Shown: one piece after another, positions 1 to 37,141 of the stretch
How the letters are laid out: each line of letters starts with the position of its first letter
Position numbering within the stretch: position 1 is the first letter of the stretch
DNA from: Phocaeicola sp.
GTDB lineage: Bacteria; Bacteroidota; Bacteroidia; Bacteroidales; Bacteroidaceae
Assembly: GCA_022764505.1 (NCBI GenBank)
Contig: JALEQJ010000054.1
Location: 1 to 37,141 of the forward strand
Direction of reading: 5' to 3'
Length of the DNA: 37,141 bases
Program-made: the position numbers and the translations under genes
The notes under the pieces: model-generated
Told to the model about the DNA's origin: nothing
The model's database searches: none
The model's input: only the letters and a program-made list of their open reading frames with translations

Positions 1-62
1 TAGCCTTTCTCTAATTTGAGGCGATCAACCTCTGATAATTCAAGTACTTTTATTGGTTTCAT
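1..62 (-). CDS. N-terminal fragment of a gene leaving the window, possibly an IS transposase
   Basis: An ATG on the minus strand (complement of 60-62) opens a frame that runs uninterrupted to the left edge. It reads MKPIKVLELSEVDRLK followed by LEKG. A short acidic/Leu-rich opening of this kind is what I associate with the N-terminal helix-turn-helix of IS630-type transposases, but twenty residues cannot settle the family. No conserved catalytic motif lies inside the window. The region upstream of the start (63-140) is very A+T rich. An ordinary chromosomal gene is an equally possible reading. Confidence 0.4.
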   Translation of the reverse strand, partial: MKPIKVLELSEVDRLKLEKG

Positions 63-299
63 AATTCTACTTTTTCTATAAAACGAAAAATGAGCCATGT
101 TAGTACTTATATATAAAAATAATTTAGATCACTTACTTAAGTTTGTATTTTATATTTTGTGGAGAACGAAAATACAAAAGAATACCTATGCTAAAGAGAC
201 ACTTTGTTATTTTTTAGGATTATTGTAGTTGCTGTACATACGGTTACACGAAAAACCGAACAGCGTGGCGAATGGTTCCTATGAATAAGTCGGCATTCT
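63..299. other. A+T-rich intergenic region with one hairpin
   Basis: I find no credible gene here. The only clear structure is an inverted repeat, TTTGTATTTT (142-151) and AAAATACAAA (169-178), a 10-bp stem with a 17-nt loop. It has no T-tract typical of a terminator. It could be part of an insertion-sequence end or a weak regulatory hairpin. If the partial gene at the left edge is a transposase, its terminal inverted repeat should lie between about 63 and 140, but I could not identify it without the other end. Confidence 0.4.
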
Positions 300-385
300 C
301 TCTTCCGTGATGAAGTTTATATAAACTTCGGTGGAAAAAGATGTAAACTGTGCCGTAGTTTATATAAACTTCTATGGAGAAATAA
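300..385 (+). repeat. Copy A (degenerate) of the ~86-bp quasi-palindromic element
   Basis: The leader is CTCTTCCGT (300-308; consensus CTGTTTCGT). After the usual 15-bp offset comes a perfect 18-bp palindrome at 312-329 containing the core GTTTATATAAAC (315-326). A decayed second core follows at 337-348 and an intact third core at 358-369. Phasing is 22 then 21 bp, so one base seems lost. The trailing terminal repeat around 376-385 is only loosely recognisable (consensus ACGRAATAG). The element sits just beyond the 3' end of menA. The other copies are at 8356-8441, 20996-21081 and 36726-36782. Confidence 0.75.
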
Positions 386-413
386 AGTTTTTATTTGCAG
401 GTGAGAATCTTTC

Positions 414-1313
414 TTACATAGACAGCAGAAGTCCTGCACAAAGCAATATGCCGAAAAGGAGAATGTTTATGGAAGTACGACCTAATATGCTATTGAGGGC
501 TTTGCCTTTGTAGATCCTACGCATTTCTACTGCTGTAAGGTAATGCTTGGGTAAATAAAGTAGAGGAAGAATAGTTGCCCAATATCTTTCTTCTGTGAGA
601 AAATAAGCACAAGAAAGACAAGCCAAGACCCCTAAAGCGATGTAGAGATAATAGCCTGTAGCTTCTCCCCAGCGTACTACGAGGGTACGCTTTCCACTTA
701 TGGCATCTTGTTCACGATCTCTGTAGTTGTTAATCATAAGCAGTGTATCTATAACCAATCCGCAAGCCATAGATGCCATAAAGATAGTAGTATGATAAGT
801 GCCGGTCTGTACATAGTAGGTACAACCTACGGGTATAAGCCCGAAGAAGACAAGTACTGCCACATCGCCCCAACCGTGATAAGCGAGGGGATAAGGTCCT
901 GTAGTATAAAAGAAAGCGAAGAGTATGCACGCTAAGCCGATGGGAAGCATATACACACCACCATAATACAAGATGCCAAAGCCTGTGAGGATAGCGCATA
1001 TAGTGGTAATAATGATGCCTTTCTGCATAGCCTTTTCTGAAATCCACCCTTGTGAGCAAGCTCTTTCCGGTCCTAAACGGTCTTCTCTATCGGTTCCTTT
1101 TTTATAATCGTAGAGATCGTTTATGAAATTGGCATTGATCTGCATAAGCCACGCAAAGAGAAGACAAAGCAGTGTAGGAAGGATAGAAAAGCTATGATGT
1201 ACGTAAGCCAATACAGCTCCGGTCATTACGGGAACTGTAGCACCGCTCAATGTCTTGGGGCGAGCCGCCAAGAGCCACGCTTCTAATGAATGAGGAACAA
1301 TCTCTTTATTCAT
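414..1313 (-). CDS. menA: 1,4-dihydroxy-2-naphthoate polyprenyltransferase MenA
   Basis: This is a UbiA-superfamily integral membrane prenyltransferase. MenA joins a polyprenyl diphosphate to 1,4-dihydroxy-2-naphthoate in menaquinone synthesis. The 299-residue protein shows the first Asp-rich Mg2+/diphosphate motif at residues 65-75 (N65, D66, D69, D75, in NDLYDYKKGTD) and the second at 195-203 (NNYRDREQD), with about eight hydrophobic segments. The frame is open further upstream to 1442, but that extension overlaps nadD and is not membrane-like. I chose the ATG at 1313 because it gives the family's usual N-terminus (WLLAARPKTL) and lies 10 bp after the nadD stop. It is the last gene of the yicC-gmk-nadD run. 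Assignment to MenA rather than another UbiA enzyme rests on overall resemblance. Confidence 0.9.
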   Translation of the reverse strand: MNKEIVPHSLEAWLLAARPKTLSGATVPVMTGAVLAYVHHSFSILPTLLCLLFAWLMQINANFINDLYDYKKGTDREDRLGPERACSQGWISEKAMQKGIIITTICAILTGFGILYYGGVYMLPIGLACILFAFFYTTGPYPLAYHGWGDVAVLVFFGLIPVGCTYYVQTGTYHTTIFMASMACGLVIDTLLMINNYRDREQDAISGKRTLVVRWGEATGYYLYIALGVLACLSCAYFLTEERYWATILPLLYLPKHYLTAVEMRRIYKGKALNSILGRTSINILLFGILLCAGLLLSM

Positions 1314-1323
1314 ACAGAAAGAT

Positions 1324-1917
1324 TTATAAAATAGTATGATTTGCCAAGTCTGTGAGTAGTTCGTAAGTGGTTGGGTGTAGGAAGAAACGAATGTCTTTCC
1401 CTTCTCTGATGGCTTCTCTAATAAATGAAGAGCTGATTTCAAACATAGGTGTAGGTAGAAACTTGGCTGTAGGAGGGAGCGTCGTGGTGTCTATATGATA
1501 ATTGGGGCGAGGATAAATGTAGACGGGAAATCCGCGCAGAATTTCTTCGGAGAATTTCCAGCGTGGAAATACCTCCCAGTTATCTGCTCCTATGATAAGG
1601 GTAAAGTCATACTGTGGATAGACTTTTTTAAGTTCGCATAGCGTGTGATAGGTGTACGAGGGGCGTGGTAGAGAAAATTCAAAATCCGAAGCGTGGAGTT
1701 TGGGGTATTCTTTTACGGCTGCACGTACCAAACTTAATCGTAGGTCATCGTCCCAGAGTTCACCGGCTTCTTTCAGTGGATTGCGAGGAGATACCATAAA
1801 CCAAATTTCGTCCAGTTCCGTGTACTCGCACAGATAATTACTCAAAGCCAAATGCCCTATATGTATAGGGTTGAATGAGCCTCCGAAGATACCTATTTGG
1901 CGTCTTTTTTTCTCCAT
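1324..1917 (-). CDS. nadD: Nicotinate-nucleotide adenylyltransferase NadD
   Basis: NadD adenylylates nicotinate mononucleotide to deamido-NAD in NAD synthesis. The 197-residue protein opens with the nucleotidyltransferase signature [11 protein letters not shown] (residues 12-22, HxGH-type H19 and H22). It contains the family's SSSFIRE (ISSTxIR-like) motif near the C-terminus, and the length is normal. The frame extends to an upstream ATG at 1941, but the ATG at 1917 places the signature at the usual distance from the N-terminus. With that start it overlaps the small membrane protein gene by 25 bp and is followed 10 bp later by menA, which suggests translational coupling. Confidence 0.93.
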
Positions 1918-2075
1918 TGCAAGAAATTGAAAATTTGCCAAGCAGTAATCAGCCCCATAGCGATACCTATGCTATACTCTTCTTTGATGAAAGAATAAAT
2001 AGCAACTATGATGGCAATAACGGCAATAATAAGAGCTACGATACTCCACTTGCTTAAATTTGTTGGTTCAGCCAT
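1893..2075 (-). CDS. Small membrane protein (60 aa), function unknown
   Basis: This 60-residue frame lies between gmk (gap 11 bp) and nadD (overlap 25 bp) in the same orientation. It has a strongly hydrophobic segment at about residues 11-28 (rich in Ile, Val, Ala), a second, weaker one at about 35-50, and a basic C-terminal tail (QWRKKDAK). This is what a small inner-membrane protein looks like, and its position leaves no room for another gene. I recognise no family. Hydrophobic composition and tight fit in the operon make it more likely real than a chance frame, but homologues would be needed for certainty. Confidence 0.65.
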
Positions 2076-2086
2076 TTGTGAGTGGG

Positions 2087-2671
2087 TTAGTTTTGAACAG
2101 AGATTTGTAAAAAGTCTTGTAAAGTTTTCAATGCTTCTGCTTGTGCTGTAGCTAAGTCTTCATTGATAATAACTTTGTCAAAGCGTGGCGCAAAACTTAG
2201 TTCGTATGCCGCCTTGTTCACTCTGTCTTCTATCACTTCCGGGGAATCTGTACCTCTTCCTATCAGTCTTTTGCGTAGCTCTTCTATAGAAGGGGGCTGT
2301 ACAAATATAGACAGAGCACGTTCGCCATAATAGGATTTTATATTACAGCCGCCTACTACGTCTACATCGAAGATTACGTTTTCTCCTTTGGCGAGTTGGG
2401 CTTCTACTTGTGCTTTGAGTGTACCGTAGAATCTGTCCGGATATACTTCCTCGTATTCAAGGAATTCTCCTTTTGCAATGCGTGCCTTGAACTCTTCGGG
2501 AGATAAAAAGAAATACTCTACTCCGTGCTTCTCTTCTCCACGTGGAGGTCTGCTGGTAGCAGAGATAGAGAATGCCAAGTGCAGTTTTTGCTGCAATAGA
2601 TAGTTGATAATAGTAGACTTTCCGGAGCCGGAGGGAGCAGAAAAGATGATGAGCTTGCCTTGTTGTTCCAT
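2087..2671 (-). CDS. gmk: Guanylate kinase Gmk
   Basis: Gmk converts GMP to GDP with ATP in the cytosol. The P-loop is SAPSGSGKST (residues 11-20). The GMP-binding region follows (SRPPRGEEKHGVEYFF, then EFLEYEEVYPDRFYGT), as does the late R-G-T-D-S lid segment (GRGTDSPEVIEDR). At 194 residues it is the usual size. The gene begins 1 bp after the yicC stop, an association between yicC and gmk that is conserved in many bacteria. All key motifs appear intact. Confidence 0.97.
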   Translation of the reverse strand: MEQQGKLIIFSAPSGSGKSTIINYLLQQKLHLAFSISATSRPPRGEEKHGVEYFFLSPEEFKARIAKGEFLEYEEVYPDRFYGTLKAQVEAQLAKGENVIFDVDVVGGCNIKSYYGERALSIFVQPPSIEELRKRLIGRGTDSPEVIEDRVNKAAYELSFAPRFDKVIINEDLATAQAEALKTLQDFLQISVQN

Positions 2672-2672
2672 A

Positions 2673-3551
2673 TTACATTACATTGAGTACCTGTTCTTTT
2701 ATCTGTTCCAAAGCATCTTTCATTTGTACTACTATCTTCTGCATCTCTGCGTGGTTGGACTTGCTGCCTGTGGTATTGATTTCTCTACCCATTTCTTGCG
2801 CAATAAATCCCAATTTCTTGCCTTGTCCTTGTCCTTCGGCTAAGGTTTCCAAGAAATATTGCAGGTGATTACGAAGGCGTTGTTTCTCTTCATTGATATC
2901 CAGTTTCTCTATATAATAGATAAGTTCCTGCTCCAGTCTATTCTTGTCGTAGTCTTTTTCTACCACCTTTTCCAAGGCTTCTACGATGCGTTCACGCACT
3001 TTCTGTATGCGTTCTGCTTCGTAGGGTTCTATGGCATTGAGTAAAGAAAATATGGTAGCTATATTCTGTTTGAATTTTTCTGTCAAGGCTTTTCCTTCTT
3101 GTTTGCGAAAAGCAATGAGCTGGGCTACCGCAGAAACCAGTGCAGTATTTACAGCTTTCCATTCTTCTTCTTCAAGTGTTTGTATTTCTACTTTGGTAAG
3201 TACATCGGGCATACGGAGGAGAGTAGGTAGCCACAAATCGTTGGGCATACTTAAATAAAGCTCTTCGCAGATTGCATTGATTTGCTGACGATAGTTTTTT
3301 ACTAATCCGCTGTTTATCGTGGTAGCTGCTTCTTCTGCCTCTTTTTCTATCCAAATGTTCAGGTCTACTTTTCCACGCTCTAAAAGTTGGGTTACATAAG
3401 TGCGTATTTCCATCTCTTTTTCTCTGTATAGAGGAGCAATACGTGTGGATAAGTCCATCGCTTTGCTGTTCAGCGATTTTATTTCTACATGTATCTTCTT
3501 ATTACCGAATGTGGCTACAGCTTTTCCATAGCCAGTCATTGACTGTATCAT
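2673..3551 (-). CDS. yicC: YicC-family endoribonuclease
   Basis: The 292-residue protein starts with the diagnostic MIQSMTGYGKA and ends with the conserved C-terminal (DUF1732) region EMGREINTTGSKSNHAEMQ. The middle is a long charged helical stretch, as in other family members. YicC-family proteins have been described as metal-dependent endoribonucleases acting on structured RNA; the physiological target here is unknown. It is the first gene of the minus-strand run yicC-gmk-(small protein)-nadD-menA. A Bacteroidota-type promoter lies upstream, divergent from the Lrp-family gene. Confidence 0.92.
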   Translation of the reverse strand: MIQSMTGYGKAVATFGNKKIHVEIKSLNSKAMDLSTRIAPLYREKEMEIRTYVTQLLERGKVDLNIWIEKEAEEAATTINSGLVKNYRQQINAICEELYLSMPNDLWLPTLLRMPDVLTKVEIQTLEEEEWKAVNTALVSAVAQLIAFRKQEGKALTEKFKQNIATIFSLLNAIEPYEAERIQKVRERIVEALEKVVEKDYDKNRLEQELIYYIEKLDINEEKQRLRNHLQYFLETLAEGQGQGKKLGFIAQEMGREINTTGSKSNHAEMQKIVVQMKDALEQIKEQVLNVM

Positions 3552-3577
3552 GTTGAACTATTTTTTTTATTTGGTTG

Positions 3578-3607
3578 CAAAAGTAATCTTTTCTATTGGC
3601 TATTCAA
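3578..3607 (-). promoter_or_regulatory. Promoter of the yicC-gmk-nadD-menA operon
   Basis: On the minus strand TACTTTTG (complement of 3578-3585) matches the Bacteroidota -7 element TAnnTTTG. An ATTG-type -33 element (complement of 3604-3607, with CAA at 3605-3607) lies about 19 nt further upstream. It overlaps the divergent promoter of the regulator gene, so both could share control. Confidence 0.6.
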
Positions 3608-3628
3608 TGTATTAAAAACCTAACTTTG
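3596..3628 (+). promoter_or_regulatory. Promoter of the Lrp/AsnC-family gene
   Basis: TAACTTTG at 3621-3628 fits the TAnnTTTG -7 consensus, and TTGG at 3596-3599 sits 21 nt upstream as the -33 element. The start codon follows at 3650. It interleaves with the divergent yicC promoter, which would allow autoregulation by the Lrp-type protein to affect both directions (inference). Confidence 0.65.
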
Positions 3629-3649
3629 TCTTTCTAAATAGAATAAGGT

Positions 3650-4114
3650 ATGATTGAGCAATTAAACAAAACGGATTTACAGATATTACGTATTCTCCAA
3701 GAGAATTCAAAACTTACCACGAAAGAATTGGCTGCTCGTGTGAGTTTATCTTCTACTCCTGTTTTTGAGCGTCTGAAACGTTTGGAACAGCAAGGTTACA
3801 TCAAAAAGTATGTGGCTGTGTTGGACGCAGAAAAACTCAACAGAGGATTTGTGGTATTTTGTAGTGTGAAACTTCGCAGAATGAACAAGGATATAGCGAT
3901 AGAGTTTACAGAGATGATTAGAAAAGTTCCGGAAGTAACAGAGTGCTATAATGTTTCCGGAGAAATGGATTATCTCTTGAAAATTCACGCCCCCAATATG
4001 AAGTACTATCAAGAGTTTCTCATCAATGTACTAGGGACAATAGATAGCTTAGGATCCGTACAAAGTTCTTTTGTAATGCACGAAGTGAAACACGATTACG
4101 GCATTGCACTTTAA
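3650..4114 (+). CDS. Lrp/AsnC-family transcriptional regulator
   Basis: The 154-residue protein has the N-terminal winged helix-turn-helix of this family (residues 5-60, including LTTKELAARVSLSSTPVFER and LKRLEQQGYI). A C-terminal RAM/ligand-binding domain follows (about 68-150, VPEVTECYNVSGEMDYLLKI). Family members bind amino acids and control amino-acid metabolism genes as octamers or other multimers. The target here is not visible. Transcribed alone, it converges on the lytic transglycosylase gene with 17 bp between the stops and shares an intergenic promoter region with yicC. Confidence 0.93.
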   Translation: MIEQLNKTDLQILRILQENSKLTTKELAARVSLSSTPVFERLKRLEQQGYIKKYVAVLDAEKLNRGFVVFCSVKLRRMNKDIAIEFTEMIRKVPEVTECYNVSGEMDYLLKIHAPNMKYYQEFLINVLGTIDSLGSVQSSFVMHEVKHDYGIAL

Positions 4115-4131
4115 GCACCGAAGCAGAAACA

Positions 4132-4953
4132 TTACCTTCTTCTTATTTTTTTGTACTGTATTCTATCTACATCAAAGCCTAATCCATTCGGCTTGGTAAA
4201 AAGCATCTTTACAGCAAGTATCCTATAAATATATCGTTCTGTTTCTTTTACGAGTTTCAAGTCTATGCTTTCTACATCTTGTTTGTGCAGCTCTGTTTCT
4301 ATGCGTGCTTGTCCTATGTTGTAGGATTGTGCTACAGCTATCCAATCGGAGAATTTTGCATAAGCTGTTTTTATATATTTACAGGCAGCTATGGTAGACT
4401 TTCTGATGTCGGTTCTTTCGTCTCTTCCTCTGTCTATATTTAGTCCATACTCTCGGGCGGTAGCAGGCATAAACTGCCATAATCCCAATGCACCCATATA
4501 AGAACGTGCGTGAGGATTCATACCACTTTCTATGACCATAAGATACTTAAAATCCTCCGGTACTTGCTGAGACTTTAGAATGGATTCTATGATAGGGAAA
4601 TAGTATTGCGCTCTTTCTATCCATACCTTGATAGAAGGTAAAATGGTTACGATTTCTTTTTTGAGCTTTCTCTGTCTGTCTGTAGGAGATATGTCTACAG
4701 GTTTCCCACAAAACTTAAACTCTTCTGTTTGCAGGACACTGTCTGTAGGTAATAATGCTCGAAATGCAGGCGTTCCTTCCCTAAAGGCTTCGGGAAGTGA
4801 AAGTGTAGGAAGCGTATCCGGCTCTTGTGCTTTTCCCCATACGCACCACGTAAGCAAGAAAAGTAGGAATGGTAATCTTAGAAAAGGTGTTTTCTCTTGT
4901 TTAGAGAAGGCTGTCGGCTGTTCCTTTTTTAAGATTCTGTTTGAGGTGGACAT
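4132..4953 (-). CDS. Lytic transglycosylase (SLT/MltD-like), secreted
   Basis: The 273-residue protein has a basic N-terminus, a hydrophobic export segment at about residues 24-38, and a likely cleavage site near GKAQE. The C-terminal half is a goose-lysozyme-like SLT domain with the catalytic glutamate in MVIESGMNPHARS (E142), then GALGLWQFMPATAREYG and AVAQSYNIGQARIE. It should cleave peptidoglycan glycan strands with 1,6-anhydro product formation in the periplasm. There is no LysM repeat, unlike full MltD, so cell-wall targeting must differ. The ATG at 4953 overlaps rnc by 25 bp. No later Met precedes the signal segment, which supports this start and explains the long n-region. Confidence 0.9.
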   Translation of the reverse strand: MSTSNRILKKEQPTAFSKQEKTPFLRLPFLLFLLTWCVWGKAQEPDTLPTLSLPEAFREGTPAFRALLPTDSVLQTEEFKFCGKPVDISPTDRQRKLKKEIVTILPSIKVWIERAQYYFPIIESILKSQQVPEDFKYLMVIESGMNPHARSYMGALGLWQFMPATAREYGLNIDRGRDERTDIRKSTIAACKYIKTAYAKFSDWIAVAQSYNIGQARIETELHKQDVESIDLKLVKETERYIYRILAVKMLFTKPNGLGFDVDRIQYKKIRRR

Positions 4954-5783
4954 TCTTCTTCGGTATAAATGGTTTCTGCTAAAGAAGCTTCTATTTGTAT
5001 GGCTTCTTCTTGCTCCATTCTTGCTTTTTCTTCAAAAATGCTTTCTAAGAAAGCACTGTCTTGCTTTATCATACGTAGGGTTTGGGAAGCCGCTTCTTGC
5101 TGAGATTCTTTCTTTGAATAACCACGACCACTGCCTGCCGGTATATTCCCTACACGAATGAGTGTCTCAAAAATAGGATTGTGTGCATCGTCCATTTCTT
5201 GATGCGTAAGTTCAAAGACAACTTCCACTTTATTCTTTTGTCCCCATTCTATGAGCTTAGATTTGAAATTTACTTCTTTGCGTGAAATTTTATCTACATT
5301 CAAGTACTGCTGTATGATGCGTCTTTCTATGAACCAGCGTGTATATCTATAGCCTCTATCTAAGTAAATGGCTCCTATGAGTGCTTCAAAAGCATTGCCG
5401 GATACATAGCTGTTATGAGTGGAATGGCGCATAGAATACTTGATGAGTTTGTCCAATCCTATGTCTTTTGCGACTTTATTTAAGGTTTCTCTTTGTACTA
5501 TTTTGGAACGAGTGCTGGTAAGAAACCCCTCTCTCTTTCCTGGAAATTTCTTGTATAAAATTTCTGCGATGACAGCATCAAGTATCGCATCTCCGAGAAA
5601 CTCCAAGCGTTCATTATTAAGCCTGCGTCCATTTTCTTTGATAGAAGAAGACTTGTGCAAGAGTGCTTGCTCGTACAGAGAGATGTTGTGTGGGTAAAAT
5701 CCTAATATGCGATAAAAGCGAAGATAAGACTCCTTGTCCTTTCGAAAGAGGAGTCTTATCTTATCCAATATATTGCTAAACAC
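4929..5783 (-). CDS. rnc: Ribonuclease III
   Basis: RNase III cuts double-stranded RNA in rRNA and mRNA maturation. The catalytic signature NERLEFLGDAILD spans residues 57-69 (E58, E61, D65), and the second acidic site lies in NAFEALIGAIYLDRGY. A double-stranded RNA-binding domain follows at about residues 175-245 (ending KKESQQEAASQTLRMI). The protein is 284 residues, longer than the roughly 225 of E. coli owing to an N-terminal extension and an acidic tail after the dsRBD. It starts 3 bp after the fabF stop, in the common acpP-fabF-rnc order, and runs 25 bp into the transglycosylase gene. Confidence 0.96.
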   Translation of the reverse strand: MFSNILDKIRLLFRKDKESYLRFYRILGFYPHNISLYEQALLHKSSSIKENGRRLNNERLEFLGDAILDAVIAEILYKKFPGKREGFLTSTRSKIVQRETLNKVAKDIGLDKLIKYSMRHSTHNSYVSGNAFEALIGAIYLDRGYRYTRWFIERRIIQQYLNVDKISRKEVNFKSKLIEWGQKNKVEVVFELTHQEMDDAHNPIFETLIRVGNIPAGSGRGYSKKESQQEAASQTLRMIKQDSAFLESIFEEKARMEQEEAIQIEASLAETIYTEEECPPQTES

Positions 5784-5786
5784 AGT

Positions 5787-7049
5787 TTAATCTATATATT
5801 TTTTCACTATGAGACATGCGTTATGACCTCCGAAACCGAAAGTGTTACTCAATGCTGCGCGTACAGTGCGCTTTTGTGCCTTATTGAAAGTAAAATTCAG
5901 TGCGTAATCTATGTTCTCGTCATTGTCTCCTTCTGTATGGTTAATAGTAGGAGGTACAATGTCGTTTTGTACAGATAGGGTACAAGCTATGGCTTCTACA
6001 GCTCCTGTAGCACCCAGCAAGTGTCCTGTCATAGATTTTGTAGAACTGATATTCAGCTTGTAGGCGTGTTCCCCGAAGACTTCTTGGATAGCCTTAGCTT
6101 CGGAAATATCTCCTACAGGCGTAGAAGTACCGTGTACATTGATGTAGTCTATGTCTTCCGGCACCATTCCTGCATCTTCCAAGGCATTGGACATCACGAG
6201 TGTTGCACCTAACCCTTCCGGGTGAGAGGCAGTAAGGTGATGTGCATCTGCAGAAAGTCCTGCACCTACTAATTCTGCGTATATCTTGGCACCACGTGCT
6301 TTAGCGTGTTCCAATTCTTCCAAGATGAGGCAGCCTGCACCTTCTCCCATAACGAAACCATCTCTACTTGCACTGAAAGGGCGAGATGCACCTTGTGGGT
6401 CTTCGTTGCGAGTGGATAGAGCGTGCATAGCGTTGAATCCACCTACTCCTGCATCAAAGATGGCGGCTTCTGCTCCTCCGGTTACGATGGCATTGGCTTT
6501 TCCTAAACGTATATAGTTGAAAGCGTCTGCTATCGCATTTGATGAAGAGGCACAAGCGGAGGTTGTGGTGAAGTTGGGACCACGGAATCCGTACATAATA
6601 GAGATTTGTCCAGATGCTATGTCTGCAATCATCTTAGGGATAAAGAATGGATTGAAGCGAGGACCGTTCTCTTTACTAAGTGCGTATGCGCTTACTTCGT
6701 CTTCGAATGTCTTGATACCTCCGATACCGACTCCTAAAATGACACCTATTCTATTCAGGTCTTCTTTTTCTACGTCAAGTGCTGCATCGTCTATAGCTTG
6801 CTTGGCTACAGCTATTGCGTATTGGGTATATAAATCCATCTTGCGGGCTTCTTTGCGATCCAAGTATTGGGATACATCAAAGTTTTTCACTTCGCAAGCG
6901 AATTGGGTCTTGAATTTTGATGCGTCAAAATGAGTAATCGGTCCTGCTCCGCTTACTCCATTTACAAGGTTTTCCCAAAATTCAGGGACGGTATTGCCAA
7001 TGGGAGTGAGTGCACCAAGACCGGTTACTACTACTCTTTTTAGTTCCAT
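5787..7049 (-). CDS. fabF: 3-oxoacyl-[acyl-carrier-protein] synthase II FabF
   Basis: FabF condenses malonyl-ACP with acyl-ACP in fatty acid elongation. The 420-residue thiolase-fold protein has the active-site cysteine in TTSACASSS (C166), the catalytic histidines in NVHGTSTPVGD (H306) and TGHLLGATGA (H343), and the supporting lysine K338. The N-terminal RVVVTGLGALTPIGN is typical. It sits 21 bp downstream of acpP, its carrier protein, and 3 bp upstream of rnc, so one transcript probably carries acpP-fabF-rnc-transglycosylase. Confidence 0.97.
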   Translation of the reverse strand: MELKRVVVTGLGALTPIGNTVPEFWENLVNGVSGAGPITHFDASKFKTQFACEVKNFDVSQYLDRKEARKMDLYTQYAIAVAKQAIDDAALDVEKEDLNRIGVILGVGIGGIKTFEDEVSAYALSKENGPRFNPFFIPKMIADIASGQISIMYGFRGPNFTTTSACASSSNAIADAFNYIRLGKANAIVTGGAEAAIFDAGVGGFNAMHALSTRNEDPQGASRPFSASRDGFVMGEGAGCLILEELEHAKARGAKIYAELVGAGLSADAHHLTASHPEGLGATLVMSNALEDAGMVPEDIDYINVHGTSTPVGDISEAKAIQEVFGEHAYKLNISSTKSMTGHLLGATGAVEAIACTLSVQNDIVPPTINHTEGDNDENIDYALNFTFNKAQKRTVRAALSNTFGFGGHNACLIVKKYID

Positions 7050-7070
7050 AAATAAGAAGAGTGGTTTTGC

Positions 7071-7304
7071 TTATTTGTTTTCTTCGATGTAAGCAATAGC
7101 GTCGCCTACTGTCTTGATCTTTTCAGATTGGTCGTCTGGAATAGAGATACCGAATTCTTTTTCAAATTCCATAATCAATTCTACCAAGTCCAAAGAGTCT
7201 GCACCAAGATCGTTTGTGAAGCTTGCTTCTGGTTTTACTTCAGCAGCATCTACGCCTAACTTATCAACGATAATTTTTTCTACTTTTGCTACAATTTCAG
7301 ACAT
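7071..7304 (-). CDS. acpP: Acyl carrier protein
   Basis: This 77-residue acidic protein carries the phosphopantetheine attachment serine in [14 protein letters not shown] (S37), the expected position for AcpP. It holds growing acyl chains for fatty acid and lipid A synthesis. It is the first gene of the minus-strand operon with fabF, rnc and the lytic transglycosylase, and has a promoter-like sequence upstream. Confidence 0.97.
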
Positions 7305-7346
7305 AATCTAAATGTTTTAGTTATATAATAAATGAATTTCAGGCTG

Positions 7347-7377
7347 CAAAGGAATGTATATTCCTAAATATACGCAA
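7347..7377 (-). promoter_or_regulatory. Promoter of the acpP operon
   Basis: The minus strand reads TTCCTTTG (complement of 7347-7354), one base from TAnnTTTG. A TTG (complement of 7375-7377) lies 20 nt upstream. Transcription would start roughly 35-40 nt before the acpP ATG. Confidence 0.5.
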
Positions 7378-7448
7378 GAGTTTGAAGAAATAATTGCACA
7401 GAATTTGCACACATTTTCAAAACCTGTGCATATAATAACATATTTGAT

Positions 7449-8021
7449 ATGAAAAGAATTGCTGTTTTTGCATCGGGAGAAGGAACGAATGCGCAACGAT
7501 TGATGGAGGTATTTCAAGCAGATAAAGAAGTCTCTATTTCCTTGATTATAACTAATAAACCCAATGCAGGTGTAATAAAAAGGGGAGAGCGTATGGGTGT
7601 TCCTGTCAAAGTATTGCCTCGCGCATCGTTTGACGATGGTACATTGTTGGCTATCTTGAAAGAAGCACAGATAGATTTTATTGTATTGGCGGGATTTTTA
7701 TTGAAAATTTCTCCGGAATTGGTGCAAGCATATCCTCAACGCATCGTAAATATACACCCCTCTTTACTGCCTAAGTACGGTGGTAAAGGTATGTATGGTG
7801 GTTATGTACACGCGGCTGTCATAGCGGCAGGAGAAAAAGAAAGTGGTATCACTATCCATTATGTGAACGAAGCATACGATGAAGGTGCTTATATTTTTCA
7901 AGCTCGTTGCGAAGTCCTGTCTACAGATACACCGGAAACTTTGGCTGCACGTATTCATACTTTGGAGTACGAGCATTTCCCTGCGGTGGTAGATTTATTG
8001 GTGAAAGCATTGCCGGAATAA
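7449..8021 (+). CDS. purN: Phosphoribosylglycinamide formyltransferase PurN
   Basis: PurN transfers the formyl group from 10-formyl-tetrahydrofolate to GAR in purine synthesis. The 190-residue protein begins with the phosphate-binding loop FASGEGTNAQ. It has the catalytic triad of the family at N101 and H103 (NIHPSLLPKYGG) and D144 (YDEGAYI), the same numbering as E. coli PurN. It is divergent from acpP, with 144 bp between the starts, and is followed by a long non-coding spacer. No good -7 element is evident directly upstream of the ATG. Confidence 0.95.
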   Translation: MKRIAVFASGEGTNAQRLMEVFQADKEVSISLIITNKPNAGVIKRGERMGVPVKVLPRASFDDGTLLAILKEAQIDFIVLAGFLLKISPELVQAYPQRIVNIHPSLLPKYGGKGMYGGYVHAAVIAAGEKESGITIHYVNEAYDEGAYIFQARCEVLSTDTPETLAARIHTLEYEHFPAVVDLLVKALPE

Positions 8022-8355
8022 GCCTTGTCTGTTTGATGATATAATTATTAATTCCCTACTTCTTTAGTCTTAGCACAACCCATTATGGATTGACGATGGT
8101 GAGGTACATATAGGCAGGATTATTCACTATGTTCCTAATCCTGCCCTAACAAAAGCATAACGCCTATAGCGTTATTTTGCAGAACTACGTTTAAGCAAGG
8201 AATCCCCATCGGGGATTTGCTGTTGATAGAGCAGGTGTTCGGACTGAAACGCAGAACCCTGCCTATACACGTACATAAAAACAATGCCATAGGTATTGTG
8301 CTAAGAGAACTTTGAGAATTACTTTCCTATTCAAGGGAGGTAAATAGGAATATCT
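8022..8355. other. Non-coding spacer with several hairpins after purN
   Basis: No gene is supported here. The stretch is dense in inverted repeats: GGCAGGATTA (8113-8122) with TAATCCTGCC (8136-8145); ATAACGC (8157-8163) with GCGTTAT (8169-8175); AATCCCC (8201-8207) with GGGGATT (8211-8217); and ACAATGCC (8281-8288) with GGTATTGT (8292-8299). None is followed by a T-run long enough for a convincing terminator. A short stop-terminated frame near the end reads NNAIGIVLREL, which may be the tail of a decayed coding repeat. Candidate readings are a structured RNA, a degenerate mobile or repeat element, or attenuator-like structures. Confidence 0.5.
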
Positions 8356-8441
8356 CTATTTCGTATCACAGTTTATATAAACCGCAATGGAAGTTTATAT
8401 AAACCATAGTGGAGGTTTACATAAACTTAAGTACGAAACAG
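8356..8441 (-). repeat. Copy B of the 86-bp quasi-palindromic element
   Basis: Read on the minus strand this copy has leader CTGTTTCGT (8441-8433), a 6-bp spacer, cores GTTTATGTAAAC (8426-8415), GTTTATATAAAC (8404-8393) and GTTTATATAAAC (8382-8371) with exact 22-bp phasing, another 6-bp spacer, and trailer ACGAAATAG (8364-8356). The architecture is 9-6-12-10-12-10-12-6-9, and leader and trailer are inverted repeats (8 of 9). It lies between purN and gltX, ending about 87 bp upstream of the presumed gltX -7 element. It is the only complete copy upstream of a gene start. Confidence 0.9.
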
Positions 8442-8527
8442 AATAATCAAATGATGGGATAAAAGAATAGAAAGTGGTATTATTCCAAAAAGGCGAGAAG
8501 TTTTTTACAATCTCTTGTTATTTGATG

Positions 8528-8535
8528 TACTTTTG
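8528..8535 (+). promoter_or_regulatory. -7 element of the gltX promoter
   Basis: TACTTTTG fits the TAnnTTTG consensus and lies 23 bp before the gltX ATG. A -33 element is not clear: the nearest TTG (8515-8517) is too close. Confidence therefore rests on the -7 match only. Confidence 0.5.
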
Positions 8536-8558
8536 CAGTAAAATTAAAAACAAGCACT

Positions 8559-10076
8559 ATGTCCGAAAGAAAAGTGAGAGTTCGTTTTGCGCCCAGCCCT
8601 ACGGGTGCTTTACATATAGGTGGTGTACGCACCGCATTATATAATTACCTCTTTGCTCGTCAGCACGGAGGAGAATTGATATTCCGTATAGAAGATACAG
8701 ACTCCAACAGATTTGTACCCGGAGCAGAAGAGTATATATTAGAATCGTTTAAGTGGTTGGGTATTCCTTTTGATGAAGGAGTAAGTTTCGGTGGAGAATA
8801 TGGTCCTTATCGCCAATCTGAGCGAAAAGAGATTTACAAAGAATATGTAGACTTGTTGCTTTCTAAGGGAAAGGCTTATATTGCCTTTGATACCCCGGAA
8901 GAATTGGAAGCCAAGCGTGCAGAAATAGCCAACTTCCAGTACGATGCTACTACTCGTGATAGTATGTGTAATTCTTTGACACTTCCGGCAGAAGAAGTAA
9001 AACGCAGAATGGACGCAGGAGATACGTATGTAGTACGCTTCAAAATAGAACCCGGAGAAGATGTACACGTACAAGATATAATTCGTGGAGAAGTGGTAAT
9101 TAACTCGTCTATATTGGACGATAAGGTACTGTATAAATCGGCAGATGGATTGCCTACTTACCACTTGGCAAACATCGTGGACGACCATTTGATGCTGGTT
9201 TCTCATGTGATACGTGGAGAAGAATGGTTGCCTTCTGCACCTTTGCACGTGTTGCTGTATCGTGCTTTCGGTTGGGAAGATACTATGCCTGCCTTTGCTC
9301 ACCTTCCGTTATTATTGAAACCCGATGGTAATGGCAAGTTGAGTAAACGAGATGGAGATCGTTTGGGTTTCCCCGTCTTTCCTTTGGAGTGGCATGATCC
9401 TAAGACCGGAGATGTGTCTTCCGGTTATCGTGAGTCCGGTTATCTGCCGGAAGCCGTCCTTAATTTCCTCGCATTGCTAGGCTGGAATCCGGGAAATGAC
9501 CAAGAAGTAATGAGTATGGACGAACTGGTACAACTTTTTAACCTGCATCGTTGCAGTAAATCCGGTGCGAAGTTTGATTACGAAAAAGGAAAATGGTTCA
9601 ATCACGAATATATCGTTCGTACAGACAATACTACCTTGGCAGGATTACTTTTGCCTACTCTGAAAGAAAATGGGGTAGAAGCTCCTATGGCTACTATAGA
9701 AAAAGTAGTAGGCTTGATGAAAGAACGTGTAAACTTCGTAAAAGAACTTTGGGAAGTGTCCAAATTTTTCTTCGTAGCTCCTACGGCTTACGATGAAAAG
9801 ACAGTGAAGAAACGTTGGAAAGAAGAATCACCTGCGCAAATGCTGGCTTTGGCAGATTTCTTAGAAGGTCTTACGGATTTCTCTCCGGCTTATCAAGAAG
9901 AACAGGTTATGGCGTGGATAGCACAACATGAATATCATATGGGAAATGTGATGAATGCTTTCCGTCTTACGCTTGTAGGAGAAGGAAAAGGTCCTCATAT
10001 CTTTGATATAACAGATGTGTTGGGTAAGGAAGAAACCATCGCACGTATTCGTCGTGCTGTAACGGCACTTTCTTAA
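8559..10076 (+). CDS. gltX: Glutamyl-tRNA synthetase
   Basis: GltX attaches glutamate to tRNA-Glu. This 505-residue class I synthetase has the HIGH-type signature in [16 protein letters not shown] (residues 11-26) and the KMSKS-type loop in [16 protein letters not shown]. The central catalytic region is intact ([23 protein letters not shown]). Length and the unbroken C-terminal anticodon-binding region are normal for Bacteroidota. It heads a co-directional run with waaA (gap 15 bp). A cognate tRNA-Glu gene lies at 26788-26859 in the same window. Confidence 0.97.
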
Positions 10077-10091
10077 TCTAAAGGAAACGAT

Positions 10092-11312
10092 ATGTATAAT
10101 ATCGTCATGTATATTATCCACTTGGCTATTCGCATAGCCTCTCTGTTTCAAGAGAAAGTGGCTACTTTACGAAAAGGACAAAAAGCTACCTTTTCTATCT
10201 TGGACGAAAAGATAGAAGAGGGAGCTGCTTATATTTGGTTTCATGCAGCTTCCCTGAAAGATTTTGAACAGGGCAGACCTCTCCTTGAAGAGATACGTAA
10301 ACGCTATCCGGAGTATAAAATCCTACAAACTTTCTTTTCCCCTTCCGGACACGAAGTTTATAAGGATTACGATGGTGCAGATATTGTTTGTTATCTTCCT
10401 GTAGACACGCCTCGAAATGCACGGCGTTTTGTAGAGAAAGTAAAGCCGGCTATGGCATTTTTTATCAAGACCGAATTTTGGAAAAACTATATAGAAGTCT
10501 TGTATAAGCAAGGAATACCTATCTATAATGTGTCTTCTATTTTCAGGGAAAATCAAATTTTCTTTCGTCCTTATGCTCGTAGCTATGCCAAGGTGTTAAG
10601 CTATTTTACGCATATATTTGTACAGAATGCTCCATCTAAGGAACTACTCAATGCACACGGCATAACACAAGTAACCGTGGCAGGAAATACTCGTTTTGAT
10701 AGGGTGTTGGACGTATGTAGAACAGTACAGCCACGTCCTTTGATAGAAGCTTTCCGAGACAAAGAATTTACTTTTATATCAGGTAGTTCATGGGAAGCAG
10801 ACGAACGTTTGTATCTACCTCATCTCAATGAAATGCCTGAGGTGAAACTAATTATAGCTCCACGCATCATAGACGAGGAAAATCTGTCCCGCATTACTGC
10901 ACAGGTAAAAGGGAAAGTAGTGCGTTATAGTCAGGCTACAGAAGAAAATGTCCGAGATGCCAAATGTTTGCTTATAGATAGCTATGGCTTATTGCCTTCC
11001 TTATATCGTTATGCAGACTTGGCTTATATAGGAGGAGGATTTGGAGAAGGTGTGCATAATATAGCAGAGGCTGCTGTCTATGGTATTCCGGTGCTTTTCG
11101 GTCCTAATCACGCTCGTTTCAAAGAAGCTGTAGAACTGATAGCTTGTGGAGGAGGCTTTTCTATTCATATAGAAGAGGATTTTGACTTTATTTTCCACAG
11201 ATTGCATGATTCTCCGGAAGCATTGGCGCATGCAGGACACCAAGCAGGTACTTATGTAGCCACACACGCAGGAGCAGTACAGCGCATTATGAAAATTGTA
11301 TTCCCTACTTGA
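10092..11312 (+). CDS. waaA: 3-deoxy-D-manno-octulosonic acid transferase WaaA (KdtA)
   Basis: WaaA (glycosyltransferase family 30) transfers Kdo from CMP-Kdo to lipid A precursor at the inner membrane. The 406-residue protein has the N-terminal membrane-associating helix (AIRIASLFQEK), then WFHAASLKDFEQG, ILQTFFSPSGHEVYKD, YLPVDTPRNARRF, and the C-terminal CMP-Kdo site region (ADLAYIGGGFGEGVHNIAEAA, GPNHARFKEA). One oddity: where the family has Ser-x-Gly-Glu, this protein has Ser-Leu-Lys-Asp (K56, D57). The glutamate is the proposed general base in Aquifex WaaA. All other regions look intact. It follows gltX by 15 bp. Confidence 0.93.
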   Translation: MYNIVMYIIHLAIRIASLFQEKVATLRKGQKATFSILDEKIEEGAAYIWFHAASLKDFEQGRPLLEEIRKRYPEYKILQTFFSPSGHEVYKDYDGADIVCYLPVDTPRNARRFVEKVKPAMAFFIKTEFWKNYIEVLYKQGIPIYNVSSIFRENQIFFRPYARSYAKVLSYFTHIFVQNAPSKELLNAHGITQVTVAGNTRFDRVLDVCRTVQPRPLIEAFRDKEFTFISGSSWEADERLYLPHLNEMPEVKLIIAPRIIDEENLSRITAQVKGKVVRYSQATEENVRDAKCLLIDSYGLLPSLYRYADLAYIGGGFGEGVHNIAEAAVYGIPVLFGPNHARFKEAVELIACGGGFSIHIEEDFDFIFHRLHDSPEALAHAGHQAGTYVATHAGAVQRIMKIVFPT

Positions 11313-11353
11313 TTATACAGTCTATTCCTCTATGCTTCAATAAAATCTTTCTA

Positions 11354-11361
11354 TAACTTTG
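11354..11361 (+). promoter_or_regulatory. Possible -7 element upstream of tamB
   Basis: TAACTTTG in the 74-bp waaA-tamB gap matches TAnnTTTG, 25 bp before the tamB ATG. I see no good -33 element at the expected spacing, so this may be a weak internal promoter in a gltX-waaA-tamB-tamL run. Confidence 0.45.
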
Positions 11362-11386
11362 TCTTCTATACAAAGATTTCATACGT

Positions 11387-14300
11387 ATGAACGAGGCTCA
11401 CGAGCAAACGCCCCCAAAAGGTAAGCCCCAAAGAAATAAATGGAAAATCATAGTATGGGTAGTATTTTTACCTATACTATTGTTTTTCTTGCTTTCTGCT
11501 CTCATCTATTTCCCACCATTCCAACGTTTCTTGGTGAATAAACTCACAGATTATGCACAAGAGGAATGGGGAATAACCTTGTGTATAGAGAAAGTCTCAT
11601 TAAGTTTTCCATTAGACTTATCTGTACATAATGCTCTCGCTATGCAAGAGAAAGACACGCTGTTTACTGCTTCGGAAGTGGTATTGGACGTAGAAATGCT
11701 CCCACTTGTAGATGGCATACTCAAGATAGAACGCTTCCACCTGAAGGGCACCACTATACATACTGCACAGCTCATAGATGGAATAGAACTTAAAGCGCAG
11801 ATAGAACAACTGAAACTTTACTCTAAAGGCATTTCTTTTCCCAATAAACAGGTCGTACTGGACGATGTTTCACTCTCCGATGCACAAGTTTTTTTGCATT
11901 ATGCAGATACTACCGCACAAGACACCACAGAGAAAACACCCACAAATTGGAAAATATCCTTACCTCGTGTAGCCCTGTCTAAGATCAAAGTAGCCATAGA
12001 TATGCCTCTTGATAGTATGCGCATCTTGTCTTCTATAGATCAAGCTGTGCTTACAGAGGGACATTTGGATCTGCTTACTACCACCTTTACTGCTCGGAAA
12101 ATCACCCTGAATGTTCCCACTTTTGCGCTACACAGCAATACGGAAGAAGCAAAAGAAGAAGGAATAGACGTAGCCCATATTCGTTTGCAGGATTTCGCTA
12201 CTGCTATAGATACATTTTATTACTCTCCAAAGAAAACATCTCTCACTATCTCCCAACTGAAAGGAAAAGAGCACTCGGGAATAGCCATAGAGAAAGGGAA
12301 AGCGCATTTCTATATGGATAGTACGCAACTACAAGTGAAAGAGGCGGATATACTCACCACAGACTCGCGTCTTTCATTGGAAGCTATATATGGTATGAAT
12401 GAATGTATACCTCTCTCTGAACAACGGATAGACTTACAATTATTGGCAGAGATAGGACAAGGTGATATTTATACGCTATTTCCGGAACTGAAAAAGAGCG
12501 TGCCTGCCAAGCGACCTACAGCTCCCTTGAAACTGCAAATGTTGGCGCAGGGGAATAAGGAGATACTGCAGATTCCTGTCTTAGACGCGAATATGGCACA
12601 TACCATAGTATGTAAAGGAAAGGGAGAAGTTTATGCTCTGACAGATGAAAAAAACCGAAGAGGAAAATTCTCTTATACTACACAGGTGGGAGATTTGAGC
12701 TTCTTGGCTCCTCTTATGGGGAATGTACATATCCCACAAGGCTTGTCTATTCAGGGAGATATAGGTGTGCAAGGGGAAGACTTTACTGCCTCAGCACAAC
12801 TGATGAATGGAGACGGAAAAGCTTCATTCAAAGCTTCTTATAACCTGCCGGCAGAAGCTTATCAGATGACATTGTCTACAGACCGACTGAATTTAGTGCG
12901 CTTTTTGCCTGCAGATTCTCTGTATTATCTAACCTCTACCATTACGGCACAAGGAAAAGGATTGGATTTCACCGCAGCTCCTACAGGTATGGAAACTAAG
13001 GCTCGTGTAGATTACTTGTTATATGGGAGTAGAGAACTCACAGGGATAAGTTTAGATGCAACATTGCATCAGAATAAACTTGTGGGGGGGATAGCCGCTC
13101 ATAATAAATATATGGAAGTAGATGGGTGGATCAATGCACAGATTACAACCAAGGAGAGCTCGGGGAAAATGGATTTGGAAGTGAAGAAATTGGATTGGTA
13201 TGCGTTACATCTTATAGAAAATCCTTTTGCTACATCGCAACATTTGACTTTCGACTTCTACTCGGATATGAAAACAACGCACTCTCTTACAGGAGATATG
13301 ACAGCCATTAGACTTATTACTCCGGAGAAAACCTATCCTGCCAAAGATATTCATATAGGAATAGGAGTGGCACCGGATACTACCAATTGCTTTGCTTACG
13401 CAGGAGATTTGGCTTTTGTACTAACAATAGAAAATGATCTGCAAACTTTCCAAAAGAATATGACTCAACTCCAGACTCTGCTGAAAAAGCAATGGGAGGC
13501 GAAACAGATAGATCAGCAAGCATTATGTGCCATTTTGCCTAAAGCAGAATTCAATATCTTATCGGGGAAAGATAATCCTCTGTATAACTTTTTGGCTACA
13601 AAACATATCTATTTTGATGATATAGACATTTCCCTGAAAACAAGTTCCGTCAATGGCATAAATGGATATGCAGACATCAAAGGATTAAGAACGGATAGTT
13701 TATGGATAGATAATATCAATGTGGAGCTTAAACAAGTAGCAGAAAAGCTTACGTTAAAGGGAGGTGTCAACTCTGTAGCACGTCCTAAACAAGAGGCTTT
13801 CAATGTTCTGCTAAATGGAGAAATTGCTTCTACCGATGCGTTTTTACGTTTGCAATACTTGAATGGAAAGAAAGAAACGGGAGCAGATATAGGTTTCAGA
13901 GCATTATTGGAGCAAGAGGGGATTCGCTTCAAACTATTGGAAGAAAATCCTACACTCGTTTATAGGAAGTTTCAAGCCAATTCGGATAATTTTATATTCC
14001 TTTCTTCTACAGGAAAGATAGAAGCTCAACTCAAACTGCACGATGATAAATATTCGGGGTTAGAGTTCTTTTCTATGCCTAATGAAACAGCTTTACAAGA
14101 TCTTACCTTGGCATTGCACCGCATAGATATAGGAGAATTTAGAAGAATTATACCTTATATGCCCAATATATCGGGAGTGATCAATAGCGAATTTCACTAC
14201 GTGGAAGAGGAAAAAGATACACATATCTCTACAGATATGAGTGTGAATGGTCTCACTTACGATAACATCTCATTAGGAAATTGGGCAATGAGTGCTGTGT

Positions 14301-16018
14301 ATCTCCCCAAAGAAGCAGGAGAGCATAAAATAGACGGTTTCCTAAGTAAAGATGGAGAAGAAGTAGCCCAATTAAATGGTTCTTATTTTGCACCTTTCAC
14401 AGCAAAGTCTAAACCCGGTATATCTGCCGACTTGACTCTCTTGTCTTTCCCTTTATCTACCGTGAATCCATTTGTTCCGGAAAAATATGCGGAACTTACA
14501 GGCGGACTCAATGGTACACTAACCATAGCAGGTGCTACAGATCAGCTATTGGTCAATGGAGATATGGGATTGGATAAAGTAGATTTGCGTATTCCTAAGC
14601 TTTCTATGCAGTTCCAATTTGATAATAGACACGTGAGCATCACAGATAGTCGCCTTCATTTTGATCAATACCAAATTCATAGTCAGGGTTCGCAACCCTT
14701 CATAGTAGATGGGTATTTTGACATAAGAGATTTTGCATCTCCTTTATTGGACTTGCATCTGAGTGCAGAAGATTTTGAATTAGTCAATGCACGCAAGAGC
14801 CGAGATGCTATGGTGTATGGACGTATCTTTGTAGACGTAGAATCTACTTTGCGAGGACGTGTTTCCAATTTAGATATGAGAGGACAACTCAAAGTCTTAG
14901 GAAAGAGTGATTTTACCTATGTGATGGACAATACGCCACTTACAGTAGAGGATAGACTGGGAGAAACCGTGAAGTTTGTGAGTTTCGCAGATACGACCGC
15001 TACGGAAAACACTACTCCGGCAATAGCCTTGCCCAGTTCTATTACGATGCTGATGAATATACAAATAGACGAAGGAGTGCAGTGTCGTGCCAATATAGAC
15101 CGTGCAGGTAGTAATTACTTACTTTTAGAAGGAGGAGGAGACCTCACTTTCCAATATACGAAACAAGGTGATATGCGTCTTACCGGACGATATGGACTGA
15201 CGGGTGGAGAAATGAAGTATGATTTGCCTGTCATACCACTTAAAACATTTTATATAGTCAATGGAAGTTATTTACAATGGTCTGGAGATGTGATGAACCC
15301 ACTCCTCAATATCAAAGCCTACGAACGTGTGAGAGCTTCTGTTTCTTCCGATGGGCAAAGCAATAGAATGGTAGCCTTCAATGTGGGGATAAATATCTCA
15401 CAACGATTGGATAATATGGGCTTCACGTTTACTTTGGAGGCTCCGGAAGATGGTGCTATGCAGAATGAATTGGCAGGAAAGAGTGCTGAAGAAAAGAACA
15501 AATTGGCAGTTACGATGCTGGCTACAGGTATGTATTTAAGTAATACGAATGATGCCGGTGGATTAACAGCGAGCAGTGCACTCAATGCTTTTCTGCAGAG
15601 CGAAATCAATCATATAGCAGGTAGTGCGCTGAAAACCATAGATGTGAACTTCAATATGGAAAGCAATGATATAGATGGAGATGGAAATGCAGAGACCAAC
15701 TATAATTTCCAATTTGCCAAACGCTTTTGGAACAATAGAATTCGTATCGTGATAGGTGGAACAGTTACTACAGGAAATACCATACAGCAGGAAAGTTTCA
15801 TCAATAACATAGCCTTGGAATACCGTTTGGACAATGGAGGTACTCGATACGTGAAACTCTTCCATAATAAGAATTACGAAAGTATATTGGACGGAGAAGT
15901 AGTAGAGACTGGAGTAGGTATTGTTCTGAAAAAGCGTGTAAGTAAACTTTCCGAACTCTTTATTTTCCGCCCCAAAAAGAGAAAAAAAGTAGTACAGAAT
16001 GAAAATAGCCAACCGTAA
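11387..16018 (+). CDS. tamB: Translocation and assembly module protein TamB
   Basis: This is a 1543-residue protein of the TamB/AsmA-like bridge family. A single N-terminal membrane anchor lies at about residues 22-44, followed by a very long beta-rich periplasmic region of repeating amphipathic strands. The C-terminal DUF490 region (about 1150-1510) includes LLLEGGGDLTFQYTKQGDMR, a GRYGLTGGEMKYDLPVIPLK segment and INISQRLDNMGFTFTLEAP. Such proteins span the periplasm and are implicated in outer-membrane protein assembly and phospholipid transport. The basic C-terminal tail overlaps the start of tamL by 20 bp, the expected partner arrangement. Confidence 0.92.
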   Translation: MNEAHEQTPPKGKPQRNKWKIIVWVVFLPILLFFLLSALIYFPPFQRFLVNKLTDYAQEEWGITLCIEKVSLSFPLDLSVHNALAMQEKDTLFTASEVVLDVEMLPLVDGILKIERFHLKGTTIHTAQLIDGIELKAQIEQLKLYSKGISFPNKQVVLDDVSLSDAQVFLHYADTTAQDTTEKTPTNWKISLPRVALSKIKVAIDMPLDSMRILSSIDQAVLTEGHLDLLTTTFTARKITLNVPTFALHSNTEEAKEEGIDVAHIRLQDFATAIDTFYYSPKKTSLTISQLKGKEHSGIAIEKGKAHFYMDSTQLQVKEADILTTDSRLSLEAIYGMNECIPLSEQRIDLQLLAEIGQGDIYTLFPELKKSVPAKRPTAPLKLQMLAQGNKEILQIPVLDANMAHTIVCKGKGEVYALTDEKNRRGKFSYTTQVGDLSFLAPLMGNVHIPQGLSIQGDIGVQGEDFTASAQLMNGDGKASFKASYNLPAEAYQMTLSTDRLNLVRFLPADSLYYLTSTITAQGKGLDFTAAPTGMETKARVDYLLYGSRELTGISLDATLHQNKLVGGIAAHNKYMEVDGWINAQITTKESSGKMDLEVKKLDWYALHLIENPFATSQHLTFDFYSDMKTTHSLTGDMTAIRLITPEKTYPAKDIHIGIGVAPDTTNCFAYAGDLAFVLTIENDLQTFQKNMTQLQTLLKKQWEAKQIDQQALCAILPKAEFNILSGKDNPLYNFLATKHIYFDDIDISLKTSSVNGINGYADIKGLRTDSLWIDNINVELKQVAEKLTLKGGVNSVARPKQEAFNVLLNGEIASTDAFLRLQYLNGKKETGADIGFRALLEQEGIRFKLLEENPTLVYRKFQANSDNFIFLSSTGKIEAQLKLHDDKYSGLEFFSMPNETALQDLTLALHRIDIGEFRRIIPYMPNISGVINSEFHYVEEEKDTHISTDMSVNGLTYDNISLGNWAMSAVYLPKEAGEHKIDGFLSKDGEEVAQLNGSYFAPFTAKSKPGISADLTLLSFPLSTVNPFVPEKYAELTGGLNGTLTIAGATDQLLVNGDMGLDKVDLRIPKLSMQFQFDNRHVSITDSRLHFDQYQIHSQGSQPFIVDGYFDIRDFASPLLDLHLSAEDFELVNARKSRDAMVYGRIFVDVESTLRGRVSNLDMRGQLKVLGKSDFTYVMDNTPLTVEDRLGETVKFVSFADTTATENTTPAIALPSSITMLMNIQIDEGVQCRANIDRAGSNYLLLEGGGDLTFQYTKQGDMRLTGRYGLTGGEMKYDLPVIPLKTFYIVNGSYLQWSGDVMNPLLNIKAYERVRASVSSDGQSNRMVAFNVGINISQRLDNMGFTFTLEAPEDGAMQNELAGKSAEEKNKLAVTMLATGMYLSNTNDAGGLTASSALNAFLQSEINHIAGSALKTIDVNFNMESNDIDGDGNAETNYNFQFAKRFWNNRIRIVIGGTVTTGNTIQQESFINNIALEYRLDNGGTRYVKLFHNKNYESILDGEVVETGVGIVLKKRVSKLSELFIFRPKKRKKVVQNENSQP

Positions 16019-18347
16019 TGTATTTTATTGGATACTGCGTGTCTGTATCGTTTTTGGTTTCACTCAATGCTCCACTACGAAGCACTTGCCGGAGGGAGAA
16101 ATCTTGTACACAGGCATAAAGAATATTCAGATAGAGAATAGAGATAAAAGTCCAAAAGGGGGAGCTACCTTGGACGAAGTAAAGGCGGCTATCAGTATGG
16201 CACCCAATAATTCCTTTATGGGGAGTGCTTCTATGCGTACGCCTTTTCCTGTGGGACTTTGGTTATACAATGCCTTTGCTACCTCGGAAAAAGGCATAGG
16301 GAAGTGGATATTTGAGAAATTGGCTCCTGAGCCGGTGCTTATTTCTACGGTTAATCCTGCTACCAGAAGTAAAGTAGGTACTAATTTGCTAAGAGATTAT
16401 GGCTATTTCAATGGGAAAGTAAATTATGAAATCGTAGAAACGAAGCACCCCAAGAAACAGAAGATAAGTTACACCATAGATATGGGACATCCTTATCATA
16501 TAGATTCTGTTTCCTACGAAGGATTTACTCCGGAAATACAGCACATCATAGATTCTGTTTCTAAAGAAAAACTTATTAAAAAAGGAATGGGATTTGATGT
16601 TACAGTGCTACAGCGTGAGCGTGAGCGAGTAGCTACACTTGTCCGAGACAATGGCTATCCTTTTTTTAGAAATGACTATATCACATTCTTGGCAGATACA
16701 TTACTTCGTCCGGGTGCTGTATGTTTGAAAATTCTTCCTGCCACTCATACTCCTGCGGAGGCTTATAAACGATATAGAATAGGAAATACTACGCTTTCTC
16801 TGAGTAGTTACGAAGGTACTTCTCCTACGGACAGTGTAAGAAATGGCGATTTTACATTTCTCTATTATGGAAACAGACCTGCTGTAAAAATGCCGGTATT
16901 ACAAGACCGTTTGGTGCATCGTAAAGGAGAATTGTTTTCTAATAGAAGAATGGACTATACTTTGGAAGGGCTTAACAGATTGGGAATTTTCCGACACAAT
17001 GAAATAAGTTATCTCCCCAAAGATACAATAGCCGGGAATGATACATTAGATGTGTGGATTACGTCTATCTTGGACTTACCTTACGATGCGGAATTGGAAT
17101 TTAATGTGGCTAATAAAAGCACAAGACAATTAGGACCTGGAGCCATATTCAAGTTGTCTCGTAGGAATTTTGCAAGAATGGGAGCGAGTTTGAACTTGGA
17201 GCTAACGGGTTCTTACGAGTGGCAGACCAGAGAAGTAGTAGGAAGTGGCAAACAATCCAAACTGAATTCTTATAAATTAGGCTCCTCTCTCTCTCTACAT
17301 TATCCTCGTTTGGTACTTCCGTGGGACGCAGATAAGAACAACCCTTTTAAGTTCTTCTCAGAAACGAACTTCAAAATTTATGCAGAGCTACTCAATAGAG
17401 GACGTTATTTTGAAATGCTCTCTTTCGGTGGATTGGTGCAATATACATTCCGTAGAAATAGAAACTGGAAACATTCTGTTACTCCTTTCCAACTGACTTA
17501 CAATACCCTCCTATCCAGTACAGCCGCATTTGATAGCGTAGCTGTAGCCAATCCTATGCTGTTTCAGAGTTTGAGCAATCAGTTTATTCCATCTCTTAAA
17601 TACACGCTTACTTACGAACCTCTCAAGAAGCGTAGTGGCAAAAATAGTTTTTGGTGGGAAACCTCTATTATGTCTGCAGGCAATGTTACTTCTGCTATTT
17701 ATGCGCTGGCAGGAAAGGGATTCAAAGAAACGAATAAGCAACTTATGGGTACGCCTTATTCGCAGTTCCTGAAACTTACTTCCGAGCTAAAATGGAGACA
17801 CGTCATAGATAGAAAGAACGAAATAGCTATGAGATTTATGATGGGAGGAATATGGGCATACGGAAACAGAACCATAGCTCCTTATAGTGAACAGTTTTAC
17901 GTAGGAGGAGCCAATAGTATACGTGCTTTTACTTTCAAGAGTATAGGTCCCGGTAGATTCTTGCCGGATAAGGAAGAAGCCTATGCTTTTATGGACGCTA
18001 CAGGCGATTTGAAATTGGAAGCCAATTTAGAATACCGCTTTCGTATCTTAGGCAATTTGTTTGGGGGGACACTCAATGGAGCTACTTTTCTTGATGCAGG
18101 GAATGTATGGCTCTTGCGTGAAGACCCGGCTCGCTTTGGAGCTAAGATTTCTGCCAAGCATTTCTTGAAGGATATAGCTTTGGGTACGGGCTTTGGTTTG
18201 CGTTATGATCTTTCTTTCCTTGTGTTGCGCTTAGACTTAGGAGCGGCATTACACCTGCCTTATGAGACAGGCAAGAAAGGTTACTATAATGTACCTCGTT
18301 TCAAGGACGGATTGAGCTTGCACTTTGCTATCGGTTATCCTTTCTGA
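15999..18347 (+). CDS. tamL: TamL: BamA/TamA-type outer-membrane lipoprotein
   Basis: This 782-residue Omp85-superfamily protein has POTRA-like domains in the N-terminal third and a C-terminal 16-strand-type barrel. The barrel includes the surface-antigen motif region EQFYVGGANSIRAFTFKSIG with the conserved R/G residues and ends in the terminal aromatic signature IGYPF. Unlike proteobacterial TamA it has a short export signal followed by a cysteine (C24, in FTQCSTTKHLPEGE), the lipoprotein form known as TamL in Bacteroidota. The residue before the cysteine is Gln, which is unusual for a lipobox. It overlaps tamB by 20 bp and should be its outer-membrane partner. Confidence 0.9.
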   Translation: MKIANRNVFYWILRVCIVFGFTQCSTTKHLPEGEILYTGIKNIQIENRDKSPKGGATLDEVKAAISMAPNNSFMGSASMRTPFPVGLWLYNAFATSEKGIGKWIFEKLAPEPVLISTVNPATRSKVGTNLLRDYGYFNGKVNYEIVETKHPKKQKISYTIDMGHPYHIDSVSYEGFTPEIQHIIDSVSKEKLIKKGMGFDVTVLQRERERVATLVRDNGYPFFRNDYITFLADTLLRPGAVCLKILPATHTPAEAYKRYRIGNTTLSLSSYEGTSPTDSVRNGDFTFLYYGNRPAVKMPVLQDRLVHRKGELFSNRRMDYTLEGLNRLGIFRHNEISYLPKDTIAGNDTLDVWITSILDLPYDAELEFNVANKSTRQLGPGAIFKLSRRNFARMGASLNLELTGSYEWQTREVVGSGKQSKLNSYKLGSSLSLHYPRLVLPWDADKNNPFKFFSETNFKIYAELLNRGRYFEMLSFGGLVQYTFRRNRNWKHSVTPFQLTYNTLLSSTAAFDSVAVANPMLFQSLSNQFIPSLKYTLTYEPLKKRSGKNSFWWETSIMSAGNVTSAIYALAGKGFKETNKQLMGTPYSQFLKLTSELKWRHVIDRKNEIAMRFMMGGIWAYGNRTIAPYSEQFYVGGANSIRAFTFKSIGPGRFLPDKEEAYAFMDATGDLKLEANLEYRFRILGNLFGGTLNGATFLDAGNVWLLREDPARFGAKISAKHFLKDIALGTGFGLRYDLSFLVLRLDLGAALHLPYETGKKGYYNVPRFKDGLSLHFAIGYPF

Positions 18348-18414
18348 TAGTGTAAGAGGTGTATTCCGAAAGGTTATACAATAATCGGATTTATACAACG
18401 CCCATTCGCTGATA

Positions 18415-19017
18415 TTACTTCTTTGCTTCTTGCATAAGCCTGCCCCAATGTCTGTACCCCAGTATGGACATACAAAGATTAACAAGGAAAGCTATGGCAG
18501 AAACATAATTTTCTACGTGCAGGAAAACGATAGCACTGGCAGTATTGGCTATAATCCAGCAAAACCAATGTTCCCGCCACTTTTTCGCAAGCCAAATCAT
18601 ACCCACTACAGAAACCACAGTAGAAACTACATCTGCCCACGGTAGGCTGCTTTGTTCTCTCAGTATATAATAAACAGGTAGCATAATGATAACAGCCAAA
18701 ATGACGCTACCAGCCAATAACGCAACAGGTATGTGTGTGATAGGTTTTTCTTCTGTGGCTGTATCTCCTTTTCGTAGCCACATTATCCAACCTATGATAC
18801 TGGTAATGAAATAATAAACATTCAATGCTACATTCCCATAAAACTGATCTTGCCAAGAAATAATGATCCAAGGAATAGGTAGAATAACTCCCACAGGCCA
18901 TAACCACATAGAGGCTTTGTATTCCAAGTAAACCCACAAGAAAGAGAGTAATGTAGTGCTTAATTCCAACCAGTGTTCGGATAGATAAGTGTGCAGTGTA
19001 AAAAGTAAGTCCATCAT
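18415..19017 (-). CDS. pnuC: PnuC-family vitamin/nucleoside transporter
   Basis: A 200-residue, mostly hydrophobic protein with about seven membrane segments and the Trp/Asn-rich features of PnuC carriers (FYGNVALNVYYFITSIIGWIMW, read in two parts; WREHWFCWIIANTASAIVF). PnuC members facilitate diffusion of nicotinamide riboside, and relatives (PnuT, PnuX) carry thiamine or riboflavin, so substrate cannot be fixed from sequence alone. I saw no TPP riboswitch-like leader, TonB receptor or thiamine kinase beside it. That slightly favours nicotinamide riboside. It converges on tamL. Confidence 0.85.
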   Translation of the reverse strand: MMDLLFTLHTYLSEHWLELSTTLLSFLWVYLEYKASMWLWPVGVILPIPWIIISWQDQFYGNVALNVYYFITSIIGWIMWLRKGDTATEEKPITHIPVALLAGSVILAVIIMLPVYYILREQSSLPWADVVSTVVSVVGMIWLAKKWREHWFCWIIANTASAIVFLHVENYVSAIAFLVNLCMSILGYRHWGRLMQEAKK

Positions 19018-19037
19018 ACGATAGTAAATTTTCCCTG

Positions 19038-19045
19038 CAAAGGTA
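19038..19045 (-). promoter_or_regulatory. -7 element of the pnuC promoter
   Basis: The minus strand reads TACCTTTG, a full match to TAnnTTTG, about 20 bp upstream of the pnuC start. I could not assign a clear -33 element. Confidence 0.55.
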
Positions 19046-19098
19046 GGTAAGTAAACCTAAATCAAGCACCTATACAAAGGGGATTTTTAACACGAACT

Positions 19099-19129
19099 AT
19101 TGCGTAAGCAGAATAAAGACTTATATTTG
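19099..19129 (+). promoter_or_regulatory. Promoter of the POT carrier gene
   Basis: TATATTTG (19122-19129) is a perfect TAnnTTTG element, with ATTG (19099-19102) 19 nt upstream as the -33 element. The leader to the ATG at 19176 is about 40 nt and A+T rich. This is one of the clearest Bacteroidota-type promoters in the window. Confidence 0.7.
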
Positions 19130-19175
19130 CAAAAAAATATTTTAGTAATAATTCATATTAAAACATCTTTACTTT

Positions 19176-20837
19176 ATGTTCGAAGGACAACCTAAAGGGC
19201 TATATGCTCTTGCACTCGCAAACACGGGTGAGCGTTTTGGCTACTATACTATGTTGGCCATCTTCACGCTGTTTTTACAAGCTAAATTCGGATATACGGC
19301 GGCAGAAACCTCTACTATCTTTGGGGTATTCTTGGGAGCTGTATATTTTATGCCATTGATCGGTGGTATTCTTGCAGACAAGGTTGGTTATGGAAAATTG
19401 GTAACAATGGGTATTGTTATTATGTTCTTAGGCTATTCTTTGCTTGCTATCCCTACAGAAGCAGATTTCGTAGGTAAATCTATGATGTTTGGTGCTTTGG
19501 CACTCATTGCTTGTGGTACCGGTTTATTTAAGGGAAACCTCCAAGTAATGGTAGGTAATCTCTATGATGCACCGGAATATGCCAGCAAGCGTGATACTGC
19601 TTTCAGCCTTTTCTATATGGCTATCAATATCGGTGCACTTTTTGCTCCTACAGCAGCGTCTAAGATGACAGACTATATGCTCAGAGGAGCCGGTTTCACT
19701 TATGAACCGCAAATACCGAACTTGGCACACCAGTTTATGGACGGAACTATCAAGGCAGATGGTGCAGCTCTCTTGGAAACATTGAAAGCCGGTCAAGGTT
19801 TTGCCGGCGATACTTTGGAGTTCTGTAATACCTACATCGCAGAACTTTCTAAGGCATATAACTATGGTTTCGCTGTAGCTTGTATTTCTTTGATTGTTTC
19901 TATGGCTATTTATTTGGGTTTCCGTAGCACATTCAAGCACGCAGACGTGAACAATAAGCAAAAGGCTGCAGGTGGTGTTCAAGCAGAAGAACTTAATCCT
20001 ACAGAAACAAGACAACGCATCGTGGCACTTCTGCTCGTATTCGCTGTGGTGATTTTCTTCTGGATGGCATTCCACCAAAATGGTTTGACTATGACTTTTT
20101 TTGCACGTGATTATACCGTGAAGTCTGTTACAGGTTTAGATCGTATAGGGTTTGATGTTTGGAACCTCGTAGCTTTGATTGTCGTGGTTTATAGTAGCTT
20201 CTCTCTTTTCCAATCTAAGACAGGAAAAGGTAAGGGAATAGCAGGTTTGTTAATCTGTGCGGCTTTGGGATTCCTTTATTTTAATTATAGCAATATGGAG
20301 GAAGTTAAATCTATTCTTCCACAAATCTTCCAACAGTTTAACCCTTTCTTTGTGGTAGCTTTGACTCCGGTTTCTTTGGCTGTCTTCGGAACATTGGCTA
20401 AGAAAGGAAAAGAACCTTCTGCACCTCGTAAAATCGGTATCGGTATGCTCATTGCCGCACTTGGTTTCTTGGTTCTCGCAGTAGGCTCTATGAACTTACC
20501 TACACCTACTACTGTAAAAGAATCCGGTATTGCAGATGCGGCTTTGGTTTCTCCAAACTGGTTGATTTCTACTTATCTCGTACTTACGTTTGCAGAATTG
20601 CTGCTTTCTCCTATGGGTATCTCTTTCGTATCTAAGGTAGCACCTCCTAAGTACAAAGGTATGATGATGGGTGGTTGGTTCGTAGCTACAGCTATTGGAA
20701 ACTACTTGGTATCTATCATCGGTTACCTCTGGGGCGATTTGGAATTGTGGATGCTTTGGGGTATCTTGATTACTTGCTGTTTACTTTCTGCACTCTTTAT
20801 ATTCTCTATTATGAAGAGATTGGAAAAGGTATCTTAA
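19176..20837 (+). CDS. POT/PTR2-family proton-coupled oligopeptide transporter
   Basis: A 553-residue major-facilitator protein with 12-14 membrane segments. The family signatures are present: the TM1 motif as NTGERFGYY (residues 16-24), the PTR2 signature FSLFYMAINIGALFAP, and the late TM motif MGISFVSKVAPPKYKG. Members import di- and tripeptides with protons. The first acidic residue of the ExxERFxYY motif is Asn (N16), while E19 and R20 are kept. This could change proton coupling or substrate. It is monocistronic, with its own promoter and a terminator after it. Confidence 0.9.
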   Translation: MFEGQPKGLYALALANTGERFGYYTMLAIFTLFLQAKFGYTAAETSTIFGVFLGAVYFMPLIGGILADKVGYGKLVTMGIVIMFLGYSLLAIPTEADFVGKSMMFGALALIACGTGLFKGNLQVMVGNLYDAPEYASKRDTAFSLFYMAINIGALFAPTAASKMTDYMLRGAGFTYEPQIPNLAHQFMDGTIKADGAALLETLKAGQGFAGDTLEFCNTYIAELSKAYNYGFAVACISLIVSMAIYLGFRSTFKHADVNNKQKAAGGVQAEELNPTETRQRIVALLLVFAVVIFFWMAFHQNGLTMTFFARDYTVKSVTGLDRIGFDVWNLVALIVVVYSSFSLFQSKTGKGKGIAGLLICAALGFLYFNYSNMEEVKSILPQIFQQFNPFFVVALTPVSLAVFGTLAKKGKEPSAPRKIGIGMLIAALGFLVLAVGSMNLPTPTTVKESGIADAALVSPNWLISTYLVLTFAELLLSPMGISFVSKVAPPKYKGMMMGGWFVATAIGNYLVSIIGYLWGDLELWMLWGILITCCLLSALFIFSIMKRLEKVS

Positions 20838-20860
20838 GCAGAGAACATTATATTTTACAG

Positions 20861-20900
20861 ATAAGGCGTGGAAGTTTGGACTCCCACGCCTTATTTTTTA
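20861..20900 (+). terminator. Rho-independent terminator after the POT gene
   Basis: ATAAGGCGTGG (20861-20871) pairs with CCACGCCTTAT (20884-20894), an 11-bp stem with a 12-nt loop, followed by a T-run (20894-20899). It lies 23 bp after the stop codon. Confidence 0.85.
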
Positions 20901-20995
20901 GTATATGGTATATAGGTTATATGCGGTATATAAAAATAACTTTTCGGAGAAACTTCGGCATATGGACGAAACTATATAGCGGTGTTTTGTTACTT

Positions 20996-21081
20996 CTGTT
21001 TCGTGCTTTGGTTTATATAAACTTCCATTTAAGTTTACATAGACTTCCACTACGGAATATATAAACCGCGCCACGGAATAG
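20996..21081 (+). repeat. Copy C of the 86-bp quasi-palindromic element
   Basis: The leader CTGTTTCGT (20996-21004) and trailer ACGGAATAG (21073-21081) form terminal inverted repeats. Between them lie cores GTTTATATAAAC (21011-21022), GTTTACATAGAC (21033-21044) and GAATATATAAAC (21055-21066) with exact 22-bp phasing. Total length is 86 bp, identical to copy B, though core and spacer sequences differ by several substitutions. It lies between two convergent genes (POT carrier and symporter), ending 10 bp from the symporter stop codon. Confidence 0.9.
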
Positions 21082-21091
21082 AGAATTTATT

Positions 21092-22048
21092 CTATAGCGC
21101 ACCTTCTTTTTTTCTTTGTTGATAGAGTTGGTAAGAATTGACCAGATTATGCCAAATAGAATAGAATCCCGCAGCCATAGCAGAAACGGGTGTAAAGAAA
21201 GTAATACCTATCCAGATAGCCAATACTGTATTCTTCTGCCCCAAAGATTGTCCTCCTGCGATGACATCTCCATACGGCTTTCCTATGCGTCTGCCAATAT
21301 AAAATTGTAGCAAACACGCTATGAGAGAGCCTGTTCCTAATCCTATTTGTACCCATAGAGGCACATTGCTATGCACTACGGCTTTTGTAGTGAGAGATAC
21401 GGCTACAGTCAGAGCGATAGCCCATAAGTAGAAAGAAATATCGGGATAGCGGGTGCAGAGTGCGTGTAGCTTGGGAAAGAACGATCTAATGATGTAAGCA
21501 CATAGCAAAGGCAATAACAGCAAGGGGAAAACTTTGCCCAATATAGTAATAAAGGCGGTCAAGAAACTGATGCCCTCCTCTGCGTGAAGTATAGGTACGC
21601 ACAGAGGTATGAGGATAGCAATACATAGATTTATAAGAATGGTATAAGTGATGAGGCGTTCGGCATTGCCTCCTAATTTGCGTGTAATGACAGAAGCCGA
21701 TGTAGCTGTAGGACAAATGATACATAGTGCAAGTCCTTCTATGAGTGCCATAGATTCTGCCCCGTGATACCATTTGGCAAGTATGAGTAATAAGATGAAG
21801 GACACGATTTGAAATGCCATTAAGTAGAAATGCCACTTGCAAAACCTGAGATGTGTTATGTCTATTTTGCAAAATGTGAAAAACAACATTGTAAAAAGCA
21901 ATAAAGGCTGACCTATGGTAGCACAGTCCGACGCTATGCTACGTATTTCTGTAGGGAAACCTATTGCGTCATAAATAAGATAGCTCAGTACCCCTATCAT
22001 CATAGCTATAGGGAGAATCCAGTTTTTCAAGAAACGTATGATCATCAT
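21092..22048 (-). CDS. Bile acid:sodium symporter-family (BASS) membrane transporter
   Basis: A 318-residue protein with about nine to ten membrane segments and the BASS-family layout, including CIICPTATSASVITRKLGGN and LGQKNTVLAIWIG. Members carry sodium-coupled organic anions; some bacterial ones take pantoate, pyruvate or bile acids. The substrate is unknown here. The frame is open up to 22141, but a -7 promoter element lies at 22071-22078 on the same strand, so I chose the first ATG downstream of it (22048), which also gives the normal family length. It is divergent from the coiled-coil gene. Confidence 0.85.
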   Translation of the reverse strand: MMIIRFLKNWILPIAMMIGVLSYLIYDAIGFPTEIRSIASDCATIGQPLLLFTMLFFTFCKIDITHLRFCKWHFYLMAFQIVSFILLLILAKWYHGAESMALIEGLALCIICPTATSASVITRKLGGNAERLITYTILINLCIAILIPLCVPILHAEEGISFLTAFITILGKVFPLLLLPLLCAYIIRSFFPKLHALCTRYPDISFYLWAIALTVAVSLTTKAVVHSNVPLWVQIGLGTGSLIACLLQFYIGRRIGKPYGDVIAGGQSLGQKNTVLAIWIGITFFTPVSAMAAGFYSIWHNLVNSYQLYQQRKKEGAL

Positions 22049-22070
22049 ATCCGTGAAATAAATAAGTTTG

Positions 22071-22078
22071 CAAAGGTA
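22071..22078 (-). promoter_or_regulatory. -7 element of the symporter promoter
   Basis: The minus strand reads TACCTTTG, a full TAnnTTTG match. It decides the symporter start, because upstream ATGs in the open frame would lie outside the transcript. A TTTG lies at a slightly long spacing (about 23 nt, complement of 22102-22105). Confidence 0.6.
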
Positions 22079-22157
22079 AATCTGTTTGAGGAATTTGTTC
22101 TCAAAAAGAGAGAAGAATGTATTTGGGTAGAAATTTTCCAACCCACGAGAAATACAT

Positions 22158-22165
22158 TATTTTTG
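22158..22165 (+). promoter_or_regulatory. -7 element of the coiled-coil/S41/TonB operon promoter
   Basis: TATTTTTG fits TAnnTTTG and ends 21 bp before the ATG at 22187. It overlaps an in-frame ATG at 22163, which argues against the longer reading of that gene. No clear -33 element. Confidence 0.5.
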
Positions 22166-22186
22166 TGCCTCAATAATGAAAACGAT

Positions 22187-23053
22187 ATGAAAAAAAATGC
22201 TATAGCAGTCCTTGTACTCATTTTGATATTGGTCGTAGGAGGTCTTTCCTATTATGCTTATGATCAAACCCGGAAAAATAAAGAGATGAGTGAACTCTTT
22301 GCAGTAGAAAAGCAAGAAATGGAGAATGAATACGATTCTTTTGCCAAGCAGTACAATGAACTACAAATACGGATTAACAATGATTCTCTCCAATATAAAT
22401 TGGAAGCAGAGAAGATAAAGACACAACGGTTATTGGAAGAGTTGCGCCAAGTAAAATCTACCAATACAGCAGAAATCATCAGACTGAAGAAAGAATTGGC
22501 TACCGTGCGTGCCGTACTGAAAAGCTATGTGATACAGATAGATTCACTCAATAGGCTCAATGAAGCTTTGACCAAAGAAAATATAGAAGTGAAAGAAAAA
22601 TACACCGCAGCTACGGTAGAAATTTCCAATTTAGCCCAAGAAAAAAAGACACTCAATGAGAAAGTAAACTTAGCAGCGCAGTTGGACGCTACAGCTATAT
22701 CCATAGCACCATTGGATAAAAAGGGCAAGCGCACCAATAAAGTAAGCAAAGTAAAAAGCTTGGCTATCAACTTTACCATTGTGAAGAATATCACAGCTGG
22801 TACAGGTAATAGAACCATCTATGTGCGCATAGCGAAGCCCAATAATGAAATTCTAACCAAGAGTGCAGATACTTTCCCTTACGAGAATAAACAGCTGACT
22901 TATTCTATTAAGAAGTTCATAGAATATACAGGAGAAGAACAATCTGTTACTGTCTACTGGAACGTAGAAGAGTACTTACCTGCAGGCAAGTATCAGGTGT
23001 ACTTATTTGCAGATGGCGTGATGATAGGGCAAGGCAGCCAATCTATAGAATAA
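22187..23053 (+). CDS. Membrane-anchored coiled-coil protein, function unknown
   Basis: A 288-residue protein with one N-terminal membrane segment (about residues 4-25). A long, highly charged helical region with heptad-like character follows (about 30-165, many Glu/Lys/Leu/Asn), then a C-terminal beta-rich domain (about 195-288, with NRTIYVRIAKPNNEIL and VTVYWNVEEYLPAGKYQVYL). The bulk is probably periplasmic. I do not recognise a named family. It is the first gene of an apparent operon with an S41-like lipoprotein (gap 12 bp) and a TonB-C-domain protein. That suggests an envelope structural or sensing role (inference only). Confidence 0.8.
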   Translation: MKKNAIAVLVLILILVVGGLSYYAYDQTRKNKEMSELFAVEKQEMENEYDSFAKQYNELQIRINNDSLQYKLEAEKIKTQRLLEELRQVKSTNTAEIIRLKKELATVRAVLKSYVIQIDSLNRLNEALTKENIEVKEKYTAATVEISNLAQEKKTLNEKVNLAAQLDATAISIAPLDKKGKRTNKVSKVKSLAINFTIVKNITAGTGNRTIYVRIAKPNNEILTKSADTFPYENKQLTYSIKKFIEYTGEEQSVTVYWNVEEYLPAGKYQVYLFADGVMIGQGSQSIE

Positions 23054-23065
23054 AACGCAAAAGAT

Positions 23066-24376
23066 ATGAACCGAAGAAAAATAACCTATTTCTGTCTGTC
23101 TATTTTCTTGCTTATTGCTTGTGGAGAAGATCGCACCTACGAGTACGAAGCACTGACGGGAGCGCAACAATGGATTTACAAGACAGCGCAAACAGACTAT
23201 CTATATGCAGAAGATTTGCCTGCATTGGAGCAGAAAAACTATTTCTTAGCACCCGATGAGTTTTTGCAACGAATAGCCTCAGACAAGGATAAGAAAGGTT
23301 CTGTTTATTTTTCTCATATAGACTCTGTAGATGCAGTGTCGGAAAAAATAAATGTGGTGCCTACTTTGGGTATGGAAACCATCTTGCTCACCGGTAGTAG
23401 CACTGCAGCGCGGGTGTTATATACTTATCCTCAATCTCCTGCATCGGATATGGGACTTACCAGAGGAGATTGGATCATTGCTATAAATGGAGAAACCATT
23501 ACCAACTCAAATTACCTCTCTGCTTTGGTCTCTCCTAAAAGCTCTTGTACGCTGACATTGGGAAGCCTAAGACAAGATGGAGGTTTTGATACGCTTCGCA
23601 AAGTAAGTCTGCCTGCTCCTCGCAAAGTAGAGAAACCCTCCGTCTATCATCATAGCATAGTAGAAATAAACGGAAAGAAAGTCGCTTATCTTATGTATAC
23701 TTCTTTTTCTTCGGATATGGCAACATTGAAAAATGTTGTTGCTACTTGGAAAAGTGCCGGAGTAGAAGATGTTGTTTTGGATTTGCGCTACAATAATCAG
23801 GGAACGCTTGAACAAGCAAAGGAAATGGGTACGCTATTGCTACCGGCTACAGCTATGGGAAAGCCTTTCCTACAGCTTACTTCCAATTCTACTCTTAATA
23901 AAAAAGAAATACTCCTTTGGGGAGAAAGCACTGCTATAGGGTATAATAGATTGTTTATCATCACCTCTTCTACTACAAGAGCCACAGCAGAAGCACTTAT
24001 ACACGGACTGAAACCTTATTGGGGAGATCGTTTGAAGGTAATAGGGCAGACTACTACAGGACAGAATGTAGCACAGGCACGCTATACGAATCCACTTTAT
24101 CCTGCATTGGAACTTTGGCTTACAACTTCCTTGATAACCAATACAGAAGGTGCTACCTATGCAGAGGGAATAGCACCGGACTATACTATAGAAGAAAATT
24201 GGAGTGCACCTATGAAGAAAGAATACTTGGGAACTTCTAACGAGGAGATTTTTGCTGCAGTAGCCTATTATATAATTAACGGTAGTTTTCCTACTTCAGA
24301 GAAAGAAGTCAATGCACGGATCCGTGTGCAGAATAGTAGCTTGAAGAGCTTAATGTTTACTTTATCCCCCAAATAA
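23066..24376 (+). CDS. S41 peptidase-family lipoprotein, apparently catalytically inactive
   Basis: The 436-residue protein has a lipoprotein signal (LLIACGEDR, C19), a PDZ domain (about residues 100-175, with SPASDMGLTRGDWIIAINGE), and a C-terminal S41 (C-terminal processing peptidase) domain recognised by VVLDLRYNNQG, GLKPYWGDRLKVIGQ and GIAPDY. The catalytic serine position of the family (SASE) reads A306-T-A-E, and the general-base lysine of the TYGK motif is Gln (TTTGQ, Q333). Both key residues are therefore absent, pointing to a pseudopeptidase that may bind peptide C-termini. The TonB-domain gene starts directly after its stop. Confidence 0.85.
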   Translation: MNRRKITYFCLSIFLLIACGEDRTYEYEALTGAQQWIYKTAQTDYLYAEDLPALEQKNYFLAPDEFLQRIASDKDKKGSVYFSHIDSVDAVSEKINVVPTLGMETILLTGSSTAARVLYTYPQSPASDMGLTRGDWIIAINGETITNSNYLSALVSPKSSCTLTLGSLRQDGGFDTLRKVSLPAPRKVEKPSVYHHSIVEINGKKVAYLMYTSFSSDMATLKNVVATWKSAGVEDVVLDLRYNNQGTLEQAKEMGTLLLPATAMGKPFLQLTSNSTLNKKEILLWGESTAIGYNRLFIITSSTTRATAEALIHGLKPYWGDRLKVIGQTTTGQNVAQARYTNPLYPALELWLTTSLITNTEGATYAEGIAPDYTIEENWSAPMKKEYLGTSNEEIFAAVAYYIINGSFPTSEKEVNARIRVQNSSLKSLMFTLSPK

Positions 24377-25294
24377 ATGATACGTATCTATAGGAAATGG
24401 CTGACTTGTTTGAGCTTCGTGTTTTTCCTTTCTTTTGTGCTGAATGCAAAACCTGTACACATAAAAATTACAGTCTTAAATGCCAAAGGAACTCCGCAAG
24501 CAGGTCTGAAATTACAAGTGCCGGGTTTCTCTGACCCCATAGTTTCCGATGAGTATGGCGTACTTGCTTTCGAGTATGAATATGAAAAGGATAAAACGAA
24601 TTGGGCTACATTGAACCATAGTGATCCTGCGGAAGGTGTAGCCAAAACCTTTCCTTTGATTCCCGAAAATTTTACAGCTACTTTTTATATAGATTCTCAG
24701 CAGGATATACTTACCTATAAGCGTGAGAATACTCTATTTCCTCTGCAAGGAGAACTGCGTTCTTTCTCCGGAGAAAAAATAGTAGGTGCCAATGTGAGTG
24801 TACGAGGTGGAAGTACAGTCGCAAAATCGGACACAGCAGGTGTGTTTCATCTTTCTGCCGGTTACAATACGGTATTGATGGTTCGTGCAGAAAACTATGA
24901 AACAGAGATACTTCCTGCACATAGATTCTTGGAATACAGAGATAAACCATATAGTATCTATTTGAAACCTTTTGATAGTGCTAAGCTATATACCAATGCA
25001 CCTATTATGCCTGCATATCCCGGTGGACTGGCTGCCTTCCAAAAGTATGTGAATGCACATCGTAAAAATGTAAAAGAAAAAGGAGTAGTGGTAGTGCAGT
25101 TCATCGTGGAGAGAGATGGTACTATTACGGAGGCACAAGTGATGCGTCCTCTCTCCAAGGAAGCAGATGCAGAAGCTTTAAGGCTGATACAAGGTATGGA
25201 AAAATGGATACCTGCCAAGCAAGGAGAAACGCCGGTGCGCTGTAGATACTCGCTTCCCGTACATTTCCCCGATACAAATTCTGCAAAGCAGTAG
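24377..25294 (+). CDS. Secreted TonB C-terminal-domain protein with carboxypeptidase-regulatory-like domains
   Basis: The 305-residue protein has an export signal (about residues 1-24, ending NAKP). One or two beta-sandwich, carboxypeptidase-regulatory-like domains follow (KGTPQAGLKLQVPGF; EKIVGANVSVRGGSTVAKSD). The C-terminal TonB domain spans about 205-300: YPGGLAAFQKYVNAH, GVVVVQFIVERDGTITEAQV, EKWIPAKQGETPVRCRYS. True TonB proteins have an N-terminal membrane anchor and a Pro-rich linker. Here only a signal-like segment is seen, so it may be periplasmic or anchored by an uncleaved signal. Its ATG directly abuts the S41-like gene stop, implying coupled translation. Confidence 0.83.
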   Translation: MIRIYRKWLTCLSFVFFLSFVLNAKPVHIKITVLNAKGTPQAGLKLQVPGFSDPIVSDEYGVLAFEYEYEKDKTNWATLNHSDPAEGVAKTFPLIPENFTATFYIDSQQDILTYKRENTLFPLQGELRSFSGEKIVGANVSVRGGSTVAKSDTAGVFHLSAGYNTVLMVRAENYETEILPAHRFLEYRDKPYSIYLKPFDSAKLYTNAPIMPAYPGGLAAFQKYVNAHRKNVKEKGVVVVQFIVERDGTITEAQVMRPLSKEADAEALRLIQGMEKWIPAKQGETPVRCRYSLPVHFPDTNSAKQ

Positions 25295-25330
25295 AAAGAT
25301 TGTTGTAGCTCTTTATCTATTAGTGCCGGA

Positions 25331-25819
25331 TTACTTTATTCTCTTGTAGTCCGAAAATTTGTAGGCGTGTAGATGTTTCTCATCTGCCGGGTGAGAGATT
25401 TCTTCTATCAGTTCCCATTCGCTGTAATTTATAGTGGGGAAGAAGGTATCTGCTGAGGCAAGCTCATCTTCTATGATAGTGAGGTGTAGAATATCTGTGA
25501 GTGGGAGAGCTTCCTTATAGATACTTGCTCCGCCAATCATAAAAATATCTTCGGCTTCACTACACTTTGCCAAAGCTGTAGCTATAGATGGATATACCTC
25601 TGCATCTGGAAGGGAGGTAAGTGTGGAGGAAATCACAATGTTTCTTCTATTGGGGAGAGCTCCGTTGGGAAGAGATGCATAGGTCTTTCTGCCCATAATG
25701 ACAGTATGCCCTGTGGTCAGTCGCTTGAAACGTTTGAGGTCTTCCGGCATTCTGTAAAGTAATTCGTTCCCTTTACCTATGCCATTTTTCTTATTGATAG
25801 CTACGATGGTATGTATCAT
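25331..25819 (-). CDS. folA: Dihydrofolate reductase
   Basis: DHFR reduces dihydrofolate to tetrahydrofolate with NADPH. The 162-residue protein has the N-terminal substrate loop NKKNGIGKGNELLYRMPEDL (acidic active-site residue E26), then TVIMGRKTYASLP and FMIGGASIYKEALP (the GGxxxY cofactor motif). The usual loop tryptophan (LPW type) is Tyr here, within known variation. It lies 12 bp downstream of thyA, whose reaction generates dihydrofolate, a common pairing. Confidence 0.95.
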   Translation of the reverse strand: MIHTIVAINKKNGIGKGNELLYRMPEDLKRFKRLTTGHTVIMGRKTYASLPNGALPNRRNIVISSTLTSLPDAEVYPSIATALAKCSEAEDIFMIGGASIYKEALPLTDILHLTIIEDELASADTFFPTINYSEWELIEEISHPADEKHLHAYKFSDYKRIK

Positions 25820-25831
25820 ATAGAAAGGATA

Positions 25832-26626
25832 TTAAACAGAAACTTCTCCGGCTATGTGTGGCCACGGGTGATAACCCTCTAAGTGGAAGTCTTCGTATTG
25901 GAAATCAAAGATATTTTTTATGTTCGGGTTTAGGTGCATAGTAGGTAGTGTGCGTGGGCTACGTACTAATTGTAACTCTACTTGCTCCAAATGGTTGGTA
26001 TAAATATGGGCATCTCCCAGTGTATGAATAAACTCTCCCGGCTCTAAGCCCGTAACCTGTGCTGCCATAAGGAGTAGTAAGGCATAAGATGCTATATTGA
26101 ACGGAACACCGAGGAAACAGTCTGCACTACGCTGGTACATCTGTAGACTGAGTTTATTGTTGGCTACATAAAACTGAAAGAACATATGGCAGGGTGGGAG
26201 ATTCATATTTCCCAAATCTCCTACATTCCACGCATTGACAATGATGCGCCGAGAATCCGGATTGTGTTTTAGGTCTTCTATTGCACGGCTTATCTGATCT
26301 ATGGTTTCGCCGTTATAGCCTTGCCAAGAACGCCACTGGTAACCATAAATATGCCCTAAGTCTCCATTTTCATTTGCCCATTCATTCCAGATGCGTACTC
26401 CATTTTCTTGTAGGTATTTTACATTGGTATCTCCACGTAAGAACCACAACAACTCGTGAATGACAGACTTTAAATGAATTTTTTTTGTGGTAATGAGGGG
26501 GAAACCCTCCTGCAAATTGAAACGCATCTGATGCCCGAAAAGGCTGATGGTACCTGTGCCTGTACGATCTTCTTTGCGTACACCTTCTGTTTTGATGCGA
26601 TGTAGTAGGTCTAAGTATTGCTTCAT
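25832..26626 (-). CDS. thyA: Thymidylate synthase ThyA
   Basis: ThyA methylates dUMP to dTMP using methylene-tetrahydrofolate. The 264-residue protein matches the E. coli enzyme in length and numbering. The nucleophile is C146 in [11 protein letters not shown], the dUMP phosphate-binding arginines lie in DSRRIIV and the N-terminal RTGTGT, and the [18 protein letters not shown] signature is intact. It is the first gene of the thyA-folA pair, with a -7 element 26 bp upstream of its start. Confidence 0.98.
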
Positions 26627-26651
26627 AATTTCTTCCTATGGAATGGGGAAG

Positions 26652-26659
26652 CAAAGGTA
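26652..26659 (-). promoter_or_regulatory. -7 element of the thyA-folA promoter
   Basis: The minus strand reads TACCTTTG, a full TAnnTTTG match. A -33 element is not obvious at the expected distance. Transcription could also come from the tRNA-Glu promoter further upstream. Confidence 0.5.
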
Positions 26660-26787
26660 AAATGAAAAACGTAGAAATAGCGTAGAGACAGAATGTAATG
26701 CTCGGAAAAGGGCAAAAAAAAATTGAAAAGATAAATCTTTTCAATCAAAACCTAATAATATGAATTATAAGAAACCGCTGTTTCTTG

Positions 26788-26859
26788 TAGCCCATAGGGG
26801 AATCGAACCCCTCTTTCAAGAATGAAAATCTTGCGTCCTAACCGATAGACGAATGGGCC
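26788..26859 (-). tRNA. tRNA-Glu (anticodon TTC)
   Basis: On the minus strand this folds into a complete cloverleaf. The acceptor is GGCCCAT/ATGGGCT (last pair G-U), the D arm contains CTATCGGTTAGGAC, the anticodon stem CAAGA/TCTTG encloses loop TTTTCAT with anticodon TTC, and the T arm is AGGGG-TTCGATT-CCCCT. The 3' CCA is not encoded. A good promoter lies immediately upstream. It is the cognate of gltX at 8559-10076. Confidence 0.96.
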
Positions 26860-26886
26860 AGCATTATCGTTTTCTGATAACGAGTG

Positions 26887-26917
26887 CAAAGGTAAGGGAA
26901 TAATTTGAATGGACAAT
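26887..26917 (-). promoter_or_regulatory. Promoter of the tRNA-Glu gene
   Basis: The minus strand reads TACCTTTG (complement of 26887-26894) with ATTG (complement of 26914-26917) 19 nt upstream, an ideal Bacteroidota-type arrangement 27 bp before the tRNA 5' end. Confidence 0.7.
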
Positions 26918-27070
26918 ACTTTGTTAAACTTTTTTTCGCGAGAAGGTGTTTTTTCTTTCTTCGTGAAGCCGAAGCCCAAAAAATAAATCAAGAGATGTAC
27001 TTGAAGTAGGGCTTGTTTTGAGAGAGGAAGTACAGAAAGAAATGAACGTATTCAAACTTGTGAGGTGAAG

Positions 27071-27103
27071 TTGGTTTTTTCTACGAAGTAAAAAGTATCT
27101 TTG
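27071..27103 (+). promoter_or_regulatory. Promoter of the rlmN-led operon
   Basis: TATCTTTG (27096-27103) is a full TAnnTTTG match, with TTGG (27071-27074) 21 nt upstream. It is the only convincing promoter I see for the eleven co-directional genes that follow up to the terminator at 36666-36706. Confidence 0.65.
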
Positions 27104-27210
27104 CACATTATTATATAATATGCCCTCCTTATACGATGTAGTGTGTAATGGGGTAAAGAATAGATAGGCACTTGTGTTGTATGGTGCATACAGAAAAAGA
27201 AAAGAATAAG

Positions 27211-28254
27211 ATGAATAGCAAGATAGCATTATTGGGTAAGACATTGGAAGAGTTACAAGCTATTGTAACCAAACTTGGCTTGCCTAAATTTTCTGCCAAG
27301 CAGATAGCACATTGGCTATATGGGGAAAAGAATGCACGTTCTATAGATGAAATGACCAATATCTCCTTACAGAATAGAAACCTTCTGAAGGAGCAGTATG
27401 AAGTAGGTGTGTCCGAACCCGTACAAGCCTCTCATTCCCAAGATGGAACCATAAAATATTTATATACCACATCGGAGGGAAACTATATAGAAGCTGTGTA
27501 TATTCCGGAAGAAGATCGTGCTACCCTGTGTGTTTCTTCTCAGGTAGGGTGTAAGATGAGTTGTAAATTCTGTATGACGGGTAAGCAAGGGTTTACGAGC
27601 CAACTTACTGCGGCAGAGATTTTGAACCAAATTATTTCTTTGCCGGAGAGAAATAAACTTACCAATGTAGTGTTTATGGGAATGGGAGAGCCGATGGACA
27701 ATGTAGAAGAGGTCTTGAGAGCTTTGGATATAATGACAGCTGATTATGGTTTCGGGTGGAGTCCTAAGCGCATTACCGTCTCTTCTGTAGGTGTTCGTAG
27801 AGGTTTACAACGTTTTCTTGATGAAAGCGACTGCCACGTAGCTATCAGCTTACACAGTCCTTTCCCTGCCCAACGCAGAGAATTGATGCCGGCGGAAAAA
27901 GCCTTTTCCATAGTAGATCTATTGGAAATGTTACGTGGTTATGATTTTAGTAAACAGCGCAGGCTATCTTTTGAGTATATAGTGTTCTCTGGTGTGAACG
28001 ATGGGCTGATTTATGCAAAAGAACTGGTGAAACTTCTCAAAGGATTGGATTGCAGAATAAACTTGATTCGCTTTCACTCTATCCCCGATGTGGATTTGCA
28101 AGGGAGTCATATGGAACAAATCATAGCTTTCAGAGATTATCTTACACAGCATGGGGTATTTACTACGATCCGTGCTTCTCGTGGAGAAGATATACTGGCG
28201 GCTTGTGGAATGCTCTCTACAGCGAAGCAACAAGAAGAAAAAGCATCAGTATAA
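27211..28254 (+). CDS. rlmN: 23S rRNA/tRNA adenine-C2 methyltransferase RlmN
   Basis: RlmN is a radical-SAM enzyme that methylates A2503 of 23S rRNA and A37 of some tRNAs. The 4Fe-4S cysteines are in VGCKMSCKFCMTGKQGF (C114, C118, C121), and the methyl-carrying C-terminal cysteine is in AACGMLS (C332). Other family features are FMGMGEPMDN, CHVAISLHSP and RRLSFEYIVFSGVND. The frame is open to ATGs at 27172 and 27181, but the ATG at 27211 gives the normal N-terminus. Either way it is the first gene of a long run, with DUF4837 following 21 bp later. Confidence 0.95.
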   Translation: MNSKIALLGKTLEELQAIVTKLGLPKFSAKQIAHWLYGEKNARSIDEMTNISLQNRNLLKEQYEVGVSEPVQASHSQDGTIKYLYTTSEGNYIEAVYIPEEDRATLCVSSQVGCKMSCKFCMTGKQGFTSQLTAAEILNQIISLPERNKLTNVVFMGMGEPMDNVEEVLRALDIMTADYGFGWSPKRITVSSVGVRRGLQRFLDESDCHVAISLHSPFPAQRRELMPAEKAFSIVDLLEMLRGYDFSKQRRLSFEYIVFSGVNDGLIYAKELVKLLKGLDCRINLIRFHSIPDVDLQGSHMEQIIAFRDYLTQHGVFTTIRASRGEDILAACGMLSTAKQQEEKASV

Positions 28255-28275
28255 CCTTATAAAAACATTGTTACG

Positions 28276-29310
28276 ATGAACAGAATGAAATTTTACCTTT
28301 TAGGACTTTTCCTTATAGCACTTGTCTCTTCTTGTGGTAAAGGAGGGAAGAGTATATTGACTCCACAGTCCAGTGGAAAACCTTATGAAGTGCTTGTAGT
28401 AGTAGACGATGAGTTTTGGACACCCAGAGATAGTGCGCTTTACGAAGTTCTGGATACCGATGTGCCGGCTCTTCCGCAACCGGAACGCTCTTTCCGTATT
28501 TCACGGATTCCAACCTCACGATATGATGGCTATATGAAGGCTTTCCGAAATATCATCATCGTAGATGTAAAGAATATCTATACACAGACCAAACTGAAGT
28601 ACGGGAAAGATATCTTCTCTTCTCCACAAATGATTATGACCATTCAGACACCTTCTCGAGAAGATTTCGATGCTTATATGGAAAAAAACGGACAAGTTAT
28701 CGTGGATTTCTTTACAAAAGCAGAAATGAGTAGAGAAATCGCCAATCTGAAGAGCAATCATAATAAGCTTGTGGCAGAAAAAGTGAAAGAAGTTTTTGGC
28801 TATCATATAGCTATGCCTTTGGAATTGAAATCCTTCAAAACAGGAGAAAACTTTCTTTGGGCATCTTCCGAGCTGAATGACCTCAACTTTGTGATGTATA
28901 GCTTCCCTTATACCTCAGAAACTTACTTTACAAGAGAAAAATTTGTGGAAACCAGAGATTCAGTACTCAAAGCCAATCTGCCCGGAGCATCGGAAGGTAT
29001 GTATATGCAAACCCAGCTACCGGAACTGGTACAAGTAAGTAATACAGCTATCAAAGGAGAGTATGTCTTTGAGGCACGTGGACTTTGGGAAATGAAGAAT
29101 GACAATATGGGTGGTCCTTTCGTAGCACACGCCAGAGTAGACAGAGAAAAAGGTCGTGTGGTAGTAGTAGAGGGTTTTGTTTATAGACCCGGAAAACTGA
29201 AAAGAGATTTTATTCGTAAATTGCACGCTGCACTTTATACCTTGGTATTTCCTCAAGATGTATCGGGAGATGAAATCGCTTTTGAGAAACAAATAGAAGA
29301 AGAAAAATAA
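28276..29310 (+). CDS. DUF4837-family lipoprotein
   Basis: The 344-residue protein has a canonical lipoprotein signal (LVSSCGKGGKS, C20) and then the features of the Bacteroidota DUF4837 family: PYEVLVVVDDEFW, ISRIPTSRYDGYMKAFRNII, and a C-terminal GLWEMKNDNMGGPFVAHARV. The function of the family is unknown. The protein is probably anchored in the outer or inner membrane facing the periplasm. It lies between rlmN (21 bp) and pdxA (25 bp). An alternative start three codons in (28285) is possible. Confidence 0.85.
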   Translation: MNRMKFYLLGLFLIALVSSCGKGGKSILTPQSSGKPYEVLVVVDDEFWTPRDSALYEVLDTDVPALPQPERSFRISRIPTSRYDGYMKAFRNIIIVDVKNIYTQTKLKYGKDIFSSPQMIMTIQTPSREDFDAYMEKNGQVIVDFFTKAEMSREIANLKSNHNKLVAEKVKEVFGYHIAMPLELKSFKTGENFLWASSELNDLNFVMYSFPYTSETYFTREKFVETRDSVLKANLPGASEGMYMQTQLPELVQVSNTAIKGEYVFEARGLWEMKNDNMGGPFVAHARVDREKGRVVVVEGFVYRPGKLKRDFIRKLHAALYTLVFPQDVSGDEIAFEKQIEEEK

Positions 29311-29335
29311 CACTGCTATAAAATAGCTTATAGAT

Positions 29336-30433
29336 ATGAGAGAAAGACAAATTCGCATAGGTATAACACACGGAGATATAAATGGAATAGGATACGAAGT
29401 AATTCTGAAAACATTTTCGGATCCACAGATGTTGGAACTTTGTACTCCTATTATATATGGTTCTCCTAAAGTGGCAACCTACCATCGTAAAGCATTGGAG
29501 CTGACTACCAATTTTTCTGTTATTCAGACAGCCGAGGAGGCAGAACCTTATAAACTCAGTATTATCCATACGTGCGAAGACGAGTTGAAGGTAGACTTGG
29601 GAATGCCCAATCCCGAAGTGGGCAGAAGTGCAGTAGATGCTTTGGAAAGAGCTATTGCAGACTTTCAAAAAGGAGAAATAGATGCTTTGGTTACAGCACC
29701 TATCAATAAGCATACCATACAAAGTGAAAATTTTGCATTTGCAGGACATACAGAATATATTCAGGCCAAGATGGGAGAAGAATATACTCCGCTTATGATA
29801 TTGTTGAAAGAAGATTTTCGTATGGCATTGGTAACCGGGCATATACCTGTAAGCGATGTGGCAAAACATATCACAGTAGAAACGATAAAAGAAAAATTGC
29901 GTATATTCCATCGTTCACTTAAAGTAGATTTCGGAATTAACAATCCACGTATAGCAGTCTTTGCCCTGAATCCGCATGCCGGAGATAACGGTTTGATAGG
30001 TACAGAAGAACAAACTATCATCATTCCGGCTATGGAAGAGGCTGTAGCAGAAGGTATACAGTGTTTTGGTCCTTTCCCTGCCGATGGATTTATGGGATCC
30101 GGTAGCTATTTGCAGTTTGATGGTATATTGGCGATGTATCACGACCAAGGATTAGCCCCTTTCAAAGCATTGGCTATGGAAGAAGGAGTAAACTTTACAG
30201 CCGGACTTCCTATAGTTCGCACCTCCCCTGCGCATGGTACAGCTTACGATATAGCAGGAAAAGGCTTGGCTTCTGAGTCTTCTTTCCGTCACGCAGTCTA
30301 TACTGCCATAGATATAGTAAGAAGTAGAATACAGGAAGAAACCATTTCTGCCAATCCACTGCGCAAGCATTTCTACGATAAGAGAGATGATAGCGATAAA
30401 CTGAAACTGGATACAATACAAGACGAAGACTAA
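29336..30433 (+). CDS. pdxA: 4-hydroxythreonine-4-phosphate dehydrogenase PdxA
   Basis: PdxA oxidises 4-phosphohydroxy-L-threonine in the DXP-dependent pyridoxal phosphate pathway. The 365-residue protein opens with IRIGITHGDINGIGYEVILK. It has GHTEYIQAKMG (metal-binding His region), LNPHAGDNGLIGTEE, and the long conserved AMYHDQGLAPFKALAMEEGV followed by PIVRTSPAHGTAYDIAG, where the metal and substrate ligands lie. The length is slightly above the E. coli enzyme owing to a charged C-terminal tail. The next gene starts 3 bp after its stop. Confidence 0.96.
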   Translation: MRERQIRIGITHGDINGIGYEVILKTFSDPQMLELCTPIIYGSPKVATYHRKALELTTNFSVIQTAEEAEPYKLSIIHTCEDELKVDLGMPNPEVGRSAVDALERAIADFQKGEIDALVTAPINKHTIQSENFAFAGHTEYIQAKMGEEYTPLMILLKEDFRMALVTGHIPVSDVAKHITVETIKEKLRIFHRSLKVDFGINNPRIAVFALNPHAGDNGLIGTEEQTIIIPAMEEAVAEGIQCFGPFPADGFMGSGSYLQFDGILAMYHDQGLAPFKALAMEEGVNFTAGLPIVRTSPAHGTAYDIAGKGLASESSFRHAVYTAIDIVRSRIQEETISANPLRKHFYDKRDDSDKLKLDTIQDED

Positions 30434-30436
30434 AAT

Positions 30437-31135
30437 ATGAAATTTGCAATCATAGCAGCTGGCGAAGGCTCACGCTTACGCCAAGAAGGCATAGCACAGC
30501 CCAAACCTTTGGTAAGGATAGGTAACGAATGTTTACTGGATAGACTTGTTCGTATATTTAGCCGGTGTGGAGCAGAGGAAATAGTGCTGATAGTGAATGC
30601 AGAATATCCGGAAACTATTTGGTTTGCTAACCAATTGGAAGAACGTTGGCACGTGCCTGTCAAACTCATCATAAAGAGTACACCCAGTTCTATGCACAGC
30701 TTTTACGAGTTGAGCAAGTACCTTACAGGGAAGTTCTGCCTTACTACAGTAGATACCATCTTCAAAGAAGAGGAATTTGCTACATTCATTCAGGAGTTTG
30801 AACAAAGTGAGAAAGATGGTATGATGGCTGTTACAGATTTCATAGACGATGAAAAGCCACTTTACATTTCTACTACAGAAGCACTGCGTATCACCGGTTT
30901 TCACGATGAACGTCCCACAGACTGTCGCTTTATATCGGGAGGTATTTACTGCCTTTCGGATAAGGCTATCGTTACCTTGAATAAATGTATGGACAAAGGT
31001 TTGTCCCGTATGCGCAATTTTCAGCGTGCACTCATAGAAGATGGTTTGGAAATAGAAGCTTATCCATTCTCTAAAATATTGGACGTGGATCACGCTGCAG
31101 ACATAGAGAAAGCTCAAGCATTTCTACTACAATAA
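30437..31135 (+). CDS. Sugar/alcohol-phosphate nucleotidyltransferase (IPCT-like candidate)
   Basis: The 232-residue protein is a GT-A-fold NTP transferase. It has the activation loop AAGEGSRLRQEG (residues 7-18) with PKPLVRIG (22-29), a metal-binding Asp in LTTVDTIF (D106), and the C-terminal acidic motif ILDVDHAADIEKA (D216, D218). It lacks an acyltransferase domain and is short, like CTP:phosphocholine or CTP:inositol-1-phosphate cytidylyltransferases. Its neighbour two genes on is a CDP-alcohol phosphotransferase, which makes CTP-dependent activation of a phosphorylated alcohol the most coherent reading (inference). It opens the five-gene lipid-head-group-like block. Confidence 0.85.
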   Translation: MKFAIIAAGEGSRLRQEGIAQPKPLVRIGNECLLDRLVRIFSRCGAEEIVLIVNAEYPETIWFANQLEERWHVPVKLIIKSTPSSMHSFYELSKYLTGKFCLTTVDTIFKEEEFATFIQEFEQSEKDGMMAVTDFIDDEKPLYISTTEALRITGFHDERPTDCRFISGGIYCLSDKAIVTLNKCMDKGLSRMRNFQRALIEDGLEIEAYPFSKILDVDHAADIEKAQAFLLQ

Positions 31136-31157
31136 TACACCTGTAACGATAGATAGA

Positions 31158-31994
31158 ATGAACATAATAGGTGTATCAAGAGGGAGTATCTTCTCTCCCA
31201 ATCATATAGACAATGATGCTGCCATATTTCAGGCTGTAGTAGAGAACCTGCGTTTAGCAGGGCACCAAGTAAGCACTTATACAGAAGAAGAATTTGTAAA
31301 TGAGGAAATTTGTGGTGCCTACATTTTCCAGATGGTAAGAAGTCAGGCTGCTATTCGTCGTTTATTACGCTTGGAACAAGCGGGTAGTCGTATAGTGAAT
31401 GCACCACAAGGTGTACTCAACTGTATTCGTAAACCGATGACCGAATTGCTACTACAGCACGGAATAGCCTATCCACCTTCTTTTATTCTTCCTACAGACC
31501 AATCTTTCAGCGTGAAGAATTTCCCTTGTTGGATAAAGAGAGGAGATGCTCACGCTATGATAAAATCTGATGTGGTATTTGTAGAAACGAAAGAGGAAGC
31601 AGATAAAGTATTGAACGAGTTTCATTCGCGAGGCATTCCTGAAGCGGTAGTTAATCTTCATTTGGTAGGAGACCTTATCAAATTCTATGGCGTAGCGGGT
31701 ACTAACTTCTTTTATACGTTTTATCCTACAGAACAATCGCATAGCAAATTTGGTTTAGAAGCCATAAACGGAGAAAGCAGAGGTTATCCGTTCAACAAGC
31801 AAGCTTTGCAGGAACTGGCTACAGAAGCGGCACATATACTTCGAGTTCCTATCTATGGAGGCGATTGTGTTGTAGCAGAAGATGGTAGCATTCATATTAT
31901 AGATTTCAATGATTGGCCCAGTTTTGCACGTTGTAGAGAAGAAGCTGCGAAAGCAATAGCAGAAGGTATATTAAAAGAATTAGCATTTATATAA
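31158..31994 (+). CDS. ATP-grasp superfamily enzyme, substrate unknown
   Basis: The 278-residue protein shows an ATP-grasp core. The probable nucleotide-binding lysines are in CWIKRGDAHAM (K127), the ATP-binding central sheet contains KFYGVAGTNFFYTFYP, and the Mg2+-binding acidic/Asn motif is in HIIDFNDWPSF (D249, N251). ATP-grasp enzymes form amide or ester-like bonds via acyl phosphates, or phosphorylate polyols (the inositol 1,3,4-trisphosphate kinase fold is of this type). Either ligase or kinase is possible. It lies inside the putative lipid-head-group cluster, and its TAA overlaps the next ATG by 1 bp. Confidence 0.75.
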   Translation: MNIIGVSRGSIFSPNHIDNDAAIFQAVVENLRLAGHQVSTYTEEEFVNEEICGAYIFQMVRSQAAIRRLLRLEQAGSRIVNAPQGVLNCIRKPMTELLLQHGIAYPPSFILPTDQSFSVKNFPCWIKRGDAHAMIKSDVVFVETKEEADKVLNEFHSRGIPEAVVNLHLVGDLIKFYGVAGTNFFYTFYPTEQSHSKFGLEAINGESRGYPFNKQALQELATEAAHILRVPIYGGDCVVAEDGSIHIIDFNDWPSFARCREEAAKAIAEGILKELAFI

Positions 31995-32947
31995 TGACAG
32001 ATATGACAGAAGAAAAGAAGGGGCTCTCTGCTTCCTTCAAATCTATGGATACAGAAGAGTGGTTGGATATTCATTTTAACCGTCCTATAGGTTATGTTTG
32101 GGCTTTGTTTTTTCAAAAGCTAAATGTACACCCCAATGTAGTAACTATATTGAGCATCATCTTGGGAGTAGCAGCCGGCGTTATGTTTTACTATCCGGAC
32201 CTGCCTCATACTCTCGCAGGTATTTTTCTCTTGATGTGGGCAAATCATTATGATAGTTGCGATGGGCAACTGGCTCGTATGACTGGCAAGAAAACCAGAT
32301 GGGGACGTATCCTCGATGGTTTTGCCGGCAACTTATGGTTTGGTAGTATCTATATAGCCATTTGTTTGAGATTGATGAATGTGCCTCTTCCTTTTGGCTT
32401 GGGAGAAACATACGATTTGAAGTGGGGTGGAATAATTTGGTTGGTAGCTTTATTGGCAGGTACGCTTTGCCATAGCAAGCAAACTACACTTTCCGATTAT
32501 TATAGAAATATCCACCTTTATTTCCTCAAAGGGGAGAGTGGTAGTGAACTGGATAACTATGCGCAACAAAGAGAATTATTCTATAGTTTACCTTGGAAAG
32601 GTAATTTTTGGTGGAAGATTTTTCTTTATTTCTATGGGAACTATACTCGCAAACAGGAGCAAATGACTCCGGCTTTTCAACGCTTTTATGCTATGGTGCA
32701 GGAGAAGTATGGAAAAGAAATACCACAAGTGTTGAAAGATGATTTTCGTGCAGGCAGTTTACCTCTTATGAAATACACCAATATCCTTACTTTCAATACA
32801 CGTGCCATTGCACTCTATGTAAGTTTATTGATAGGTGAGCCTTGGCTGTACTTTATCTTTGAAATTGTGGTGATGACGGCACTCTTTCTATATATGCATC
32901 ACAGACACGAAGCTCTTTGCACTGCGATGTTTAAGAAATACGCTTGA
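31994..32947 (+). CDS. CDP-alcohol phosphatidyltransferase-family membrane enzyme
   Basis: The 317-residue protein has several hydrophobic segments and the CDP-alcohol phosphotransferase motif in HYDSCDGQLARMTG and TRWGRILDG: D87, D90, G91, A94, R95, G104, D108. The fourth aspartate, expected at 112, is Gly (followed by N113), a departure at the proposed catalytic base. The family exchanges CMP of a CDP-activated alcohol for another alcohol and makes phospholipids or, in archaea, di-inositol phosphate. The long soluble insert (about 190-260) and large size exclude ordinary PgsA. It starts within the stop of the ATP-grasp gene. Confidence 0.85.
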   Translation: MTDMTEEKKGLSASFKSMDTEEWLDIHFNRPIGYVWALFFQKLNVHPNVVTILSIILGVAAGVMFYYPDLPHTLAGIFLLMWANHYDSCDGQLARMTGKKTRWGRILDGFAGNLWFGSIYIAICLRLMNVPLPFGLGETYDLKWGGIIWLVALLAGTLCHSKQTTLSDYYRNIHLYFLKGESGSELDNYAQQRELFYSLPWKGNFWWKIFLYFYGNYTRKQEQMTPAFQRFYAMVQEKYGKEIPQVLKDDFRAGSLPLMKYTNILTFNTRAIALYVSLLIGEPWLYFIFEIVVMTALFLYMHHRHEALCTAMFKKYA

Positions 32948-32952
32948 ATAGT

Positions 32953-33975
32953 ATGACAGATAAGTTTAGAAATATATTCCTTGCTTTTGGTATCATAGCT
33001 ATCATTATAATGCTTTGCACTTTCGAAATGGATTATGCGGAGCTTTGGCATAACCTAAAGAAAGCCGGCTTTTGGTTTCCTGCAGTCCTTCTTTTATGGG
33101 TGCTTATTTATGGAATGAATGCCTTGTCTTGGTATGTGATTATTTGCGATGGCGAACACACTAAGATTTCGTTTTGGCGGGTGTATAAGCTCACCATTTC
33201 CGGTTTTGCACTCAATTATGCAACTCCTGTAGGGCTGATGGGAGGAGAGCCTTATCGCATTATGGAACTTACGCCTTATGTAGGCGTGAATAAAGCAACT
33301 TCTTCTGTAATTCTCTATGTGATGACGCACATCTTTTCTCATTTTTGGTTTTGGTTATTATCTGCTCTTGCGTTCCTTATATTGATGCGTCCTACAGATG
33401 TTTTTCTACTTCTCATTTTTGGTATTTTGATTAGTGTCTGTGTCTTGGCTATTTACTTCTTTTTGAAAGGATATAAGAACGGTATGGCTGTGCGTACTCT
33501 TCAATTACTGACACATATTCCTTTTATAAAACGTTGGTCTGTACGCTTCTTGGAAGAGAAAAGAGAAGATTTGGAGCGTATAGATGCACAAATAGCTTCT
33601 TTGCATAAGCAGCGCAAGAGTACTTTTTATATGGCACTGTTATTGGAATTGGGCGCACGCATTGTAGGGTGTTGGGAAGTGTATTTTATCTTGAGTATAT
33701 TGACTACAGATGTCAGTTTTTTGCATTGTATCTTCATTATGGCTTTTACCTCGCTCTTTGCCAATTTATTTTTCTTTTCTCCTATGCAGTTGGGAGCCAG
33801 AGAAGGTGGTTTCGCCATTGCTACAGGAGGGCTTGCAATTTCGGCGGCATTTGGTATTTATACAGGTTTAATCACGAGAGTCAGAGAATTGATTTGGATA
33901 GTCATCGGTGTGTTGCTGATGAAGGTAGGAAATAAAAAGGTAGCAGAAAACAACGAAATAAATGGAAACGATTAA
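32953..33975 (+). CDS. UPF0104/AglD-like flippase-type membrane protein
   Basis: The 340-residue protein has about eight to nine membrane segments and belongs to the lysylphosphatidylglycerol synthase transmembrane/UPF0104 family. The signature is in NYATPVGLMGGEPYRIMEL, with a late FSPMQLGAREGGFAIATGG. Members are proposed or shown to move lipids or lipid-linked groups across the membrane. A TTG at 32944 is also in frame, but I chose the ATG at 32953, 5 bp after the preceding stop. It overlaps the HAD gene by 14 bp, so the block is translationally linked. Confidence 0.83.
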   Translation: MTDKFRNIFLAFGIIAIIIMLCTFEMDYAELWHNLKKAGFWFPAVLLLWVLIYGMNALSWYVIICDGEHTKISFWRVYKLTISGFALNYATPVGLMGGEPYRIMELTPYVGVNKATSSVILYVMTHIFSHFWFWLLSALAFLILMRPTDVFLLLIFGILISVCVLAIYFFLKGYKNGMAVRTLQLLTHIPFIKRWSVRFLEEKREDLERIDAQIASLHKQRKSTFYMALLLELGARIVGCWEVYFILSILTTDVSFLHCIFIMAFTSLFANLFFFSPMQLGAREGGFAIATGGLAISAAFGIYTGLITRVRELIWIVIGVLLMKVGNKKVAENNEINGND

Positions 33976-34669
33976 AGGCATAATATTAGATTACGGAGGT
34001 ACTATAGATACCAACTCTCGTCATTGGGCGGAGGTTTTATGGGAACAATATGTAGCACAAGGCATACCTGTGGAGAAATCGGCATTCAGAGAAGCCTATG
34101 TGTATGGTGAACGTACTTTGGCAAAAGAAAAGCATATTTATCCCGAAGATGATTTCCGTAGGGTACTCTATGTAAAGACAGCCCTACAATTTGATTATCT
34201 TATTTCAAAAGGCTTTTTGCCTGTTGGTAGCAAGGGCGCAGAAGACGTGGCAGAACGGAGTTATGCTTATGTACTTCGTGTATTGGAGAAAACACGTCCG
34301 GTGTTGGAAAAACTGGCGGCGCACTATCCACTTGTTTTGGTGTCCAATTTTTATGGTAATATCCATACCATATTGGAAGACTTTGGACTTTCTACTTATT
34401 TCTCGGATATAGTAGAATCTTCCATTGTAGGTCTACGGAAGCCGGATCCCGCTATTTATGCTTTGGGAGTGGAGCGTATGGGTTTGCCTGCTCAAAATAT
34501 ACTGGTAATAGGGGATTCTTTTTCTAAAGATGTAGTACCCGCCAAAGCTGTAGGTTGCCAAGCGGTATGGCTGCAAGGTGAGGGTTGGGGAGGAGAAGAG
34601 ATAGACCCGGCTTTGCCGGACTATACTATCTCGGATCTTACAGAAATACTTATGTTGCTTCATTTATAA
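33962..34669 (+). CDS. HAD-superfamily hydrolase (phosphatase candidate)
   Basis: The 235-residue protein has HAD motifs I (ILDYGGTIDT, nucleophile D10), II (LVSNFYGN, S128), III (VGLRKPDPAIY, K160) and IV (VIGDSFSKDVVPAK, D185, D190), plus a helical C1-type cap between motifs I and II. Motif I normally reads DxDxT in phosphatases, and the second Asp is Gly here (G12). It may therefore be a slow or unusual phosphatase. In the cluster it is the natural candidate to dephosphorylate a phosphorylated lipid head group (inference). Confidence 0.85.
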   Translation: METIKGIILDYGGTIDTNSRHWAEVLWEQYVAQGIPVEKSAFREAYVYGERTLAKEKHIYPEDDFRRVLYVKTALQFDYLISKGFLPVGSKGAEDVAERSYAYVLRVLEKTRPVLEKLAAHYPLVLVSNFYGNIHTILEDFGLSTYFSDIVESSIVGLRKPDPAIYALGVERMGLPAQNILVIGDSFSKDVVPAKAVGCQAVWLQGEGWGGEEIDPALPDYTISDLTEILMLLHL

Positions 34670-34681
34670 AAATCAGAGTAT

Positions 34682-35902
34682 ATGAAAAGAGATCGCAATA
34701 CTGCTTTCGTAGAGAAGCGTTATCTTCTTCCATTCGTATTGGTAACTTCCCTTTTCTTTATTTGGGGATTTGCTCACGCTATCTTGAATGTATTGAACAA
34801 GCATTTTCAAGATGTCTTCAGTATGGACAAGACACAGTCTGCTATGATACAAGCTATGACTTATATCGGTTATTTTATTTGTGCTATTCCTGCAGGTCTG
34901 TTTATTACAAGGTATGGATATAGAAAAGGTGTGGTTTTCGGGTTGCTCTTGTATGGAACAGGTGCATTGCTTTTTATCCCCGGAGATGGGCTTGCCTCTT
35001 TTGAGTATTATCTTTTCTCTTTATTTGTGATAGCTTGTGGTATGGTTTTCTTGGAAACTGCCGCCAATCCTTATGTTACTGAATTGGGAGCCAAAGAAAC
35101 TGCCACCAGCCGATTGAACTTAGCACAATCCTTCAATGGTTTAGGCTGTGTAATGGCACCTATGATTACAGGTTTACTCCTCTTTGGTAACAATGGAGAA
35201 AGCTCCGGTAGCAGTGTGGCTATTCCTTATGCAGTGATGGGAGTGGTTGTACTTGTTATAGCTTTTGTCTTTTCTTTGGTAAAATTGCCGGAAATAAAGC
35301 ACGAAGTAGAAACAGATGCCGATGGGAATGTAGTAAGTCTGTGGTCGCACAAAATGTATATTCTCGGTTTGATAGCACTCTTGGCATATGAGATAAGCGA
35401 AATTTCCATCAATACTTTTTTTATCAATTATGTAGTGGAAGATGGGTTGATGACTCCAAGAGATGCTTCGGTATTATTGTCTTTCGGTGGACTTACCCTC
35501 TTTATGCTGGGAAGATTCGTAGGAAGTGCCATTATGCGATTTGTGCGTGCAGAGAAAATGTTGTTTATCTGTGCTATAGGAACGGTATGTACCACTACAT
35601 TAGTCTTTCTTGATTTGGGCTTGGTGTCTTTCACAGCCTTATGTTTAGGTTATGCTTTTGAGGCTATTATGTTTCCTACTATTTTTGCTTTGTCCTTGCG
35701 TGGTTTGGGTGCACATACGAAACGTGCTTCCAGTTATCTTATGATGACTCCTGTAGGTGGTGTGATAGGGCCGTTGCTTATGGGATATGTAGCAGATGTT
35801 TCGGACAGTATGTCTATGGCATTTGTCGTTCCATTGGTGGGTTATGTGATAGTATTGCTCTATGCGCATAAAGCCAAGAAAGCCTTGGAAGTTTTATTTT
35901 GA
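34682..35902 (+). CDS. MFS sugar transporter, FucP/GluP (FHS) family
   Basis: A 406-residue carrier with twelve membrane segments and the FHS-family opening FVLVTSLFFIWGFAHAILNV followed by LNKHFQDVF. It also has TRYGYRKGVVFGLLLYGTGA and the conserved FLETAANPYVTELG with ATSRLNLAQSFNGLG. Members carry L-fucose, glucose, galactose or related sugars with protons. The substrate is not visible. It follows the HAD gene by 12 bp in the same orientation, so import of a sugar or polyol that feeds the upstream block is conceivable but unproven. Confidence 0.88.
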   Translation: MKRDRNTAFVEKRYLLPFVLVTSLFFIWGFAHAILNVLNKHFQDVFSMDKTQSAMIQAMTYIGYFICAIPAGLFITRYGYRKGVVFGLLLYGTGALLFIPGDGLASFEYYLFSLFVIACGMVFLETAANPYVTELGAKETATSRLNLAQSFNGLGCVMAPMITGLLLFGNNGESSGSSVAIPYAVMGVVVLVIAFVFSLVKLPEIKHEVETDADGNVVSLWSHKMYILGLIALLAYEISEISINTFFINYVVEDGLMTPRDASVLLSFGGLTLFMLGRFVGSAIMRFVRAEKMLFICAIGTVCTTTLVFLDLGLVSFTALCLGYAFEAIMFPTIFALSLRGLGAHTKRASSYLMMTPVGGVIGPLLMGYVADVSDSMSMAFVVPLVGYVIVLLYAHKAKKALEVLF

Positions 35903-35919
35903 TATAATTACTTGGAATT

Positions 35920-36144
35920 ATGGGAACAAAAGAAAAAGAATTATACCCCATCTTCAGGGGTGGAGCTTGGGAAGCAGAGATTGTACGTGCTAAACTTATG
36001 GACGCAGGTATTGTATCTATGGTGAAAGATGATGCTATTCCTGTACTTACTTCTCAGTACTTAAATCCACAGAGTGTAATAGTTCTTGTAAGCGAAGAAG
36101 ATGTTACATTTGCAAAGCAATTATTAGAAGAAAAATCAGAATGA
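35920..36144 (+). CDS. DUF2007-type small protein
   Basis: The 74-residue soluble protein begins YPIFRGGAWEAEIVRAKL and contains LNPQSVIVLVSEEDVTFAKQ. It has the beta-alpha-beta layout and the position-specific features of the DUF2007 (putative signal-transducing) domain. No catalytic motif is evident. It is often a partner or regulator of other proteins, but its role is unknown. The stop overlaps the next ATG by 4 bp (ATGA). Confidence 0.75.
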   Translation: MGTKEKELYPIFRGGAWEAEIVRAKLMDAGIVSMVKDDAIPVLTSQYLNPQSVIVLVSEEDVTFAKQLLEEKSE

Positions 36145-36611
36145 ATAAAACTATATGTTTATGTTTCTTTCTCCTTTTTAGTTATGTAAAGGGGTGGGCG
36201 CAAGAACTTTCGCCTATAGTCTGGGAAAGCTATTATATAGGCTTCAATGCGCCTGCGGATATGCGTATGGCAGAAGAAACAGAAGAGGAAATCTTTTTCA
36301 CCAATGGTGTCTACGATGCAATCCTTACTATGATAGATATGGAAGGTATGAATGTAGAGAGTATGGGAGATGAACTTCAGCATTTGGTGGCAGAAGATGG
36401 CATAGAAATGATGGGTAAAGTGGAAAAAATAGAGAATGATGCTTTCCACATAGCCTATCTCAAAGGAAAATCTACAGATGCCAGATGCTTGTACGCTTAT
36501 CTATTGGCGAAAGATGAAAGTTGCGCTCTTATGTTCACTATATTCTATAAGGAAAGTGGAGTAGAAGAAGTTCCTTTCAAGATGCTGAAAAGCCTTCGTT
36601 TTACAGAATAA
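36141..36611 (+). CDS. Secreted small protein, function unknown
   Basis: The 156-residue protein has an export signal (MNKTICLCFFLLFSYVKGWAQ, likely cleavage after GWA), then an acidic mature domain of about 136 residues with alternating strands and helices. Among its segments are PIVWESYYIGFNAPADMRM and MFTIFYKESGVEEVPFKMLK. I do not recognise a family. It is the last gene of the long run and is followed by a strong hairpin terminator. The mature protein has two Cys residues near the C-terminal half (in DARCLYAYL and ESCALMF). Confidence 0.72.
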   Translation: MNKTICLCFFLLFSYVKGWAQELSPIVWESYYIGFNAPADMRMAEETEEEIFFTNGVYDAILTMIDMEGMNVESMGDELQHLVAEDGIEMMGKVEKIENDAFHIAYLKGKSTDARCLYAYLLAKDESCALMFTIFYKESGVEEVPFKMLKSLRFTE

Positions 36612-36665
36612 AGAAAAAACAGAAGATCGTTTTTTATATACCGATAGTCGGTTCTATATGTACTT

Positions 36666-36706
36666 GAGGGTGTAGCAAAATATATTTTGCTACACCCTCG
36701 TTTTTT
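36666..36706 (+). terminator. Strong terminator after the rlmN-led operon
   Basis: GAGGGTGTAGCAAAA (36666-36680) pairs perfectly with TTTTGCTACACCCTC (36685-36699), a 15-bp stem with a TATA loop, followed by G and six Ts (36701-36706). The A-rich flank also allows function in the opposite direction, towards the IS side. Confidence 0.9.
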
Positions 36707-36725
36707 ATCCTATCATTTGAAATTT

Positions 36726-36782
36726 CTGTTTGGTGCCTAAGTTTATGTAAACCTCCACTATGGTTTATATAAACTTCGGTAG
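36726..36782 (+). repeat. Copy D of the 86-bp element, apparently truncated by an IS
   Basis: The leader CTGTTTGGT (36726-36734) is followed after 15 bp from its start by GTTTATGTAAAC (36741-36752) and GTTTATATAAAC (36763-36774), phased at 22 bp. The first 22-bp unit is identical to that of copy B. The third core and the trailer are missing, and the sequence changes to AGTGTCCCAAAAAGTG, which looks like an IS256-type end. About 29 bp of the element should therefore lie beyond the IS, outside the window. Confidence 0.82.
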
Positions 36783-37141
36783 TGTCCCAAAAAGTGTGTA
36801 AGCAAATCTTCTTCTCCATTCGAGGCATGATTATTGATACTGTTTATTATTTTTCTTTTTTGTTGTCATCGCTTAGATTCTTCTTTCTCCATCCACTCGC
36901 CTATATATGGTATCTTCTTAGAGTAAGTTGTTTCAGTCTTGCTACGAGCGACCTCTCCGAGCAGGAAGAGCACTGCCTGTGGTGATGGCATAGTGCCTCT
37001 CATCTTCAAGACACGCTTGTAATCCCTGTTCAGACGCTCTATCCAATTGGTGGTATATATCATTCTCTGCACCTGAGGAGGGAACTGCAAGTAGGTGAAA
37101 TGGGCGATGTTGCGCTCGTGCTTAAACTTACTGAACCCGGG
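36781..37141 (-). mobile_element. 3'-terminal part of an IS256-family insertion sequence
   Basis: The region holds the C-terminal coding end of an IS256-type transposase, a short trailer (36783-36865) without other genes, and a probable terminal inverted repeat starting near AGTGTCCCAAAAAGTG at 36781. The outer boundary is inferred from where the 86-bp element stops matching. The opposite end of the IS is beyond the window, so neither inverted repeat nor target duplication can be confirmed. Confidence 0.65.
36866..37141 (-). CDS. IS256-family transposase, C-terminal fragment
   Basis: The minus-strand frame is open from the right window edge to a TGA at 36866-36868, giving 91 residues. It includes FKHERNIAHFTYL, then YTTNWIERLNRDYKRVLK and MRGTMPSPQAVLFLLGEVA. 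This TTNxIExxNRxxKR segment is the hallmark C-terminus of IS256-type (mutator-like) transposases. The catalytic DDE residues would lie upstream, outside the window, so whether the element is intact cannot be judged. Confidence 0.9.
   Translation of the reverse strand, partial: PGFSKFKHERNIAHFTYLQFPPQVQRMIYTTNWIERLNRDYKRVLKMRGTMPSPQAVLFLLGEVARSKTETTYSKKIPYIGEWMEKEESKR

Follow-up and report, generated by a model that had tools for sequence, protein, structure and literature searches.

Bacterial chromosomes carry sets of protein-binding sites such as parS, matS and the SlmA sites, in which many single conserved dyads are distributed round the chromosome and each set is bound by one known dimeric protein. 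The arrays considered in this work, found in a bacterium of the genus Phocaeicola, are similar to these sets in having many dispersed dyads, but differ from them in that four dyads are phased with one another and their sequence changes. Prevotella intermedia, from which one of the repeats compared below was described, presumably belongs to the same family as our organism in the GTDB sense.

Several families of short intergenic repeats come close to these arrays. The BrickBuilt MITE of Porphyromonas gingivalis, a member of the same order, is intergenic, contains 23-nt repeats in tandem, flanked by a leader and a tail with inverted ends, and is present in about 19 copies (PMC4596501); its ends are GAGACCTTTGCA and it comprises from 1 to 22.8 direct repeats over 84–991 nt, so that ends, period and length are unlike those of the Phocaeicola arrays. 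Identity with BrickBuilt was rejected, because the arrays have neither GAGACCTTTGCA-like ends nor 23-nt direct repeats. PINSR, a 188-bp repeat of Prevotella intermedia and its relatives, is also intergenic and lineage-specific, with 177 and 184 copies in two strains and no function assigned; its authors report no terminal inverted repeat (PMC4755523), and PINSR is compared here by this description and not by its sequence. REP, BIME and REPIN elements, which go together with RAYT transposases, are short intergenic palindromes with many copies, mosaic arrays and species-specific sequences (PMC3733652). In contrast to them, our arrays have a fixed two-turn tandem phase and are accompanied by neither a Y1 transposase nor a GTAG or CGTC tag. 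In fact, PF01797 had no match in the assembly (2.14 Mb, 70 contigs, 93 percent complete), with 5 of 14 controls positive, and no such tag was seen by eye at the consensus ends (A1, A2). An earlier note on this DNA had considered a REP-like element; in the RAYT sense, this has to be abandoned, since the genome has no Y1 transposase.

The same note recognised no described family in the repeat, and this is still the case. Rfam gave no family at cut-off over the arrays, only miRNA models far below their cut-offs, and no description was recognised in open-access papers, where the sequence strings match one unrelated human mitochondrial paper only; BrickBuilt does not fit, and PINSR was compared by description only.

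The repeat in the window and in its genome

The window, that is, the whole stretch of 37,141 nucleotides that was analysed, contains the four copies reported earlier, each of them recovered in the sequence itself, by core matching and by matches of two profiles, R1, built from 30 aligned three-core copies of this genome, and R2, built from nine copies of sister species. Copy 1 (300..385, forward strand) consists of an end motif, a core at 315–326, a degenerate middle core, a core at 358–369 and a second end motif, and has two good cores only, 43 bp apart (R1 E 4e-9, R2 E 7e-7). Copy 2 (8356..8441, reverse strand) is a full 86-bp array with cores at 8371–8382, 8393–8404 and 8415–8426 (R1 E 3e-29, R2 E 1e-10); it is the best of the four and belongs to a recently copied subfamily. 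Copy 3 (20996..21081, forward strand), flanked by convergent genes, is again a full 86-bp array, in which one core is exact and two have 2 mismatches (cores at 21011–21022, 21033–21044 and 21055–21066; R1 E 9e-23, R2 E 3e-6). Copy 4 (36726..36779, forward strand) is the first part of a subfamily array with cores at 36741–36752 and 36763–36774; its remainder is cut off at about 36779 by the start of a Mutator-family insertion sequence. The distance of 15 bp from the end to the first core holds, by reading, in all four.

Profile R2 found the four copies at E 1e-10 to 3e-5, the next best match being not below 0.2; as its nine source copies came via R1, this recovery reflects a shared profile and is not an independent discovery. 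Around gltX of two sister genomes R2 had no match, and purN was not found beside gltX there, so that no orthologous site of copy 2 was available for comparison. An ordinary tRNA gene (RF00005) is located in the window at 26788–26859 on the reverse strand.

Taken alone, the window has 10 core matches with up to 2 mismatches against 3.4 expected, a number reached in 2 of 100 shuffles, and is only moderately unusual in this respect. It is the whole genome that makes the repeat decisively real: the exact word GTTTATATAAAC occurs there 113 times, whereas the reversed word is absent (0 occurrences) and base composition would lead one to expect about 0.5. With copy 3 as query, BLAST returned 80 matches in the genome, both strands counted, and R1 gave 154, also on both strands (150 candidates scored). 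In the 396 kb of DNA fetched around the matches, 94 arrays were collected, and the genome total is thus at least 94. The earlier idea was to be given up if a genome-wide search revealed no further copies or showed the sequences to be the ends of a known IS; this check was made, and the idea was not refuted by it. Three cores are present in 57 of the 94 arrays, two in 25, four in 8 and one in 4.

The two-turn phase of 22 bp was borne out in this genome by a count of distances without any spacing restriction. Among 208 cores with at most one mismatch in the 396 kb, core–core distances below 200 bp were 22 bp (94 cases), 44 bp (32), 43 bp (9) and 21 bp (6), plus four single longer values; this count is independent, unlike the spacing counts of the array finder, which permits steps of 21, 22, 43 and 44 bp only. 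A sequence-blind scan for tandem periods in 261 kb of this genome gave 17 loci at lag 22 and one at lag 21; the remaining lags between 15 and 30 were empty, and block shuffling left no locus at all. Phased dyads at a constant two-turn spacing, as in a phased operator array, are consequently a feature of this genome.

Both ends were located in 53 of the 94 arrays. The length from end to end is 86 bp in 36 of them, 64 bp in 7 and 85 bp in 5, and lengths of 42, 65, 87, 108 and 129 bp were found in one array each; the values 64, 86 and 108 differ by one unit. The boundaries are sharp, because column information in 17 older arrays of 22/22 spacing drops from 0.8–1.65 bits inside to 0.2–0.3 bits outside; since cores were the basis for choosing these arrays, the values of the cores are inflated, and those of ends and spacers are unaffected. 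The spacers TTCCAYTATG and TTCCATTGCG are not palindromic, and the dyads of this genome are therefore imperfect. The description of the family as dispersed and almost wholly intergenic proved right: 2 of the 94 arrays overlap an ORF of at least 100 aa, although 81 percent of the DNA was called coding by a simple ORF caller. Gaps with older arrays are divergent in 28, tandem in 25 and convergent in 8 cases, against 17, 59 and 9 for array-free gaps of the same DNA.

The four-dyad plan in related species

The letters of the repeat are species-specific, and its architecture is family-wide. The exact two-core tandem occurs 23 times in this genome versus 0 in 59 other genomes of the genus, and the two-core pattern at one mismatch occurs 84 times here versus 0 in 398 other genomes of the family. 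In a pattern scan of genome contigs, from which the own and near genomes were possibly excluded, the exact two-core pattern was found in one archaeal contig only. R1 had weak matches in six other genomes of the genus, and these, when read out, follow the same plan in other letters, TCTATAAAC-CACAGTGTG-GTTTATATAAAC ..., closing with GTTTATAGA. The nine sister-species copies of R2, from five genomes, form an alignment of 91 columns with gaps at the ends only. With E 1e-4 as the limit, R2 matched 64 of 399 family genomes (this one included), which represent 14 of 30 genera; with 10 candidates scored per genome, the copy counts are floors, and the absence of a match in the other 335 genomes should be read with the limited reach of R2 in mind. 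Across the phylum it matched 2 of 395 genomes, both of this genus, and at least three other sampled members of the family were without a match.

In 80 copies from 17 genomes of relatives, four dyads were recognised, and of the 240 intervals between dyad centres 201 measure 21 bp, 18 measure 20 bp and 10 measure 22 bp; the script was confined to a few bases around 21. This changes part of the earlier description. The three palindromic cores are real, but the relatives suggest four dyads, made of three full cores and half-cores at the ends; the 9-bp terminal repeats exist, but on the four-dyad reading they form the outward halves of the two end dyads, the first and the last; and the 22-bp period, correct for this genome, is replaced by 21 bp in most relatives. 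A sequence-blind scan of 330 kb of Bacteroides finegoldii gave nine loci at lag 21 (seven arrays and two coding repeats), none at lag 22, one each at lags 20 and 25 and two at lag 23. In 400 kb of genome G058, the same kind of scan gave four at lag 22 (one beside a lag-21 array, not array-like) and one each at lags 15, 18 and 21.

The Bacteroides finegoldii arrays came to notice through a copy of genome G301 that is 97 percent identical over 131 bases to this species, nine records of which hold 24 such places. These records are labelled plasmids, yet bear ordinary chromosomal genes. The taxonomy of this species, taken together with the kinship of the genomes scanned with R2, suggests that the family in question is the Bacteroidaceae. 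In the 330 kb, R2 found 7 arrays, 0 of them inside annotated genes (the annotation tables are incomplete according to PLSDB), and one array lies 428 bp upstream of groES. BLAST of plasmids with the L061 and L202 segments gave no match, nor did BLAST of phages with the L177 segment and two pattern scans of viral contigs.

Within some genomes the dyad centre is uniform or nearly uniform, and it differs between genomes: CACASTGTG, CAAASTTTG, AACGWCGTT, CGGCASTGCCG and ATCACAATGTGAT were found. The central base is only C or G in G128 and G168 and only A or T in G126 and G035; it is nearly of one class in G110, mostly of one class in G007, G023, G028 and G195, and mixed in G059, G046, G158, G088, G165 and G341, while G040 and G390 contributed four dyads each to the tally. 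Identity between copies of one genome is 0.86–0.94 in G110, G128, G168, G023 and G007, and 0.35–0.74 in G059, G158, G088, G046 and G165. In G110 and G128, where copies are 92–94 percent alike, the inverted repeat is extended by outer arms and reaches about 150 bp or more. The linkers between dyads are, by reading, directional. A coding role of the 21-bp period, equal to seven codons, was considered and rejected: 26 of the 80 copies of relatives lie in ORFs of at least 90 aa, but the frames differ.

As a separate observation, the archaeal contig mentioned above (L046, Woesearchaeota) carries GGTTTATATAAACCAATATTAT at about 1160–1290 as a tandem of two or three 22-bp units; these apparently lie just upstream of a start codon and look like operator repeats.

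Orthologous copies and a recently copied subfamily

Related species retain copies of the element in corresponding positions. In genomes G007 and G023, two arrays share both flanks and two more share one flank. Flank identity was measured over 45–160 bp on either side. Among the three fully aligned orthologue pairs, the element exceeds its flanks in two, with 0.96 against 0.64 and 0.78 (L177/L205) and 0.92 against 0.76 and 0.59 (L178/L206); in the third, L176/L282, with both flanks shared, it does not (0.89 against 0.92 for both flanks), which speaks against strong constraint. One-sided comparisons gave 0.91 for the element against 0.83 for the aligned flank (L181/L207) and 0.86 against 0.77 (L182/L208); for L191/L131 the values are 0.90 against 0.86, and for L193/L214 they are 0.85 against 0.95 for the aligned flank. 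In comparison with G040, the element has 0.75 (L182/L166) and 0.76 (L208/L166), against flanks of 0.39–0.50. The pair L189/L125 is identical throughout and hence uninformative on constraint. Judging from these identities, selection may keep copies in place. The L176 site is occupied in G040 too, where contigs break inside the array. In G058, the equivalent gap had no R2 match below E 0.4; the same gap contains a 22-bp periodic stretch (0.49 identity at lag 22, reached by 0.2 percent of random windows) and other palindromes, which is a post hoc observation.

The genomes of L189 (G028) and L125 (G039) are assigned to different species; a 3-kb locus is 99.8 percent alike in them, and another common locus about 91 percent.

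In six orthologue pairs, the dyad centre turned into its complement in 7 of 24 dyads and showed no other change. Other arm sites changed in 22 of 240 cases, and 0 of these 22 changes were compensated. Exchanges between C and G are far commoner at the dyad centres than at other positions, for which the counts are 2 of 240 (arms) and 1 of 312 (remaining sites). By reading, L176/L282 adds two centre flips in four dyads. Flips to the complement only would be expected of a reader with two-fold symmetry, to which the orientation of the central pair makes no difference; they would likewise result from template switching in a hairpin.

About a quarter of the arrays of the window's genome (22 or 27 of 94 by two rules), copies 2 and 4 of the window included, belong to a subfamily that was recently copied together with its flanks. 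In many members the unit comprises a terminator-like hairpin, then the array and then a tail of 100–600 bp with small palindromes such as CCCCGATGGGG and CAACCCCATAGGGGTTG, as seen at 8040–8441 of the window (reverse strand) and in L004, L005, L061 and L066. The tail beyond copy 2, traced by similarity coverage to other copies, occupies 8040..8355 on the reverse strand (its end is approximate), between the array and purN (7449–8021). Near copy 4, a terminator-like hairpin with a T run, read by eye, is located at 36666..36706 on the forward strand, and such a hairpin precedes the array in many subfamily copies. Rfam had no match to the longer dispersed unit around the array. The fetched DNA has 27 hairpins of one type, of which 16 lie 55–78 bp from the nearest core, 2 at 120–134 bp and 9 at 436–607 bp, the far ones facing, by eye, the opposite way. 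The near hairpin of that type is absent from copy 2 and L008, and the middle of the tail is missing from the shorter forms L010 and L035.

The IS end inside copy 4 (36780..37141, reverse strand) includes the C-terminal part of a Mutator-family transposase at 36866–37141, open at the contig end (PF00872, E 2e-11). All three ends of one Mutator-family IS in the fetched DNA are inside arrays, 17–33 bp from a core (window 36780–37141, G000:C46 29962 and G000:C64 27549). This IS may prefer arrays as targets, in DNA that was itself fetched around arrays.

Possible nature of the element

In our opinion, the 86-bp repeat can tentatively be considered, at rather less than even confidence, as the species version of a family-wide intergenic cassette of four dyads, in which dimers of one trans-acting protein bind phased sites and which spreads by copying, some copies being kept. 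Between defined ends, four dyad sites would follow one another at intervals of two helical turns, which amount to 22 bp in this genome and to 21 bp in most relatives. Each dyad would be bound by a dimer of one putative trans-acting DNA-binding protein per species, and the four dimers would line up along one face of the helix. The cassette would spread by copying, and at least some copies would then be maintained in place. The constant two-turn phase, the changing sequence, the dyad symmetry and the free centre flips together make up the pattern that four symmetric dimers on one face would impose; from it we infer protein binding, the symmetry of this binding and a change of specificity between species. 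The protein dimers on one DNA face suggested in the earlier note thus fit best with the phase and the dyads, but no protein was identified in a search that covered Y1 transposases. Selective maintenance of copies is suggested, the evidence being mixed, and a regulatory or chromosome-organising role may be supposed. Against one protein, it should be said that the copies of G059, G158 and G088 are not uniform, which one protein would not predict, and against binding sites used in place, that copying with flanks is the behaviour of a mobile element. The imperfect dyads of this genome, the pairs L176/L282 and L193/L214 and the 335 family genomes without an R2 match also count against this reading, the last of them within the limited reach of R2. 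A wider version, in which the Bacteroidaceae would have a chromosome-wide system of sites with tens of four-dyad cassettes per genome and one oligomeric reader per species, site set and reader switching dialect together while the two-turn geometry is held, seems rather unlikely.

Close behind the binding-site reading comes that of a mobile element with a mover that reads the dyads, and both can be true. The element would be selfish and non-autonomous, MITE- or REP-like, its palindromes being the sites of a trans-acting transposase or recombinase, its dialects the result of co-evolution, and its intergenic bias that of survivors of selection; we regard this as possible, though less probable than the cassette of protein-binding sites. 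Copying itself is evident from the subfamily that moved with its flanks and from the 92–94 percent alike copies of G110 and G128 with their long outer inverted repeats. Dispersed copies with sharp ends, the patchy distribution among genomes of the family and the pair L176/L282, no better conserved than its flanks, point the same way, and the inverted ends, the length of 86–93 bp and the lack of coding capacity (ORFs over copies of relatives are in differing frames) are those of a MITE. The earlier comparison with MITEs therefore stands for a short, dispersed element with inverted ends, but not for a target duplication, since none of consistent length was found in 28 older copies (4 of 891 length–offset combinations had z above 3, the best listed being 3.2, and none was below −3). 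The genome also lacks a Y1 transposase, the only family of movers searched for; related species have copies in the same position, and in two of three well-aligned pairs these are more conserved than their flanks; and the four-dyad plan is kept in most genera while every letter changes, all of which argues against this reading.

The palindromes could also belong to a structured RNA or a single-stranded DNA hairpin, for example, an element processed or terminating in untranslated regions, and this seems improbable. The whole element folds well as a long hairpin, and in the subfamily G.T pairs exceed A.C pairs by 84 to 11. However, of the 46 older copies whose strands differ by at least 3 kcal, 36 fold better on the G-rich strand of their contig, and mutation bias of the replication strands explains the G.T excess there, so that the RNA hairpin reading of this asymmetry was rejected. 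In the subfamily, the better-folding strand is the G-rich one in 15 of 25 copies, and the favoured strand is constant relative to the element, as explained by a common founder; it does not follow the direction of neighbouring genes. Pairing of the outer arms is better inside a copy than across copies in G110 (81 versus 69 percent) and slightly so in G128 (85 versus 81), and the same holds for the inner arms in G158 (71 versus 27) and G088 (70 versus 51), where copies align poorly; but inner arms have no such advantage in 9 of the 11 genomes that have four or more copies, no arm change was compensated in orthologues, and Rfam had no family at cut-off. The least probable explanation, and a very doubtful one, is a functionless minisatellite arising from replication slippage and template switching at palindromes. 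It would account for lengths that step by whole units and for the complement-only changes of the centre, but not for the prevalence of three cores and of 86 bp, for the recurrence of a nearly equal length across genera, or for one plan at many places, which needs copying beyond slippage.

The element is recognised by its geometry and not by its sequence, and is easily missed by repeat finders and Rfam, seeming each time to be an oddity of one species. It may serve as a landing strip for a paired DNA-binding protein or represent a small mobile element of a new kind. If the dyads bind one protein, the joint change of specificity in such a protein and its many sites could be tested directly, and a factor that organises the chromosome or regulates genes globally might come to light in common gut and oral bacteria. 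If the element is mobile instead, it would represent a widespread class of small elements.

Apart from these considerations, the palindromes record the replication strand, G.T rather than A.C mismatches gathering on the G-rich contig strand in the 36 of 46 older arrays.
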